This document shows positions 1-56,475 of a stretch of 56,475 nt of DNA, piece after piece. The position numbers and the translations under genes are program-made. The DNA comes from Candidatus Niyogibacteria bacterium (GTDB lineage: Bacteria > Patescibacteriota > Minisyncoccia > JACROR01): NCBI GenBank assembly GCA_016186495.1, contig JACPLO010000001.1:110753-167227 (forward strand), read 5' to 3'. The notes below the pieces were generated by a model. The model searched no databases, was not told the DNA's origin, and saw nothing but the letters and a program-made list of their open reading frames with translations. Position 1 is the stretch's first letter, and each line of letters opens with the position of its first letter.

Positions 1-375
1 AAAGGAATGAGCCATTCCGATGTTAAGCGCCTTCAACAGTTCTTAAACTCTGATCCTGACACTAAGATTACTTCTTCGGGCATTGGTTCTCCGGGAAACG
101 AAACCGAATATTTCGGTTCTCTCACGGAAAAAGCGGTTCAGAAATTTCAGGAAAAACACAGTTTAGCCAAACCAGGCGATGTTGGCTATGGTTTTGTCGG
201 GCCAAAGACCAGAGTAAAATTGGAAGAAATTTATAGCCAGGGGACAACTGCGCCTTCAGCGTCTTCGGCTGTTCCGGCCGGAACTTCCGCTCAAGAAGCT
301 GCGCTTAAAGCCCAGTTGGATAATCTTCAAAAACAGCTCAATGAAATGCTGAAAAAATTAAATGCTTCACAATAA
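1..375 (+). CDS. Peptidoglycan-binding-domain protein, 3' part only
   Basis: The frame is open from base 1 (codons AAA GGA ATG), so the ATG at 7 is probably internal and the gene begins outside the window. The visible part holds a peptidoglycan-binding domain 1 type repeat (LQQFLN near residue 9, then YFGSLTEKAVQKFQ), in the style common in Parcubacteria surface proteins. An Ala/Ser/Thr-rich linker (about residues 78-95) and a short coiled coil (LDNLQKQLNEMLKKL) follow. It is likely an exported protein that attaches to the cell wall. The catalytic or cargo domain, if any, is not visible. A strong terminator follows at 411-440. Confidence 0.75.
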   Translation, partial: KGMSHSDVKRLQQFLNSDPDTKITSSGIGSPGNETEYFGSLTEKAVQKFQEKHSLAKPGDVGYGFVGPKTRVKLEEIYSQGTTAPSASSAVPAGTSAQEAALKAQLDNLQKQLNEMLKKLNASQ

Positions 376-410
376 TTAGAAAATTAGAGTTAGTTTGTTT
401 TTGACAGTAT

Positions 411-440
411 AAAAAATGCCCTTAAAAGCGGGCATTTTTT
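411..440 (+). terminator. Intrinsic terminator
   Basis: A perfect 11-bp stem (AAAAAATGCCC at 411-421 and GGGCATTTTTT at 430-440) with an 8-nt loop ends in a T run. It follows the peptidoglycan-binding gene. With A on one side and T on the other it could also end the leftward gene at 509-1678. Confidence 0.85.
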
Positions 441-508
441 ATTAACGGCGAGGAGTAAAATGAAAACCTATGGAATTAGAGGTTAGATTAAAAGAAAAAT
501 TAAATTGC

Positions 509-1678
509 TTAGCCGCGTGGTTCAGCTAAAACAGAATAAAAAATTCCAAGGAGAGTATTAAGATGCGCGTCCCAGGAAAATTTCTCTTGTAAAATCTTTT
601 CCGCGCCGGTTATTAATTTATTTTGCAGCTCTTTATTGCCAAGGAGTTTTTCTATTGTTTCCGCCAATTTTTGCGGATTATTTGGCGGGACCAGAAGTCC
701 GGTTACTCCGTCATAGACCGCTTCATCGGTGCCGGGGATATTTGTGGCGATTACGGGTATTCCGGCGGAAAAACTTGAAAGCACGGTGTGCGGCAAACCT
801 TCATAGACAGAATTTAAAATATAAATTTCCGATTCTCTTCTTAAATATCTGGTTTGAGTTTGAGATACTCGGCCGATAAAATTAACCATTTTATCTGCTT
901 GGCAGTCTTTAGCTTTTTTTTTAAAATTATCCATTTCCGGCCCGTCGCCGGCGATGACCAGCTTAAGATCGGGTATTTTGTTTTTTAAAATTGAAACAGC
1001 TTCTATTATTCCGTCTATTCCTTTCCAGGAAACGAGCCTGGCGGTTGTCAGTAATTGGTGTTTTTTCTTTTCAACCGCGAATAATTTATCTTCTTCATAA
1101 TAATCATTTTTTTGTTTGGCGGCGTTATAATTAACCAGAAAAGAAGATTGGGGAAGAGCGTAAGCTTTTATTATTTCTTCGCCGAGATATTTTGACGGCG
1201 TGGTCAGAATAACGATGCGCTTTAAAACAAATTTTTGAATTTTTAGATAAAGCCGGCTTTTAAATCCGCCGTCCGGATTTTGCAGGAAATCTGTCAAATT
1301 TTTTTTTGTTTTTTCCGCAGCGTAAGCCCGTTCCCACGCTTCGTCTCCCACGAATTTTAACACCACTGGTTTTTGGCGCAATTTTGCGGCTAAGACGGCC
1401 GGCAAACCGGCGGCTAAGGCATTTTGGACATAAATAACATCTGCATCTTTTGAATGTTTAAAAATAGCGAGGAAAAATAAAAAAAGCCTGTAAAAAAGCG
1501 GTTTAAATTTATCAATAAAAATCAATTCTACTCCGTCTATTAGTTGGGGATTTTTTCCGGCGTAAGCGACTATTTTTAAATGATGTTTGTTTTTAAGCTG
1601 TTCCGCCAGTTCTTTTGTGTAAGTTGCCGGTCCGCCTATTTCGGGAGGGTAAAGAGGCGTGGCTAAAAGTATTTTCAT
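509..1678 (-). CDS. GT4-family glycosyltransferase
   Basis: A 389-aa GT-B fold glycosyltransferase of family GT4 that probably transfers a sugar from a nucleotide-sugar donor to a lipid-linked or polysaccharide acceptor at the cytoplasmic membrane face. The N-terminus has the acceptor-domain signature YPPEIGGPATYTKEL. The donor domain has LVIAGDGPEMDNFKK and IYILNSVYEGLPHTVLSSF. GT4 enzymes usually have E-x7-E in that last motif; here the second Glu position reads Ser, so donor-phosphate contacts may differ. It is divergent from the IMPase-family gene at 1773. The substrate cannot be told from sequence. Confidence 0.85.
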   Translation of the reverse strand: MKILLATPLYPPEIGGPATYTKELAEQLKNKHHLKIVAYAGKNPQLIDGVELIFIDKFKPLFYRLFLFFLAIFKHSKDADVIYVQNALAAGLPAVLAAKLRQKPVVLKFVGDEAWERAYAAEKTKKNLTDFLQNPDGGFKSRLYLKIQKFVLKRIVILTTPSKYLGEEIIKAYALPQSSFLVNYNAAKQKNDYYEEDKLFAVEKKKHQLLTTARLVSWKGIDGIIEAVSILKNKIPDLKLVIAGDGPEMDNFKKKAKDCQADKMVNFIGRVSQTQTRYLRRESEIYILNSVYEGLPHTVLSSFSAGIPVIATNIPGTDEAVYDGVTGLLVPPNNPQKLAETIEKLLGNKELQNKLITGAEKILQEKFSWDAHLNTLLGIFYSVLAEPRG

Positions 1679-1702
1679 AATTATTTTTTTTATTATTCTA
1701 AT

Positions 1703-1708
1703 ATTATA
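1703..1708 (-). promoter_or_regulatory. -10 box for the leftward glycosyltransferase gene
   Basis: TATAAT on the minus strand, about 25 bp upstream of the start codon at 1678. The predicted leader is about 18 nt. No convincing -35 box was found. Confidence 0.4.
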
Positions 1709-1745
1709 TACCTATAGAGTAAAGCCGGTCTATTTTTTGTTGTCA

Positions 1746-1754
1746 TGGTATAAT
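1746..1754 (+). promoter_or_regulatory. Extended -10 promoter of the IMPase-family gene
   Basis: TGGTATAAT is a textbook extended -10 (TGn plus TATAAT). The predicted transcription start is near 1761, giving a leader of about 12 nt to the ATG at 1773. Confidence 0.55.
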
Positions 1755-1772
1755 TATGCTAAATTTTTTAGT

Positions 1773-2549
1773 ATGAATGATTTTTATGAATTTGCCGTAG
1801 AGTTAACCAAAAAAGCGGGAGAGCTTCTTAAAAAATTGTATCGTTTGGATTTTTTCGTGTCGCATAAAGGAGATGATTTCAGGGATGTGATTACGGACGC
1901 GGATATAAAAATAAACTATTTCATCACTTCTGAAATAAAGAAAAAATTTTCGGATCACGCGATTTATTCTGAAGAAAGCGCTGATATATTTGTTAAAAAA
2001 AACAAGTATGTTTGGATCGTTGATCCTATAGATGGCACCTCTAATTTTTCTCGGCATATTCCGCATTTCGCCGTATGCCTCGGACTTTTGGAAAATGGCG
2101 TGCCAGCGGTTGGCGCGGTGTATAATCCCATCACCGATGAATTATTCAGTTTTCAAAAAGGCGGCGGCGCGTTTTTAAACGGACAAAAAATACGAACCTC
2201 TTTAGAAACGGATTTAAAAAAATCTTTTGTACTTTTGCATGTTGGCCGAGATCCGAAAGTTAGAGAGTGGGGGATAGGGCTTTATAAAAAATTTTTAGGA
2301 AACGCTAAAAAAGTTAACAATTTTGCGTCGTCATCGCTTGATATTTGTTTTGTTGCCGCGGGAAGAGTGGAATTAGTCATATACGGCACTTTAACGACTT
2401 TGGACATTTCGTCTGCCATTGGCATTTTGGAAGAGGCAGGCGGGCAGATTCTGACGTTTTCTTCATCCGATAAATTCAGCGAAAAACCGCAAAAAGTTTT
2501 TGCGGTTTGCAATAATTCCATTAAAGAAAAAATTATGCAATACCTTTAA
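1773..2549 (+). CDS. Inositol-monophosphatase-family phosphatase
   Basis: A metal-dependent sugar phosphatase of the IMPase/FBPase/CysQ superfamily, 258 aa from the ATG at 1773. The reading frame stays open upstream to 1659, but that stretch holds the promoter and the start of the divergent gene, so I chose 1773. The family motifs are present: DVITDADIKINYF, YSEES (metal ligand Glu), WIVDPIDGTSNF (DPIDGT metal site), and TLDISSAIGILEEAGG, where the second metal site is usually WDxAAG. The true substrate (inositol phosphate, a sugar bisphosphate or 3'-phosphoadenosine phosphate) is unclear. It converges on the kinase-like gene; the two share the palindromic bases TTAA at 2546-2549 as stop codons. 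Confidence 0.85.
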   Translation: MNDFYEFAVELTKKAGELLKKLYRLDFFVSHKGDDFRDVITDADIKINYFITSEIKKKFSDHAIYSEESADIFVKKNKYVWIVDPIDGTSNFSRHIPHFAVCLGLLENGVPAVGAVYNPITDELFSFQKGGGAFLNGQKIRTSLETDLKKSFVLLHVGRDPKVREWGIGLYKKFLGNAKKVNNFASSSLDICFVAAGRVELVIYGTLTTLDISSAIGILEEAGGQILTFSSSDKFSEKPQKVFAVCNNSIKEKIMQYL

Positions 2550-3628
2550 GCTTTGGCAAATTCTCGCTGCCTTTCTTTTTCTTCTTCGCTTCTTAAAACA
2601 TCTCTTTTTTGGATGTAATCAGAATGATCTTCGGCGGATATTTTTTTATCTTCAAGAAGTTGAGACATAATTTTTAACCAAAAATTTAATCTCATCTTTG
2701 TTAAGGCAAGAAAATTACCTTCTATTTTATCAAGAAGGCCGGAATGGTAATTTATTAACTGGGTTATTTTAAAAATTCTCATCAGTCGCAAACATAGATA
2801 TTCGTTTTCTCCCCGGCTATTTTTTATGTATTGCGTTAATTTGTTTTCTAACTCCGGATTGTGGATTATCATGTAATTTAAAAAACGCGCCCATGATTCA
2901 TATTTATTGCCATAGTGCAAAGACGCGCAATCAAGAGTGTGAATTTGCGAATTATTTATTCTAAAATTATGGGGAACCAGATCTTCATGGATGAGATAAT
3001 AAGAATAAGCGTTTATAATATTAAGATTTTTCTTAAAAAATTCCCTGGTTTTTTCAAAAAGAGGCGGCATTTCCGAATTTTTATAATTTTTATTTATATT
3101 TTTTATAAAATAATCAAATCTTTCTGAATAAATTTGCGAAGTCAGCACTTCAAAAACATTTTTAACGGCGTTCAGATGCTCATAAGTTGTCGCGTGAAAT
3201 GATTCTTGCCTTTCCAGAGCGCGTAAAGCCATAAAGAATTGTTCCGGAAGGCTGTGTTCAACGAAGATTTTTTCCTGGTCAATGTATTTTGTGATAAAAA
3301 TTATATAACCGTTTTTTTCTCCAAAGAAAATTTCTTTGGGTAGAGCTAATTCGTCCAAAGCGAATTTTGTTTTGATTAAATGGTCGCGCACTTCTTTTTC
3401 GCGTTTAATTTCATCAATTCCTTCTTTGAATTTGCTGCATTTTATGATTATGTGATTTCCAGTTGATTTTTCAACACCAAGCAGCACGAGTTTTTTCTGG
3501 CTTAAAATAATCCTTTCTCCGCCGATGTGCAATTGTTTTTTTTCTAGCTCAAAACCTAAGCGGGATAAAATGGGAGAAATTTTTTTAAGTTCCGCTTTAA
3601 TTTTTTCTTGATAATTAAATTTTTCCAT
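2546..3628 (-). CDS. Aminoglycoside-phosphotransferase-like kinase-fold protein
   Basis: A 360-aa protein with an APH/choline-kinase-like fold. The C-lobe shows the catalytic-loop-like segment YYLIHEDLVPHNFRI (HxD with a downstream N) followed by a metal-binding-like LDCASLHYGN. The N-lobe has a nucleotide-binding-like lysine in HIIIKCSKFKEGI. It probably phosphorylates a small molecule, possibly a sugar, given its setting among envelope glycan genes. The substrate is not predictable. It reads divergently from the epimerase at 3686. Confidence 0.6.
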   Translation of the reverse strand: MEKFNYQEKIKAELKKISPILSRLGFELEKKQLHIGGERIILSQKKLVLLGVEKSTGNHIIIKCSKFKEGIDEIKREKEVRDHLIKTKFALDELALPKEIFFGEKNGYIIFITKYIDQEKIFVEHSLPEQFFMALRALERQESFHATTYEHLNAVKNVFEVLTSQIYSERFDYFIKNINKNYKNSEMPPLFEKTREFFKKNLNIINAYSYYLIHEDLVPHNFRINNSQIHTLDCASLHYGNKYESWARFLNYMIIHNPELENKLTQYIKNSRGENEYLCLRLMRIFKITQLINYHSGLLDKIEGNFLALTKMRLNFWLKIMSQLLEDKKISAEDHSDYIQKRDVLRSEEEKERQREFAKA

Positions 3629-3660
3629 ATGAATTGTTTTTTACGCGCATATTACTTAAT

Positions 3661-3668
3661 ATTATAAT
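3661..3668. promoter_or_regulatory. Palindromic -10 shared by divergent genes
   Basis: ATTATAAT reads the same on both strands, so a TATAAT hexamer faces the kinase-like gene (start 3628) and another faces the epimerase (start 3686). Predicted leaders are about 26 and 11 nt. No clear -35 boxes. Confidence 0.35.
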
Positions 3669-3685
3669 ATATTAAATAATATATT

Positions 3686-4645
3686 ATGAAAATTATTTTA
3701 ATTACCGGCGGCGCGGGTTTTATCGGGTCTAATTTAATTCAAGAACTTTTAAGCGATAAGAAATATCGCGTTATTGCGGTTGATAATCTGGATGATTCTT
3801 ATGACATAAAATTTAAAGAAGAACATCTTAAACCGTTTATCAATCATGAAAATTTTGTATTTTATAAAAATGATATTTTGGATTTAAACGCTTTGAAAAA
3901 AATTTTTGAAAAAGAAAAGCCGGAATACATTGTTCATCTTGCCGCTAAAACAGATACGCGGAAAGCGGTCGCCGATCCGTATATTTATGAAACGGTTAAT
4001 ATCCGGGGGACTATAAATTTATTGGAACTCGCAAAAGATTACGGAATAAAAAATTTTGTTTTTGCTTCCTCATCTTCTGTTTACGGAAATACCGCGTCTA
4101 TTCCGTTTAAAGAAGATGATTCCCATAGTTTTGCCATATCGCCGTACGGCGCGACAAAAAGATCCGGAGAATTTTTTGTTTATACCTATTATCATAATTT
4201 TGGGCTTAATGCCGCTTGTTTAAGATTTTTTAACGCCTATGGCGAAAATAACAGGCCGGATATGGTCCCTTATATTTGGACCGATAAGATATTGCGCGGC
4301 GAAGAAATAGAAATGTCGGGCCAAGGCAGCCGGCGGAGAGATTATACTTATATCAGCGATACGGTGCGCGCGATCATCAAAACGTTGGAAATAAAAAATA
4401 TAGGATTTGAAATTTTAAATATCGGGTGCGGAAAACCTTATTCGCTAAAAGAACTTTTGGCAACGCTGGAAAAAGTCATTGGCAGAAAATCCATTATTAA
4501 AGAAAGGCCAAGCCATAGCGCGAGTGTTGAAGAAACGTATGCTGATATAGAAAAAGCCAAGCGGATTCTCGGGTGGAAACCAAAAGTTTCGTTGGAAGAC
4601 GGGCTCTCCCGCTTAGTTGTTTGGTTTAAGCAAAATAGAATATAA
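3686..4645 (+). CDS. NAD-dependent sugar-nucleotide epimerase/dehydratase (extended SDR)
   Basis: A 319-aa extended short-chain dehydrogenase acting on nucleotide sugars. The NAD-binding glycine motif TGGAGFIG starts at residue 7. The active-site elements are SSSSVYG and SPYGATKRSGE (YxxxK). Substrate-domain markers include LRFFNAYGENNRPDMV and RRDYTYISDTVRA. It resembles UDP-glucose or UDP-glucuronate 4-epimerases. It probably supplies activated sugars to the adjacent glycosyltransferase at 4649, whose start lies 3 bp after this stop. The exact reaction is not certain. Confidence 0.8.
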   Translation: MKIILITGGAGFIGSNLIQELLSDKKYRVIAVDNLDDSYDIKFKEEHLKPFINHENFVFYKNDILDLNALKKIFEKEKPEYIVHLAAKTDTRKAVADPYIYETVNIRGTINLLELAKDYGIKNFVFASSSSVYGNTASIPFKEDDSHSFAISPYGATKRSGEFFVYTYYHNFGLNAACLRFFNAYGENNRPDMVPYIWTDKILRGEEIEMSGQGSRRRDYTYISDTVRAIIKTLEIKNIGFEILNIGCGKPYSLKELLATLEKVIGRKSIIKERPSHSASVEETYADIEKAKRILGWKPKVSLEDGLSRLVVWFKQNRI

Positions 4646-4648
4646 AAT

Positions 4649-5791
4649 ATGGCGAATAAATCTTTGTCGTTAGTTTATCTTGAAAATATGAGGCTTCCCA
4701 CGGAAAAAGCGCATGGCATTCAAGTGATGAAGATGTGCGAAGCTTTTGCTCAAGCGGGAATTAAAACAACGCTGGCTATTCCTTCGTTTAATAAAAACGC
4801 CGAGGATGCTTTTGAATATTACGGGGTTCCTAAGATTTTTTCCATCAGCCATCGCTATAAAACTCCGAATTTTAAACGTTTAAATGCTTTTAGTTTTATT
4901 TTTCGGACTGTTATTTTCTTTTTAAGTTTTTTGTTCAGCAAGGATTGGCAAGGCGTTGACGTTATATTTACGCGCGATACGAATATCGCTTTTTTGTCGG
5001 CTTTTTGGAAAATACCGTTTGTTTGGGAAGTGCATCAGGATTTTTATAATTTCAGGGCGAATTACGCAATTAAAAAATCCATTGCCGCACTTTTTATATC
5101 CAACGGCCTTAAGGAAAAATTTATCTCGCATGGCGTTAAGGATAAAAATAAATTATATGTGTTTCCCGATGCCGTGGATTTGGACAGAATTATCGCTGTT
5201 AAGGATAAAAATGAGCCGAGAAAATCAGCCGGCTTGCCGGCGGATGTGCCGATTATTTTGTATAGCGGACATTTATACGAATGGAAAGGCGCTCATATTC
5301 TTGCCGAGGCCGCGCCGTTTGTCCAATCAAAAGAAGTTATTTTTGTTTTTGTCGGCGGGACAGAAGAAGATGTGTCGGCTTTTCGCGGCAAATACGGCCA
5401 AAATTCCCGCCTGAAGATATTAGGGCACAAGCCATATTCTGAAATGCCGAAATATAAACAATCCGCCGATATTCTCGTGATCCCGAATTCCGCCCGTTTT
5501 GAAATATCGAAATTTTATACTTCTCCTTTAAAATTATTTTCAGCGATAGCCAGCGGTCTGCCGGTTATCGCGTCAGATTTGCCGTCCCTCCGGGAAATTG
5601 TTGATGAAAAAATGGTTTTTTTTGTTCCGCCCGACGATCCCAAAAAACTTGCTCAAATGATTGATTATGTGATTCAACATCCCATGGAAGCTAAAAATAA
5701 GTCTCTCGCGGCGCTTAATGAAGCTAAAAAATACACTTGGGATGCCCGCGGCCGCGGCATTAAGCAAGTGATCTTATCTCATCTTCCTTGA
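4649..5791 (+). CDS. GT4-like glycosyltransferase
   Basis: A 380-aa GT-B glycosyltransferase. The N-terminal domain begins LVYLENMRLPTEKAHGIQVMKMCEAFA, an acceptor-side signature. The C-terminal donor domain has ILYSGHLYEWKGAHIL and SPLKLFSAIASGLPVIAS; related proteins often have KLFEYMASG, and the Glu is replaced here. It is co-transcribed with the epimerase just upstream. Its 3' end overlaps the convergent glycosylphosphotransferase gene by 13 bp. It probably builds a surface polysaccharide or glycolipid. Confidence 0.8.
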   Translation: MANKSLSLVYLENMRLPTEKAHGIQVMKMCEAFAQAGIKTTLAIPSFNKNAEDAFEYYGVPKIFSISHRYKTPNFKRLNAFSFIFRTVIFFLSFLFSKDWQGVDVIFTRDTNIAFLSAFWKIPFVWEVHQDFYNFRANYAIKKSIAALFISNGLKEKFISHGVKDKNKLYVFPDAVDLDRIIAVKDKNEPRKSAGLPADVPIILYSGHLYEWKGAHILAEAAPFVQSKEVIFVFVGGTEEDVSAFRGKYGQNSRLKILGHKPYSEMPKYKQSADILVIPNSARFEISKFYTSPLKLFSAIASGLPVIASDLPSLREIVDEKMVFFVPPDDPKKLAQMIDYVIQHPMEAKNKSLAALNEAKKYTWDARGRGIKQVILSHLP

Positions 5792-7152
5792 TGGCTGATG
5801 ACCGTCATTATTGTTTTAAGATAAATTGAAAGTTCCAGAGCTAAAGATCGGTTTTTAATGTAGAAAAGATCATATTGCAATTTTTCCATCGCGTCTTCCT
5901 TGGAAGCGCCGTATGGAAAATTAATTTGCGCCCAGCCGGAAAGGCCCGGTTTTACCAAAAGCCGCATCGCGTAGTGCGGTATTTCTTTTTTGAGCGTTTC
6001 CACAAATTCCGGCCGTTCCGGCCGCGGGCCGATCAGCGAGAGTTCTCCTTTCAGCACGTTCCAAAGCTGGGGCAGTTCGTCAATTCTAGTTTTTCTTAGA
6101 AAATGGCCGATGGCCGTGATCCGGCGGTCGTTTTCTTTTGCCCATTTGGCGCCGTTTGTTTCCGCGTTTGTTTTCATTGAACGGAATTTTATTATCTTGA
6201 AAATCCGCCCGTTCTTGCCTACTCTTTTTTGGCAGTAAAAAACCGGGCCAAAACTTTCCAGTTTTATCAATAGCGCCGCGAAAGGAAAGATGAAAAGCGC
6301 CGGAACGGCCAAAAGCAGGGAAAAAATAACATCAAACCATCTTTTGATAATTTCAAAAATATGCTTGTCTATTTCGGTTAAGTTTTCCAAAAACCAAACT
6401 TCATTAATAAGGGAAACCGGCACCTTGCCGATCAGCCCTTCATAAAATCGCGGAAAATCAATGATTGTTATTCCTAAAGGCAGAACTTCGTAAAACATTC
6501 TGATTAGTTCTTTGTTTTGTCTAATGGAAGAAGAAGCGACAATCAGAGAAATGTTTTTTTCTTTAATGAGAGAAACGATGTTATGGTCAAATTCTAAAAT
6601 CGGCGTCCCGCTTTCAAAGGAATTTTCATTTTCTTCCGGCAGTTTCATAATGGCGGCGGCTTCATATCCGATTTGGGGATTTTGATTGATAAAAGAAGCA
6701 AAAATCGCCGTTTCTTTAGTTAAGCCGAAAAACAGCGTTTTTATTTTTTTAGCTTTAAGAAGTTTGGCGAAAAAAAATCGCCGCCAGATTATTAAAAGTC
6801 CCAAAGTGATGCCGAGATCCAAAACTAAATTTGTCTTAGGCGTAATGCCGAAAAACGGCACCAAATAAAATAGTAAAATCGTCAAGCCGCCGGCCAGCGC
6901 CATTGTTCTTATTAAGGCCAGCCGCAATTCTTTGAAAGAAATGAATTTTTTAAAATCATAGAGGCCGATGATATAAAATATCAGAAGCCAGAGGGCAAAT
7001 AAAAGAGAAAAAGGCAGTTTATGCCATTGCCAGATTTTTTTACTCGGCCAGGATTGGTATCTTATGGTCAGCGCCAGAATAAGCGCGCCGTAAAAAATGG
7101 CAATATCGCCTAAAGCCAGAAAAATTTTGTTTAATTTTTCTTTTGTTGGCAT
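5779..7152 (-). CDS. Polyprenyl-phosphate glycosyl-1-phosphate transferase
   Basis: A 457-aa integral membrane enzyme that starts polysaccharide assembly by moving a sugar-1-phosphate onto undecaprenyl phosphate. The N-terminal half has several membrane segments (for example IFYGALILALTI, FSLLFALWLLIFYIIGLY and LAGGLTILLFYLVPFF) and a CoA-binding-like middle region. The C-terminal bacterial sugar-transferase domain shows KRWFDVIFSLLL, FKIIKFRSMK, RRITAIGHFLRKTRIDELPQ and LSLIGPRPERPEF, the catalytic core motifs of the WbaP/PssY group. It is the likely initiating enzyme for the glycan made by the neighbouring genes. Confidence 0.9.
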   Translation of the reverse strand: MPTKEKLNKIFLALGDIAIFYGALILALTIRYQSWPSKKIWQWHKLPFSLLFALWLLIFYIIGLYDFKKFISFKELRLALIRTMALAGGLTILLFYLVPFFGITPKTNLVLDLGITLGLLIIWRRFFFAKLLKAKKIKTLFFGLTKETAIFASFINQNPQIGYEAAAIMKLPEENENSFESGTPILEFDHNIVSLIKEKNISLIVASSSIRQNKELIRMFYEVLPLGITIIDFPRFYEGLIGKVPVSLINEVWFLENLTEIDKHIFEIIKRWFDVIFSLLLAVPALFIFPFAALLIKLESFGPVFYCQKRVGKNGRIFKIIKFRSMKTNAETNGAKWAKENDRRITAIGHFLRKTRIDELPQLWNVLKGELSLIGPRPERPEFVETLKKEIPHYAMRLLVKPGLSGWAQINFPYGASKEDAMEKLQYDLFYIKNRSLALELSIYLKTIMTVISHQGR

Positions 7153-7252
7153 TGGCGTTATTTTAGCTTATTTTCAGTCAGAATGGTAGACATTCAGTTT
7201 TTGTTATGTTAATGTTCGGAAATAAGACAGACAGATTTTTGGTCTTTGAAAA

Positions 7253-7287
7253 TTTTCAGCTGTTGGCTGAAAAAGAAAGGAGGTGAG
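7253..7287 (+). promoter_or_regulatory. Hairpin plus strong Shine-Dalgarno before the UDP-sugar dehydrogenase gene
   Basis: A perfect 8-bp hairpin (TTTTCAGC at 7253-7260, GCTGAAAA at 7266-7273) lies directly before an SD of AAAGGAGGTGA at 7277-7287. The SD decides the start: the in-frame GTG at 7283 lies inside the SD itself, while TTG at 7292 is at ideal spacing. The hairpin may protect the 5' end or tune access to the SD; that is inference. Confidence 0.6.
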
Positions 7288-7291
7288 GTTT

Positions 7292-8212
7292 TTGAATTCT
7301 AAAAAAGAGAAAATAGGCATTGTTGGCGTGGGGTGGGTCGGATCGGTCGTCAAAAGATGGTTTTTAACGCGCAATTGGGAGCAGGGAAAAAATCTTTTTT
7401 GTTATGATTGTGATCTTGTAAAAATAGATGACCAGGACGATATTTCGCGGGCGGATATTATTTTTATTTGCGTGCCCACGCCTAATTATTCGATTGACGG
7501 TTCGTGTAATACGCAAATAGTAAGAAGTGTGGTGGCGCAATTTGCCGGCTCGGATAAGTTGGTGGTTATAAAATCCACCGTGGAGCCCGGCACGACCGAA
7601 CGGTTAGAAGAAAAATATAATGTCGCGATTGCGTTTAATCCTGAATTTTTAACGGAGGAAAACGCCTGGCAGGATTTTGTTTCTCCTTGCCGGCAGGTTG
7701 TCGGGTATACCGACAAAAGCAAAAAATGGGTAAGTACGTTGGTTTCTTTGCTTCCAGAAGTAAGTTCTTCGTACGCGTTGATTATGCCGGCTATTGACGC
7801 CGAGATTGCCAAATACAGCTGTAATATGTTTGGCGCGATGAAAGTAAGTTTTGCTAACGCGATTGCCGCTTTGGCGGAAAATGCTGGAGCAAATTATAAA
7901 AATATCCGGAGAGTGATGGCGGAAGATATCCGGATTGGCGATTCCTGGCTGGATATTCATCATGGCGGTTATCTTGGTTTTGGCGGATATTGTTTTCCTA
8001 AGGATGCCAGTGCTCTGATCTCTTGGGCAAGAAAAATTAGAGAAAAAATGAATATTCCCGTTAAAGACGGCAAAGATTTAGAAAGAGCTGTTTTTGCCCG
8101 TGAATTGGTTGGGATGTTTTTATCAATTTACAAATTTAATGAAGCACTTTTGGCGCTGCAGGGGTTGACCATCGGGCAGGTCAGCGGCCATATAAAAAGA
8201 AAGGAGAAATAA
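7292..8212 (+). CDS. UDP-glucose/GDP-mannose dehydrogenase-family protein lacking the C-terminal domain
   Basis: An NAD-dependent dehydrogenase family that oxidises UDP-glucose, UDP-ManNAc or GDP-mannose to the uronate. I start it at TTG 7292 (306 aa) because of the SD at 7277. The NAD motif GIVGVGWVGS, the segment FNPEFLTEENAW and the catalytic-cysteine motif GFGGYCFPKDASAL are present. Family members are usually about 400-450 aa with a third, UDP-binding domain after the helical domain; this protein ends at that point, so the donor-binding domain is missing. The stop at 8210-8212 directly abuts the ATG of the next SDR gene, which suggests a sugar-nucleotide operon. Confidence 0.75.
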   Translation: MNSKKEKIGIVGVGWVGSVVKRWFLTRNWEQGKNLFCYDCDLVKIDDQDDISRADIIFICVPTPNYSIDGSCNTQIVRSVVAQFAGSDKLVVIKSTVEPGTTERLEEKYNVAIAFNPEFLTEENAWQDFVSPCRQVVGYTDKSKKWVSTLVSLLPEVSSSYALIMPAIDAEIAKYSCNMFGAMKVSFANAIAALAENAGANYKNIRRVMAEDIRIGDSWLDIHHGGYLGFGGYCFPKDASALISWARKIREKMNIPVKDGKDLERAVFARELVGMFLSIYKFNEALLALQGLTIGQVSGHIKRKEK

Positions 8213-9178
8213 ATGGATAATCTGAAAGGCAAGAAAGTTCTCGTGACCGGCGGCGCGGGTTTTATCGGCAGCCATATTATTGACCGCTGCGCGGAAGCAG
8301 AAGAAATGGAAGTCTACTCGGTTGATAATCGGAATCCGGCTTATAAAAATCTTAAAGCTTGTTATATGCAGGCGGATATCACAAACCAGACAGCAATGAA
8401 TGAGCTGTTTAATTTGGTAAGGCCGGATTTTGTGGTTCATTGCGCGGCTTTGGCAAGAATTCAGCCGAGCTTTGAACGGCTTGATGACTATTTTAGAATA
8501 AATATTTTTGGCACTAAAATTGTTTTAGAGATGTCAAAAAATTTTAATGTCAAAAGATTTGTTTTTGCTTCTTCATCTTCAATTTATGGATTACAGAAAT
8601 ATCTTCCGTTGGCAGAAGATATGCCTGTTTTTCCTCTCACTCCTTATGCTTATACAAAGCATATTGGAGAAGAATTATGCAGATTTATGGGAAAAATGAC
8701 CGGCGGGCCGGAAACGGTTATCCTTCGTTACTTTAATGTTTACGGTCCGCGCCAGCCAAAAACATTTGATTATTACGGCACGATTATCGGAATATTTATG
8801 GAACAAAAAAAACAAAATATTCCGTTTACAGTGGTTTTTGACGGCAATCAGCGCCGAGATTTTACTCATGTTTATGATGTGGCGGAAGCCAACATTCTGG
8901 CGATGGTTTCTCCTAAAATCGGCCAAGGGGAAATTATAAATATCGGCTTCGGTAAAAATCATTCGGTTTTTGACGTTTGCATAAAAATTCTTTGCGCTAA
9001 AAAAACTGATTTAAAAAAAAACGAAACATTCCTTCAACTTGAAGAAGGAAAAGATTTTGTGTTTATCGCGCCGCGCCGAGGCGAGGCTCGGGCTGTTTTG
9101 GCGGATAATTCAAAAGCGAAAAAATTACTTGATTGGATACCGAAAATTTCTTTATCAGAAGGAATAAAAATGTGTTAA
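8213..9178 (+). CDS. NAD-dependent sugar-nucleotide epimerase/dehydratase (extended SDR)
   Basis: A 321-aa extended SDR with VTGGAGFIGSHIID at the N-terminus, the active-site pair SSSSIYG and TPYAYTKHIGEEL (YxxxK), and RYFNVYGPRQ and RRDFTHVYDVAEA in the substrate half. A good SD (AAAGGAG) lies in the end of the dehydrogenase gene, and the ATG abuts its stop, so the pair is surely co-translated. It may convert the uronate or another UDP-sugar, as a 4-epimerase or 4,6-dehydratase. It differs clearly from the SDR at 3686. Confidence 0.8.
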   Translation: MDNLKGKKVLVTGGAGFIGSHIIDRCAEAEEMEVYSVDNRNPAYKNLKACYMQADITNQTAMNELFNLVRPDFVVHCAALARIQPSFERLDDYFRINIFGTKIVLEMSKNFNVKRFVFASSSSIYGLQKYLPLAEDMPVFPLTPYAYTKHIGEELCRFMGKMTGGPETVILRYFNVYGPRQPKTFDYYGTIIGIFMEQKKQNIPFTVVFDGNQRRDFTHVYDVAEANILAMVSPKIGQGEIINIGFGKNHSVFDVCIKILCAKKTDLKKNETFLQLEEGKDFVFIAPRRGEARAVLADNSKAKKLLDWIPKISLSEGIKMC

Positions 9179-9190
9179 TGATTTTTCTCT

Positions 9191-9220
9191 TTAACATATT
9201 TTTTCTAAATATGTTAAAAT
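9191..9220 (+). promoter_or_regulatory. VKOR promoter overlapped by an 11-bp palindrome
   Basis: TTAACA (9191-9196) and TAAAAT (9215-9220) are spaced 18 bp, with a predicted start near 9227, only 3 nt before the ATG. A perfect 11-bp inverted repeat (9191-9201 and 9207-9217, 5-nt loop) covers the -35 box, the spacer and part of the -10 box. It could be a repressor operator or a weak A/T terminator for the upstream gene. Confidence 0.45.
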
Positions 9221-9229
9221 TAGACCGTT

Positions 9230-9673
9230 ATGAAAAACATAGCGGTCTTTATTTTATTTTTAACGTTGATTGGTTTGCTTGACGCCGGCTATCTGGTTTG
9301 GGAACATTATACCGGCGCTGGGCCGGCTTGCCTTATTTTAAAAGGCTGCGATGCGGTTTTAACCAGCGAATACGCAGCAATGTTCGGTTTGCCGGTTTCG
9401 CTTTGGGGAATGATTTATTATACCGCTATTTTATTTCTCACTCTTTTTTCCTTTTTGGAAAAATCCCGCCGCGCGCTTGGCTTAACGGCGATTATCGTTT
9501 TTGCGGGCTTTTTATTCAGCGCTTATTTTCTTTATCTCCAGTTTTTTATTTTGAAGGCGATTTGTTTTTATTGTTTAATATCCGCCGGCGTCACTTTCTT
9601 TTTATTGATAAGTTTGTTGTTCGCGTTTCGGCGATTTGATTATAATTTTCAAAAGGTCGCTTTATCCCGTTAG
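9230..9673 (+). CDS. Vitamin K epoxide reductase (VKOR) family membrane protein
   Basis: A 147-aa four-helix membrane protein that would oxidise quinone-linked cysteines and re-oxidise a periplasmic-side DsbA partner. Visible features are a first helix IAVFILFLTLIGLLDAGYLVW, the loop cysteines in ACLILKGCDAV, the conserved PVSLWG turn, and the active-site CxxC in ICFYCLISA on the last helix. A DsbA-like protein (13932) and a thioredoxin-reductase-like flavoprotein (14672) lie within 5 kb. The stop codon lies inside a half-copy of the palindromic repeat family. Confidence 0.88.
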   Translation: MKNIAVFILFLTLIGLLDAGYLVWEHYTGAGPACLILKGCDAVLTSEYAAMFGLPVSLWGMIYYTAILFLTLFSFLEKSRRALGLTAIIVFAGFLFSAYFLYLQFFILKAICFYCLISAGVTFFLLISLLFAFRRFDYNFQKVALSR

Positions 9674-9679
9674 AAAGTT
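9664..9679. repeat. Half-copy of the CCCGTTAGAAGTT-end element
   Basis: ATCCCGTTAGAAAGTT matches the terminal inverted repeat of the elements at 12565 and 16527 with one extra base. It covers the last codons and the stop of the VKOR gene. No opposite end is visible nearby. Confidence 0.45.
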
Positions 9680-9693
9680 AATAAAATTTTATT

Positions 9694-9906
9694 ATGTGGA
9701 AAAATTGGTTAAACGGAATTTTAGGTTTTTGGGTGATAATTATTCCTTTTTTAAATTTTTCTCTGGCTTGGCAAAGGACGGTTTTGATTTTCAGCGGCAT
9801 TATTATCGTAATTTTAGGATTTTGGTCGTTTTATGAGGTTCGTCCGCGGCGCTTAAATGAAACAATAGCGGCTGCGCCAGAAGAGAAAAAAGATGAAAAT
9901 TTTTAA
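9694..9906 (+). CDS. Small two-helix membrane protein, SPW-repeat-like
   Basis: A 70-aa protein with two hydrophobic helices (LNGILGFWVIIIPFLNF and TVLIFSGIIIVILGFWSFYEV) and an acidic tail. The W-N-x3-G-x-W-x-I-x2-P-F pattern recalls SPW-repeat membrane proteins, but this is a weak resemblance. It overlaps the next gene by 14 bp (ATG at 9893), which suggests translational coupling with the glycosidase-like protein. Function unknown. Confidence 0.6.
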   Translation: MWKNWLNGILGFWVIIIPFLNFSLAWQRTVLIFSGIIIVILGFWSFYEVRPRRLNETIAAAPEEKKDENF

Positions 9907-11095
9907 AAAACGGCAAAATAAGTTTTTAACGGAAATAACAAAAAGAATTACCAAAAAAGCAATCCTTCGTTTAGCGGTCGGGGTTGTTTTAAGCGCGGGC
10001 TTTTTCGTTTTATTTCCAAATTTATTTTTTAAAATAAATTTGGAATATATCAGAACTAAAGATAAGAACGCGATGGCTGTTCAAGAAGAGACTGTTAAAA
10101 AAATAATTCATCTTCAGACTCCCGAGCCGGTCAAGGCTATTTATATGACCAGCTGGGTGGCGGGCACTTCTGATTGGCGGGATCGATTAGTTGAATTTAT
10201 TGAAAAATCAGAGTTGAACGCCGTCGTGATTGATATTAAAGATTATACCGGCCGGATTTCATTTGAAGTGGTTGATCCGGCGCTGATGGCCGTCGGTTCT
10301 CAAGAAAAACGCATTCCCGATATCAGAGAATTTATCGGAAATCTCCATGAAAAAAATATTTACGCGATTGCCCGGATAAGCGTTTTTCAAGATATTTTTT
10401 TGGTAAAAAAACGGCCGGATTTGGCGGTTAAAACCAAGACTGGCGCGGTTTGGAAAGATTATAAAGGAATTTCCTGGCTTGACCCTTGCGCCAAAGAAGT
10501 TTGGGATTATACCGTTAAAATAGCGCGCGAGGCCGAACAAGCCGGTTTTGACGAATTGAATTTTGACTACATCCGTTTTCCTTCGGATGGCAATATGGCG
10601 AACATCGTTTATTCTTTTTGCCGTTCGGGAGCCGGACTTCCAAGCAAGGCAGAGCGGCTGGAGGAATTTTTCAAATACCTGTCGGATAATTTGAAAGACA
10701 TGGGCCGGTCTCTTTCCGCCGATCTTTTCGGCATGGTGACGGTTAATGCCGATGATCTCAATATCGGGCAAGTTTTAGAAAAAGCCGCGCCGTATTTTAA
10801 TTATCTGGCGCCGATGGTTTATCCTTCGCATTATCCCAAAGGATTTAATAATTATCAGAATCCAGCGGCTCACCCTTATGAAATCGTTTATCAGGCGATG
10901 GCCGAGGCCTCGCGTCGTTTAATTGCGGCAAGTTCCACGCCCAAAAAACTCCGTCCTTGGATTCAGGATTTTGATCTCGGCGCGGAATACACGGCGGAAA
11001 TGGTTAATCTTCAAAAAAAGGCCGTTTATGACGCCGGCCTTACCGGCTGGATGGCTTGGGACGCAGGGAATAAATACACGAAAGAAGCGTATTAA
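9893..11095 (+). CDS. Membrane-anchored glycoside-hydrolase-like protein (DUF4015 type)
   Basis: A 400-aa protein with a basic N-terminus and one membrane segment (ILRLAVGVVLSAGFFVLFPNLFF), so the body should face outward. The rest matches the putative glycosyl-hydrolase family DUF4015 with a TIM-barrel pattern: VKAIYMTSWVAG, NAVVIDIKDYTGRISFE, DELNFDYIRFPSDG, LSADLFGMV and NYLAPMVYPSHY. The acidic residues in DELNFDYIRFP are the best catalytic candidates. It may act on cell-surface glycan or peptidoglycan; the substrate is unproven. Confidence 0.8.
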   Translation: MKIFKKRQNKFLTEITKRITKKAILRLAVGVVLSAGFFVLFPNLFFKINLEYIRTKDKNAMAVQEETVKKIIHLQTPEPVKAIYMTSWVAGTSDWRDRLVEFIEKSELNAVVIDIKDYTGRISFEVVDPALMAVGSQEKRIPDIREFIGNLHEKNIYAIARISVFQDIFLVKKRPDLAVKTKTGAVWKDYKGISWLDPCAKEVWDYTVKIAREAEQAGFDELNFDYIRFPSDGNMANIVYSFCRSGAGLPSKAERLEEFFKYLSDNLKDMGRSLSADLFGMVTVNADDLNIGQVLEKAAPYFNYLAPMVYPSHYPKGFNNYQNPAAHPYEIVYQAMAEASRRLIAASSTPKKLRPWIQDFDLGAEYTAEMVNLQKKAVYDAGLTGWMAWDAGNKYTKEAY

Positions 11096-11122
11096 AAAAG
11101 TGTGAAGTGTGAATAAGTTTTT

Positions 11123-11151
11123 TAGACAATATTTCAGGAATTATTTAGTAT
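11123..11151 (+). promoter_or_regulatory. Promoter giving a leaderless transcript
   Basis: TAGACA (11123-11128), a 17-bp spacer, then TAGTAT (11146-11151). Transcription is expected near 11158, which is the A of the ATG of the next gene. Confidence 0.4.
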
Positions 11152-11157
11152 TAATAT

Positions 11158-11463
11158 ATGGATTTATCGGATTTTTTAGATAAAAAACCGGATAAAAAAA
11201 GATTAATTGTTACCGGAACAATTATCATTATTTTTGCGATTTTAGCTGGTTGGTATTTTTATAATAAAAATTTTAAAACCGGAGAGAAGCGGCTATTAAC
11301 CAATGAAGAAAAAATGGAAATTTTAAAAAATTTAAAAACTCCGACGGAAGAAGAATTGCCGACAGCAGAAAGAATGAAAATTTTGGAAAGTTTAAATACT
11401 CCGACGGAAAAAGATTTTTCCGAAAAAACAAGGATAAAAATCCTTGAATCTTTAACACCTTAA
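11158..11463 (+). CDS. Membrane-anchored protein with short tandem peptide repeats
   Basis: A 101-aa protein not recognised from any family. Residues 1-20 are polar, one membrane helix follows (LIVTGTIIIIFAILAGWYFY), and the rest is built of about 2.5 repeats of roughly 23 residues: MEILKNLKTPTEEELPTAE, MKILESLNTPTEKDFSEK and IKILESLTP. The pattern (I/M)KILE-x-L-x-TPTE is a regular amphipathic helix plus turn. It may be a spacer or protein-binding tail on the outer face. The promoter suggests leaderless translation. Confidence 0.7.
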   Translation: MDLSDFLDKKPDKKRLIVTGTIIIIFAILAGWYFYNKNFKTGEKRLLTNEEKMEILKNLKTPTEEELPTAERMKILESLNTPTEKDFSEKTRIKILESLTP

Positions 11464-11476
11464 TTTTTTAAATAAA

Positions 11477-11794
11477 ATGGCGGAGAAAAAAATTACAAAT
11501 AATGAAATAATTTCAGCGATTAATAAATTTGCCGTTAATGTTGACAAACGTTTTGAACAAGCTGATAAGCGTTTTGATATTCTTGAAGAACAGATTTCCG
11601 ATTTAAGGGAAGAAGTTCATCAAATACAAGGAGAAATTAAACGAATTTGGAATAAACTTGAAGAAATTGAGCAAAAACTGGACAAATTATCTAAAACTGC
11701 AAAAGAAGATGCGGATGCCATAGCAGTTGATATCCTTAAATTAAAACAAAGAGTTAAATTTTTGGAAAAGAAAATTAATTTAGTTAATAATTAA
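11477..11794 (+). CDS. Small coiled-coil protein
   Basis: A 105-aa protein with heptad repeats throughout (KRFEQADKRFDILEEQ, LREEVHQIQGEIKRIW, LEEIEQKLDKLSK, LKQRVKFLEKKIN) and no membrane segment. Small coiled-coil proteins of this composition are frequent in Parcubacteria. The function is unknown. It follows the repeat protein at 11158 by 13 bp and probably shares its transcript. Confidence 0.65.
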   Translation: MAEKKITNNEIISAINKFAVNVDKRFEQADKRFDILEEQISDLREEVHQIQGEIKRIWNKLEEIEQKLDKLSKTAKEDADAIAVDILKLKQRVKFLEKKINLVNN

Positions 11795-11807
11795 TAATAA
11801 AAATAAT

Positions 11808-12494
11808 ATGATAAATTTATCCAAACAAAAAATTTCTCCGGCTTTGAGCGTTATTGCCGCCAGTTTTTTCGCGGTATTTATTATAAACGTAGTCTGGGCT
11901 TGGACCGGACCTACGGCCACTCCTCCGAACAGTAATGTCGGCGCGCCTCTTAACGTCGGTTTAACTCCTCAAAACAAAAGCGGCGCTTTGGGAGTCGGCG
12001 CTTTCACTTCTTTTGGCGATGCTTTTTTTAACGGCAATGTCGGCATTGGAACGGCTAATCCGGCTTATAAGCTTGATGTTCAGGGAGGCAGTTTAAATGT
12101 AAGTGGCAGTTTATACGAAGCTGGCGCGTTGTTGTCTGAAAAATATGCTAAAAAAGATGGTTCTAATGTCAGCGGAACTTGGGGAATTAATATATCCGGC
12201 AGTGCCGCTAGCGCCAGTACCGCGAATTATGCGAATAGTGCCGCTAGCGCCAGTACTGCGAATTACGCGAACAGCGCCGGCAGTGTTGGGCCGTTTTCTT
12301 CAAGCGGTACCGTCAGCGGGACAACTTATTTTTGTTTTTGCTCCGAATCTAACGGCCAATGGTCTTATGCTTTGCCTTGGAACACTGACAGCGGCACTTG
12401 CAGTAATTTTTGCGGCGGAGCTTGTTATCAGCACGGCTGGTATAATCCAAGTAATGGAAGTTATAGTATTGGCGCGCACGGAAGAGGTTGTTAA
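11808..12494 (+). CDS. Exported tail-fibre-like surface protein
   Basis: A 228-aa protein with an N-terminal signal or anchor helix (ALSVIAASFFAVFIINVVWA) followed by WTGPTATPPNSNVGAPLNVG, a motif I associate with CPR surface proteins. VGIGTANPAYKLDVQG resembles the repeat found in phage tail-fibre and trimeric adhesin shafts. Residues about 130-157 are two 12-residue repeats (SAASASTANYAN) encoded by a 36-bp tandem DNA repeat. The C-terminus is rich in Cys, Gly and Ser (eight Cys), possibly a disulfide-locked tip, which would fit the nearby DsbA and VKOR genes. Probably involved in attachment to a host or surface. Confidence 0.65.
   Translation: MINLSKQKISPALSVIAASFFAVFIINVVWAWTGPTATPPNSNVGAPLNVGLTPQNKSGALGVGAFTSFGDAFFNGNVGIGTANPAYKLDVQGGSLNVSGSLYEAGALLSEKYAKKDGSNVSGTWGINISGSAASASTANYANSAASASTANYANSAGSVGPFSSSGTVSGTTYFCFCSESNGQWSYALPWNTDSGTCSNFCGGACYQHGWYNPSNGSYSIGAHGRGC
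12201..12272 (+). repeat. 36-bp tandem repeat (two units) inside the tail-fibre-like gene
   Basis: Units at 12201-12236 and 12237-12272 differ at three bases (all synonymous), followed by the beginning of a third unit. Each encodes SAASASTANYAN. The in-frame unit length allows copy-number change without frameshift. Confidence 0.85.
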
Positions 12495-12564
12495 TTAACA
12501 ATTATCATCGCGCGAAAATGATAAGAATTTTTAAAAATGTTTTTTAAACAAAAAAAATCGCTTA

Positions 12565-12674
12565 ATCCCGTTAGAAGTTCAGTTAAATTAATAAAATTAT
12601 TTCTGGAGGTGAGTGAATTTACCCTCGGTTTTATAAGTGCTAAGACGCGTCAATATGAAAATTTCTAACGGGAT
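12565..12674. repeat. MITE-like element with CCCGTTAGAA inverted ends (copy B)
   Basis: The left end ATCCCGTTAGAAGTT (12565-12579) is inverted at the right end as AATTTCTAACGGGAT (12660-12674). The 110-bp unit contains the ATG (12655) of the following surface-protein gene, and its right end encodes residues ISNGI of that protein. An SD-like GGAGGTGAG at 12605-12613 is too far from this ATG to serve it. Confidence 0.6.
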
Positions 12675-13920
12675 AAATTTTCTTTTGAGTTTTATTTTCT
12701 TGGCGATCGGTTTTTTACTGTTGGCGATTGTGCCGGCGAAAGCGATAAATTATCCTGTTTCTCTTTCCGGCTACGCTTGGTCCGATAATATCGGCTGGAT
12801 TAGTTTTAATTGCGCCAATAATAATTCTTGCATCACTTCCAATTATAAAGTTGAAATAGACAGCGCCGGCTATTTTAAAGGTTATGCCTGGTCCGATAAT
12901 ATCGGCTGGATCGGTTTTGAGCCTGGCGATGTCAGCGGTTGTCCTTCCGGCAGCTGCCGGGCGATTTTTAATCCCGAGACCGGCGATATTAGCGGCTGGG
13001 CCAGAGTAATTTCCTGCCGGTATAATCCTGATCCGACGGCTTGCGGCGGCTGGGACGGCTGGGTTAGTTTATCCGGCTCTAATCCCGATTACGGCGTTTC
13101 CGTGGATTTGGCTACGGGTAAATTTGAAGGTTTTGCCTGGTCTGATTCACCGGTTGGCTGGATAAATTTCGGAGCTTCTTCAATGGGCGGCGGAGTTTAT
13201 ATGAAAACCGGCGCGCCGTTTGTGGAATTGCGCGCCAATGGCTCTATTGATTCTATAAATATCAGCGCAGGCGGAGAAGCAACCCTTACCTGGGAAAGGG
13301 AAAACGTTACTCTTGAAAGTTGCCTTAAAACCAGCGTGCCATTAGACCAAAATTGGAATAATCTTGATTTGGCGTCCAATAATTCTTATGTTGTTTTTCC
13401 GAACCAAACTGTTACTTATACTTTAACGTGCGTTGGAGGAGAAGGAGAGGTTTCCGATAATGTTGTCATAAATGTTGTTTCCGGAGAGCCTCCTCCGGAA
13501 GAAGAACTTCCGGCAGTTAAATCTTTCAGCGTTATTGCCAATCCCTCCGTTAACATTACGATTCTTAATGAAGAAGGAGAAACCTGCGCTTCTGATGTCG
13601 GCAACAGCACTTCTACGATCATGGTTACGCCATTCGGAGGATTTAACGAAAATGTATCTTTATCAATAACGGATTGGGGAGGACTAAGTAATTATCTTTA
13701 TCTTGGCGGCACTTATGCCGATGGTTATAATTTCAGCCGCAATCCTTTAACCAGCAGTTATTATGAGAGCGGTTCGGTGTTTAATGTCTGCGTTAAACCG
13801 AACGCGCCAAAAGGCAGTTATCTGATAAATATAAAAGGCACTAGTTTGACTAAAGGAGACCGTTACGATAATGTTATCGTTAATATTATTATTTCCGATC
13901 CCGGCTGGCAGGAGATTTAG
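12655..13920 (+). CDS. Exported surface protein with GYAWSDNIGW repeats
   Basis: A 421-aa protein from ATG 12655. The frame stays open upstream to a GTG at 12637, but no SD fits that start either. A signal peptide (INFLLSFIFLAIGFLLLAIVPAKA) leads to three repeats of the type GYAWSDNIGWISF, GYAWSDNIGWIGF and GFAWSDSPVGWINF, which I recognise from CPR cell-surface proteins. An Ig-like segment (about residues 195-275) and a further beta-rich domain follow. Function unknown; likely an envelope or adhesion component. Its first codons come from the right end of a palindromic element. Confidence 0.7.
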   Translation: MKISNGINFLLSFIFLAIGFLLLAIVPAKAINYPVSLSGYAWSDNIGWISFNCANNNSCITSNYKVEIDSAGYFKGYAWSDNIGWIGFEPGDVSGCPSGSCRAIFNPETGDISGWARVISCRYNPDPTACGGWDGWVSLSGSNPDYGVSVDLATGKFEGFAWSDSPVGWINFGASSMGGGVYMKTGAPFVELRANGSIDSINISAGGEATLTWERENVTLESCLKTSVPLDQNWNNLDLASNNSYVVFPNQTVTYTLTCVGGEGEVSDNVVINVVSGEPPPEEELPAVKSFSVIANPSVNITILNEEGETCASDVGNSTSTIMVTPFGGFNENVSLSITDWGGLSNYLYLGGTYADGYNFSRNPLTSSYYESGSVFNVCVKPNAPKGSYLINIKGTSLTKGDRYDNVIVNIIISDPGWQEI

Positions 13921-13931
13921 AAAAAAAATAA

Positions 13932-14657
13932 ATGGAATCTGAAATAAAAACAAAATCGTCTTATTTTGTGCCCGCTTCCATTATAGCTGCCGGTTTTTTT
14001 ATTGCCTTAGCCATTATTTACACGAATAGCGGTAAAAGCGGCAAACTGCCTGAAAATAAAAATTTGGAGGCCAAATTGCCAATCAAAGAAGCGCCAGCCG
14101 CGGATTCTCAAGCAGCAAAAGATTTTTTAGCGGCGCGGGAAAAAGATTTTATTTTAGGCAACCCGGCGGCGCCGATAACTATAGTGGAATTTGCCGATTT
14201 TCAGTGCCCTTTTTGCGGCCGTTTTTTTACCAATACTCTCGGCCAACTGAAAGAAACATACGTTAAAGACGGCAAGGTTAAATTTATTTATCGCGATTTC
14301 GCTTTTTTAGGCAAAGAATCAATTGATGCCGCCGCGGCGGCGCGCTGCGCCGGAGAACAGGGAAAATTTTGGGAATATCATAACTATTTGTTCAATCATC
14401 AGGCCGGCGAAAATAATGGCGCGTTTTCTCCGGTTAGTCTCAAAAAATTTAGCAAGGAAATTGGCTTAAATGAAGCTGATTTTAACGCCTGTTTTGATTC
14501 AAAAAAATATGAGGAGGCGATAAAAAATGATGTCAGCCAGGCAAAAAATATCTTAAATGTTGACGGTACGCCGACTTCTTTTGTCAACGGCCGGGAAATA
14601 GTCGGCGCCCAGTCGTTTTCTCAATTTGAAATTCTTATTCAAGAAGCTTTAAAATAA
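13932..14657 (+). CDS. DsbA-like thiol:disulfide oxidoreductase
   Basis: A 241-aa membrane-anchored thioredoxin-fold protein. One N-terminal helix (YFVPASIIAAGFFIALAIIY) is followed by a linker and a DsbA/DSBA_2-type domain with VEFADFQCPFCGRFF (active-site CPFC), the cis-Pro region NVDGTPTSFVNG and an inserted helical subdomain containing AAARCAGEQGKFWEYHNYLF. It probably forms disulfides in exported proteins, re-oxidised by the VKOR protein encoded at 9230. It lies 11 bp after the surface-protein gene and 14 bp before the flavoprotein gene. Confidence 0.9.
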   Translation: MESEIKTKSSYFVPASIIAAGFFIALAIIYTNSGKSGKLPENKNLEAKLPIKEAPAADSQAAKDFLAAREKDFILGNPAAPITIVEFADFQCPFCGRFFTNTLGQLKETYVKDGKVKFIYRDFAFLGKESIDAAAAARCAGEQGKFWEYHNYLFNHQAGENNGAFSPVSLKKFSKEIGLNEADFNACFDSKKYEEAIKNDVSQAKNILNVDGTPTSFVNGREIVGAQSFSQFEILIQEALK

Positions 14658-14671
14658 CCGGAAGCCGAGCT

Positions 14672-15613
14672 ATGGATATTGATTATGATTTAATTATTAT
14701 CGGCGGGGGGCCGGCCGGAGCGGCGGCCGCGGTTTATGCCAGCCGGAAAAAAATAAAAACTTTGCTTTTAACCGATACTTTCGGCGGCCAGTCCGTAGTT
14801 TCTCATAAAATTCAGAATTGGATCGGCGAAAAGAATATTTCCGGCGTGGAATTGGCGAAAAAATTAAATGATCACGTCGCGGCGCAGGAAACAGTGGAAA
14901 TAAAATCCGGCCGGCGCGTTAAACAAATTAAGAAAAACGACGGCAATTTTGCGGTTGAAACGGAAGAAGGGGATATTTATAAAACAAAGGCAATTATTCT
15001 GGCTTCCGGTTCTTACCCCCGGAAACTGGGCGTTTCGGGAGAGGAAAAATTTTCCGGAAAAGGCGTGGCTTATTGTTCCACTTGCGACGCGCCGCTTTTC
15101 AAAAATAAAATTACGGCGGTCATCGGCGGCGGAAACGCCGGTTTGGAGGCCGTGGCGGATCTTTTGCCGTACGCTGAAAAAATTTATCTTTTAATCCGTT
15201 CGGAAAAAATAAAAGGCGATCCCGTCACTTTGGAACAGATTAAATCTTCTTCAAAAGTAGAAATAATTTTTAACGCCGAGACCAAAGAAATTTTTGGGGA
15301 TAAATTTGTCAGCGGCCTTAAATATGTTGATTTGAAAAGCGGCGAAGAAAAAAAACTTCAACTTGGCGGCATATTTGTGGAAATTGGCTCGAAGCCCAAT
15401 TCTAAAATTGCGGAAGGGTTGGTGGAGATTAACGAATGGGGAGAAGTGATGATTGATCATCGGACCGGCATTACCAGCCAGCCAGGATTTTTTGCGGCCG
15501 GCGATGTCACGGACGTTAAATATAAGCAAAATAATATTTCCGCCGGCGATGCGGTTAAAGCCGCTCTTTCCGCTTATGAATATCTGATGGCCGGACAAAA
15601 TAAAATAAAATAA
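14672..15613 (+). CDS. trxB: Thioredoxin reductase-like flavoprotein
   Basis: A 313-aa FAD/NAD(P)-dependent disulfide reductase. It shows the FAD motif IIGGGPAGAAAAVYASR at the N-terminus, the redox CxxC in YCSTCDAPLF, the NAD(P) motif AVIGGGNAGLEAV, and the C-terminal FAD motif GFFAAGDVTDVKYKQ. The architecture and length match low-molecular-weight thioredoxin reductase (AhpF-like C-terminal half). No thioredoxin gene is adjacent, so the DsbA-like protein or an unseen thioredoxin may be its partner. Confidence 0.85.
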   Translation: MDIDYDLIIIGGGPAGAAAAVYASRKKIKTLLLTDTFGGQSVVSHKIQNWIGEKNISGVELAKKLNDHVAAQETVEIKSGRRVKQIKKNDGNFAVETEEGDIYKTKAIILASGSYPRKLGVSGEEKFSGKGVAYCSTCDAPLFKNKITAVIGGGNAGLEAVADLLPYAEKIYLLIRSEKIKGDPVTLEQIKSSSKVEIIFNAETKEIFGDKFVSGLKYVDLKSGEEKKLQLGGIFVEIGSKPNSKIAEGLVEINEWGEVMIDHRTGITSQPGFFAAGDVTDVKYKQNNISAGDAVKAALSAYEYLMAGQNKIK

Positions 15614-15621
15614 AACGGGAT

Positions 15622-16485
15622 ATGCCGGAACTGCCCGAAGTAGAAACAATCAGGCGCGATCTTTGTAAAAAAATTATCGGTAAAAAAATTACCGTTGTTG
15701 AAATTCGCGAAAAAAAAATCGCCAAGCCGGACAGCCGAACGCTTATTAAAACGCTCTTGGGAAATAAATTTACGGCGATTGAACGGATCGGCAAACTTTT
15801 AATTTTTCATCTTAAGCGGAAAAATTTTTTTTTATTGGCGCATTTAAAGTTGACAGGACAGCTGGTTTATTGTCCTTTGGCTACGCCGCAAAAATTTACC
15901 CCGTTAAATAGTTGCGAAGCAAATTTAACGAGGTTCACCCGAACAATTATTTATTTTAACGACCAAAGCCGTCTTTATTTTAATGATCTTCGCAAATTCG
16001 GCTGGCTTAAAATAGCCGATAAAACGGAAAAAGAAAAAATTATAAAAGAAAGCTTCGGACCGGACGCGATTTCGAAAGATTTTAATTATCCTTATTTTAA
16101 AAACCGATTGGTCAGCCGAAAAAAAAGCCGGATTAAGGCGGTTCTTTTGGACCAGAGAATAACGGCCGGCATCGGCAATATCTATGCCGATGAATCTCTT
16201 TTTGCGGCCGGCTTGAAGCCGAGCCGGAAAGCCGGATCATTAAAAGACGCGGAAATTAAAAAATTGTTTGCGGCCGTTAAAAAGATTTTGAAAAAAGCGA
16301 TTAAGCGCCGCGGCACTTCAATTAGCGATTATGTTGACGGCCAAGGCCAGCCGGGAAATTTTTCGGAATATTTAAAAGTTTACCAGCGGGAAGGCAAAAA
16401 GTGTTTGCGCTGCAAAAAGGGAATAATAAAAAAAATATATGATAGCGGGCGCGGCACAAGATTTTGCGATTATTGCCAAAAATAA
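15622..16485 (+). CDS. mutM: Formamidopyrimidine-DNA glycosylase with palindromic element insertion
   Basis: A 287-aa base-excision repair glycosylase/lyase that removes oxidised purines. It begins MPELPEVETIRRDL (catalytic Pro2, Glu3), has a helix-two-turn-helix region with DQRITAGIGNIYADE, and ends with a zinc finger (CLRCKKG through FCDYCQK). The segment TPLNSCEANLTRF (about residues 93-105) is encoded by an in-frame palindromic element (15899-15933) in a loop just before IIYFNDQSRLYFNDLRKFGW. Typical proteins are about 270 aa; the excess matches the insertion. It may be co-transcribed with the flavoprotein gene upstream. Confidence 0.92.
   Translation: MPELPEVETIRRDLCKKIIGKKITVVEIREKKIAKPDSRTLIKTLLGNKFTAIERIGKLLIFHLKRKNFFLLAHLKLTGQLVYCPLATPQKFTPLNSCEANLTRFTRTIIYFNDQSRLYFNDLRKFGWLKIADKTEKEKIIKESFGPDAISKDFNYPYFKNRLVSRKKSRIKAVLLDQRITAGIGNIYADESLFAAGLKPSRKAGSLKDAEIKKLFAAVKKILKKAIKRRGTSISDYVDGQGQPGNFSEYLKVYQREGKKCLRCKKGIIKKIYDSGRGTRFCDYCQK
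15899..15933. repeat. Palindromic element inside mutM (copy C, reverse orientation)
   Basis: Arms CCCCGTTAAAT (15899-15909) and ATTTAACGAGG (15923-15933, one mismatch) flank the core AGTTGCGAAGCAA. It is the reverse complement of the pheT copy at 50993 and is translated in frame as part of MutM. Confidence 0.8.
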
Positions 16486-16526
16486 CTTTATTATCCGGCC
16501 GTTTTTTGGTATTATTTTATTAATGA

Positions 16527-16640
16527 ATCCCGTCAGAAGTTCAATCAAGCTTTATTATATTAAAATTAAAAGTAAGCGAAATCGCCTAACGGCTTACTTT
16601 AGTATAAACTTTGGACTTTTATGACAACTTCTAACGGGAT
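16527..16640. repeat. MITE-like element carrying the alaS start region (copy D)
   Basis: The left end ATCCCGTCAGAAGTT (16527-16541) is inverted at the right end as AACTTCTAACGGGAT (16626-16640) with one mismatch. The unit holds a hairpin (AAGTAAGC at 16570-16577 with GCTTACTT at 16592-16599), a TATAAA at 16603-16608 and the alaS ATG at 16621. The right end encodes alaS residues TSNGM. Confidence 0.65.
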
Positions 16641-18345
16641 GAATCATCAGGAAATCCGTAAAAAATTTTTGGATTTTTTTTCCGCCCGCGGATCGGCCGC
16701 GGGCGGAAATCATAAAATTATCGCTTCTTCTTCGCTTATTTCCGATGATCCTTCGGTGCTTTTAACCACCGCGGGAATGCAGCAATTTAAGCCGTATTAC
16801 CTCGGCGAAAAGAGCGCTTTGGAAGATTTTGGTTCAAAAAATGCCGTTTCAATCCAGAAATGTTTTCGCACTTCCGACATTGACGAAGTGGGGGATGAAT
16901 CGCATCTGACTTTTTTTGAAATGATGGGTAATTTTTCTTTCGGCGGCTATTGGAAAAAAGAAGCTATCCAATATGGCTATGATTTTATAACGAAAGAAAT
17001 AGGTTTGAGTATTGAGTATGTGACGGTCTTTGATCCGGAAAAAGTGCCGGCCGGCGATTGGCGAAAAAATGGCGTGCCTTTTGACAAAGAATCTTATGAA
17101 ATTTGGAAAAATATCGGCCTGCCGGAAGAAAAAATTGTTCGCGAGGGAATTGATGTTTTTTGGGGGCCGACCGGCAATGAGGGGCCATGCGGACCGACCA
17201 CGGAGATTTTTATAAAAAATGCCGATGGGAAGGCGGTTGAAATTTGGAACATAGTTTTTAATGAATTTTATTGCGATAAAGGTAAAAAACTGACCCGGGT
17301 AAAAATTCCCGGCGTGGATACCGGAATGGGGCTGGAACGGTTAGCGATGATTTTACAAGGCGTAAAAAATATTTTTGAAACTGATCTTTTTGCGCCGATT
17401 GTTGAAAAATTGCCGGCAGGAATAAACGAACGAATAAAAAGAATTTTTACTGATCATATACGTGCTATTGCATTTTTAATTTCTGACGGCGTACAACCAT
17501 CAAATAAAGAAGCCGGATATGTGCTGCGTCGTCTTATGCGGCGACTTATGGTGTACGGGGAAAAATGGGCGCTTGAACCATTATTTATGGCTGTAATAGG
17601 GCATTATCAATTTATATATCCGGAGCTTTCTTTTAAAACGATTGCTGAAATTTACCATACGGAACGAAATAAATTCTTAAAGACGCTTTCTCAAGGACTT
17701 CGCGAACTTGATCGATTACAGGCGGTTGATGCTCAATCTGCCTTTAAACTTTATGAAAGTTTTGGATTACCGTATGAGATTATTAAAGAAAGGGGCGAGG
17801 TAAGGGCGATGGTGTTGACTCGTGAAGCATTTGATGCGGAATTCAAAAAACATCAGGATATTTCGCGCGCGGGCGCGGCAAAAAAATTCAAAGGCGGATT
17901 GGCGGAAACCGGCGCGATGGAAATAAAATATCATACGGCCACCCATCTTTTAAATCAGGCGCTTCGCCAAATTTTGGGAGAGCAGATAACGCAGAAAGGA
18001 AGCAATATTACGTCCGAGCGCCTGCGTTTTGATTTTTCCCATTCTCAAAAACTGACGGAAGAGGAAAAACAAAAAGTGGAAGAGATTGTCAATCAAAAAA
18101 TAAAAGAAGCTCTGCCCGTGTCTTTTGAAGAAATGAGCGTGAAGGAAGCGAAAAAAATCGGCGCGTTGGGAGAATTTGAACATAAATACGGCGATAAAGT
18201 CAAAGTTTATAAGATCGGCGATTTCAGCAAAGAAATTTGCGGCGGGCCTCACGTTGGCAACACTCAAGAGCTCGGACATTTTAAAATTAAAAAAGAAGAA
18301 GCGGTGGCGGCGGGTGTGCGCCGGATAAAAGCCGTGTTAGAATAG
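16621..18345 (+). CDS. alaS: Alanyl-tRNA synthetase, short form
   Basis: A 574-aa class II synthetase that charges tRNA-Ala. The catalytic domain (residues about 6-250) has SDDPSVLLTTAGMQQFKPYY, CFRTSDIDEVGDESHLTFFEMMGNFSFG and the motif-3 GVDTGMGLERLAMIL. A tRNA-recognition region (HIRAIAFLISDG and VLRRLMRRLM) and an editing domain with HTATHLLNQAL followed by CGGPHV zinc/editing residues come next. Standard bacterial AlaRS is about 870 aa; the C-terminal DHHA1/C-Ala oligomerisation part is absent. Residues 3-7 derive from a MITE-like element. Codon choice around 17450-17800 looks less AT-biased than the flanks. Confidence 0.92.
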   Translation: MTTSNGMNHQEIRKKFLDFFSARGSAAGGNHKIIASSSLISDDPSVLLTTAGMQQFKPYYLGEKSALEDFGSKNAVSIQKCFRTSDIDEVGDESHLTFFEMMGNFSFGGYWKKEAIQYGYDFITKEIGLSIEYVTVFDPEKVPAGDWRKNGVPFDKESYEIWKNIGLPEEKIVREGIDVFWGPTGNEGPCGPTTEIFIKNADGKAVEIWNIVFNEFYCDKGKKLTRVKIPGVDTGMGLERLAMILQGVKNIFETDLFAPIVEKLPAGINERIKRIFTDHIRAIAFLISDGVQPSNKEAGYVLRRLMRRLMVYGEKWALEPLFMAVIGHYQFIYPELSFKTIAEIYHTERNKFLKTLSQGLRELDRLQAVDAQSAFKLYESFGLPYEIIKERGEVRAMVLTREAFDAEFKKHQDISRAGAAKKFKGGLAETGAMEIKYHTATHLLNQALRQILGEQITQKGSNITSERLRFDFSHSQKLTEEEKQKVEEIVNQKIKEALPVSFEEMSVKEAKKIGALGEFEHKYGDKVKVYKIGDFSKEICGGPHVGNTQELGHFKIKKEEAVAAGVRRIKAVLE

Positions 18346-18360
18346 AAATAAATAATCGTT

Positions 18361-19782
18361 ATGTTTGGCAAAAATCATAAAATCGATTCTTCGGAAAATA
18401 CCGCTTTTTTCGCGCGAAAAAAAAATATGAGCGATATGGTTTCGCGGATTGAATTTAAAAAACCGGAAGCTGTTTTGAAAAAAAAAATGCCGGAAAAATG
18501 CCATATTTGCAAATGGTTTTTCAATTTTTTATTTTCGGCGTTTCGTTTTTTTAAAGATTTCTTTAAAAATTCCGCAAACCCCGTTAAATTTCGCGAAGTT
18601 TACCCTGTTAAATTTACCCCACAACTATTTAACAGGGTAAAACATTTAACTAAGGTAAAAAAGAAAAAAATAGCCATTTTTTTGCTGGCGGCCTTTTTAA
18701 TTATTTTAGGATCTTGGCTGTTTTTGAAAAATTTTTCCCGGCTTACTTTAAAAATCACTCCTCATCAGGAATTTTTTAAAGCGGAAATTGTTTTAAAGGG
18801 AAAAAAAGACGGCCTTTTTGACTTTCCTATTGAAATTATCAGTTTTAAAATTACGGAAGAAGATTCTCGGCCGATAAACGGCAAGAAAGAGATAAAAAAT
18901 AAAGCCCGCGGGCGAATCGTTGTTTATAATGCTTTCAGCTCGGAAGATCAAGTGTTGGTAAAACGCACGCGTTTTGAGACGGCTGACGGAAAAATTTACA
19001 GAATTTCCGAACAAATTACCGTCCCCGGAGCGGAAATAAAAGATGGGAAAATAATTCCCAGTTCCGTTGAAACGGAAATATCCGCCGATCAGCCCGGTGA
19101 AGAATATAATATCGGTTTAACCGATTTTACCATTCCCGGTTTTAAAGGCACGGATCGTTATTCCAAATTTTACGCGCGGTCAAAGACTCCCATGGAAGGA
19201 GGATTCATCGGAATGGCGCGGGTAGTTTCCGAAAAAGACGCGGAAGAAGCAAAGATTTTATTAAAAAATAAATTAGCGGAAAAAATCGATCAGGAATATA
19301 AAAAGCAAATTCCCGAAGATTTAATTTTACTTGAAGGCGCTTCCGAGATTTTTTACGAAGAAGCTGTTTTTACGCCGTTGGTCGGAGAAAAAGGTGAAAA
19401 TTTGACAGCGGCTTTGGCCGCGAATTTTAAGGGTATTTTGATTAAAAAGGAATATTTTTCAAAAGCGCTGGTTAACGCTTATTTGGGTTCTGATTTTATA
19501 AACAGCGCGGCTGCGGCGAATATTGATCAGCTTGGCAAAAAAATCATCAGCCGGGATTTTGAAAAAGGAGAGATTGTTTTAAAAATAAATAATGTTCATT
19601 TGGTATGGAATCTTAATGAATCAGAATTGAAAAACAGCCTTTTAACGGAAAATAAATCGTTTAATGAGATATTCAATGCTCATGATGAAATTAAAAGGGC
19701 GGAGCTTATTTTTTGGCCTTCATGGTGGCAGAGAATTCCTAATAATGCCGAAAGAATAAAAATAGAAAGAGTGTTAGAGTGA
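18361..19782 (+). CDS. Membrane-anchored protein, baseplate J-like domain (CPR type)
   Basis: A 473-aa protein with a cytoplasmic Lys-rich N-terminus, one membrane helix (IAIFLLAAFLIILGSWLFL, about residues 104-122) and a large outer domain. Segments such as ARGRIVVYNAFSSEDQVLVKRTRFETADGKIYRI and DQPGEEYNIGLTDFTIPGF resemble the baseplate J/gp47-like domain often annotated in Parcubacteria membrane proteins. The function is unknown. Residues about 73-93 (NPVKFREVYPVKFTPQLFNR) are encoded by a palindromic element pair and lie between the N-terminus and the membrane helix. A promoter for the ribosomal operon follows. Confidence 0.6.
   Translation: MFGKNHKIDSSENTAFFARKKNMSDMVSRIEFKKPEAVLKKKMPEKCHICKWFFNFLFSAFRFFKDFFKNSANPVKFREVYPVKFTPQLFNRVKHLTKVKKKKIAIFLLAAFLIILGSWLFLKNFSRLTLKITPHQEFFKAEIVLKGKKDGLFDFPIEIISFKITEEDSRPINGKKEIKNKARGRIVVYNAFSSEDQVLVKRTRFETADGKIYRISEQITVPGAEIKDGKIIPSSVETEISADQPGEEYNIGLTDFTIPGFKGTDRYSKFYARSKTPMEGGFIGMARVVSEKDAEEAKILLKNKLAEKIDQEYKKQIPEDLILLEGASEIFYEEAVFTPLVGEKGENLTAALAANFKGILIKKEYFSKALVNAYLGSDFINSAAAANIDQLGKKIISRDFEKGEIVLKINNVHLVWNLNESELKNSLLTENKSFNEIFNAHDEIKRAELIFWPSWWQRIPNNAERIKIERVLE
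18579..18637. repeat. Palindromic element pair in a membrane protein gene (copy E)
   Basis: A partial unit CCCCGTTAAATTTCGCGAAG (18579-18598) is followed by a full unit with arms CCCTGTTAAAT (18603-18613) and ATTTAACAGGG (18627-18637). Compared with other copies both arms carry the matching C-to-T and G-to-A change, so pairing is kept. The reading frame (PVKF) is the same as in pheT and rpoA. Confidence 0.75.
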
Positions 19783-19784
19783 GA

Positions 19785-19827
19785 AATTCCTAACAGGGTT
19801 GACTCTTCTGGATAACTGCTTTATTAT
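19785..19827 (+). promoter_or_regulatory. Promoter of the infA ribosomal operon, overlapping a repeat end
   Basis: TTGACT (19799-19804), 17 bp, TATTAT (19822-19827); a TATAAT three bases further on is an alternative. The -35 box partly lies in AATTCCTAACAGGGTT (19785-19800), which resembles a right end of the palindromic element family. The leader to the infA ATG would be about 10-13 nt. Confidence 0.5.
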
Positions 19828-19846
19828 AATAATTTCAGGCATTTAA

Positions 19847-20077
19847 ATGGCCAAAGAACAGCAAAATAAAAACATAAAAGTTGGGACAGTAGTGGAAGCT
19901 CTTCCTAATGCCGTATTTAAGGTTGAAATTGACAATAAAATTAATAATGGAAAAGTAATGGCTCATTTATCAGGAAAAATGAGGATGAATCATATCAAAG
20001 TGCTGGTAGGCGATACGGTTAAGATTGAGCTCGGCCTTTATGATGAAACTAAAGGAAGGATTATTCAGCGATTATGA
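19847..20077 (+). CDS. infA: Translation initiation factor IF-1
   Basis: A 76-aa S1/OB-fold protein that binds the ribosomal A site during initiation. The family pattern is clear: [42 protein letters not shown] and TKGRIIQR. It opens the infA-rpmJ-rpsM-rpsK-rpsD-rpoA-rplQ string, the usual 3' part of the alpha operon. Confidence 0.95.
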
Positions 20078-20086
20078 ACCCTTAAA

Positions 20087-20200
20087 ATGAAAGTTCAAGC
20101 ATCGGTTAAAAAAATTTGTAAAAATTGTAAAACAATTCGTCGAAAAGGGCGAGTTTGTGTTATTTGCAAGAATCCTAAACATAAACAAAGACAAGGATAA
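20087..20200 (+). CDS. rpmJ: 50S ribosomal protein L36
   Basis: A 37-aa zinc-ribbon protein: [15 protein letters not shown], then [17 protein letters not shown]. The Cys-x2-Cys, downstream Cys and the His of PKHKQRQG are the zinc ligands of the family. It lies between infA and rpsM with 9- and 13-bp gaps, the standard position. Confidence 0.95.
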
Positions 20201-20213
20201 TATTTAATTTAAT

Positions 20214-20594
20214 ATGAGAATTGCCGGAACAGAAATTCCCGAAAAAAAGAAATTAAAAATAGCTTTAACCTATATTTACGGCATAGGGCGTAATAAAGCT
20301 GATCAAATTTTAAACAAATCCGGCATTTCTTCTGAAAAGAAGGCCGCGGAATTGTCTTCGGCCGAGATTGGCAAATTGAGAAAAATCGTTGAAGAGGATC
20401 CTTTTGTTGACGGAAATTTAACCAGAATAGTGTCCACGAATATTAAACGTTTACGCGACATTGGTTGTTACAGGGGAATCAGGCATCAAAAAGGCTTGCC
20501 GGTAAAGGGCCAGCGCACTAAAACTAATGCCCGGACGCGGCGCGGCGCCAGAAAAACGATGGGCAGCGGCCGAAGAAAAGTTGAAAAGAAATAA
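20214..20594 (+). CDS. rpsM: 30S ribosomal protein S13
   Basis: A 126-aa head protein of the small subunit. It has the helix-hairpin-helix start MRIAGTEIPEKKKLKIALTYIYGIGRNKA and the C-terminal RGIRHQKGLPVKGQRTKTNARTRRG, which reaches tRNA in the P site. Length is normal for the family. Confidence 0.96.
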   Translation: MRIAGTEIPEKKKLKIALTYIYGIGRNKADQILNKSGISSEKKAAELSSAEIGKLRKIVEEDPFVDGNLTRIVSTNIKRLRDIGCYRGIRHQKGLPVKGQRTKTNARTRRGARKTMGSGRRKVEKK

Positions 20595-20611
20595 TTTGGA
20601 TTTATAGTTTT

Positions 20612-21046
20612 ATGGGTAAAAAACGTATTATAAAAAAATCAGCGGGCGGCGTTAATCGCGAATTAAAATCAAGAGCTTTAAGCCGGGCGCCGAAAAAAAA
20701 GGTATCCGAAGGGATTTTGCGCGTTTGCGCCACTTATAATAACACGCTTGTTTCTCTCACGGATATTGCCGGAAATGTTTTGGTTTGGTCTTCAGCCGGA
20801 GCATTGGGATTTAAAGGAACGAGGAAAAGCACTCCTTATGCCGCTTCCAAAGTTTCAGAATTAATCGCGGAACAAGCTAAAATGATGGGGGTGCGAAAGG
20901 TTGGAATTATGGTAAAAGGAATCGGCGCCGGAAGAGAGTCGGCGATAAGATCTTTTGCCCTTAAAGGATTTGATATTTCTTACGTGAAAGATGTCACTCC
21001 TTTGCCTCATAACGGCCCTCGTCCGCCAAAACCGAGAAGAGTATAA
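20612..21046 (+). CDS. rpsK: 30S ribosomal protein S11
   Basis: A 144-aa platform protein of the small subunit. Hallmarks are CATYNNTLVSLTDIAGN, GFKGTRKSTPYAA and the C-terminal DVTPLPHNGPRPPKPRRV. The N-terminus carries a basic extension of about 25 residues (MGKKRIIKKSAGGVNRELKS) compared with many bacteria. Confidence 0.96.
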   Translation: MGKKRIIKKSAGGVNRELKSRALSRAPKKKVSEGILRVCATYNNTLVSLTDIAGNVLVWSSAGALGFKGTRKSTPYAASKVSELIAEQAKMMGVRKVGIMVKGIGAGRESAIRSFALKGFDISYVKDVTPLPHNGPRPPKPRRV

Positions 21047-21060
21047 TAAAATAACCTAAA

Positions 21061-21681
21061 ATGCTTGATTTAAAATGTAAAAAATGCAGACGCGCGGGAG
21101 AAAAACTCTTTTTAAAGGGAGATCGTTGTTTTACTCCTAAATGCGCAATGATTAAAAAATCTTATTCGCCCGGCGTTCACGGCAAGTCTAAGAAAAGAAA
21201 AAGATTGTCGGAATACAGCCTTCAACTACAAGAAAAACAGAAACTTAAATTTATGTACGGTTTGCGCGAAAAACAATTCAGTAATTACATTGCAAAATCA
21301 ATCGCGCGTAACATTGAAAGCGGCAAAGCTTTATTGGAATTTTTAGAATCCAGATTAGATAACGCGGTTTTTAGATGCGGGTTTGCTCTTTCGCGGACGA
21401 TGGCCAGGCAGATGGTTAGTCACGGCCATATTTTAGTCAATGGTCGAAAGATTAATATTCCTTCTTACGGCGTTAAACCTGAAGATACGATTCAACTGCG
21501 CCCGCAAAGTTTAAATAAAGGAATTTTCAGCAATCTTGATTTATTTTTAAAAAAACATAAGGCCGCGCCGTGGTTAAGTGTTGATAAATCAAAAAAAGAA
21601 TGTAGAATTTTAACTAAGCCGTCAGATGAAGCGTTTTCCGGCATAAATATCAATGCGATAATAGAATTTTATTCACGTTAA
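21061..21681 (+). CDS. rpsD: 30S ribosomal protein S4, zinc-binding form
   Basis: A 206-aa primary 16S-binding protein. The N-terminus keeps a zinc-type set of cysteines (CKKCRRAGEKLFLKGDRCFTPKC), so this is the C+ form. YSPGVHGKSKKRKRLSEYSLQLQEKQK and the S4 RNA-binding domain (LDNAVFRCGFALSRTMARQMVSHGHILVNG) follow. The zinc form fits the zinc-form L36 of the same operon. Confidence 0.95.
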   Translation: MLDLKCKKCRRAGEKLFLKGDRCFTPKCAMIKKSYSPGVHGKSKKRKRLSEYSLQLQEKQKLKFMYGLREKQFSNYIAKSIARNIESGKALLEFLESRLDNAVFRCGFALSRTMARQMVSHGHILVNGRKINIPSYGVKPEDTIQLRPQSLNKGIFSNLDLFLKKHKAAPWLSVDKSKKECRILTKPSDEAFSGININAIIEFYSR

Positions 21682-21692
21682 TCTAAAAAAAA

Positions 21693-22682
21693 ATGGAAAT
21701 AATATTACCATCTAAACCAAAAATTATTGAAGAAACCGAATTCAAGGGTGTTTATGAAATTGAAGGCTTATATCCGGGTTATGGCCACACTTTAGGCAAT
21801 AGTTTAAGAAGAATACTTCTTTCTTCTTTGCCCGGCGCGGCGATTATTACGGTTAAAATAAGCGGCGTGGAACACGAATTTTCCACGATTGAAGGAGTAA
21901 AAGAAGACGTTATTAATATACTTTTGAATCTTAAAAATATTCGTTTGAAGATCCATGCCGAAGAGCCTCAGATTCTTACTTTAAGAGCGGAAAAACAAAA
22001 AAAGATAACCGCCAAAGACATTAAAACTCCTTCTCAAGTGGAAATTATCAATAAGGACGCGCCGATCGCGACTTTAACTTCAAAAAACAGCAAATTAAAC
22101 GCTGAAATTGTTGCGATAAAAGGCATCGGTTATGTTCCTCGCGAAATGATCGTGAAAGATAAAGTTGAAGTCGGAACTATGGTGCTTGACGCGATTTTTA
22201 CGCCGATTAAAAAAGTAAACTACGAGGTGGAAAATATGCGGGTCGGCGACCGGACGGATTTCAACCGTTTGCGGATTTCATTGCAAACTGACGGAACGAT
22301 TTCTCCAAAAGAAGCCTTTGAAAGCGCGGTGAATATAATGATTAAACAGCTGAAAGCCATTTCCGGCTGGAAAGAATCGGAAATGAAAGAGGATAAAGAG
22401 GCGCCCCAGTTAAAAAATGTTGTTTTATCTAAAAAAGAAACGCCGGAAAAAATAAACCCCGTTAAATTTCGCGGAGCGAAAGATTTAACTGGGGTAAAAA
22501 TAGAAGACCTGAATCTTTCCTCGCGCATTCTTAGCGCTCTTAAAGAAGCAGGCATCAAAACAATCGGCGGTTTAACCAAGAAAAAGGAAGAAAATTTATT
22601 AAAGATTGAAGGTTTTGGAAAAAAAGCGCTTGAAGAAATTAAAGAATCGCTTAATAATTTAGGATTGTCGCTTAAAGAATAA
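21693..22682 (+). CDS. rpoA: RNA polymerase alpha subunit with element insertion in the linker
   Basis: A 329-aa alpha subunit. The N-terminal dimerisation domain (about 1-230) has GYGHTLGNSLRRILLSSLPG and PREMIVKDKVEVGTM. The C-terminal HhH domain (about 272-329) has LNLSSRILSALKEAGIKTIGGL and LLKIEGFGKKALEEIKE. In the flexible linker, residues about 255-268 (NPVKFRGAKDLTGVK) are encoded by a palindromic element (22457-22494), a position where an insertion should be tolerated. Confidence 0.96.
   Translation: MEIILPSKPKIIEETEFKGVYEIEGLYPGYGHTLGNSLRRILLSSLPGAAIITVKISGVEHEFSTIEGVKEDVINILLNLKNIRLKIHAEEPQILTLRAEKQKKITAKDIKTPSQVEIINKDAPIATLTSKNSKLNAEIVAIKGIGYVPREMIVKDKVEVGTMVLDAIFTPIKKVNYEVENMRVGDRTDFNRLRISLQTDGTISPKEAFESAVNIMIKQLKAISGWKESEMKEDKEAPQLKNVVLSKKETPEKINPVKFRGAKDLTGVKIEDLNLSSRILSALKEAGIKTIGGLTKKKEENLLKIEGFGKKALEEIKESLNNLGLSLKE
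22457..22494. repeat. Palindromic element inside rpoA (copy G)
   Basis: Arms CCCCGTTAAAT (22457-22467) and ATTTAACTGGGG (22483-22494, one extra base) enclose the inner hairpin TTCGCGGAGCGAA (22468-22480). It is translated in the same frame (NPVKF) as the pheT and 18579 copies. Confidence 0.8.
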
Positions 22683-22684
22683 AT

Positions 22685-23032
22685 ATGAGGCATCAGAAAA
22701 AAAACAGAAAATTCGGGTTAGTGCGGAAAGTAAGGCGAGCGCTTTTAAAAGGGCTTAGCCGGTCTTTGATAAAATATGAGCGCATAAAAACCACCGAAGC
22801 TAAAGCAAAAGAACTGCGCCCTTTAGTGGAGCGCTTGGTCACAAAATCAAAGATAGACACGATCCATCATCGCCGTCGCGCGGCGCGCCTGCTCGGCAAA
22901 GAAGAAACAAAAAAAATTTTCACGGAAATCGCTCCGCGTTATCTTGAACGATCGGGAGGATATACGCGGATTGTTAAATTACAAAGAAGAAAAAAAGACG
23001 ATGCCCGAATGGCGATAATTGAATTTATATGA
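22685..23032 (+). CDS. rplQ: 50S ribosomal protein L17
   Basis: A 115-aa large-subunit protein that starts 2 bp after rpoA. The signature is MRHQKKNRKFGLVRKVRRALLKGLSRSLIKYERIKTTEAKAKELRP, with the C-terminal GGYTRIVKLQRRKKDDARMAIIEF. It overlaps rplM by 4 bp (ATGA). Confidence 0.96.
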   Translation: MRHQKKNRKFGLVRKVRRALLKGLSRSLIKYERIKTTEAKAKELRPLVERLVTKSKIDTIHHRRRAARLLGKEETKKIFTEIAPRYLERSGGYTRIVKLQRRKKDDARMAIIEFI

Positions 23033-23373
23033 CGGAGCATGAAATAGACGTTAAAGGAAAAAGTTTAGGCCGCGCCGCTTCGGAAGCGGCGGCGATTTTA
23101 CGCGGCAAGAATCGGCCGGATTTCGTTCCGCATCTCGCGCCAAAAATAAAGCTAAAAATTTTAAACGTGAACGGGATTAATATCAAAGAAGCAAAAAAAG
23201 AAAAAAAATTTTATAAACGTTATTCCGGTTATCCTTCCGGTTTGAAAGAAATTAAAATGAAAGATGTTTTGGTGAAAGACAGCCGCGAGGTTTTTCGCAA
23301 AGCAGTTTGGGGAATGCTTCCAAAAAATAAATTAAGATCCGAAATGATTAAAAATTTACTTTTTGAAAAATAG
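23029..23373 (+). CDS. rplM: 50S ribosomal protein L13, short form
   Basis: A 114-aa large-subunit protein with KGKSLGRAASEAAAILRGKNRPDFVPHL, YKRYSGYPSGLKE and AVWGMLPKNKLRSEMIKNL. Typical bacterial L13 is about 142 aa; both the N-terminal leader and the C-terminal HPH segment are missing here. The ATG overlaps the rplQ stop as ATGA. Confidence 0.93.
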   Translation: MTEHEIDVKGKSLGRAASEAAAILRGKNRPDFVPHLAPKIKLKILNVNGINIKEAKKEKKFYKRYSGYPSGLKEIKMKDVLVKDSREVFRKAVWGMLPKNKLRSEMIKNLLFEK

Positions 23374-23374
23374 A

Positions 23375-23890
23375 ATGTTATCTTCAAATTTAAAAAAAGA
23401 GAAAGTGGATAAAAAAAAGACGCCTAAACCAAAACTTGAAAAAATCGCTGTCCATAAAAAGAAAATAATTCCTGAAAAAACCGTTGATAACGGAAAAAAA
23501 GATCAAAATTATATTGAAGGCGTGGGAAGAAGAAAGACTTCGGTTGCCAGAGTCAGGATTATTGAGGGCGGCAAGAATTTTATTGTGAACGGAAAGGATT
23601 ATGCGGCATATTTTCCTACTTTGGAGATGAAGCGGATTGTTGATGGCGCTTTTGATAAAGTGGGCGTTTTGAATCGTTTCGGAGCAGAAGCGCATATTTA
23701 CGGCGGCGGCATTCATTCCCAGGCGGAAGCGCTTCGCCACGGTTTAGCCCGCGCGCTGGTAAAATACAACGCTGATTTCAGAAAACGGCTTAAAAAATCC
23801 AGTTATTTGAAACGCGATCCTCGAATGAAAGAACGCCGCAAATTCGGCCTTAAAAAAGCCAGAAAATCCCCGCAGTGGAAGAAAAGATAA
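23375..23890 (+). CDS. rpsI: 30S ribosomal protein S9 with Lys-rich N-terminal extension
   Basis: 171 aa from the ATG at 23375, one base after the rplM stop. The core starts at about residue 47 (YIEGVGRRKTSVARVRI) and ends with the conserved basic tail KERRKFGLKKARKSPQWKKR that contacts P-site tRNA. The first 45 residues are a Lys-rich extension without counterpart in typical S9 (about 130 aa). The stop codon lies inside a 14-bp perfect hairpin, probably the operon terminator. Confidence 0.95.
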   Translation: MLSSNLKKEKVDKKKTPKPKLEKIAVHKKKIIPEKTVDNGKKDQNYIEGVGRRKTSVARVRIIEGGKNFIVNGKDYAAYFPTLEMKRIVDGAFDKVGVLNRFGAEAHIYGGGIHSQAEALRHGLARALVKYNADFRKRLKKSSYLKRDPRMKERRKFGLKKARKSPQWKKR

Positions 23891-23908
23891 TCACTTATCT
23901 TTTCTTCC
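23877..23908 (+). terminator. Perfect 14-bp hairpin at the rpsI stop
   Basis: GGAAGAAAAGATAA (23877-23890) pairs perfectly with TTATCTTTTCTTCC (23895-23908) over a 4-nt loop. It covers the last codons and stop of rpsI. No long T run follows, so termination strength is uncertain; RNA 3'-end protection is another role. Confidence 0.5.
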
Positions 23909-24056
23909 GAAGCGAAGCGGAGGTGGACGAAAAGATAACTGCTTATCTTTTTTTCCGGTTCTTTGTGTAGCAAAGAAATTGCCGATGTGCCGAAGGCACG
24001 AGGCAATAGGTGGACGAAAAGATAAAAAAAATGTATCTTAACTTAATTAAGATGGG
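23909..24056. repeat. Hairpin-dense spacer with repeated GTGGACGAAAAGATAA units
   Basis: GTGGACGAAAAGATAA occurs twice (about 23923-23938 and 24012-24027). The first copy again pairs with a following TTATCTTTTT. Between them lie a hairpin TTCTTTG/CAAAGAA (23959-23977) and a nested hairpin with outer arms ATTGCC (23978-23983) and GGCAAT (24002-24007) and inner GTGCC-GAA-GGCAC. No convincing ORF is seen. Confidence 0.65.
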
Positions 24057-24140
24057 GGGCGCGTCGCATAGCGGCAATTGCATTTGGCTGTAAACCAAAC
24101 GTCCTAACGGACTACGGGGGTTCGAGTCCCTCCGCGCCCA
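24057..24140 (+). tRNA. tRNA-Tyr (anticodon GTA)
   Basis: 84 nt, with a long variable arm as expected for class II tRNA-Tyr. The acceptor GGGCGCG (24057-24063) pairs with CGCGCCC (24133-24139), with discriminator A. The anticodon loop CTGTAAA places GTA at 24090-24092. CCA is not encoded. The T-arm sequence is partly duplicated downstream (24261-24316). Confidence 0.93.
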
Positions 24141-24178
24141 TCGCGAGCGAATGCCTTTTGGCATTCGCGCGAGGGACT
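24123..24178 (+). repeat. 56-bp direct repeat, copy 1 (tRNA-Tyr 3' end plus downstream hairpin)
   Basis: Identical to 24261-24316 over 56 bp. It contains the last 18 bases of tRNA-Tyr and a hairpin CGAATGCC-TTTT-GGCATTCG (24148-24167). TTCGAGTCCCTC (24121-24132, T-arm) is also perfectly inverted as GAGGGACTCGAA at 24171-24182. Confidence 0.9.
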
Positions 24179-24260
24179 CGAAAGCCGGAGCGATGTTCCG
24201 CGAAGCGGAACAAGCGAGGCGGGGTCGCGAGAAATTTCCGTTAGGAAATTTACTTGTGAC
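24179..24260. other. 82-bp insert between the direct repeats
   Basis: It contains two perfect hairpins, GTTCCGC-GAA-GCGGAAC (24195-24211) and AAATTTCC-GTTA-GGAAATTT (24232-24251). There is no ORF. It looks like an insertion or duplication by-product bounded by tRNA 3'-end copies. Confidence 0.6.
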
Positions 24261-24316
24261 CGAGTCCCTCCGCGCCCATCGCGAGCGAATGCCTTTTGGC
24301 ATTCGCGCGAGGGACT
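24261..24316 (+). repeat. 56-bp direct repeat, copy 2 (tRNA-Tyr 3'-end fragment)
   Basis: An exact copy of 24123-24178 without the rest of a tRNA. This is the arrangement expected of an attachment-site duplication or a segmental duplication at a tRNA 3' end. Confidence 0.85.
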
Positions 24317-24331
24317 ATCTTGTTATATCAA

Positions 24332-24404
24332 GCCGATGTAGCTCAGCTGGCAGAGCAACTCCATGGTAAGGAGTAGGTCCGCGGTTCAAGTCCGCGCATC
24401 GGCT
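24332..24404 (+). tRNA. tRNA-Thr (anticodon GGT)
   Basis: 73 nt. The acceptor GCCGATG (24332-24338) pairs with CATCGGC (24397-24403), with discriminator T. Anticodon stem ACTCC/GGAGT with loop ATGGTAA gives anticodon GGT. T-arm GCGG-TTCAAGT-CCGC. CCA is not encoded. Confidence 0.95.
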
Positions 24405-24430
24405 CCGGAATTATTTATTTATCATTAAAT

Positions 24431-24589
24431 ATGAGCCAAGATAATTTAATAAAAATTCAATGCGGCGCCTGTAAAAGAGTTAATTATTGGTCTCGCAAAA
24501 ACAAGAAAAAAGTTGAGCGGAAGATTGAGCTTAAAAAATTTTGCAAATGGTGCCGGAAACACACCGCTCATAAAGAATCAAAAAAGTAA
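24431..24589 (+). CDS. rpmG: 50S ribosomal protein L33
   Basis: A 52-aa zinc-ribbon ribosomal protein: IKIQCGACKRVNYWSRKNKKK followed by ELKKFCKWCRKHTAHKES, with two Cys-x2-Cys pairs. It sits between tRNA-Thr and tRNA-Trp, as is common. The usual secE-nusG genes do not follow; a metallophosphoesterase gene takes that place. Confidence 0.95.
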   Translation: MSQDNLIKIQCGACKRVNYWSRKNKKKVERKIELKKFCKWCRKHTAHKESKK

Positions 24590-24612
24590 TTATTGGCCAT
24601 GCTGGCCAATAA
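24590..24612 (+). terminator. Palindrome between rpmG and tRNA-Trp
   Basis: A 10-bp perfect stem (TTATTGGCCA / TGGCCAATAA) with a 3-nt loop, without a clear T run. It may end or process the rpmG transcript ahead of the tRNA. Confidence 0.45.
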
Positions 24613-24614
24613 AT

Positions 24615-24685
24615 GGGCGCGTCGGTTAATGGCAAACCAACGGTCTCCAAAACCGTGACTGCAGGTTCAACTCCTGCCGCGCCCG
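24615..24685 (+). tRNA. tRNA-Trp (anticodon CCA)
   Basis: 71 nt. The acceptor GGGCGCG pairs with CGCGCCC, with discriminator G. Anticodon stem ACGGT/ACCGT with loop CTCCAAA gives CCA. T-arm GCAGG-TTCAACT-CCTGC. The 3' CCA is not encoded. Confidence 0.94.
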
Positions 24686-24707
24686 CAGTGAACAAAGTTT
24701 TTTTTAT

Positions 24708-24736
24708 TTGCCTTTTCTCTCAATAAAATTTATTAT
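24708..24736 (+). promoter_or_regulatory. Promoter of the metallophosphoesterase gene
   Basis: TTGCCT (24708-24713), 17 bp, TATTAT (24731-24736). The leader of about 40 nt ends with the SD AAAGGAGGAG before ATG 24783, unlike the leaderless style of many neighbours. Confidence 0.5.
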
Positions 24737-24782
24737 TAATTCAGCAGCTTGAAAATTTCATAATTTTAGAAAGGAGGAGATA

Positions 24783-25853
24783 ATGGCAAAAAAGAAAAAG
24801 CCGTCACCCGGTTTAAAGGCACGGGAGGAAATGCGTTTTGAAAGCCGTCTCGCAAAAGTCGGCCAGGAACTCAAGCGCGTTAAAACGAAATATCGTTCCG
24901 CATTAGATGAATTGATTATTCTTGAACGCCAGAACGAAGCGCTCGTGGCTTTCAGCGGCCCGGCGGAAACGTTCAAAATCAGCCCTAAAATACCTGTCGG
25001 CGACTCGGAATCAACCGCATTTATGATTGCCAGTGATTGGCATCTTGAAGAGGAAGTTGAACCAAGCGTTGTCAATGAATTAAATAAGTTTAACATTGAC
25101 ATTGCATATCGGCGTGCGACGCAGTTTTTTCGCAATGGGTTGCGGCTGGTGGAGATCAATCGGCAAGCGACTGTCATCAAGACGCTGGTTTTGGCGCTGT
25201 TGGGGGATTTTTTTTCCAACGATATTCACGAAGAGTTGATGGAAATAAATCAGCTGCTTCCAATTGATGCGGCGAACAAGGCGCGGGAGTTGCTGACGTC
25301 CGGTATAGTTTTTTTATTGGAAAACGGGAAGTTTGATGAGATTGTTATTCCGTGCCATTCCGGAAATCATGCCCGGACCACTTTGAAAAACCGTATTGCC
25401 ACGGAACGCGGCCATTCGCTTGAATATATGGTTTATGCGAGTCTTGCGCGGGAATTTAAGAACGAGCCGCGGTTAAAGTTTTTATTGGCTGACGGTTATC
25501 ATTCGTATATTGAAGTATATGGCCGGACGATTCGATTCCATCATGGCCATCAGATTCGCTATTACGGCGGCGTGGGCGGTATCTATATCCCGGTTAACAA
25601 AGCTATATCGCAATGGAGCCGGGGCAAGCACGCTGATTTGGATGTGTTTGGCCATTTTCATCAGGCCAAGCATGATGTGCGTTTTATCTCGAACGGCTCT
25701 TTAATCGGTTATAACGCGTTTGCGATTTCCATTAAGGCGGATTTTGAACCGCCTAAACAAGCATTTTTTTTAATGGATAGAAAGCGCGGCGTGACGATTT
25801 ATGCGCCGATTATGTTTGACGATAATAAAAAATTTGATAATAATAAAAAATAA
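24783..25853 (+). CDS. Phage-like calcineurin-type metallophosphoesterase
   Basis: A 356-aa metal-dependent phosphoesterase. The motifs in order are ASDWHLEE (D-x-H, near residue 84), LLGDFFSND (GD near 140), SGNHAR (GNH near 195), HHGHQIRYYGG (near 253) and FGHFHQAKH (GHxH near 290), a complete dinuclear metal site. The overall form resembles phosphoesterases carried on bacteriophage genomes. A Lys-rich coiled-coil N-terminus (about 1-60) precedes it. It has its own promoter, a strong SD and a classical terminator, sits right behind tRNA-Trp, and uses a more GC-rich codon set than its neighbours, all of which suggests horizontal origin. Confidence 0.8.
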   Translation: MAKKKKPSPGLKAREEMRFESRLAKVGQELKRVKTKYRSALDELIILERQNEALVAFSGPAETFKISPKIPVGDSESTAFMIASDWHLEEEVEPSVVNELNKFNIDIAYRRATQFFRNGLRLVEINRQATVIKTLVLALLGDFFSNDIHEELMEINQLLPIDAANKARELLTSGIVFLLENGKFDEIVIPCHSGNHARTTLKNRIATERGHSLEYMVYASLAREFKNEPRLKFLLADGYHSYIEVYGRTIRFHHGHQIRYYGGVGGIYIPVNKAISQWSRGKHADLDVFGHFHQAKHDVRFISNGSLIGYNAFAISIKADFEPPKQAFFLMDRKRGVTIYAPIMFDDNKKFDNNKK

Positions 25854-25860
25854 TAAAATT

Positions 25861-25887
25861 CCCCGACATTGCAGTCGGGGTTTTCTT
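25861..25887 (+). terminator. Intrinsic terminator after the metallophosphoesterase gene
   Basis: CCCCGAC (25861-25867) pairs with GTCGGGG (25874-25880), followed by TTTTCTTT. A classical hairpin and T tract. Confidence 0.92.
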
Positions 25888-25906
25888 TATTTAAGGAAGT
25901 TTATAT

Positions 25907-25912
25907 TATAAT
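25907..25912 (+). promoter_or_regulatory. -10 box for a leaderless PCMT-MltG transcript
   Basis: TATAAT ends 6 bp before the ATG at 25919, so transcription should start at the start codon. The -35 region is not obvious. Confidence 0.45.
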
Positions 25913-25918
25913 AATTTT

Positions 25919-27604
25919 ATGGAGAAAATGATTAAATTAACCGCTTATTTGCAGGATATCGAAGTGTTGAAATCCGAAGTTTTAATTTCAGCTTTTAAGG
26001 CCGTTGACCGCGCGGATTTTATGCCGAAAGAGGCGCGGGAAATGGCTTATCTTGACGAGGCCTTGCCGATCGGCGAAAGCCAGACTATTTCTCAGCCCTA
26101 TACGGTGGCGTTTATGCTGGAACTTTTAAATCCCCGGCCGGGCGAAAAAATAATGGATATTGGCGCGGGTTCGGGCTGGCAGTCGGCAATTTTAGCGGCC
26201 GTGGTTTCTTCCGGCAAATCCGAAGGAAAGGTGTTTTCCATTGAACGGCTCCCTTATCTTTGCGAATTTGGAAAGAAAAATATAGAAAAATATAATTTTA
26301 TAAAAAAAGGGATAATAAAGCATTATTGCCAAGACGCTTTGGAAGGATTGGCGGATGAAGCGCCGTTTGACAAAATTATCGCCGCGGCCGCGCTTAATGT
26401 CCAACATCGGATGTTGAACATATTTGACATTGTGCCTCTGGCTTGGAAAAATCAGCTGAAAATCAACGGGGTGATTGTCGTGCCGATCGGTTCTTCTATC
26501 TGGAAATTCATTAAAAAAGAAGACAATGTTTTTGAAAAACAAGAATTTCCCGGCTTTGCTTTTGTGCCGTTTGTTTACCCCGTTAGAAGTAAGACGCCAG
26601 AGCCGTCTACCGTTCCGTTTGCAACGGAACGAACTCCCGTTAAAAATAAAATAAAAATTTTATCATTAATGCTTGCCGGCGTTTTATTTTTAACAGGCAT
26701 ATTTTATTATTTGTTTTTTTCTCCGCCGTACCGCGAATTTCCGGAGAAAACGGAAAAAATTTTTAATGTTGAAAAGGGAAAAAATTTAAGCGAAATTTCC
26801 CGGGATTTAAAAAATAAAGGATTTGTAAAAAACAATTTTGTTTTTAAAACGGTCTTTTCGCTGATGGCCGGGGAGAATAAAATCAAAGCGGGCGATTATT
26901 TGTTTGAGAAGCCGCTTTCCGTCTGGGAGATTAAAAATCGCCTGGCAAAAGGAATTTACGGAATAGCGCCGTTAAAAGTTACCATTCCCGAGGGTTGGAC
27001 AGTTAAAGACATCGGGTTTTATTTTGAAAATTTAGGGACATTTTCTGCCGAAGAATTTTATTCGCTTTTTACTCAAGAAGAAGGTTATTTGTTTCCCGAC
27101 ACTTATTTTTTTAACGCTGATAACTTAAATCCGGAAATTATCGCAAAAACAATGCGGGAAAATTTTGAAAAAAAAATAACGCCGGAGATAACGGCGGAAA
27201 TTGAACGGCAAGGAAAAAATCTTAAAGAAATAATTATTATGGCTTCAATCATTGAAAAAGAAATGGGCTCGGACGATGACGCCCGCGTCATTTCCGGCAT
27301 TTTATGGAAAAGGTTTGAAGCCGGAATGGGTCTGCAAGCGGACGCGACTCTTACTTACATTATTGCTAAACCGTCGCTTAAATTAACGGAAGAAGATTTA
27401 GCCGTTGATTCGCCGTATAACACTTATAAATATCGCGGTTTGCCGCCGGCGCCTATTTCAAATCCCGGACTTAAAGCTATTCAGGCGGCGATTTTTCCGG
27501 AAAAATCGCCTTACTGGTATTATCTTCATGACCGCGAAGGCCAGCCGCATTATGCCGTTACGTTTGAAGAACATATTGAAAATAAGCAAAAATATTTGCA
27601 ATAA
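25919..27604 (+). CDS. Fusion of PCMT-like methyltransferase and MltG-like endolytic transglycosylase
   Basis: A 561-aa single frame with two complete domains. Residues 1-218 are a protein-L-isoaspartate O-methyltransferase-like domain: RADFMPKEAREMAYLDEALPIGESQTISQPYTVAFMLELL and the SAM motif IMDIGAGSGWQSAIL. Residues about 220-243 (PVRSKTPEPSTVPFATERTP) are encoded by a palindromic element. A membrane helix (ILSLMLAGVLFLTGIFYYLFF) and a YceG/MltG domain follow, with IIMASIIEKEMG (catalytic Glu), QADATLTYI and YRGLPPAPISNPGLKAI. MltG cleaves nascent peptidoglycan outside the membrane; PCMT repairs proteins in the cytoplasm. The fusion topology (PCMT inside, MltG outside) is feasible. Two separate genes are the usual state. 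Confidence 0.85.
   Translation: MEKMIKLTAYLQDIEVLKSEVLISAFKAVDRADFMPKEAREMAYLDEALPIGESQTISQPYTVAFMLELLNPRPGEKIMDIGAGSGWQSAILAAVVSSGKSEGKVFSIERLPYLCEFGKKNIEKYNFIKKGIIKHYCQDALEGLADEAPFDKIIAAAALNVQHRMLNIFDIVPLAWKNQLKINGVIVVPIGSSIWKFIKKEDNVFEKQEFPGFAFVPFVYPVRSKTPEPSTVPFATERTPVKNKIKILSLMLAGVLFLTGIFYYLFFSPPYREFPEKTEKIFNVEKGKNLSEISRDLKNKGFVKNNFVFKTVFSLMAGENKIKAGDYLFEKPLSVWEIKNRLAKGIYGIAPLKVTIPEGWTVKDIGFYFENLGTFSAEEFYSLFTQEEGYLFPDTYFFNADNLNPEIIAKTMRENFEKKITPEITAEIERQGKNLKEIIIMASIIEKEMGSDDDARVISGILWKRFEAGMGLQADATLTYIIAKPSLKLTEEDLAVDSPYNTYKYRGLPPAPISNPGLKAIQAAIFPEKSPYWYYLHDREGQPHYAVTFEEHIENKQKYLQ
26578..26650. repeat. Palindromic element at the PCMT-MltG junction (copy H)
   Basis: It starts CCCCGTTAGAAGT (26578-26590), includes hairpins AGACG/CGTCT (26592-26608) and GTTCCGTT-TGC-AACGGAAC (26612-26630), and ends ACTCCCGTTAAAA. 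It is translated from PVRSK in the same frame as the PVKF copies and contains no stop codon. Confidence 0.7.
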
Positions 27605-27632
27605 AACTATCTCGGCTGCATAATAAAAAGTT

Positions 27633-28745
27633 ATGAAAAAACCTAAAGTCTTCGTGGCTCTTTCCGGCGGAGTGGATTCTTCCGTGGCGGCGGCTCTTCT
27701 TAAAAAAGAAGAGCGTTTTGATATTATCGGCGCGCATATGATTTGCTGGAAAGACGCCGTGGCCCGCGCGAAAAATGAAAGATGCGCGGCGGAACGCGAT
27801 GCCGAAGATGCGCGGCGGGTGGCGGATAAATTGGATATTCCTTTTTATGTTTTTGATTTTACCGAAGAATACCGCGAAAAAGTTTTTGATTACATGGTCA
27901 GGGAATACCGAAGCGGCCGGACGCCAAACCCAGACGTAATGTGCAATAAAGAAATCAAGTTTGGGATTTTTTTGGAAAAAGCCATTTCTTTGGGAGCGGA
28001 TTTCGTGGCGACTGGCCATTATGCGAGAGTAAAGAATGTTCGGTTTGAAGAACAAAATACCGTTTCGCTTTATCAAGCAAAAGATAAAAATAAAGACCAA
28101 TCTTATTTCCTTTGGACTTTAACGCAAAATCAATTAAAACACGCTCTTTTTCCGATAGGCGATTACACGAAAAACGAGGTGCGCGAAATGGCGCGTAAAT
28201 TTAATTTGCCAACCGCGGAAAAAAAAGATTCGCAGGGGCTTTGTTTCGTGGGTAAAATTGATTTCGCGGAATTTTTAAAAGGTTTGATTTCAGCTCATAA
28301 AGGCGCGGCGGTCAGCGCGGCTGGCCGAAAAATCGGCGAACATGACGGAGCGGAATTTTATACCATTGGCCAAAGGCATGGCATTGGCGTCGGAGGAGGA
28401 GAATTGCCGCTTTATGTCGCTCAAAAAGACATCAAAGCGAATGTTATCGTGATGGTTGAGAAAGATAATCCTCTTCTTTATAAAAAAGAGCTTATGGCCG
28501 GAGATATAAACTGGATAGCGGGCAAATCGCCTAAATTGCCGTTTAAATGCGAAACGCGCGTCAGATACCGCCAGCCGCTTCAAGAGGCGAGAATTATGAA
28601 TGATGAATCAAGGATTAAAGTTGTTTTTAATAAGCCGCAGAGAGCGGTGGCGCCGGGACAATCCGTGGTTTTTTATTTACCCGCCGTAGCTTCAGCAAAG
28701 GCGGGCGACAAAAAACAAGTATTAGGCGGCGGCATTATTTGTTAA
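27633..28745 (+). CDS. mnmA: tRNA-specific 2-thiouridylase MnmA
   Basis: A 370-aa ATP-pyrophosphatase that thiolates U34 of tRNA Lys, Glu and Gln. The PP-loop SGGVDSSVAAALLKKE is at residues 10-25. The first catalytic Cys is in NPDVMCNKEIKFG and the second in DSQGLCFVGKIDF. HYARV, the DQSYFLWTL motif and the C-terminal beta-barrel (YTIGQRHGIGVGGG, RYRQPLQEA, AVAPGQSVVFYL) are present. It starts 28 bp after mltG. Confidence 0.95.
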   Translation: MKKPKVFVALSGGVDSSVAAALLKKEERFDIIGAHMICWKDAVARAKNERCAAERDAEDARRVADKLDIPFYVFDFTEEYREKVFDYMVREYRSGRTPNPDVMCNKEIKFGIFLEKAISLGADFVATGHYARVKNVRFEEQNTVSLYQAKDKNKDQSYFLWTLTQNQLKHALFPIGDYTKNEVREMARKFNLPTAEKKDSQGLCFVGKIDFAEFLKGLISAHKGAAVSAAGRKIGEHDGAEFYTIGQRHGIGVGGGELPLYVAQKDIKANVIVMVEKDNPLLYKKELMAGDINWIAGKSPKLPFKCETRVRYRQPLQEARIMNDESRIKVVFNKPQRAVAPGQSVVFYLPAVASAKAGDKKQVLGGGIIC

Positions 28746-28841
28746 AAACATCATATTGTCAGAATTTTTTGAAAGAAATATAATTAAAGTTAATAAAGTC
28801 GATTTTAAAAACTAATCAATTAAACAAAGTATTTTTAAAAA

Positions 28842-29189
28842 ATGAAAACCGCTAAAAAATCCAATAAAAAAGTTTTGCCAACCGTTCTAAATCAATATCT
28901 GAAAGCCGATCTTTTTAAAGCTTTAAATACCGAAGCTCTTTTGCCAGAAGAGAGGGTGTCTTTGCTGGAGTCTGTCGGAGAAGTCGTGAACAAGCGAATT
29001 ATCATGAGATTGATGCGAAAACTTTCTGACGAACAAAAAGACCAGCTTGATTTGATTCTGGCCGAACATCCAAAAGAAGATTTCGCGCTTGGACGTTTTT
29101 TAAAGTCGGAAATGCCGGATTTACAGCAAATTATCAATGAAGAAACCGCCGGCTATAAAAAAGAATTGATTGATACTTTTAACGCTTAA
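28842..29189 (+). CDS. Small helical protein, possibly DUF5663-like
   Basis: A 115-aa, mostly helical, charged protein without a membrane segment. The pattern LLPEERVSLLESVGEVVNKRIIMRLMRKLSDEQKDQLDLIL resembles short Parcubacteria proteins annotated DUF5663; I hold this only as likely. Function unknown. The large membrane protein gene follows after 14 bp, so both may be one operon. Confidence 0.65.
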   Translation: MKTAKKSNKKVLPTVLNQYLKADLFKALNTEALLPEERVSLLESVGEVVNKRIIMRLMRKLSDEQKDQLDLILAEHPKEDFALGRFLKSEMPDLQQIINEETAGYKKELIDTFNA

Positions 29190-29203
29190 TTTGAATATAA
29201 ACC

Positions 29204-31441
29204 ATGGAGAGTGAAAAAAATTTTAAAAATTCGGAATCCGGCCGCATAAAAACTGAAAAAGAAAAGATGATTGAAAAAGGAATAATCACTCCGGAAGAAC
29301 CTGAAAAAGAATTATCGTTTAATATCCCTGAAAAAGATATAAAAAAAGAAGAGTTATCGTTTGATGTTTCTAAAGAACCTGAAAAGATTATTGAAAAAGA
29401 ATTATCGTTTGATGTTTCCGTAAAAGAAAAAGTTTCCGAAAGAACAAAAGAAGAATCCCGGCTTGGCAAAGATGAAACTTTGACTCTTTATCGGCTTTTG
29501 CGCGGGAAAGGAGAAAACGCGGAAGAAGTTCCGGCTGATTTTAAATTGCCTGCGGAAATGGAAAAAAACGCGGCTGATTTTTTTAAAACCAGAACCCGTT
29601 ATGTTGAGGAATGGGATAAACACCAGCAAACATTAAAAACACTGGAAAAATCCAAAGGAAAAGAAGGAGATATTGAATATATTGACGCCCGAAGATATCT
29701 GGAAAACGCGGATGCCTCTTATAAATTGGCTTTAGAAAGATTAAAAAGAGACGTTGTCGGCTATAAATACCGGGAAAAAATTAAGGAATTTCCCGAAGCC
29801 GCCGCAAAAATAGGAAAGAAAAAAGAATATGCCGCGGCAAGCGCGTCCGTGATGGTTGGCATAGCAAAATTAATCAACGCTGATCTTGAGAAGATTAAAA
29901 TGGAGAAAATGAGTGAAAGAAATGAACAAGAAAAAGGCAGAATGCGAAAACTTTGGGATAAGTATACCGGATTATCGCGCGGGAAGAGGCTTTTTCTGTC
30001 AGCCGGCCTTTCCGCGGGTTTTGCAGGGGCCGGAATTGCTTTCGCGCTTGGTCCGGGCGGCTGGCTTCTCGCGGCCGGCGTTGCCGGCCATCGCGGATTG
30101 AGAACTTTGGGCGGTGGCGCGATTGCCAGCGGATTGAACGCGCTTGGCCGAAAAATTTTCGGGTCTAAATTCGGCAAAGAAAGAATGGAAAGTTTAACTC
30201 AAGAAACAGGGGCAATTGAAAAAGAAATTTTGGTAGAAATAGAAAATCAAAGAAAATTGCCAAAAAGCGAGAAAAATAAATGGCGGATGATGGAAATTAT
30301 TGATTGCCACAGCGACGAATACGATAAAAAATTGAAAGATATCGGACGCCGCGAAGGAAAAACTAATATGATCATAGCGCTGGCCAGCGGTTTAATCGGC
30401 GGCATTTCGGCGGCAGGGCTGGATTGGTATTTCAGCCGGCCAAAAGTTTCGGAAGTGGCTGAATTGGCGGAAATAAAAAAAGGAGCGGCGCCGATTGAAC
30501 CAAACGGATTAAAAGTAGAAAGCGAAATTTCCGCTGTTAAAGAAGCAGCCGAGATTTCCCAATTAAAAGAAATCGCGCCTTTGAAAATTGGCGTGCGCGG
30601 GCCGGAAGGAGCGATTATTGATTATTTTAAAGGTAATCCCGAAATGGCCAAGAAATTCGGCTGGGACGGAATAAAAGATTTAAAAGATTGGTCCGGAATA
30701 AAAGCCCATCAATTATGGTTTGAAGACGCTCAAGAAGCCTTAAAAAATCAGGAAATTTTAAATAAACTTAAATCGCTCGGTTATTCCCAAGATATAGAAG
30801 GTTACGGCCAGATGATGCGCCGCATTGGAAAAGGATTTGTGGAACTTGATCCCAAAACCGGCAAAATGGATTTAGCGGACAGCGCCGAGTATTTGAAAGC
30901 CGTCAAAGGCGCGGGAACATCGGTTGAAAGCGGATTGCTGGCTGAAAACGGAATGTCAGGAATTGAAACAGCACAATCCGTCAAGCCGCGGTTTAATCCC
31001 GAAGAAGCCGCTGTCAGGCACGCCGGCGATCAAAGAGAATTGGAGCATTATATAACGGGACAGGAAGGCGGTTTAAAACCTCCGGCTGAAATAGAAACCG
31101 ATGGAGTCTCTTCATCGCGCGAAATGCCGGGTTTTATCCAAAAAGCCGGTTCGGAATTAAGTCCTCTAAATCCAATGGAAATTTCCAGCGCAGACAAACA
31201 AGCCGTTGATTTAATCGGCCAAATTAAATCAGGAGAATTGACGGTTGATAAATTCAGCGCTGACTATGCCAAAGAACTGGGAGGAACCAAAGGCATGAGC
31301 CCTGAATTAAAAGACAATTTAGCGAAAACATTTGAGGCCTTAAAATCTTCAGATCCGATGAAAAGATTGAACTCCGAAGTAATTTTTAAAGCGATGATGC
31401 GAAAATTAATGGCGATAAGGAAAACTTTTAGAAATATCTGA
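29204..31441 (+). CDS. Large membrane protein of unknown function
   Basis: A 745-aa protein. The first 90 residues are acidic/Lys-rich with three near-copies of the motif ELSF(D/N)V, encoded by a repeated DNA string near 29310-29420. A helical part follows, then hydrophobic segments at about 261-295 (LFLSAGLSAGFAGAGIAFALGPGGWLLAAG) and 389-410 (MIIALASGLIGGISAAGLDWYF). The long C-terminal part contains WDGIKDLKDWSGIKAHQLWFEDAQEAL, which may be extracytoplasmic. It has the look of CPR-specific membrane proteins encoded near secretion genes. No function is assigned. Confidence 0.6.
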   Translation: MESEKNFKNSESGRIKTEKEKMIEKGIITPEEPEKELSFNIPEKDIKKEELSFDVSKEPEKIIEKELSFDVSVKEKVSERTKEESRLGKDETLTLYRLLRGKGENAEEVPADFKLPAEMEKNAADFFKTRTRYVEEWDKHQQTLKTLEKSKGKEGDIEYIDARRYLENADASYKLALERLKRDVVGYKYREKIKEFPEAAAKIGKKKEYAAASASVMVGIAKLINADLEKIKMEKMSERNEQEKGRMRKLWDKYTGLSRGKRLFLSAGLSAGFAGAGIAFALGPGGWLLAAGVAGHRGLRTLGGGAIASGLNALGRKIFGSKFGKERMESLTQETGAIEKEILVEIENQRKLPKSEKNKWRMMEIIDCHSDEYDKKLKDIGRREGKTNMIIALASGLIGGISAAGLDWYFSRPKVSEVAELAEIKKGAAPIEPNGLKVESEISAVKEAAEISQLKEIAPLKIGVRGPEGAIIDYFKGNPEMAKKFGWDGIKDLKDWSGIKAHQLWFEDAQEALKNQEILNKLKSLGYSQDIEGYGQMMRRIGKGFVELDPKTGKMDLADSAEYLKAVKGAGTSVESGLLAENGMSGIETAQSVKPRFNPEEAAVRHAGDQRELEHYITGQEGGLKPPAEIETDGVSSSREMPGFIQKAGSELSPLNPMEISSADKQAVDLIGQIKSGELTVDKFSADYAKELGGTKGMSPELKDNLAKTFEALKSSDPMKRLNSEVIFKAMMRKLMAIRKTFRNI

Positions 31442-31450
31442 AATATTTTT

Positions 31451-31464
31451 ATCCCGTTAAAAAA
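31451..31464. repeat. Half-copy of the CCCGTTAAAAA element end
   Basis: ATCCCGTTAAAAAA lies 10 bp after the stop of the large membrane protein gene and matches the end at 49446. No partner end is visible. Confidence 0.35.
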
Positions 31465-31491
31465 TACTCTGCTTACCCTGTCTGCATTAAA

Positions 31492-31608
31492 TTGACAAAA
31501 TTTTTGATTTTTGCTAATGTAAGAATGTGAGTGCGTTCCCGCTTTTCGCGGGATACAAACGATATCTGTGCAAAGGCCCGCTTTAGCGGGTCTTTGTATT
31601 TTTTTATT
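31492..31608 (+). ncRNA. Candidate small RNA 1 with promoter and terminator
   Basis: Promoter: TTGACA (31492-31497), 17 bp, TAATGT (31515-31520) with an upstream TG. The predicted RNA runs from about 31527 to about 31608. It has a hairpin TCCCGC/GCGGGA (31537-31553) and a terminator hairpin CAAAGgCCCGC/GCGGGtCTTTG (31571-31596) followed by a T run. ATACAAA (31553-31559) could alternatively pair with the terminator's 3' flank TTTGTAT. No downstream gene is close on this strand, so a free-standing RNA is more likely than an attenuator. Confidence 0.5.
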
Positions 31609-31622
31609 TTATTAATTTTAAT

Positions 31623-31757
31623 TTGCTGTTTTTCTCGCTGTATTTTAAACTAAAGATAGTTCGCGCGCGTAAAGGGTGGCAGAGATTGTACTCACAAAGG
31701 ATATTGTTTGGAGTTAACATCCTGCCATCCTTTACGCTCGCGAAGAATTTTTTTTAG
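31623..31757 (+). ncRNA. Candidate small RNA 2, long stem-loop RNA
   Basis: Promoter: TTGCTG (31623-31628), 17 bp, TAAACT (31646-31651). From about 31658 the RNA folds into a 23-position stem (31660-31682 with 31722-31744, one mismatch and one G-U pair). A further interrupted stem in the 39-nt apical part pairs ACAA with TTGT and CTC with GAG around AGGATA. A T8 run (31748-31755) ends it. The long rod with internal loops is reminiscent in shape of SRP RNA or 6S-like RNAs, but I do not recognise their conserved sequence. Confidence 0.5.
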
Positions 31758-31936
31758 ATTCTGTTTTCAATGGAGTTATCCACAGTTTTAATTTTTGCTC
31801 TCTTTTTTTAAAAAAGTATGCGATAATTAAAATAGAAGCATAAAATAAAATTAATTTTCGTTTTAAATAAGCAAACAATTAAGGTCGATGTTTGTTTTAA
31901 GATTTTTAAGAATTGAAATTTAAGATAAAAGATAAA

Positions 31937-32044
31937 ATGGTCAAAAAAAGAAAAGGAAGGAAATCCAGAAAGACCGCTAAAAGAAAAACCGTTAAAAGAA
32001 AGCCGTCTAAAAGAAGCCGGCCGAAAAAAAGAAAGAGGCGATAA
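31937..32044 (+). CDS. 35-aa highly basic peptide
   Basis: MVKKRKGRKSRKTAKRK followed by TVKRKPSKRSRPKKRKRR: 35 residues, of which about two thirds are Lys or Arg, with no hydrophobic core. The composition is like histone-H1-type tails or small nucleic-acid-binding or ribosome-associated peptides. It is followed directly by a good terminator and sits near an HPF-like gene, which supports a real transcript. It could be a DNA/RNA condensing protein; that is inference from charge alone. Confidence 0.6.
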   Translation: MVKKRKGRKSRKTAKRKTVKRKPSKRSRPKKRKRR

Positions 32045-32050
32045 ATTATA

Positions 32051-32086
32051 AAATCCCTCTCGCTTATTATAGGCAGAGGGGTTTTA
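32051..32086 (+). terminator. Intrinsic terminator after the basic peptide gene
   Basis: AAATCCCTCT (32051-32060) pairs with AGAGGG followed by GTTTT (32075-32085), with a 14-nt loop. A T-rich tail follows. Confidence 0.75.
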
Positions 32087-32089
32087 TTG

Positions 32090-32118
32090 TTGATTATTTT
32101 ATTTAATGTTAATATGTT
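32090..32118 (+). promoter_or_regulatory. Promoter of the HPF-like gene
   Basis: TTGATT (32090-32095), 17 bp, TATGTT (32113-32118). The leader to ATG 32131 would be about 6 nt. Confidence 0.4.
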
Positions 32119-32130
32119 AATCATTGGTTT

Positions 32131-32496
32131 ATGAGGATACATATTAAAACTACTAATTTTGAATTAACTTCCGCCGTTAAAGCGCTGGCGCAGGAAAAAC
32201 TTTTTTTTCCGGCAGAGAAACTTTTAGAAACATTAAATAATAAAGCCGATATTATTTTTGAGGCGGAACTGGCCAAGATCACTAAACATCATAAGGAAGG
32301 AAAAGTTTGGCGTTGCGAAATAAATTTGGATTTACCGGGGATTAAAAATATTTTAAGAGCCGGCGCTTTAGGCGAATCTTTAGAAGAGGCGATTAATTTA
32401 GTGAAATCAAAAATGGAACGCGAAATTAAAAAATATAAAGATAAATCGGTGAGAAAAGACAGAGAAGTAATCAGAGAAATAAAACATAATTTATAA
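32131..32496 (+). CDS. Ribosome hibernation factor HPF/RaiA-like
   Basis: A 121-aa protein of the sigma-54 modulation/S30EA family, which binds the decoding centre of idle 30S subunits. MRIHIKTTNFELTSAVKALAQEKL gives the first strand and helix, and KVWRCEINLDLPG and SLEEAINLVKSKMEREIKKYKDK give the later strands and helix. It is the short form without the long C-terminal dimerisation domain. The arginine decarboxylase gene follows after 6 bp, suggesting one transcript. Confidence 0.85.
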   Translation: MRIHIKTTNFELTSAVKALAQEKLFFPAEKLLETLNNKADIIFEAELAKITKHHKEGKVWRCEINLDLPGIKNILRAGALGESLEEAINLVKSKMEREIKKYKDKSVRKDREVIREIKHNL

Positions 32497-32502
32497 AAAA
32501 AT

Positions 32503-33045
32503 ATGGTTCCATCACGGATATTTTTTACCAAAGGAGTTGGCGTGCATAAAGAACGGCTGGCGTCGTTTGAGCTTGCTCTCCGCGCCGCCGGCATCGCCCA
32601 TTGCAATCTTATTCTTGTTTCCAGCATTTATCCGCCGGGCGTAAAAAAAATTTCCAAAGAAGAAGGAGTTAAAATGCTTCGGCCCGGCGAGGTGGTCTTC
32701 GCGGTGTATGATCGGGAAGCCACCAATGAGCCGAACCGCCTGATTGCCGCGTCCGTCGGCGTGGCGATTCCCGCGGATGGAAATCAACATGGTTATCTTT
32801 CCGAACATCATGCGTTTGGAGAAACGGAAGAAAAAGCGGGAGAATACGCGGAAGATCTTGCCGCGAGCATGCTTGCTTCAACGCTCGGCATTGAATTTAA
32901 CGCTCAAACCGCATGGGATGAAAGGGAACAGATATTTAAAATGTCGGGAAAAATTGTCCGTGTTTCAAATATTACGCAATCGGCTGTTGGAAATAAAGAC
33001 GGCCTTTGGACGACGGTGTTTGCCGCCGCGGTGTTTGTGGAATAA
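32503..33045 (+). CDS. Pyruvoyl-dependent arginine decarboxylase
   Basis: A 180-aa proenzyme that self-cleaves to form a pyruvoyl group and decarboxylates arginine to agmatine. Key features are the N-terminal [21 protein letters not shown], the cleavage site [13 protein letters not shown] (Ser-Ser), [22 protein letters not shown] and the C-terminal [16 protein letters not shown]. The length fits the archaeal/chlamydial type. It could feed polyamine synthesis or arginine/agmatine exchange; no transporter is visible nearby. Confidence 0.92.
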
Positions 33046-33067
33046 ATTTTCATACTATCTTTTTTTT

Positions 33068-33095
33068 AAAAAAACCGTCCGGAAACGGCTTTTTT
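33068..33095 (+). terminator. Intrinsic terminator after the arginine decarboxylase gene
   Basis: A short CCGT/ACGG stem (33075-33078 and 33085-33088) flanked by an A run and a T run. Bidirectional in form. Confidence 0.65.
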
Positions 33096-33111
33096 AATTA
33101 AGAAAAAGCGA

Positions 33112-33117
33112 TATAAT
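33112..33117 (+). promoter_or_regulatory. -10 box of secA
   Basis: TATAAT with predicted start near 33124, about 17 nt before the ATG at 33141. The -35 is unclear. Confidence 0.4.
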
Positions 33118-33140
33118 GGATTTATTACGCAATAAATGTT

Positions 33141-35777
33141 ATGTCAATTTTTGGAAATATCGCGAGAATTTTTGGCAATGCCAATGAAAAATTTTTAAAA
33201 CAGCTCAATTCTCTGGTGGAAAGAATTAATTCTCTGGAAAGAGATTTTAAAGATTTAAAAGACGGCGATCTGCCGGAGAAAACTCAAGAATTTAAAGAAC
33301 GGCTTAAAAAAGGAGAGACCTTGGACGATCTTCTGCCGGAAGCTTTTGCTTTGGTCAGAGAAGCGGCAAAAAGAACTCTGAATCAGCGCCATTATGACGT
33401 CCAGCTTTTAGGCGGCATAATTCTTCATCAGGGAAAAATCGCTGAAATGAAAACCGGCGAAGGCAAGACTTTGGTGGCTACTCTGCCTGCTTATCTTAAC
33501 GCGCTTCTGGAAAAAGGGGCGCATATCGTGACGGTAAACGATTACTTAAGCCGCCGAGACGCGGTCTGGATGGGGCAGATTTATCATATTCTTGGATTGA
33601 AAGTCGGATGCCTGAATCATGAGGCCAGTTATTTATACGATCCAATTTATAAAAATCAGGAAAATGAGCAAAATAAATTTCAAAATAAACTTGATGAAAT
33701 AAGAGACACCGAAGGATCATTTAAAGTAGTCCATGAATTTTTGCGGCCTTGTTCCCGCAAAGAGGCTTATGAGGCGGATATCACTTATGGCACTAATAAC
33801 GAATTTGGCTTTGATTATTTGCGCGACAATATGGCGTACGACTTGGCGCAAGTTTCGCAAAAGAATCATTATTTCGCCGTTGTTGACGAAGTTGATTCTA
33901 TTTTAATTGATGAAGCGCGGACGCCTTTGATAATTTCCGCTCCGGATGAAGAATCCGGCGAGCTTTACCGTAATTTTTCAAAAATAGCGCCGCGCCTTCA
34001 AAAAGGCGCTGATTATAATGTTGATGAAAAAATGAAAGCGGTCATTATCACTGACGGCGGAATCGGCAAAGTGGAAAAAATTCTCGGCGTGGAGAATATT
34101 TACACGGAAAAAGGCATAAAATATGTTCATCATCTGGAGCAGGCGCTTCGCGCCCAAGCGCTTTTTCAGCGCGACAGGGATTATGTGGTAAAAAACAACG
34201 AAGTCCTAATCGTTGACGAATTCACCGGTCGGCTGATGCCCGGCCGGCGCTGGTCAGACGGACTTCATCAGGCGATTGAAGCTAAAGAAGGGGTTTCCGT
34301 TCAGCGCGAATCGCGCACCATGGCTTCCATCACTTTTCAAAATTATTTCAGAATGTACGAAAAACTTTCCGGAATGACCGGCACGGCCCTGACTTCGGCC
34401 GAGGAATTTCATAAAGTTTATAATTTGGAAGTTTTGGCTGTGCCCACGAATAAGCCGCTTATCCGGAAAAACTTTTCCGATAAAATTTTTCAAACGGAAA
34501 AAGGAAAATTTCAGGCCGTGGTTGAAAAAATAAAAGAATGCCGCAAAAAAAATCAGCCGATTTTAGTGGGAACGGTTTCCATTAAGAAAAACGAAAAATT
34601 ATCGGCTCTTTTAACAAGAGAAGGTGTGCCGCATAAGCTTTTGAATGCCAAAAATCATGAAAAAGAAGGGGCGATTATCGCACAGGCGGGAAGGCCAGGC
34701 GCGGTGACGATTGCCACTAATATGGCGGGCCGCGGCGTAGATATACTCCTTGGCGGAAATCCGGCCTTGCCCGGCGAAGCGGACAAAGTCCGCGAAGCCG
34801 GAGGATTGTTTGTGATGGGCACAGAACGGCACGAGGCCAGAAGAATTGATAATCAATTGAGGGGGCGGGCCGGCCGGCAAGGCGATCCGGGCCAGACGCA
34901 GTTTCTTGTTTCTTTGGAAGACGATTTAATGCGGGTTTTTGGTTCGGAAAAAATCAAAAAAATGATGGGCGCTTTCGGCATTCCCGAAAACGAGCCGATT
35001 GAAAATAAAATAGTTTCGCGCGCTTTGGAATCGGCGCAAGCGAAAATTGAAGGTTTTAATTTTGACGCCCGCCGCCATATTTTGGAATACGACGACGTAA
35101 TGAACCGCCAGCGCCAGTTAATTTATCGGCGCCGGCGCGAGATTCTTGTTGGTCAAGGTGGAGAAATTGAAAAGCGGGCCGCGGAATTGGTTGAAGATGA
35201 ATTGACTGACTTAATTGATTTTCACGCTCAAGGCGATACCGCTGAATGGAAAATAAAAGAAATTTCTGAAAATCTGCGCGCTCGTTTGGAAACAGATGAA
35301 AGCGTTGGCCGGGAATTGATTAAAATAACGGAGAGCGGAGAATCAACGAATGAAATAAGAGAAAAAATCAAGGATTATGTTTTGGAACTTTGGCGAAATT
35401 TTTTGGCAAAAAAGAAAAAAGATTTAGGCGAAGAAAATTTTTCACGGCTTTTAAAAATGCTGATGATTCAGATTATGGATATGCTTTGGGTGGGGCATTT
35501 GGAAGCGATGGATTATCTCCGTTCTTCGGTGCGTCTTCGCGCTTACGGCCAGCATGATCCTTTGATAGAATATAAAAATGAAGGAGCGCGGATATTTAAA
35601 GAATTGGAAGCCGCGATTAGAGCTCATCTTTCGCATTTAATTCTTAAAATCAGCGGCCAACCAACGCTGTCAACAACGAAATCGCGGGAAATTCAGCAAT
35701 CCGGCAAAAAGGCGGGCCGAAACGATCCCTGCCCGTGCGGTTCGGGAAAAAAATATAAAAAGTGCCACGGGCAATGA
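33141..35777 (+). CDS. secA: Preprotein translocase ATPase SecA
   Basis: An 878-aa motor of the Sec pathway. Present are the Walker A AEMKTGEGKTLVATLPAYLNAL, the DEAD-like VVDEVDSILIDEARTPLIIS, the preprotein-binding domain, MTGTALTSAEEF, TNMAGRGVDILLGG, RGRAGRQGDPGQTQF and the C-terminal SEC-C zinc motif RNDPCPCGSGKKYKKCHGQ. The TGA stop overlaps the ATG of the next methyltransferase gene (ATGA). It would export the many signal-peptide proteins of this window. Confidence 0.97.
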   Translation: MSIFGNIARIFGNANEKFLKQLNSLVERINSLERDFKDLKDGDLPEKTQEFKERLKKGETLDDLLPEAFALVREAAKRTLNQRHYDVQLLGGIILHQGKIAEMKTGEGKTLVATLPAYLNALLEKGAHIVTVNDYLSRRDAVWMGQIYHILGLKVGCLNHEASYLYDPIYKNQENEQNKFQNKLDEIRDTEGSFKVVHEFLRPCSRKEAYEADITYGTNNEFGFDYLRDNMAYDLAQVSQKNHYFAVVDEVDSILIDEARTPLIISAPDEESGELYRNFSKIAPRLQKGADYNVDEKMKAVIITDGGIGKVEKILGVENIYTEKGIKYVHHLEQALRAQALFQRDRDYVVKNNEVLIVDEFTGRLMPGRRWSDGLHQAIEAKEGVSVQRESRTMASITFQNYFRMYEKLSGMTGTALTSAEEFHKVYNLEVLAVPTNKPLIRKNFSDKIFQTEKGKFQAVVEKIKECRKKNQPILVGTVSIKKNEKLSALLTREGVPHKLLNAKNHEKEGAIIAQAGRPGAVTIATNMAGRGVDILLGGNPALPGEADKVREAGGLFVMGTERHEARRIDNQLRGRAGRQGDPGQTQFLVSLEDDLMRVFGSEKIKKMMGAFGIPENEPIENKIVSRALESAQAKIEGFNFDARRHILEYDDVMNRQRQLIYRRRREILVGQGGEIEKRAAELVEDELTDLIDFHAQGDTAEWKIKEISENLRARLETDESVGRELIKITESGESTNEIREKIKDYVLELWRNFLAKKKKDLGEENFSRLLKMLMIQIMDMLWVGHLEAMDYLRSSVRLRAYGQHDPLIEYKNEGARIFKELEAAIRAHLSHLILKISGQPTLSTTKSREIQQSGKKAGRNDPCPCGSGKKYKKCHGQ

Positions 35778-36529
35778 GAAATAAAAATAGCACAAAATAT
35801 AGATACGGTAACTTCGGTAATTTAAGACAGCATTATGCAGAAGCAAGACGAGGTTTTCCGCAAGATATTATAGATTGGTTTCGGTCGTTTATGAAAAATA
35901 AGAAGGCGCGTATTCTTGATTTGGGTTGCGGTACTGGAATTTCAACAAGACAGATTGCGGAAAGTGGCGGAGTGGTTATGGGCTGTGATATTGATGAGCA
36001 GATGATTTCGGAAGCAAAGAAAGCTGATGATGGATTAGAATATTTGGTTGCCGGGGCAGAAAACTTGCCGTTTAACAATTCCGTGTTTGATGCTATAACG
36101 ACTTTTAGCGCTTTCCATTGGTTTACGAATGCGAAAGCGCTATCGGAAATTAAAAGAACGCTAAAGACAGATGGAATATTCTTTGTAGTCAATAAGAACG
36201 ACGCGGGCGATTTTAAGAAGAGGTACAAAGAAATTATAAAAAGTGTGCTGCAGCAAGATTTGCCAGAAGCAAAGAAAGGATATGAACCAGAAAGATTGTT
36301 GAAAGAATCGGGCCTGAAGAACGTTCAAGTTAAAAGTTTTGAAACGAGCGAATATTTTAACCCCGAGCAAGCAATACAGTATCTACAATCTGTTAGTATA
36401 TGGAATTTAGTACCAGACGACATGAAACCGACAACATTAAAATTACTAGAAGATTATTGCCAAGAAAAAACAGTCGATGGAAAAGTAGAACGAAAATTGA
36501 ATATAAAATGCGTCGCTGGTCGTGTGTGA
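35774..36529 (+). CDS. SAM-dependent methyltransferase (class I)
   Basis: About 251 aa from the ATG that overlaps the secA stop. The Rossmann motifs are ARILDLGCGTGISTRQIAE (motif I), GCDIDEQMISEAKK (motif II) and FDAITTFSAFHWF (motif post-II/IV), as in UbiE/BioC-like enzymes. The substrate is unknown. A second SecA-tail-like sequence (codons for KCHGK and a stop) occurs just after this gene at about 36547-36564, which suggests the gene was inserted at the 3' end of secA. Confidence 0.85.
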   Translation: MRNKNSTKYRYGNFGNLRQHYAEARRGFPQDIIDWFRSFMKNKKARILDLGCGTGISTRQIAESGGVVMGCDIDEQMISEAKKADDGLEYLVAGAENLPFNNSVFDAITTFSAFHWFTNAKALSEIKRTLKTDGIFFVVNKNDAGDFKKRYKEIIKSVLQQDLPEAKKGYEPERLLKESGLKNVQVKSFETSEYFNPEQAIQYLQSVSIWNLVPDDMKPTTLKLLEDYCQEKTVDGKVERKLNIKCVAGRV

Positions 36530-36544
36530 TGGACAATAAAGTGC

Positions 36545-36564
36545 AAAAGTGCCATGGGAAATAA
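36545..36564 (+). pseudogene. SecA C-terminal codon remnant (KCHGK-stop)
   Basis: The bases read CAAAAGTGCCATGGGAAATAA around 36544-36564, that is QKCHGK-stop, closely matching the zinc tail KKCHGQ-stop of secA at 35759-35777. It lies downstream of the methyltransferase gene and probably marks an old secA end. Confidence 0.45.
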
Positions 36565-36565
36565 T

Positions 36566-36958
36566 ATGGAAAATCATAAATTATTTGAGATAAGCCAGAG
36601 TGCGATTATTCAAGATAGTGCCGGGCGAATTCTTATTCTAAAGAAGAATAAGAAATGGTTATTGCCTGGAGGAAGATTAGAAGAAAACGAAACATGGTTG
36701 GAAGGATTACAACGAGAGGTAGAAGAAGAGGCCGGGATAGAAAAATTTTCGATTAAGAAGATTTTGGATATAGATACTAGCGATGATAAAAATACTTATA
36801 TTGCAACATTTCTTTGCAAAGTTGAGGATGTGCAAGTTAAGTTGAGTAGTGAACACCAAGAATATGTTTGGTTAAATTTGAAAGATATTGATAAGTATGA
36901 ATTTTGGCACGAAAAGATTAAAGATAGATTGAAAATTCTCCTGGGTGCTAGTCAATAA
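36566..36958 (+). CDS. NUDIX hydrolase
   Basis: About 130 aa from ATG 36566; an in-frame ATG at 36554 lies in the SecA-like remnant. The NUDIX box is GGRLEENETWLEGLQREVEEEAGI, matching GX5EX7REUXEEXGU. It cleaves a nucleoside diphosphate linked to another moiety; the substrate is unknown. The stop lies in the first copy of a 24-bp direct repeat. Confidence 0.85.
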   Translation: MENHKLFEISQSAIIQDSAGRILILKKNKKWLLPGGRLEENETWLEGLQREVEEEAGIEKFSIKKILDIDTSDDKNTYIATFLCKVEDVQVKLSSEHQEYVWLNLKDIDKYEFWHEKIKDRLKILLGASQ

Positions 36959-36976
36959 GCGACAGAGGTGTTATGG
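36953..36976 (+). repeat. 24-bp direct repeat, copy 1
   Basis: It starts with the CAA-TAA end of the NUDIX gene and runs through AGAGGTG (SD) to TTATGG. The second copy (37379-37402) differs at one base. The two copies bracket the nucleotidyltransferase-like gene. Confidence 0.85.
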
Positions 36977-36979
36977 GTC

Positions 36980-37384
36980 ATGAGAGATTTATTTCAACAA
37001 GTTAAAGAATTAAAATTGCCGCAAGGGAAATATGCCTTGTTTGGCAGTGCTCCGATGTGCATCCGAGGTTGGAAGGATTGCAGCCATGACCTTGATATTA
37101 TCGTAACCGAGGATGTTTGGAACGAATATCTTGATAAAGAAGGATGGGAAGCAAGGAAGATGCATCACGGAAGCGAGTATCTATGGCACAATGACATCGA
37201 ATTGTGGAAAGATTGGAAACCCGGCAAATGGAACATTGAAGAGTTGATTAGAGAAGCCGAAATTATTGAAGAACTGCCATTTATAAGATTAGAAAGAGTA
37301 GTTGAGTGGAAGAAATTAAATGCAAGAGAAAAAGATTTAAAAGACATTGAAATTATTAAGAAATCCTTACGGGGCAGGCAATAA
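36980..37384 (+). CDS. Nucleotidyltransferase-fold protein
   Basis: About 134 aa from ATG 36980, placed well after the SD AGAGGTG; an upstream in-frame GTG at 36968 is less likely. YALFGSAPMCIRGWKDCSHDLDIIVTEDVW has the GS and DxD pattern of the polymerase-beta-like nucleotidyltransferase superfamily. It is probably a minimal nucleotidyltransferase or antitoxin/kanamycin-nucleotidyltransferase-like protein; no HEPN partner is next to it. Confidence 0.65.
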   Translation: MRDLFQQVKELKLPQGKYALFGSAPMCIRGWKDCSHDLDIIVTEDVWNEYLDKEGWEARKMHHGSEYLWHNDIELWKDWKPGKWNIEELIREAEIIEELPFIRLERVVEWKKLNAREKDLKDIEIIKKSLRGRQ

Positions 37385-37402
37385 GCAACAGAGGTGTTAT
37401 GG
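37379..37402 (+). repeat. 24-bp direct repeat, copy 2
   Basis: It matches 36953-36976 at 23 of 24 positions and again begins with a gene's CAA-TAA end. What follows (ATGAGAGAGTGTAAGAAATAA, codons MRECKK-stop) looks like the remains of another gene start. Confidence 0.85.
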
Positions 37403-37425
37403 ATGAGAGAGTGTAAGAAATAAAA

Positions 37426-37455
37426 AATCAGCCTACCTGGAAAGATAGGCTGATT
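37426..37455. terminator. Bidirectional hairpin between convergent genes
   Basis: AATCAGCCTA (37426-37435) pairs perfectly with TAGGCTGATT (37446-37455), flanked by an A run. An outer helix (GAGAGT with ACTCTC) extends it. It sits between convergent genes. Confidence 0.75.
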
Positions 37456-37472
37456 AAGATACTCTCCTCAAG

Positions 37473-37697
37473 TCAATTACGGCGAAAGAAATGTATTAAC
37501 AGGATTAACGGTAAAGAAAATGGCCAAGATATTACGATAAAAAACGCATCCCATAGGTATTCAGCGCTTTGGAGTTCGCCATATTTATCTTTGGTGCAAC
37601 AGATCCATTCTCCAATGAGTTTTTTAAGTCCTATAAGGACTACAAAAGTTATAAGCACGCCAACCCAAAAAACCATTAAAATCGTATTAGAATTCAT
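37473..37697 (-). CDS. Small two-helix membrane protein
   Basis: 74 aa with two hydrophobic stretches (ILMVFWVGVLITFVVLIGL and FFIVISWPFSLPLILLIHFF) and a Cys-Cys in the loop (EWICCTKDKYGE). The SD AGAGGAAA lies upstream on the minus strand, with a near-consensus promoter at 37763-37792. Family not recognised. It is the only leftward gene of this accessory tract. Confidence 0.65.
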   Translation of the reverse strand: MNSNTILMVFWVGVLITFVVLIGLKKLIGEWICCTKDKYGELQSAEYLWDAFFIVISWPFSLPLILLIHFFRRN

Positions 37698-37762
37698 AAA
37701 TTATTTCCTCTCTTAATTGGTTTAGAGAATAATACATGTAAAAGATCGACCGAACTAATAAA

Positions 37763-37792
37763 AGTATATCATAAGAGTGTATAGTTTGTCAA
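37763..37792 (-). promoter_or_regulatory. Near-consensus promoter of the leftward membrane protein gene
   Basis: On the minus strand TTGACA (37787-37792), 18 bp, TATACT (37763-37768). The leader is about 60 nt. It is the strongest sigma-70-type match seen in the tract. Confidence 0.65.
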
Positions 37793-37847
37793 TAGCAAAT
37801 TACATTTAACGTTTTAAACAACAAAAGTGTCATATGAAGTATAAGAA

Positions 37848-37856
37848 TGGTAAAAT
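37848..37856 (+). promoter_or_regulatory. Extended -10 for a leaderless NUDIX gene
   Basis: TGGTAAAAT; the hexamer ends 6 bp before ATG 37863, so transcription should begin at the start codon. Confidence 0.45.
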
Positions 37857-37862
37857 AATCTT

Positions 37863-38357
37863 ATGGAGAATCAAAATCAATATCTTCATGAAGTAGCGAT
37901 TACCGCCATTGTAGTAAAAGATGGAAAATATTTGATTACAAGACGATCACTGAACAAAAAGCGATTTCCGGGAATGTGGACGGTGCCGGGCGGGAAAATG
38001 GAAACGAGCGATTATCTAAAATTACCGAAAGACACCGAGCACTATTGGTACAATGTGCTGGAACGAACGCTGCGCCGCGAGATCAAAGAGGAAGTCGGCA
38101 TTGATATAGATAATATTGAGTATGTGACGAGTCTGGCAACGGTTCATGCTGACGGCAGTCCGTCATTAGTAATTTCTTGCGTGGCGGATTACGTCTCTGG
38201 TAAAATTAAACTTCAAGCCGAAGAAAATGATCAGTTTGCCTGGGTTAATTTAGAAGAAGCAAAAGGTTATCAGCTTCTCGACGGAATTTATGATGAATTG
38301 GTAATGGTTGAAAATAAAAGAAAAGGCAAGAAAACCGAATGGCAAAGATTCAATTAA
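37863..38357 (+). CDS. NUDIX hydrolase with insertion in the NUDIX box
   Basis: 164 aa. The N-terminal strand AITAIVVKDGKYLITRRS is typical. The box reads GGKMETSDYLKLPKDTEHYWYNVLERTLRREIKEEVGI, so about 15 residues sit between the GG and the REIKEEVGI helix, as in some MutT/ADP-ribose-like enzymes. VTSLATVHADGSPSLVISCVADY follows. The substrate is unknown. It has its own promoter. Confidence 0.85.
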   Translation: MENQNQYLHEVAITAIVVKDGKYLITRRSLNKKRFPGMWTVPGGKMETSDYLKLPKDTEHYWYNVLERTLRREIKEEVGIDIDNIEYVTSLATVHADGSPSLVISCVADYVSGKIKLQAEENDQFAWVNLEEAKGYQLLDGIYDELVMVENKRKGKKTEWQRFN

Positions 38358-38392
38358 TTTCTGCGGATAGTTATTGAAGATCAAAAAGTGTA

Positions 38393-38986
38393 ATGAAAAA
38401 TAATAATAAAAGCCGTAAAATAAAAATAGAAGTTGGTTGTGGAAGAAAATTTCGAAAGGGATATTTACATTGTGATATAAGGAAATTACCTTATATTGAT
38501 TATGTGTGTGCCGCAGATAAACTACCTTTTAAAAATGGTGCCGTCGATGAAATTTATTCACGACATTTAATTGAACATTTTAGCTTAATTGAGGTAATTA
38601 AAGTTTTGGAGGAGTGGAACAGAGTTTTAAAAATAAAAGGGAAGATATATATTATTTGTCCTAATTTATTGTGGCATTTAAGGCAAATTCTAAAAGGTTC
38701 ACATAAATCTTTTTATATTAAAAAAAGAGGGGAAAATAACAGATATTGGGGTTTCGGCAGTTTGTTTGGATGGCAACAAGATGATTATGATGTTCATAAA
38801 TTTGGCTACTATTTTACTCTCTTAAAAGATTTATTAGAGGAATGTGGTTTTGGTAAGGTTAAAAACTATACAAATAAACCCGATAGTTTAGAAAAAGCGT
38901 CTTGGCATTTGGAAGTCGAGGCAGAAAAGATAAAATCTCCCAAAAAAAACAATAAATTTAAAAATGTATTTAATATAAAACATTGA
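38393..38986 (+). CDS. SAM-dependent methyltransferase-like protein
   Basis: 197 aa. The segments IKIEVGCGRKFRKGYLHCDIRK, YVCAADKLPFKNGAVDEIYSRHLIEHF and EWNRVLKIKGKIYIICPNL match a class I methyltransferase with motif I somewhat degraded (EVGCG). A C-terminal basic tail ends the protein. The substrate is not predictable. It is very AT-rich compared with housekeeping genes here. Confidence 0.75.
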   Translation: MKNNNKSRKIKIEVGCGRKFRKGYLHCDIRKLPYIDYVCAADKLPFKNGAVDEIYSRHLIEHFSLIEVIKVLEEWNRVLKIKGKIYIICPNLLWHLRQILKGSHKSFYIKKRGENNRYWGFGSLFGWQQDDYDVHKFGYYFTLLKDLLEECGFGKVKNYTNKPDSLEKASWHLEVEAEKIKSPKKNNKFKNVFNIKH

Positions 38987-39031
38987 GTTATAAATAAATA
39001 AGATGTCACGGGATGTAGGAATAATAAATTT

Positions 39032-39088
39032 ATGATTGGATTAAAAAGAGGAATTGTAAAACTTATGCGGTACAATCCCAAAATATAT
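39032..39088 (+). pseudogene. GrpB-family protein remnant (5' fragment)
   Basis: MIGLKRGIVKLMRYNPKIYE resembles the start of GrpB-family (UPF0157) nucleotidyltransferase-like proteins, which begin IGLKRGTVKLVPYNP. The rest of the gene is absent; the frame ends at a TGA near 39113. It is followed at once by a second remnant. Confidence 0.5.
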
Positions 39089-39181
39089 GAAAGCGATTAT
39101 TTTAGCGGCCGATGAGGGGATAAGGATGCGGCCTTTAATCTAAAGACGCCAAAGCAGCTTTTAAAAGTTAAAAGATATTAA
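39087..39181 (+). pseudogene. Sugar-1-phosphate nucleotidyltransferase remnant
   Basis: MKAIILAADEGIRMRPLI, stop, then in another frame TPKQLLKVKRY, stop. Intact RmlA/GalU-type enzymes start MKAIILAAGEGTRLRPLT followed by TPKPLLKV. So this is a frameshifted, truncated and substituted 5' fragment of such a gene. Confidence 0.65.
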
Positions 39182-39207
39182 AAAAGCGGAGAAATTTCTG
39201 AACAAAT

Positions 39208-39651
39208 ATGGAAAATAAAAAACCAATAATAGTAGCCGTAAGCGGCGGATTTGACCCAGTTCATATCGGCCATATCCGGATGTTTAAAGAAGCCAAGAAA
39301 CTTGGCGATAAACTGGCAGTGATTTTGAATAATGATAATTGGCTTTTAAAGAAAAAGGGTTTTGTTTTTATGCCGCAAAAAGAACGCGCCGAGATAATCA
39401 AAAATATCAAATGGGTTGATAATGTAATATTTACCGGACATAAATCAAATCCGAAAGATATGAGCGTTTGCGCTGAATTGCAAAAGCTCCGTCCGGATAT
39501 TTTTGCAAACGGCGGTGACAGAAAATTAGATAACATTCCGGAAGTTGAAATTTGCCGGAAGATAGGCTGTAAAATGATTTTTAATGTCGGCCATGGCGGC
39601 AAAGTGCAATCTAGTTCTTGGCTCTTAAAAAAGTTAAAAAAATTTGACTAA
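39208..39651 (+). CDS. Cytidylyltransferase-like nucleotidyltransferase
   Basis: 147 aa of the HxGH superfamily. VAVSGGFDPVHIGHIRMFKEAKKLGDKLAVILNND contains the HIGH motif, and NGGDRKLDNIPEVEICRKIG the later conserved part. It resembles heptose-1-phosphate adenylyltransferase (RfaE domain II) or glycerol-3-phosphate cytidylyltransferase. It could activate a sugar or polyol phosphate for surface glycans. The substrate is not proven. Confidence 0.8.
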   Translation: MENKKPIIVAVSGGFDPVHIGHIRMFKEAKKLGDKLAVILNNDNWLLKKKGFVFMPQKERAEIIKNIKWVDNVIFTGHKSNPKDMSVCAELQKLRPDIFANGGDRKLDNIPEVEICRKIGCKMIFNVGHGGKVQSSSWLLKKLKKFD

Positions 39652-39671
39652 AAAATCAGTTGTGCTATTAT
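39644..39671 (+). promoter_or_regulatory. Promoter of the sigma4/HARE regulator gene
   Basis: TTGACT (39644-39649), 16 bp, TATTAT (39666-39671). The -35 overlaps the end of the preceding gene. The leader would be about 30 nt. Confidence 0.4.
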
Positions 39672-39707
39672 GAATTATAATAAATAATAAAAAAATAATA
39701 TAAAATT

Positions 39708-40733
39708 ATGATTAGATTGGATAAAACGGCTAAAAATATCTTAAAAAACGTTTCAACTCGCGGCCGGGAAGTTTTAGCGCGGCGTTTTGGCATTGGCAGT
39801 TATAAAAATAAAGAAACATTGGAAGCTATCGGCCAAGACCATAAAATTACTCGGGAAAGAGTGCGCCAGATTGAAGCGGCCGCTCTTGGCCGCCTTCGCC
39901 ATAATTGTCAGAATGAAATAGCGGAAATTTCCTTTTATTTGAATGAAGAATTGAATAAGAAAGGAGGATTGGCGCGGGAAGAGGAATTTTTCAAAACAGC
40001 TATTTCAAATTACGGCGGGCCTAACCATTTTTCTTTTTTTCTTTCTTTGGACGATAAATTCACAAGATTAGGCGAAAATGATGAATTTTTTCTGCGGTGG
40101 ACCAATAATCGCCGTCTTGCCGATAAAATAGAAACAGCTTTGACGGCTTTGCGGCAAGAATTATTTTTAGATAATCTTTTATCCGAAAAAGAAATACTCG
40201 CGAAATTCACCCGCCATCTTAAGGAAATTCCGGAAGAATATTTTCCCGGCGGCTTTTCTCAAAAATTGCTTCCGTCTTTCTTGGCTGTTTCTAAAAAAAT
40301 CAAGCGCAATTATCTGGGAGAATGGGGTTTGGCTGACTCGCCGCAAATTTCTCCCCGCGGCATGAAAGATATGGCTTATATGATTTTAAGGAAGAACGGC
40401 GAGCCGATGCATTTTAAAAAAATTGCCGCGGAAATTGAATCATTGCTGAAAAAACCGGCTCATGTCCAGACGGTGCATAATGAGTTGATTAAAAATAACC
40501 GTTTTGTCTTAGTGGGAAGAGGCCTTTACGCTTTAACCAGTATGGGATACAAAAGCGGAGTTGTTTCGGATGTGATAAAGCAAATTTTAAAAGAACGCGG
40601 CCCTTTGGCAAAAGAAGAAATTATCAAAGAAGTTCTTAAACAGCGCCGCGTCAAAAGCGGGACGATCGCGATCAATCTTCAAAATAAAGAATTTTTCAAA
40701 AAGACCGCGGAAGAAAATTACATATTAGTCTGA
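39708..40733 (+). CDS. Sigma region 4-like / HARE-HTH DNA-binding protein
   Basis: 341 aa. Residues about 15-70 (LKNVSTRGREVLARRFGIG and KITRERVRQIEAAALGRLRHN) match sigma-70 region 4, which binds -35 boxes. No sigma region 2 is present, so it cannot act as a full sigma factor. Residues about 215-285 (GMKDMAYMILRKNGEPMHFKKIAAEI and VGRGLYALTSMGY) match a HARE-HTH domain as in the RNA polymerase delta subunit. Another winged-helix-like segment ends the protein. It is probably a transcription-associated regulator. Confidence 0.8.
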   Translation: MIRLDKTAKNILKNVSTRGREVLARRFGIGSYKNKETLEAIGQDHKITRERVRQIEAAALGRLRHNCQNEIAEISFYLNEELNKKGGLAREEEFFKTAISNYGGPNHFSFFLSLDDKFTRLGENDEFFLRWTNNRRLADKIETALTALRQELFLDNLLSEKEILAKFTRHLKEIPEEYFPGGFSQKLLPSFLAVSKKIKRNYLGEWGLADSPQISPRGMKDMAYMILRKNGEPMHFKKIAAEIESLLKKPAHVQTVHNELIKNNRFVLVGRGLYALTSMGYKSGVVSDVIKQILKERGPLAKEEIIKEVLKQRRVKSGTIAINLQNKEFFKKTAEENYILV

Positions 40734-40751
40734 TTAGCCTAAAAATTAGTT

Positions 40752-40780
40752 TTGCCAGGAGATTTTTAACAAGATATAAT
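40752..40780 (+). promoter_or_regulatory. Promoter giving a leaderless transcript
   Basis: TTGCCA (40752-40757), 17 bp, TATAAT (40775-40780), with 6 bp to ATG 40787. The predicted first base is the A of the ATG. Confidence 0.6.
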
Positions 40781-40786
40781 ATAGCA

Positions 40787-41956
40787 ATGGAAGCGTTAGA
40801 AATTTTTAGCGGCGGTTTTGCGGTTCAAATTTTAAAGACCTTTCAAGGGCTTTGGTATATTTGGCTGCCGGCCGCTCTTTTTTTTATTAGTTGGGAAATC
40901 TGGATAATATATATTCAAATTTATTTTGTTACCAATATCTCCTGGATGCTCTTGGAAGTTAAAGTGCCTCATAATGTTTTTAAAAGTCCCCGGGCAATGG
41001 AGCTTGTTTTTAACGCTCTCCATAATACTTATGAAGGAAATCGTTTGGAAAAATATTGGAAAGGATTCGTAAAAGGATGGCTTTCTTTTGAAATCGCCAG
41101 TTTGGGAGGAAAAATCAGCTTTTTTGTCCGTGTCCCTAAATTTATGAAAAATTTAGTGGAAGCCCAAATTTACGCCCAGTATCCGGAAGTGGAAATCGCG
41201 GAAATTGACGATTACACCCGGCTTTTGCCGGAAAATATTCCAAACGAAGATTGGAATTTGTGGGGAGTGGAATTCGGCTTGACCAAAGAAGACGCTTTTC
41301 CGATCAGAACTTATATGGATTTCAAATTAGAGGACGTTAAGGAAGAAATGGAAAAAATAGATCCGATGTCTTCGCTTTTGGAATTTATGTCTTCAATCAG
41401 AGAAGGAGAAAATGTCTGGTTTCAGGTTTTAATCAGAGCTTCCGGAAATAAATGGCTGGAAGAAGGAGAAAAACTTAAGAAAAAGATTTCCGAAAAAACA
41501 AAAAGCAAGGAAGGGGCGCCTCCGCAGCCGCTCTTGCCCGGCGATACGGAAACGTTAAAAGCGCTGGACCGCAATATGGCAAAACTCGGATTTGACGCGG
41601 GTATTCGGGTAATTTACGCGGCGCGCCGGGATATTTTTAATCCGATAAATATCTCTTCCATCACAGGAGTAATGAAACAATACAACAGCCAAAACCTTAA
41701 CGGATTTAAACCGCAGAAAAAAACGTCGGGCGGTTTTTGGTTTAAGAAAAAAAGAGAATACCGCAAACAGCGTTCAATGGTCAGAGCTTTTCGCCGACGG
41801 GATTATTTTTATCATCCTTTTCGGAGAAAATCTTTTGTTTTAAGTTCCGAAGAATTGGCGACTATTTATCATTATCCGGGCCGCGTGGTCAGCGCTCCCA
41901 CTTTTGAAAGAGGCGAGAGGAAAAAAGGAACGCCGCCGCCGAATTTGCCGATATAA
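40787..41956 (+). CDS. Membrane protein paired with the TraD-like ATPase
   Basis: 389 aa with N-terminal membrane segments (residues about 18-50: LQGLWYIWLPAALFFISWEIWIIYIQIYFV). The large soluble part includes MELVFNALHNTYEGNRLEKYWKGFVKGWLSFEIASLGGKISFFVRVPKFMKNLVEAQIYAQYP. Proteins of this kind lie next to type-IV-secretion-like ATPases in CPR genomes, which is the case here once the GIY-YIG insert is removed. It may be a membrane platform of a DNA- or protein-transfer machine. The exact role is unknown. Confidence 0.6.
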   Translation: MEALEIFSGGFAVQILKTFQGLWYIWLPAALFFISWEIWIIYIQIYFVTNISWMLLEVKVPHNVFKSPRAMELVFNALHNTYEGNRLEKYWKGFVKGWLSFEIASLGGKISFFVRVPKFMKNLVEAQIYAQYPEVEIAEIDDYTRLLPENIPNEDWNLWGVEFGLTKEDAFPIRTYMDFKLEDVKEEMEKIDPMSSLLEFMSSIREGENVWFQVLIRASGNKWLEEGEKLKKKISEKTKSKEGAPPQPLLPGDTETLKALDRNMAKLGFDAGIRVIYAARRDIFNPINISSITGVMKQYNSQNLNGFKPQKKTSGGFWFKKKREYRKQRSMVRAFRRRDYFYHPFRRKSFVLSSEELATIYHYPGRVVSAPTFERGERKKGTPPPNLPI

Positions 41957-41958
41957 TT

Positions 41959-42247
41959 ATCCCTCACCCTTTAATTGTATGTTTTATGTCTATATTTTAA
42001 AATCAAAGAAAGATCAAAGCCATTATATTGGGTTTGCTGTTGATTTACGAAACAGAATAAGAAAACATAATCAAGGACTTGTGAAATCAACTAAAAATAT
42101 AAGACCGATCGTATTGATTTATTATGAAGCTTACAGATCAAAAACAGATGCGCTTATTCGGGAAAAACAATTAAAACGTTTCGCACAAGGATTTTTTTCA
42201 CTAAAAAGTCGACTTAAAAACTCTCTAATATTAAAAGGGTGAGGGAT
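41959..42247. mobile_element. Candidate GIY-YIG mini-element with 14-bp terminal inverted repeats
   Basis: ATCCCTCACCCTTT (41959-41972) is perfectly inverted at 42234-42247. The 289-bp unit holds only a GIY-YIG gene and lies between the stop of one gene and the start of its likely partner. The right repeat contains the GIY-YIG stop codon and an SD-like GGTGAGGG for the downstream gene. No flanking target duplication is evident. Confidence 0.6.
41979..42242 (+). CDS. GIY-YIG domain protein
   Basis: 87 aa from the ATG at 41979, inside the left repeat-bounded unit. MFYVYILKSKKDQSHYIGFAVDLRNRIRKHNQG is the GIY-YIG nuclease core with YVYIL and YIG, an Arg (DLRNRIRKH) and EAYRSKTDALIREKQLK with the metal-binding Glu. 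Stand-alone proteins of this type are common in CPR. The gene ends in the right inverted repeat. It may be a homing-like nuclease that mobilises the unit. Confidence 0.85.
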   Translation: MFYVYILKSKKDQSHYIGFAVDLRNRIRKHNQGLVKSTKNIRPIVLIYYEAYRSKTDALIREKQLKRFAQGFFSLKSRLKNSLILKG

Positions 42248-44039
42248 GGAAAAAAGCGATAAAATTTATTTTGCTCAGACTGATTTTAGGAATAAACGGC
42301 AAAAATTCGGCATTAAAGAGGAGGATCGCCGCAAGCATATTTATATTATCGGGAAAACCGGCATGGGCAAGTCCACGCTTTTGGAAAATATGGCGATTCA
42401 GGATATTGCCGCGGGAAACGGTTTGGGAATAATTGATCCTCACGGCGAGCTGGCGGAAAAACTTTTAAATTATATTCCTAAAGAAAGGTTGAAAGACGTC
42501 GTATATTTTAATCCGGCGGACACTGAATTTCCGGTGGCTTTTAATGTTTTAGAAAAAGTAAGCGATGACCAGAGGCATTTGGTGGCCGCGGGCTTAATGG
42601 GAGTTTTTAAAAAAATCTGGCCTGATGTCTGGTCGGCCCGGATGGAATACATTTTGAACAATACGGTGCTGGCGCTTTTAGAATATCCGAATTCCACGCT
42701 TTTAGGAATCAACCGCATGCTTTCCGACAAAGATTATCGGAAAGAAGTTGTTTCTAAAATAAAAGACGAAGTGGTTAAGGCTTTTTGGACTCAGGAATTT
42801 GCCAAATACACCGAACGGTTTGCCCAGGAAGCGACGCCCGCTATTCAAAATAAAATAGGCCAATTTATCACCAATCCTTTGATCAGGAATATTATCGGCC
42901 AGGAGCACACTTCTTTTGACATGAGGAAAATGATGGATGAGAAAAAAATTCTTATCGTCAATCTTTCCAAAGGGAGAGTGGGGGAAAGCAATTCGCATCT
43001 TTTAGGCGCGATGCTGATCACCAAGCTTTATTTGGCGGCGATGAGCCGGGTGGATATTCCGGAAGAGGAGCGCGCGGATTTTCATCTTTATGTTGATGAA
43101 TTTCAGAATTTTGCCACGGATGCTTTTGCCGATATTCTTTCGGAAGCGAGAAAATACCGTTTAAGTCTGGCATTAGCCCATCAATACATCGGCCAGCTGG
43201 TCACTGACACCAGCACGAAAGTGCGGGACGCGGTTTTTGGAAACGTGGGCACGATGATTGTTTTTAGGATCGGCGCGGCGGACGCGGAATTTTTAGAGAA
43301 AGAATTTGAGCCGGAATTTATGATTCAAGATCTGGTTAATCTGCCTTTTGCTGGCATTTATTTAAAGTTAATGATTGACGGCGTAACTTCTCTTCCTTTT
43401 TCCGCCCAAACTTTAGCGCCGATGGAACGCCCGGCAATTTCTTTTAAAAAAGAAATTATTGAATTTTCAAGGGAAAAATATGGCACGCCTTCTTCTCAAG
43501 TTCGGGAAAAAATCGCCGCTTGGCACGCCATTATGGAAAATTCCAATAAAATTTCCTCTGGAATGCCGCCTTCAATTTCAGTTCCTTTTGAGCCGCCTAA
43601 ACCTAAATATGAAGCTATTTGCAGCGTTTGCGGAAAAAAAATTTTTGTTCCTTTTAAGCCTGACGGCCGGCGGCCGGTTTATTGCCAAGAACATATGGGA
43701 ATGCCGGCGCCGCGTCCTTCTTCGTCGCGCGAAAAGGCTGCGATCGAACCACATTCGATTCTTGCTCCTTTTAAAAAAATAGAGCCTATAATAAACAAAC
43801 CTAAATTTCCGCGTATCAAAGAAGGAGAATTGGTGATTAAAAAAAGAGAAGAAAAACAAGAAGAAAAAAAAATGTCTTTGAAAGATTTGCTTCCCAAGCA
43901 TCCGCCGGCCAGAAAATCTCCCGATTTAACGGAATTAAGGCGGACTTTGGAAAAATCTTTGATTTCTGACGCGGGCGGCAATGAAGAATTAAAATCAAAG
44001 AAGAAAATCCTTAAACCCGGCGATACGATTAAATTTTGA
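42246..44039 (+). CDS. TraD/VirD4-like type IV secretion-system ATPase
   Basis: 597 aa. Walker A IIGKTGMGKSTLLENMAIQD (about residues 35-54), NGLGIIDPHGELAEKLL, ILIVNLSKGRVGESNSHLLG and Walker B FHLYVDEFQNFATDAF (about 275-290), with ALAHQYIGQL as sensor. The C-terminal third has a zinc-ribbon-like CSVCGKKIF followed by YCQEH, then a Pro/Lys-rich tail. It is a hexameric motor of the DUF87/TraM-recognition group that likely drives DNA or protein transfer across the membrane, with the upstream membrane protein as partner. The start codon lies in the right inverted repeat of the GIY-YIG unit. Confidence 0.82.
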   Translation: MEKSDKIYFAQTDFRNKRQKFGIKEEDRRKHIYIIGKTGMGKSTLLENMAIQDIAAGNGLGIIDPHGELAEKLLNYIPKERLKDVVYFNPADTEFPVAFNVLEKVSDDQRHLVAAGLMGVFKKIWPDVWSARMEYILNNTVLALLEYPNSTLLGINRMLSDKDYRKEVVSKIKDEVVKAFWTQEFAKYTERFAQEATPAIQNKIGQFITNPLIRNIIGQEHTSFDMRKMMDEKKILIVNLSKGRVGESNSHLLGAMLITKLYLAAMSRVDIPEEERADFHLYVDEFQNFATDAFADILSEARKYRLSLALAHQYIGQLVTDTSTKVRDAVFGNVGTMIVFRIGAADAEFLEKEFEPEFMIQDLVNLPFAGIYLKLMIDGVTSLPFSAQTLAPMERPAISFKKEIIEFSREKYGTPSSQVREKIAAWHAIMENSNKISSGMPPSISVPFEPPKPKYEAICSVCGKKIFVPFKPDGRRPVYCQEHMGMPAPRPSSSREKAAIEPHSILAPFKKIEPIINKPKFPRIKEGELVIKKREEKQEEKKMSLKDLLPKHPPARKSPDLTELRRTLEKSLISDAGGNEELKSKKKILKPGDTIKF

Positions 44040-44072
44040 ATTCATATTTTTGAATTAATTTTCCCAAATTGA

Positions 44073-45521
44073 ATGATTAAATTTTTGCGAATATTTTTTA
44101 TTCTTTTATTGGGAATTCCGATTTTTACGCACGCGCAAATATCATTTAGTGAGATTATGTATGATTTGGAGGGAGCGGATAGCGGGCGGGAGTGGGTAAA
44201 AATTTTTAATGATAAGAATGAAGCGGTTGATTTATCCGGTTGGAGATTGCGCGAAGATAATACCAATCATTCTTTAAATTTGTTTCAGGGAGAAAATATT
44301 TTATCGGCGCAAGGATGCGCGATTATCGCTGATAACGCGGAAAAATTTTTGATTGATTGGCCCGGATTTTCCGGCACAATTTTTGACAGCTCTTTTTCTT
44401 TGAATAATGCCGGAGAAAAATTGATTTTATTGGATAATGCCGGCAACGAGGCGGATTTCGTGGTTTATAATTCCGATTATGGAGCCGGTGGCGATGGCCG
44501 GTCGTTGCAAAAAACAGGAGAAACGTGGTCTGCGGCAAATGCCGTTCCTAAAAATTGCGGACAGCCGGATTCAGGAAGCGCGCCGATAAATCAGCCTCTT
44601 AATTCGGAGTCTTCTGGTTCGATTATTCCTTTAGAAAATCCGCTTTCAATTAAAGCAATGGCTGGCCAGGACAAGACCGCGGTGGCCGGAGCGGAAATGG
44701 AATTTAAAGGAGAAGCTTATGGTTTAAAAAACGAACCGCTTGAAAATGCCAGATATTTGTGGATTTTTGGCGACGGAACGCAAAAGGAAGGAAAAACAGC
44801 GCGGCATACTTATTATTTTCCCGGCGTTTATCAGGCGGTTTTAAATGTTTCCTCCGGTTATTATTCGGTTTCCGATTATTTAAAAATAACCGTGATTGCC
44901 AACGAACTTTTTATCTCTGAAGTAAAACCGGTTTCCGGCAATTCTTCCTGGATTGAGATTCATAATCCTTCCAACGAAACAATTGATATTTCATATTTTG
45001 TTTTAAAAAGCCAGGGGAAAAAATTTGTTTTTCCCGATTCCACTTTTATTTTGCCTAAATCATTTTTAGTCGTGGCGGAATCGGTTTCCGCGATTTCACC
45101 GGCGCTGATTTCCGGAGAAGTGGAATTTTTAAATTCAGCCGGTTCTTCGGCTGATTTATTTTCATATAGCGGTTTGTTAAAAGTAAATGAAAGTTTTAAC
45201 AAAATTAACGGGCAAACGCAAATTATTGTTGCTTTTGAATCTCCGGGTAAAGAAACCGCCGGGCCTCCCTTAAAGCAGGATATTTTACCATCATCATTGC
45301 CTCAAAAAATTAATCAGCCGCCGGTTGTTCAGCCATCTTCGGTAAAACCCGCCGTTAATCAGGATAAAGATATTGTTTCCGCTGTTGCCGCCAACACGGT
45401 TAAAGCGGAAGAAGGCGCGAAAAACAACGCATGGTTTTGGTTTTTGGCCAGTTTAGGAATGGGAATTTTTTCAGCTGTCGGATTTGTTTTTATAAAAACA
45501 AATGCCATTCAGGACAGATAA
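44073..45521 (+). CDS. Exported lamin-tail / PKD surface protein
   Basis: 482 aa. A signal peptide (KFLRIFFILLLGIPIFTHA) is followed by a lamin-tail domain (about 20-140: ISFSEIMYDLEGADSGREWVKIFN and VDLSGWRLRED). A PKD-like domain (about 190-275: ARYLWIFGDGTQKEGKTARHTYYFPGVYQAVL), a second lamin-tail domain (about 277-390: LFISEVKPVSGNSSWIEIHN) and a Pro-rich linker come next. A C-terminal membrane helix (WFWFLASLGMGIFSAVGFVFI) anchors it. The 3' end overlaps the convergent glycosyltransferase by 13 bp. Confidence 0.8.
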   Translation: MIKFLRIFFILLLGIPIFTHAQISFSEIMYDLEGADSGREWVKIFNDKNEAVDLSGWRLREDNTNHSLNLFQGENILSAQGCAIIADNAEKFLIDWPGFSGTIFDSSFSLNNAGEKLILLDNAGNEADFVVYNSDYGAGGDGRSLQKTGETWSAANAVPKNCGQPDSGSAPINQPLNSESSGSIIPLENPLSIKAMAGQDKTAVAGAEMEFKGEAYGLKNEPLENARYLWIFGDGTQKEGKTARHTYYFPGVYQAVLNVSSGYYSVSDYLKITVIANELFISEVKPVSGNSSWIEIHNPSNETIDISYFVLKSQGKKFVFPDSTFILPKSFLVVAESVSAISPALISGEVEFLNSAGSSADLFSYSGLLKVNESFNKINGQTQIIVAFESPGKETAGPPLKQDILPSSLPQKINQPPVVQPSSVKPAVNQDKDIVSAVAANTVKAEEGAKNNAWFWFLASLGMGIFSAVGFVFIKTNAIQDR

Positions 45522-46687
45522 AGGCCGATGGTTTTTGACAATTGTTTTTCAAAAGAAAATTCACGGATGATTTTTTGGCGCAGATTTTTAGCGAAAGTTT
45601 GGCGAAGATTGTTATTGGCGGCTAGTTTTTCTGCGGCTTTTACGATTTCTTGAACATCAGCCCGTTTTATTAAAAGTCCTTCCTGTTGGTCGGTAATTAT
45701 TTCAGGATTGCCGCCCGTTTCCGTGGCGATTACCGGCAGTTCGGCCAAGCCTGCTTCCAAAAGCGCGTAAGCCAAGCCTTCTTTGAGAGAGGGAAAAATA
45801 AAAATATCAAAAGCTTTAAGATATTTTGCCGCGCTCCGCGGGCTGTCAATAAGAAAAACATTATTTTGCAATGAATAATTGGCAATGAGCGAAAAGCATT
45901 TTTGTTTTTCTCCGCCTATTTCCGAACGATGGCCGATTATTATAAATTTCATTTTCGGATATTTTTTTATCAGTTCAGCGGCCGCTTCAATCAGAAATTT
46001 ATGCCCTTTGTTTTTGGTAAATTCGCCGATTGTTCCGATCCAGAGTCCGTCGGCCGTATTTGGAACCGCCAATTTTTGCCGCGCTTCAGTTTTGTTCAAA
46101 AAATTCAGAGAATCGGAATTTATGCCGTTATGAATGGTGATAATTTTTTCCGCTGGCGCGATTTTATTTTTGATCGCCGAAACGCGGTCAAATTCGGAAA
46201 CAGCGATAGCACAATCATAGAAAAATACGGTTAAACGGCTTAATAATTTTATCAGCCAACACTGCCATTCAGGGCGGTTTTCGTGAAAAGCCCAGCCGTG
46301 AACGGTAAAAATAGATTTGAGATTATAAGCCGCGGGTTTCAAGGTTTTTAAAACAAAAATTGCCAGGCCGGCGAGGCCGCCGGCTTTAGAACTGGAAACG
46401 TGAATGATATCCGGCTTTATTTTTTTAATTAAATTTAAAATTTCAAAAAAAGCGAAAATGTCTTTAAATGGATTTACGGATTTTTGGAAATTTTTTACGG
46501 TTAAACAATGAACGTCGGCATTTTTAAGCGCAACAAAAAGATTTTCGCCTTTTTTCGGAGGGCCGGCGGCAATCCAGACTTCAAATTTATCCCGCGGCAA
46601 ATTAACCGCCAAATCATAAGTGTATTTGGTCGCTCCGCCCCAGATGGATTTAGTGATGATATAAAGTATTTTCTTTCTGGCCGTCAT
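45509..46687 (-). CDS. GT4-family glycosyltransferase
   Basis: 392 aa from ATG 46687; the frame is open further upstream to 46837, but that would run through the divergent gene's start. It opens with KKILYIITKSIWGGATKYTYDLA. The donor domain shows IGTIGEFTKNKGHKFLIEAA and PSLKEGLAYALLEAGLAELPVIATETGGNPE with an intact E-x7-E. It probably acts in surface glycan synthesis. The -10 box (46694-46699) predicts a leaderless mRNA. Confidence 0.88.
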   Translation of the reverse strand: MTARKKILYIITKSIWGGATKYTYDLAVNLPRDKFEVWIAAGPPKKGENLFVALKNADVHCLTVKNFQKSVNPFKDIFAFFEILNLIKKIKPDIIHVSSSKAGGLAGLAIFVLKTLKPAAYNLKSIFTVHGWAFHENRPEWQCWLIKLLSRLTVFFYDCAIAVSEFDRVSAIKNKIAPAEKIITIHNGINSDSLNFLNKTEARQKLAVPNTADGLWIGTIGEFTKNKGHKFLIEAAAELIKKYPKMKFIIIGHRSEIGGEKQKCFSLIANYSLQNNVFLIDSPRSAAKYLKAFDIFIFPSLKEGLAYALLEAGLAELPVIATETGGNPEIITDQQEGLLIKRADVQEIVKAAEKLAANNNLRQTFAKNLRQKIIREFSFEKQLSKTIGLYLS

Positions 46688-46693
46688 AGCGTT

Positions 46694-46709
46694 ATTATAC
46701 TTATATAAT
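46694..46709. promoter_or_regulatory. Divergent -10 boxes between two glycosyltransferase genes
   Basis: Minus-strand TATAAT at 46694-46699, 6 bp from the ATG at 46687. Plus-strand TATAAT at 46704-46709, about 11 bp from the ATG at 46721. Both imply leaders of 0-5 nt. The two promoters are only 4 bp apart, so they cannot be occupied together. Confidence 0.5.
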
Positions 46710-46720
46710 AATAAAATAAA

Positions 46721-47872
46721 ATGGAAGAAATAAACATAAAACCGTCTATAATCATTTTTTCCACCGCTTATTTGCCGTTCGTGGGAGGAGCGGAAATCGC
46801 CGTTAAAGAAATAACCGACCGGATCAATAATTTTCAATTTGATATGATTACCGCCCGTTTAGGCGGAAAATTGCCGAAAAGCGAAAGAATAGGCAATGTT
46901 AATGTTTATCGGATAGGTTTTGGCGTTCCAATGCTGGATAAATATCTGCTGCCGTTTTGGGGCTGTTTTAAAGCTCATAATTTGCATAAAAAAAAACATT
47001 ATCGCGCTTTATGGTCAATTATGGCTTCTTACGCCGGTTTTGGCGCTCTATTTTTTAAAATTTTTCAGCCAAAAATCCCGTTTGTTTTAACTTTGCAGGA
47101 AGGGGATTCGGAAAAACATATTTTAAAACGAGTGGGCATTTTTTATTCTCTTTGGAAAAAAATTTTTAAGAAAGCCGACTATATCCAGGCGATCAGCAAT
47201 TATCTGGCGGATTTTGCGAGGCGATATGGCGCGGTTTGCCCGATTGAAGTGGTGCCGAACGGAGTGGACATAAATAAATTCACCCCGCCAAATTTTCAGA
47301 AAAAATTTAGCGGAGCAAAAAAAGCAAAAGAAGAAAAAATTATTATTACTGTTTCGCGCTTGGTTGAAAAAAACGCGGTTCAAGATATTGTGGAGGCGAT
47401 GAAATATCTACCGGAAAATGTTAAGTTGTTTATCCTTGGAAACGGCTTGGAAGAAAAAAATCTCAAATCTTTAATTTCAAATCTCAAAATTAAAGACAGA
47501 GTTTCTATGTTCGGCGCAATTTCCCATAAAGAATTGCCGAAATATCTGGCTAGGGCCGATATTTTTATCCGTCCTTCGCTTTCCGAAGGAATGGGAAATT
47601 CGTTTATTGAAGCAATGGCAGCCGGCCTTCCGGTGATCGGCACGCCGGTCGGAGGCATTGTTGATTTTTTGAAAGATGGAGAGACCGGCTTGTTCTGCAA
47701 AGTCCGCGATCCAAAAAGCATCGCGGAGAAAGTGAAAATGCTTTTAGCCGATAACCGCTTAAGGCAGAAAATTATTTCAAATGCCCAAAGATTGGTTTTT
47801 GAAAAATACGGCTGGGATAAAATAAGCAATCAAATGAACCAGCTATTGACACAAATTTCCAAAGGATTATAA
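46721..47872 (+). CDS. GT4-family glycosyltransferase
   Basis: 383 aa. The acceptor domain begins IIFSTAYLPFVGGAEIAVKEITDRI. The donor domain has ITVSRLVEKNAVQDIVEAMKYLP and RPSLSEGMGNSFIEAMAAGLPVIGTPVGG, with an intact E-x7-E. Between the domains, residues about 187-200 (TPPNFQKKFSGAKKAKE) are encoded by an imperfect palindrome (about 47283-47314) that may be a decayed copy of the genome's palindromic elements. It is divergent from the GT4 gene at 45509. Confidence 0.88.
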   Translation: MEEINIKPSIIIFSTAYLPFVGGAEIAVKEITDRINNFQFDMITARLGGKLPKSERIGNVNVYRIGFGVPMLDKYLLPFWGCFKAHNLHKKKHYRALWSIMASYAGFGALFFKIFQPKIPFVLTLQEGDSEKHILKRVGIFYSLWKKIFKKADYIQAISNYLADFARRYGAVCPIEVVPNGVDINKFTPPNFQKKFSGAKKAKEEKIIITVSRLVEKNAVQDIVEAMKYLPENVKLFILGNGLEEKNLKSLISNLKIKDRVSMFGAISHKELPKYLARADIFIRPSLSEGMGNSFIEAMAAGLPVIGTPVGGIVDFLKDGETGLFCKVRDPKSIAEKVKMLLADNRLRQKIISNAQRLVFEKYGWDKISNQMNQLLTQISKGL

Positions 47873-47987
47873 TAAAAATAGCAATAAAATAACGGCGATT
47901 TCTTGTAAGAAAAGGGCACTGGCTATTTTAAACATTAAAATTCCGGCGCGACTCTATTCTTAAAGAAGCGCGTGAAGCAAGGTTTTT

Positions 47988-48011
47988 CCGCATGAAAAAT
48001 GCGGTTTTTTT
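47988..48011 (+). terminator. Intrinsic terminator after the glycosyltransferase gene
   Basis: CCGCAT (47988-47993) pairs with ATGCGG (47999-48004), loop GAAAA, then T7. Confidence 0.88.
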
Positions 48012-48066
48012 ACAAAAGAACCTTGAAAATTTAATTTTTTTTTCTAAAAAAGGAGGTGAAAAAAAA

Positions 48067-48510
48067 ATGAGAAAGATAATATTATTGGCGATCTTAATAA
48101 AAGTTTTTTTTCTTTTTTTAGTTTTATCAGCTTTTGGCGCGAAGCTCCCCGATAAGGCCGTGACAGATTATTATTCTTTAAAAGAATATCAGCTTTTAAA
48201 AACGGAAATATTTTCGGCTGTTCCTTGGATTTCGGTGGAAATTTTTACGGCTGGATTTAAGGCTGAACAAGAAAAAATAACTTTAGTTAAGGATATGAGG
48301 GAAAATCGGATTATGGCTGTTTACCATCAGAAAACAGATGATCAGAAAATTGAAATTGTCGGTTGCCATGCGGATCTTGATTATTTGGAAATGATGAGAA
48401 AAGGGCAACCCAGTTGGATGACTTTTGAATCGGAACATTGCCGGGAAGAAATAAGCAATTTTCTTCATATTTTTGGCAAAATTTATCAGAAAAAATATGG
48501 TAAAGAATAA
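48067..48510 (+). CDS. Exported protein of unknown function
   Basis: 147 aa from ATG 48067, chosen for its strong SD (AAAAGGAGGTGA); an in-frame ATG at 47992 lies in the terminator. An N-terminal signal helix (IILLAILIKVFFLFLVLSAFGA) precedes a soluble domain with two Cys (EIVGCHADLDYLEMM and FESEHCREE) that could form a disulfide. Family not recognised. It is the first of three small exported genes with unusually strong SDs. Confidence 0.7.
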   Translation: MRKIILLAILIKVFFLFLVLSAFGAKLPDKAVTDYYSLKEYQLLKTEIFSAVPWISVEIFTAGFKAEQEKITLVKDMRENRIMAVYHQKTDDQKIEIVGCHADLDYLEMMRKGQPSWMTFESEHCREEISNFLHIFGKIYQKKYGKE

Positions 48511-48522
48511 AGAGGTGATGAA

Positions 48523-48606
48523 ATGAAAAAGAAAAAATCTTTATTACTTTGGATATTTTTTGTAGTTATAGTGATAATATCTTTCATCAAAATAAGATGG
48601 AAATAA
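48523..48606 (+). CDS. 27-aa single-helix membrane peptide
   Basis: MKKKKSLLLWIFFVVIVI followed by ISFIKIRWK, stop. The SD AGAGGTGA lies 12 bp after the previous stop. The peptide is one membrane helix with Lys-rich ends. Its place between two exported proteins with the same SD style supports real translation. It could be a small membrane regulator or a toxin-like peptide; function unknown. Confidence 0.6.
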   Translation: MKKKKSLLLWIFFVVIVIISFIKIRWK

Positions 48607-48638
48607 GATAAAAATTTTTTCAGGAAAGGAGGTAAAAA

Positions 48639-49361
48639 ATGAAAAGAATATTTTGGATTTTTGCGGCAGTTTTTTTTAGTTTAACTGTTGCGAGCGTAAG
48701 CAACACATACGCCGTAAATAATTTACAAAATCAAGATGAAATAGTAATAGAAAGCCTTCAGGATCATACTGAAGATAGGGAAAAACATAATAGTGTTTTA
48801 ACCATCATTCGTAATGATGGTGATTTGGAAGAAGCAAAAAAAATCGCTTTCAGTATAAAGAACAAAGGATTAAAATGGTTGACGTTCCATAATATTATTA
48901 GTGATGGATATGTGAAAAAAGGGAAAATAGAGGATGCTGTTTCTTTAATGTTTTCTATTGTTGATGAATTCGGATTTCATCCGAATTATCTGGAAAGTCT
49001 TAGGGGATTTTTATTAGGAGATTTAATCGTTTCCGTGATTGATTCTCCATCGTTGGACGATAAAGAAAAATTAAAAAAATCTATCTTTATTGTTTCAAAA
49101 TTAAATAAATCTTTTTATCGCGCAATGGCGATAGAAAGAGCTGTTATCAGATTTTCTGATAAAAAAACAATAGATTCATTTTTGTCAGAAATTGGGTATA
49201 AGATTGATAGAGTCGGCTCTGCCGATCTTTACCATGAGTTACAAATTATATATAAAAAACAAAATTTGAGCCTGATATGTATATTTTCAGGAGATGTTGT
49301 TCATAGAGTATTTCATGAATATTCTTTCGAGCAGTTAGAAGAATTAATGGATTCCAGATGA
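48639..49361 (+). CDS. Exported helical-repeat-like protein
   Basis: 240 aa with a signal peptide (RIFWIFAAVFFSLTVASVSNTYA) and SD AAAGGAGGT. The mature part is all-helical, with segments such as GDLEEAKKIAFSIKNKGLKWLTFHNIISDGYVKKGKIEDAVSLMFSI that recall TPR/SEL1-like repeats. Similar exported repeats often bind peptides or proteins. The exact family is unknown. A strong terminator follows. Confidence 0.65.
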   Translation: MKRIFWIFAAVFFSLTVASVSNTYAVNNLQNQDEIVIESLQDHTEDREKHNSVLTIIRNDGDLEEAKKIAFSIKNKGLKWLTFHNIISDGYVKKGKIEDAVSLMFSIVDEFGFHPNYLESLRGFLLGDLIVSVIDSPSLDDKEKLKKSIFIVSKLNKSFYRAMAIERAVIRFSDKKTIDSFLSEIGYKIDRVGSADLYHELQIIYKKQNLSLICIFSGDVVHRVFHEYSFEQLEELMDSR

Positions 49362-49400
49362 TTAATGATTATTGATGATTATAGTTAAATAAAGATAATA

Positions 49401-49434
49401 AAAGGGTTGTTATAAAAAACAACCCTTTTTTTTT
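49401..49434 (+). terminator. Intrinsic terminator of the exported-protein cluster
   Basis: AAAGGGTTGTT (49401-49411) pairs perfectly with AACAACCCTTT (49418-49428), followed by T8. Confidence 0.92.
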
Positions 49435-49445
49435 ACGCAATTTTA

Positions 49446-49600
49446 CCCCGTTAAAAATAAGACGCAAACGTTATTACTTTAAATTTACGATATATCGAAA
49501 ATGGAATGTGAATAGTATATAAACTTAACCGACTGGATGTGTTTATTTACATTAAAGGAACGAACAAATTGTTTTCAAGCGTTTGCGATTTCTAACGGGG
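49446..49600. repeat. MITE-like element upstream of pheS (copy J1)
   Basis: The left end CCCCGTTAAAAATAAGACGC (49446-49465, then AAACG) is roughly inverted at the right end (about 49580-49600: CGTTTGCGATTTCTAACGGGG). The ends pair over about 20 positions with a short gap. It is noncoding and 155 bp long. Confidence 0.5.
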
Positions 49601-49604
49601 TTTA

Positions 49605-49639
49605 CCCCATTAAATAGTTGCGAAGCAAATTTAACGGGG
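49605..49639. repeat. Palindromic element upstream of pheS (copy J2, reverse orientation)
   Basis: Arms CCCCATTAAAT (49605-49615, one mismatch) and ATTTAACGGGG (49629-49639) around AGTTGCGAAGCAA. Intergenic, the same orientation as the mutM copy. Confidence 0.8.
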
Positions 49640-49647
49640 TTTACCGG

Positions 49648-49676
49648 TTGCGATAAGCGTTTTTTTATCGTAAAAT
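49648..49676 (+). promoter_or_regulatory. pheS promoter, leaderless type
   Basis: TTGCGA (49648-49653), 17 bp, TAAAAT (49671-49676), with 6 bp to ATG 49683. A small CGATAA/TTATCG inverted repeat lies between the boxes. Confidence 0.5.
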
Positions 49677-49682
49677 AAAAGA

Positions 49683-50720
49683 ATGGATTCCATTGATCAA
49701 ATTCAAAAAACGGCCTTAAAAGACATTGAAAAAGCCGCTGATGAAGAGGCTTTAAAATCATTAAAGATTGAATATCTCGGCCGGAAAGGAAAGCTTACTA
49801 AAATTTTAAGGGAATTGAAGAATTTAGCGGTTGAAGAGCGTGTTTTAACCGGAAAAAAAGCTAATTTGCTTCGCCGGGAACTGGAGGAAAATTTTAACAA
49901 AAAAGAAAATTTATTGAAAGCGCGGATAAAAAAGACGGCTTTTTCAGAAGAACAGATTGACGTTACTTTGCCGGGCAGAAAGACGCTGATCGGCCATCTT
50001 CATCCTTTGACTAAAATAAGGAATGAAGTGGAAGAAATTTTTACGGCTTTGGGATTTGTTGTCGCCGAAGGGCCGGAAATGGAAACCGAACATTATAATT
50101 TTGACGCTTTGAATATTCCGGCTGACCATCCGGCGCGCGAAATGTGGGATACTTTTTGGGTTGATGAAACCGGCGCGGCAAACGGAAAAAAATTTTTGCT
50201 CCGCGTCCATACTTCGCCCGTCCAGATCCGTTATATGGAAACTCATCAGCCGCCGTTTCGCCTGATCGCGCCGGGAAAAGTTTTCAGATACGAAGCCACG
50301 GACGCTTCGCACGATATCCAATTTTATCAGGTTGAGGGACTGATTGTCGGTAAAGATACCAGCGCGGCTAATTTCAAGAATCTTATTCCTGTTTTTTTTA
50401 AAAAACTTTTTAATAAAGAAGTTAAAATCAGGCTTCGGCCGAGTTATTTCCCTTTTGTTGAACCGGGTTTTGAAGTGGATATGTCTTGCATCCAATGCGC
50501 GGGAAAAGGATGTCCGGTTTGCTCCAGAACCGGCTGGCTGGAAATTATGGGCGCGGGAATGGTTCATCCTAATGTTTTTAAGGCGGTTGGTTATAATCCG
50601 CGGCTTTGGCAAGGCATTGCTTTTGGCGTCGGATTGGACAGGATCGCGATGATGAAATATAAAATTCCGGATATCAGATTTTTTCACGCCAATGACATCA
50701 GATTTCTTAAACAATTTTAA
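49683..50720 (+). CDS. pheS: Phenylalanyl-tRNA synthetase alpha subunit
   Basis: 345 aa. The N-terminal coiled coil (about 1-85) binds tRNA-Phe. Catalytic core motifs are HPLTKIRNEVEEIFTALGFVVAEGPEMETEHYNFDALNIP, LLRVHTSPVQIRYM, KVFRYEATDASHDIQFYQVEGL (motif 2) and GVGLDRIAMMKYKIPDIR (motif 3). An insert with two CxxC pairs (CIQCAGKGCPVC) is seen in many bacterial homologues. It forms a heterotetramer with PheT, encoded 6 bp downstream. Confidence 0.96.
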   Translation: MDSIDQIQKTALKDIEKAADEEALKSLKIEYLGRKGKLTKILRELKNLAVEERVLTGKKANLLRRELEENFNKKENLLKARIKKTAFSEEQIDVTLPGRKTLIGHLHPLTKIRNEVEEIFTALGFVVAEGPEMETEHYNFDALNIPADHPAREMWDTFWVDETGAANGKKFLLRVHTSPVQIRYMETHQPPFRLIAPGKVFRYEATDASHDIQFYQVEGLIVGKDTSAANFKNLIPVFFKKLFNKEVKIRLRPSYFPFVEPGFEVDMSCIQCAGKGCPVCSRTGWLEIMGAGMVHPNVFKAVGYNPRLWQGIAFGVGLDRIAMMKYKIPDIRFFHANDIRFLKQF

Positions 50721-50726
50721 ATAAAA

Positions 50727-52820
50727 ATGAGAGTAAGTTATAATTGGTTACAATCTTTTTTTGCCAAAGAATTGCCAAAACCGGAAAAATTAGCGGAGCT
50801 TTTGACGCTTCATTCTTTTGAAGTTGAAAATTTAGAAAAAAAGAGCGGAGATTTTCTTCTGGATATTGATGTTTTGCCCAACCGAAAACATGATTGTTTA
50901 TCGCATATCGGAATCGCGAGAGAAATCGCCGCCATTCTTAATTATGAAATTAAAAATACAAAGCGTGAGATTCAAAACAAATCAAAAATTCACCCCGTTA
51001 AATTTGCTTCGCAACTATTTAACGGGGTAAACCCCGTTAAATTTGCTTCACGGTTATTTAACGGGATAAAAATTCAGGAGCCAAAATTATGTTTTCGTTA
51101 CATCGGAGCGATAATTCAGGGAATAAAAACCGGGCCTTCGCCGGAATGGCTCAAAGAACGGCTGGAAGTCCTTGGCCAGAGAACAATTAATAATATTGTT
51201 GACGCCGTTAATTACGCGATGCTGGAATTAGGACAGCCGCTTCATGCTTTTGACGCCGATAAAATAGAAGGAGTAATTATGGTCAGAAGAGCGGAAAATG
51301 AAGAAAAAATAGAAACTTTGGATAATGAAAAAATTAAGCTGGATAAAGATGTATTGGTGATCGCGGATAATAAAAGCCTTTTAGCCATCGCCGGCATTAA
51401 AGGCGGAAAAAAAGCGGAAATAACCGAAAATACGAAAAATATTATTTTGGAAGCGGCTAATTTTGAGCCGGTGAACATCAGAAAAACTTCGCGCCGAATC
51501 GGTTTAGTTACTGATTCTTCTCTTCGATTTTCCGCCGGCCTTGATCCTGAATTAGCCAAAGAAGCGATGGAACGAGTAATCAATTTAATCATTCAAATTG
51601 CCGGCGGCCGCCAATCAGAGCCATTCAAAGACTTTTTCCTTAAAAAAAGAAAAATTTCTGCCATTCCGTTAAACTTAAAAAAAATTAATTCGGTTTTAGG
51701 CGCGGACATCAGCCGGCCGGAAGTTAAAAATATCTTAACGCGGCTCGGCTGTTCGATTAAAGAAAAAAAAGGAAATATTTTTCTGGTTACTCCTCCTTCT
51801 TTCCGGCTGGATTTGGAAATAGGAGAAGATTTAATTGAAGAAGTCGGAAGAATCCGCGGTTATGATAAAATAACCGCTTGTCCGGCTAAAGTTGAACTTT
51901 CTGATTTTCCAAAAAATGAAACGGCGGTTTTGCGTTCCCGTTTTAAGGACCGTTTGAAAGCGTTGGGTTTCAGTGAGGCGTATAATTATTCTTTCGCGGG
52001 AGAAAAAGAAATCGGTTTTTTTGGAAACAACCGGAATATCTTTAAATTAAAAAATCCCTCCAAACCCGAATTTGCTTTCCTCCGGCCTTCTTTACTTTTT
52101 GGTTTAGCTGCCGTTCTGGAAAAAAATTTAAAATATGAGAAAACCTTGAAGTTTTTTGAGATCGGGAAGATTTTCTGCCAAAAAGAAGAAGAAAAATTGT
52201 CTTTAGCGACAGCTTCTTTGGATTGGCGGGAAAGCCAGGAAGCGTTTTTTGAATTGAAAGGCGCGCTTTGTTCGTTTTTGGAATCTTTTGGTTTAACCGA
52301 TTACTGGTTTGACGACGCGTTTTCGCCGGGCGACCAATTTTTACCGGGAGGTTTTTTTCATCCTTATCAGGCAAGCGAGATTAAAATAGGAGAAAAAAAA
52401 ATCGGTTTAATCGGCGCCCTTCATCCGGAAGCAGGGAAAGAATTTAAAATTAAGGGAAAAGCGGCGTTTTCCGAACTTGATTTTGATTTGCTTTTAAATC
52501 TGGTTGCCGAAGAAAATGAATATCTGCCGATTTCAAAATATCCGGCGGTGACGCGGGATTTAGCGATTTTGGTGCCGATAGAAACTAAAATGGCGGAAGT
52601 GGCGGACGTGATTGAAAACAGCGGCGGAGAATTTTTGATTGACGCGGACCTTTTTGACGTTTATCAGGGAAAAGAACTTGAGGAAGAAAAGAAAAATTTT
52701 GCTTTTCATTTGATTTTTCAAAGCCAAGAAAAAACTTTGAGCGATCAAGAAGTTGACAGATTAATGGAAAAAATCATTAAAGCGCTAGAAGAAAATCCGG
52801 CGTGGGAAACGAGAAAATAA
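50727..52820 (+). CDS. pheT: Phenylalanyl-tRNA synthetase beta subunit, EMAP-less, with element insertion
   Basis: 697 aa; typical bacterial PheT is about 790-800 aa. After VSYNWLQSFF and HSFEVENLEKK it passes directly to LDIDVLPNRKHDCLSHIGIAREIAA, so the EMAP-like tRNA-binding domain is missing. B3/B4 editing, B5, the catalytic-like core and the C-terminal anticodon-binding (FDX-ACB) domain with YPAVTRDLAILVP are present. Residues about 89-114 (HPVKFASQLFNGVNPVKF and on) are encoded by two tandem palindromic elements (50993-51066), just ahead of the B3/B4 domain. Confidence 0.95.
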   Translation: MRVSYNWLQSFFAKELPKPEKLAELLTLHSFEVENLEKKSGDFLLDIDVLPNRKHDCLSHIGIAREIAAILNYEIKNTKREIQNKSKIHPVKFASQLFNGVNPVKFASRLFNGIKIQEPKLCFRYIGAIIQGIKTGPSPEWLKERLEVLGQRTINNIVDAVNYAMLELGQPLHAFDADKIEGVIMVRRAENEEKIETLDNEKIKLDKDVLVIADNKSLLAIAGIKGGKKAEITENTKNIILEAANFEPVNIRKTSRRIGLVTDSSLRFSAGLDPELAKEAMERVINLIIQIAGGRQSEPFKDFFLKKRKISAIPLNLKKINSVLGADISRPEVKNILTRLGCSIKEKKGNIFLVTPPSFRLDLEIGEDLIEEVGRIRGYDKITACPAKVELSDFPKNETAVLRSRFKDRLKALGFSEAYNYSFAGEKEIGFFGNNRNIFKLKNPSKPEFAFLRPSLLFGLAAVLEKNLKYEKTLKFFEIGKIFCQKEEEKLSLATASLDWRESQEAFFELKGALCSFLESFGLTDYWFDDAFSPGDQFLPGGFFHPYQASEIKIGEKKIGLIGALHPEAGKEFKIKGKAAFSELDFDLLLNLVAEENEYLPISKYPAVTRDLAILVPIETKMAEVADVIENSGGEFLIDADLFDVYQGKELEEEKKNFAFHLIFQSQEKTLSDQEVDRLMEKIIKALEENPAWETRK
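50993..51066. repeat. Two tandem palindromic elements inside pheT (copy K)
   Basis: Unit 1: arms CCCCGTTAAAT (50993-51003) and ATTTAACGGGG (51017-51027) around TTGCTTCGCAACT. Unit 2: CCCCGTTAAAT (51032-51042) and ATTTAACGGG (51056-51065) around a diverged core. The 4-nt spacer makes the unit period 39 bp, so both are read in the same frame (PVKFASxLFNG). Confidence 0.88.
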
Positions 52821-52821
52821 T

Positions 52822-54765
52822 ATGCTAAAAAAACAAGAAAAATCAAAAAAAGAAGAAAATAAATATACCGCTAAAGATATTTATGTTTTAGAGGGACTTG
52901 AGCCGGTCAGGAAGCGGCCGGGAATGTATATTGGTTCCACTGGCGTTGACGGTTTGCATCATCTTATTTGGGAAGTGGTGGATAATTCCATCGATGAGGC
53001 AATGGGCGGTTTTGCTAAAAATATTTCCGTTATTTTTTTGCCGGACAATAAGATAACGGTGATTGATGACGGCCGCGGCATTCCGGTGGACACCCATAAG
53101 CAGACTAAAAAATCGGCTTTAGAAACGGTGATGACCACGCTTCACGCCGGCGGTAAATTCGGCGGGGAAGCTTACAAAGTGGCCGGCGGGCTTCATGGCG
53201 TGGGTGTTTCGGTGGTTAACGCCCTTTCCGAATATTTGGTCGTGGAAGTTTGCCGCGACGGAGAAAAATGGCAGCAGGAATATCAGAGAGGAAAAGCAAA
53301 AAGCAAAGTAAAAAAAATCGGCGTTTGTAAAAATTCCGGCACGGCCGTCACTTTTAAGCCGGATAAGGAAATTTTTAAAACAATAGTTTTTGATTGGGAT
53401 CGCGTTTTGGAACACCTTCGGCAGCAGGCTTATCTTACGGCGGGAGTCCGCATTTCTATTTATGATAAACGGGAAAAAGATCCGCTTTCGCACCGCGGTT
53501 ATTCTTTTTATTTTGAAGGCGGAATCAAGTCTTACGTGCGCTATATCAATCGGCATTTTTTGGCTAAACAAGAGACGATATTTTACGTGAATAAAACAAT
53601 GGAAGACATTCAGGTGGAAGTAGCGCTCCAATACATTGATGATTTACAAGCCAAAGAATTGGGATTTGCCAATAATATTTATACGCCGGAAGGCGGAATG
53701 CATTTAACCGGTTTTCGGACCGCGCTTACCAGAACGCTTAATAATTATGCCAAAGCCAATAAATTAATAAAATCCGGCGAAGACACTTTTACCGGCGATG
53801 ACGTCCGGGAAGGCTTGAGCGCGATTATTTCCATAAAATTAAGAGAGCCGCAATTTGAAGGCCAAACTAAAGCCAAGCTGGGCAATCCTGAAGCCAGAAG
53901 CGCGGTGGAGAGCGTTTTTGATGAAGCTTTTTCCGCTTTTTTGGAAGAATATCCCCAGGAAGCGCGCTCGATTATGGAAAAAACGCTTCTCGCCATGAAA
54001 GCCAGAAAAGCCGCGAAAGCGGCTAAAGAAACGGTCTTAAGAAAAGGTATTTTAGAAGGGCTGGCTCTTCCTGGAAAATTGGCGGATTGCCAGACTCGCG
54101 ACGCCAGCGAAGCGGAATTATTTATCGTGGAAGGAGATTCGGCCGGCGGTTCGGCAAAAATGGCGCGCGATCGCCGGCTTCAGGCAATTTTAGCTTTGCG
54201 GGGAAAGATTTTAAACGTGGAAAAAGCGCGGCTGGATAAAATGCTTGCCTCCAAAGAAATCAAACATTTGATTATCGCGTTAGGCGCCGCCATCGCGGAG
54301 GATTTCAACATTGAAAAATTAAGATACCATAAAATTATCGTTATGACCGATGCCGATGTCGACGGTTCTCACATCCAGACTTTACTTTTGACTCTTTTTT
54401 ACCGCTATTATTTGCCGGTGATTGAAGCGGGATATCTTTTTATTGCCCAGCCGCCGCTTTATCAGATTCAAAAAGGCAAAACCGCGCGTTATGTTTATAA
54501 TGAAAAAGAAAAAGAACAAGCGTTGAAAGAATTAGGCGGTCCAGAAGGTTTAAATATCCAAAGATATAAAGGTCTGGGTGAAATGAATCCCGAACAGCTC
54601 TGGGAAACGACGATGGATCCGAAAGTCAGAATTCTTAAACAAATCAACATCAAAGATGCCGAAGAGGCTGAACACACTTTTGATGTTTTAATGGGCACGG
54701 AAGTGCCGCCCCGAAAACTTTTTATTCAGACTCACGCAAAAGAGGTGAAGAATCTGGATGTTTGA
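52822..54765 (+). CDS. gyrB: DNA gyrase subunit B
   Basis: 647 aa. The GHKL ATPase domain has EVVDNSIDEAMGGF, DDGRGIPVDTH and GLHGVGVSVVNALSEYL. A transducer domain follows, and the TOPRIM domain has FIVEGDSAGGSAKMARDR and MTDADVDGSHIQTLLLTLFYR. The tail IQRYKGLGEMNPEQLWETTMDP is present. It introduces negative supercoils with GyrA, which is not in the window. It starts 1 bp after the pheT stop. Confidence 0.97.
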   Translation: MLKKQEKSKKEENKYTAKDIYVLEGLEPVRKRPGMYIGSTGVDGLHHLIWEVVDNSIDEAMGGFAKNISVIFLPDNKITVIDDGRGIPVDTHKQTKKSALETVMTTLHAGGKFGGEAYKVAGGLHGVGVSVVNALSEYLVVEVCRDGEKWQQEYQRGKAKSKVKKIGVCKNSGTAVTFKPDKEIFKTIVFDWDRVLEHLRQQAYLTAGVRISIYDKREKDPLSHRGYSFYFEGGIKSYVRYINRHFLAKQETIFYVNKTMEDIQVEVALQYIDDLQAKELGFANNIYTPEGGMHLTGFRTALTRTLNNYAKANKLIKSGEDTFTGDDVREGLSAIISIKLREPQFEGQTKAKLGNPEARSAVESVFDEAFSAFLEEYPQEARSIMEKTLLAMKARKAAKAAKETVLRKGILEGLALPGKLADCQTRDASEAELFIVEGDSAGGSAKMARDRRLQAILALRGKILNVEKARLDKMLASKEIKHLIIALGAAIAEDFNIEKLRYHKIIVMTDADVDGSHIQTLLLTLFYRYYLPVIEAGYLFIAQPPLYQIQKGKTARYVYNEKEKEQALKELGGPEGLNIQRYKGLGEMNPEQLWETTMDPKVRILKQINIKDAEEAEHTFDVLMGTEVPPRKLFIQTHAKEVKNLDV

Positions 54766-54789
54766 CAAAAAATATAAAATAAATATAAT
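54762..54789 (+). promoter_or_regulatory. Promoter of the KH-domain gene, overlapping the gyrB stop
   Basis: TTGACA (54762-54767) includes the gyrB TGA stop; 16 bp later comes TATAAT (54784-54789). The leader is about 54 nt. Confidence 0.65.
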
Positions 54790-54849
54790 GTGATTAGTTT
54801 AAGTAAAAGGTCGATTGTTCATGAAAGTTGTTAAGATAGAAATTCTAAT

Positions 54850-55188
54850 ATGGCTGAAAAGTTTAAAGACCAGGAATTTCTTGAATATGTCACTAAGGCA
54901 TTAGTCAGCCGTCCTGATGATGTGCAAGTTAGCCGCAAGGTTGACGAAAGGGGAGTTCTTTTAACTCTTAAAGTTCATCAGGAAGACATGGGAAGAATTC
55001 TTGGGAGAAGCGGCAATACCGCCAATGCCATCCGATCGCTCGTTAAAATCGTGGGCCGTTCCAACAACGCGTTGGTTAATCTCAAGATTGAAGAGCCGGA
55101 AGGCAGTGAATGGAAAGGAAAACGATCAGAGCGCGCCGATTCTGCTTCAAAAAGCGTTGATGAAGTGGTAGACGACCTTAAGCTCTAA
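54850..55188 (+). CDS. khpA: KH-domain RNA-binding protein (KhpA-like)
   Basis: 112 aa. A single KH domain with the GxxG-type loop MGRILGRSGNTANAIRSLVKI. The N-terminus is QEFLEYVTKALVSRPDDVQVSRKV, and an acidic tail of about 30 residues is added. In many bacteria KhpA lies between rpsP and rimM-trmD; here rpsP, rimM and rplS are missing and only trmD follows. Confidence 0.85.
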   Translation: MAEKFKDQEFLEYVTKALVSRPDDVQVSRKVDERGVLLTLKVHQEDMGRILGRSGNTANAIRSLVKIVGRSNNALVNLKIEEPEGSEWKGKRSERADSASKSVDEVVDDLKL

Positions 55189-55203
55189 TCAGATCAAAAA
55201 AAC

Positions 55204-55241
55204 AAAAAAACCGTGTTATCTTATTGGTAGGCGGTTTTTTT
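55204..55241 (+). terminator. Intrinsic terminator between khpA and trmD
   Basis: A run of A plus CCG (55204-55213) pairs with CGG plus T7 (55232-55241). The loop is 18 nt. Confidence 0.7.
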
Positions 55242-55257
55242 GTTGAAATCAAAGACA

Positions 55258-55995
55258 ATGATAACTTTTCATATTATCACTTTATTTCCCGGGGCTTTCA
55301 AATCTTATCTTGAAAGTTCTATTTTAGGGCGGGCGGTGGAAAAAAAAATAATCCGGATTGAATTTTATCATCCCCGGAAATTCGCCGCGGATAAACATAA
55401 GATGGTGGATGACCGGCCGTACGCGGGCGGCGCGGGAATGGTTATGAAAGCCGAGCCAATGGTGAAAGCCGCGGAAAAAATTTTTAAAAAAATCGGAAAA
55501 GCCAAAACAAAAATTATTTTTTTAGAAGTGGCGGGACGCCAATTTAACAATGCTTCAGCCATTAAATGGTCAAAATTCAGCCATTTTGTTTTAATTGCCG
55601 GCCGTTATGAGGGAATGGATGCCAGAATTTTTAAAATAATAAAGGATCGCTGCCGCGGAAGAAAAAATATTTCCGTTTCCGAAATTTCAATTGGCCCTTA
55701 TATCGTAATGGGAGGAGAGCTTCCGGCTTTAATTATTGTTGACGCGGTTTCCCGGCACCTTAAAGGTGTTTTAGGAAAAGAACAATCTTTAGAAGAGACG
55801 CGTTTTAAAGAAATTGCCAAAAATTTGGGAAAATCCATTACTTCAATGAAAGCTAAAACGCCGAGTCTGCCGGTTTATACGAGGCCGGAAATTATAATTT
55901 ATAAAGGCAAAAAATATAATGTCCCTAAAGTTCTGACGACCGGAAATCACAAAAAAATAAACGAATGGAAAGCTAAAAATATAAAATTTGTTTGA
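55258..55995 (+). CDS. trmD: tRNA (guanine-N1)-methyltransferase TrmD
   Basis: 245 aa from ATG 55258; the frame is open upstream from TTG 55240, but that lies in the terminator's T tract. It methylates G37 of tRNAs. DDRPYAGGAGMVMKAEP, the trefoil-knot SAM site IAGRYEGMDARIF and EISIGPYIVMGGELPALIIVDAVSR with the conserved Arg are present, followed by the C-terminal PVYTRPEII. The stretch GKEQSLEETRF aligns with GHEASATEDSF of E. coli, where Asp169 is catalytic; here Thr takes that place with Glu two positions away. The gene should still be TrmD. Confidence 0.92.
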   Translation: MITFHIITLFPGAFKSYLESSILGRAVEKKIIRIEFYHPRKFAADKHKMVDDRPYAGGAGMVMKAEPMVKAAEKIFKKIGKAKTKIIFLEVAGRQFNNASAIKWSKFSHFVLIAGRYEGMDARIFKIIKDRCRGRKNISVSEISIGPYIVMGGELPALIIVDAVSRHLKGVLGKEQSLEETRFKEIAKNLGKSITSMKAKTPSLPVYTRPEIIIYKGKKYNVPKVLTTGNHKKINEWKAKNIKFV

Positions 55996-56030
55996 AACTG
56001 CCTTACAATTTACTCTCTTTTAATGAGGAC

Positions 56031-56058
56031 TTGACTCATATTTTAAAATACATATAAT
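56031..56058 (+). promoter_or_regulatory. rRNA operon promoter
   Basis: TTGACT (56031-56036), 16 bp, TATAAT (56053-56058). It predicts a leader of about 137 nt before 16S rRNA. The leader contains A/T-rich hairpins, including AAATAGAA/TTCTATTT just before the 16S start, which could be an RNase III processing stem. Confidence 0.6.
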
Positions 56059-56201
56059 TGATAATGTGCTTGATATTGCTTGAACCTTGGCAATTTAATA
56101 AAGAATTAAACATTGAGTTAATATTAAACATTAAAGCGTTAAAGAAAAATTTTTTCTTTTGTTCCGCTTATAGATAAATAGAAGTTATTTATAATTTCTA
56201 T

Positions 56202-56475
56202 TTTTTAGAGAGTTTGATCCTAGCTCAGGATGAACGCTGGCGGCGTGGATAAGGCATGCAAGTCAAACGCTTGCGCGCGTAAGCGCGCAGGAGTGGCGAA
56301 CGGGGTAGTAATACGTAGGTACATACCATTTACACGCGGATAACCAATTGAAAGATTGGCTAATATGCGATAGTCCGAGTGCTCAATTCGTTGAGTATTC
56401 GGTAAAGGTTTTGCTTCGGCAATTCCGGTAAATGAGTGGCCTGCGGGCTATCAGCTTGTTGGTAGGGTAATGGCC
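56202..56475 (+). rRNA. rrs: 16S ribosomal RNA, 5' part
   Basis: It begins near 56202 and holds the universal AGAGTTTGATCC at 56209-56220, then TAGCTCAGGATGAACGCTGG and GCATGCAAGTC. The gene runs off the window end. TAGCTCAG instead of TGGCTCAG gives a mismatch to the common 27F primer region, often seen in CPR lineages. Confidence 0.96.

Follow-up and report, generated by a model that had tools for sequence, protein, structure and literature searches.

A gene with two unrelated domains

How two separate genes, pcm and mltG, came to lie in one open reading frame across a palindromic repeat is the question raised by a locus of Candidatus Niyogibacteria (genome G000), contained in the window that was analysed (the whole stretch of 56,475 nucleotides from contig JACPLO010000001.1). 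As the sequence-only reading had stated, a PCMT domain runs without a stop into an MltG domain, giving one ORF of 561 aa in which both Pfam domains are complete. The features of this ORF are as follows:

25919–27604, forward strand: fused PCMT-MltG ORF, 561 aa, no internal stop
25934–26575, forward strand: PCMT domain, residues 6–219 (Pfam PF01135, 2e-39; alignment, motifs QTISQPYTVAFM and DIGAGSGW conserved)
26579–26638, forward strand: element-encoded linker PVRSKTPEPSTVPFATERTP, predicted to be disordered (mean pLDDT about 30)
26657–26722, forward strand: transmembrane helix preceding MltG (hydropathy peak at residue 247; model helix 242–267)
26762–27592, forward strand: MltG/YceG domain, residues 282–558 (Pfam PF02618, 6.5e-75; TIGR00247 above cut-off)

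The first half of the protein scored 136 bits with PF01135 (Pfam threshold 20.3) and stayed under the NCBIfam equivalog cut-offs (155 vs 188 bits and 126 vs 159 bits); judged by its sequence it is PCMT-like, its exact function being unproven. The second half scored 252.6 bits with PF02618 (threshold 32.4) and 208 bits with TIGR00247 (cut-off 103), and retained the ASxIEKE, PDTY and YNTY motifs in the alignment. An alignment of ten fused proteins showed that conserved motifs are present in both halves. In the AlphaFold2 model built from this alignment, both domains were confident, the helix at residues 242–267 coincided with the hydropathy peak, and a low-confidence stretch (residues 218–244) corresponded to the element-encoded linker. 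MltG is anchored by a single N-terminal helix, with which a cytoplasmic N-terminal extension is compatible, and the assignment of the PCMT and MltG domains to opposite sides of the membrane is not anomalous. Compared with stand-alone PCMT and MltG proteins, both domains are complete and keep their conserved motifs but are part of one polypeptide, an arrangement also found in nine other genomes of the class.

The junction contains a degenerate element copy

The segment between the two domains (26578–26650) had been read as a copy of a palindromic element. This was supported by an exact left arm and two inner hairpins, but the right arm is missing and the copy is degenerate. The following parts were distinguished:

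26574–26577, forward strand: TTTA adjoining the left arm, at the position expected for a 4-bp target duplicate (TNNA duplicates occur family-wide; the right copy is lost)
26578–26590, forward strand: left arm CCCCGTTAGAAGT of the palindromic element, exact match
26592–26608, forward strand: inner hairpin II, weakened (folding)
26611–26631, forward strand: inner hairpin III, CGTTCCGTT TGC AACGGAACG (folding)
26632–26642, forward strand: remains of the right arm, complementarity to the left arm lost (compared with the intact copies L058, L137 and L139)

The sequence ACCCCGTTAGAAGT at 26577–26590 matches the arm exactly, and with at most two mismatches this arm was found seven times in the window, against 0.13 matches expected. 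The right arm ACTTCTAACGGGGT is not present at the end of the junction, where AACTCCCGTTAAAAAT stands instead. With this arm gone the junction copy no longer forms a full palindrome, and when folded alone it kept the two inner hairpins and lost the outer stem of intact copies. Its position is exactly that between FVPFV, the last conserved residues of the PCMT, and the point where the MltG membrane helix begins; in several relatives (L008, L027, L031) pcm ends with FVPFV or FVPLV followed by the stop, the element starting at the same position. Joining the empty site at the junction, with an assumed right border because the right arm and the duplicate are lost, gave either FVPFV-stop or an open frame, depending on the border.

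A MITE-like element family

The element family is a small, non-autonomous, MITE-like coding palindromic element. Its arms, which are terminal inverted repeats, could be identified and matched as pairs in dozens of copies, and the arm consensus matched 102 sites across the genome of G000, compared with 7 for the reversed pattern. Intact copies of the junction subtype fold into a Y composed of a 13-bp stem and two hairpins, and the fold is kept despite sequence change: 96% of cells were paired, and 48 cells were double-changed, compared with 12.3 in shuffles (0 of 500 shuffles were as high as 48). Identical 4-bp direct repeats flanked 37 of 64 distinct copies (shuffled mean 5.7, maximum 14); for flank repeats of 2, 3, 5 or 6 bp the same 64 copies yielded 1–4 each. 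These 4-bp duplicates (TTTA, TAAA, TGAA, TTCA, TTGA, TCAA and others) mark the element as MITE-like, its target being of the TNNA type. The family shares with MITEs the terminal inverted repeats, the fixed 4-bp target duplicates and the lack of an ORF of its own for movement, and differs from them in a highly variable interior whose fold is kept.

Of 384 genomes in the class, 179 carry the arm, the reversed pattern being almost without matches; in a sample of the phylum the element was found in 18 of 116 genomes, and it extends to a few genomes of other classes. Its spread is patchy, with 43 matches in G000 and none in G001, a genome of the same family. No autonomous parent or transposase of the element was identified. 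One candidate parent, located between 48-nt inverted repeats at 49593 and 51039 (the sole long inverted-repeat pair in the window), was rejected because the repeats enclose an ordinary gene. The window also contains two identical 56-nt direct repeats (CGAGTCCCTCCGCGCCC...) of inverted-repeat character, 138 nt apart, at 24123–24316.

pcm and mltG in relatives

All 35 two-gene loci that were analysed have pcm next to mltG with the orientation shared; the genes were separate in 25 and joined in an open frame in 10, including the locus described here. The nine other fused genomes of the class have unrelated linkers without this element, and the alignment revealed large variation of the linkers in both sequence and length. 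G002, which matches best over the full length (52% identity), is fused without the element. The occurrence of the fusion in nine element-free genomes suggests that it is readily gained or lost, and the tree over 35 rows needs five changes between the fused and the unfused state.

In this tree, the sister group of G000 is family f45 (G119, G100 and G056; support 96/87), in which pcm and mltG are separate and out of frame, with a 14-nt overlap in L012. The sequence-only reading had anticipated that close relatives would keep the two genes apart, and the f45 genomes, the nearest relatives with both genes, do so. It had also named a fusion lacking the repeat in close relatives as an observation that would speak against a role of the element: such fusions exist in the nine class genomes, but not in the nearest relatives with both genes. 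In G001, the closest genome, mltG was found and pcm was not detectable, so the state just before the insertion is not seen in a close relative. A search for relatives within the order of G000 gave a single other genome, which has mltG without pcm. A scan of genome contigs yielded 8 loci, and those with both genes were unfused.

Origin of the fusion

We think it fairly probable that the conserved operon neighbours pcm and mltG are fused here at the level of translation, the join being a degenerate element copy that inserted at the end of pcm. The element would have entered a TTTA located at the pcm 3' end, its open frame replacing the stop, and loss of the right arm would then have removed the duplicated target, any regenerated stop and the mltG start, resulting in one open frame. 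In the predicted product, a disordered linker encoded by the element tethers a cytoplasmic PCMT to the MltG membrane helix; one fused protein would presumably be made, with both halves active. The more specific proposal that the element, by replacing the pcm stop and the mltG start, caused the fusion is favoured by the position of the copy at the exact end of pcm and by the unfused nearest relatives, but in view of the nine element-free fusions, which also show that the fusion is not unique, it is plausible rather than proven. Since the sister group f45 is unfused and the linkers of the other fusions are unrelated, the fusion in G000 was probably an independent one that the element accompanied.

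The fusion may instead have come first, through a short linker as in G002, with the element landing later in a linker that tolerated it. This order of events, which we regard as possible though doubtful, is in line with the element-free fusions (G002 among them), with the great differences between linkers and with the fact that some empty-site joins remain in frame. It is at odds with the tree, which places the unfused f45 nearer to G000 than the fused G002, and with the start of the element at precisely the position of the pcm stop in L008, L027 and L031.

That the ORF is open and two proteins are nevertheless produced, by internal initiation of MltG (for example at ATG 26669) or by cleavage of the linker, seems unlikely to us. 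The predicted disorder of the linker and a strong hairpin that could affect ribosomes would fit such a scheme, as would the location within the membrane helix of ATG 26669, the sole in-frame start codon from the end of the PCMT domain to this helix. However, no Shine-Dalgarno-like sequence was noticed by eye upstream of this ATG, and with a start there the helix would lack its positively charged N-terminal flank. Removal or skipping of the element RNA, by splicing or ribosomal bypassing, to give a fused protein without the linker is very improbable: the Y structure of intact copies is strong and closed, and copies occur even within tRNA genes, but the outer stem is lost in the junction copy, and excision would not need the open frame and the length plus duplicate divisible by three of the coding subtype described below (an argument that is partly circular). 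That the assembly wrongly joined two loci at the repeat is very unlikely, although the site is a repeat and the assembly has 12 contigs, because the order and orientation of pcm and mltG are those conserved in the class and an arm of 13–14 bp is too short to mislead ordinary assembly.

Element copies in frame inside protein genes

The subtype to which the junction copy belongs, with GTAAGA after the arm, was present in 57 of the 384 class genomes and encodes the peptide PVRSK...RTSNGV. This frame was found inside a tRNA_bind domain, an RluA-type pseudouridine synthase (PseudoU_synth_2), an SMC protein (SMC_N) and a signal peptidase (Peptidase_S26). In PriA, a family-2 glycosyltransferase (GT2), a lamin-tail-domain (LTD) protein and, in G000, an SLT-domain protein (SLT_2), it lies at an end or close to one; other copies of the subtype are intergenic. 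In the genes examined, this coding subtype has an open frame and the length of element and duplicate is divisible by three, a conservation of frame that is partly circular, as these genes were found via the open frame. A shorter related element of about 37 bp encodes PVKFASQLFNGV or a similar peptide. Further copies in or at genes of the window are:

15895–15939, forward strand: short related element in frame (FTPLNSCEANLTRFT) in an ORF read as mutM (gene name by sequence reading)
16527–16640, forward strand: element at the start of an ORF read as alaS, its right end supplying or abutting the start codon (the TGAA duplicate overlaps the start codon)
18578–18643, forward strand: two short related elements in frame in ORF 18361–19782
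22456–22493, forward strand: short related element in frame (NPVKFRGAKDLTGVK) in an ORF read as rpoA (gene name by sequence reading)
50989–51070, forward strand: two tandem shorter related elements in frame in pheT (HPVKFASQLFNGVNPVKFASRLFNGI; pheT domains confirmed)

Element copies with tRNA genes inside broken tRNA genes

Some copies contain a complete tRNA gene while themselves interrupting another tRNA gene, usually at the anticodon loop. A pattern composed of a tRNA T-arm and the right arm was found at 28 places in 23 class genomes, and the reversed pattern at none. Where both arms and an inner tRNA were present, the isotype of the inner tRNA equalled the best-match isotype of the outer tRNA in 24 of 25 cases, as judged against a reference of 111 tRNAs that covers all isotypes found in G000 and is enriched for isotypes in which nesting is common. 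In G000, 48 tRNAs were found, and the anticodons of the element-flanked genes for Leu-CAG, Thr-TGT, Val-GAC, Gln-CTG, Arg-TCG and Ala-CGC occur in no other gene of this set. The nests are located at:

G000: L051/L152 (C1:30.6 kb), L043/L174 (C2:36.8 kb), L091/L176 (C10:68.5 kb), L066/L178 (C11:25.8 kb), L194 and L210
Other genomes: L151–L177

In one triple nest (L166, G218 C13:19.5 kb), an element with a tRNA-Leu lies within a tRNA-Leu, and the outer gene is flanked by a second pair of arms. Target duplicates are mostly absent at the tRNA nests, so that their origin may differ from that of the other copies.

Two further observations concern these sites. Where element ends lie inside tRNA genes, as in L154, L155 and L171, they often have TTCA at one flank and CAAG at the opposite one, whichever the orientation, in place of a direct target duplicate. 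G001 has no exact match of the general arm, yet it harbours a Leu-in-Leu nest with a slightly diverged arm (L153, C26:2.85 kb).

A possible reading, though less likely than not, is that this is a selfish family adapted to tolerating its own insertion in essential genes, by a frame-preserving ORF in protein genes and by a same-isotype tRNA that replaces the broken one, the pcm-mltG fusion being one by-product. The element family is a more important finding than the fusion.

Relation to known elements and significance

Some genomic islands and ICEs insert in tRNA genes and restore them, so that tRNA function is kept. The nested copies would resemble them in this respect, but here the outer tRNA is broken, in most cases at the anticodon loop, by an element of roughly 100–250 bp that brings along a second, complete tRNA whose isotype is the same. 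Rickettsia palindromic elements (RPEs), a kind of MITE, are small palindromic mobile elements that lie in frame in unrelated protein genes and encode a conserved peptide (PMC10969869). The present family resembles them in these traits and differs in the group of organisms, in the length of its coding subtype (mostly 65–80 bp vs about 150 bp for RPEs), in its tRNA cargo within tRNA genes and in a copy that bridges two genes. A search of the literature, with subscription papers mostly outside it and thus weak as evidence, gave nothing relevant on a PCMT-MltG fusion, on palindromic or MITE elements in Parcubacteria/Patescibacteria or on nested tRNA genes.

At this locus a mobile element lies in frame where two genes are fused, and the family to which it belongs extends coding palindromic elements beyond Rickettsia, across a large group of bacteria with reduced genomes. 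Through elements of this kind, proteins can become longer and neighbouring genes of an operon can be linked. The apparent replacement of the essential tRNA genes that the element breaks would, if true, represent a new route by which a tiny selfish element survives in essential genes.
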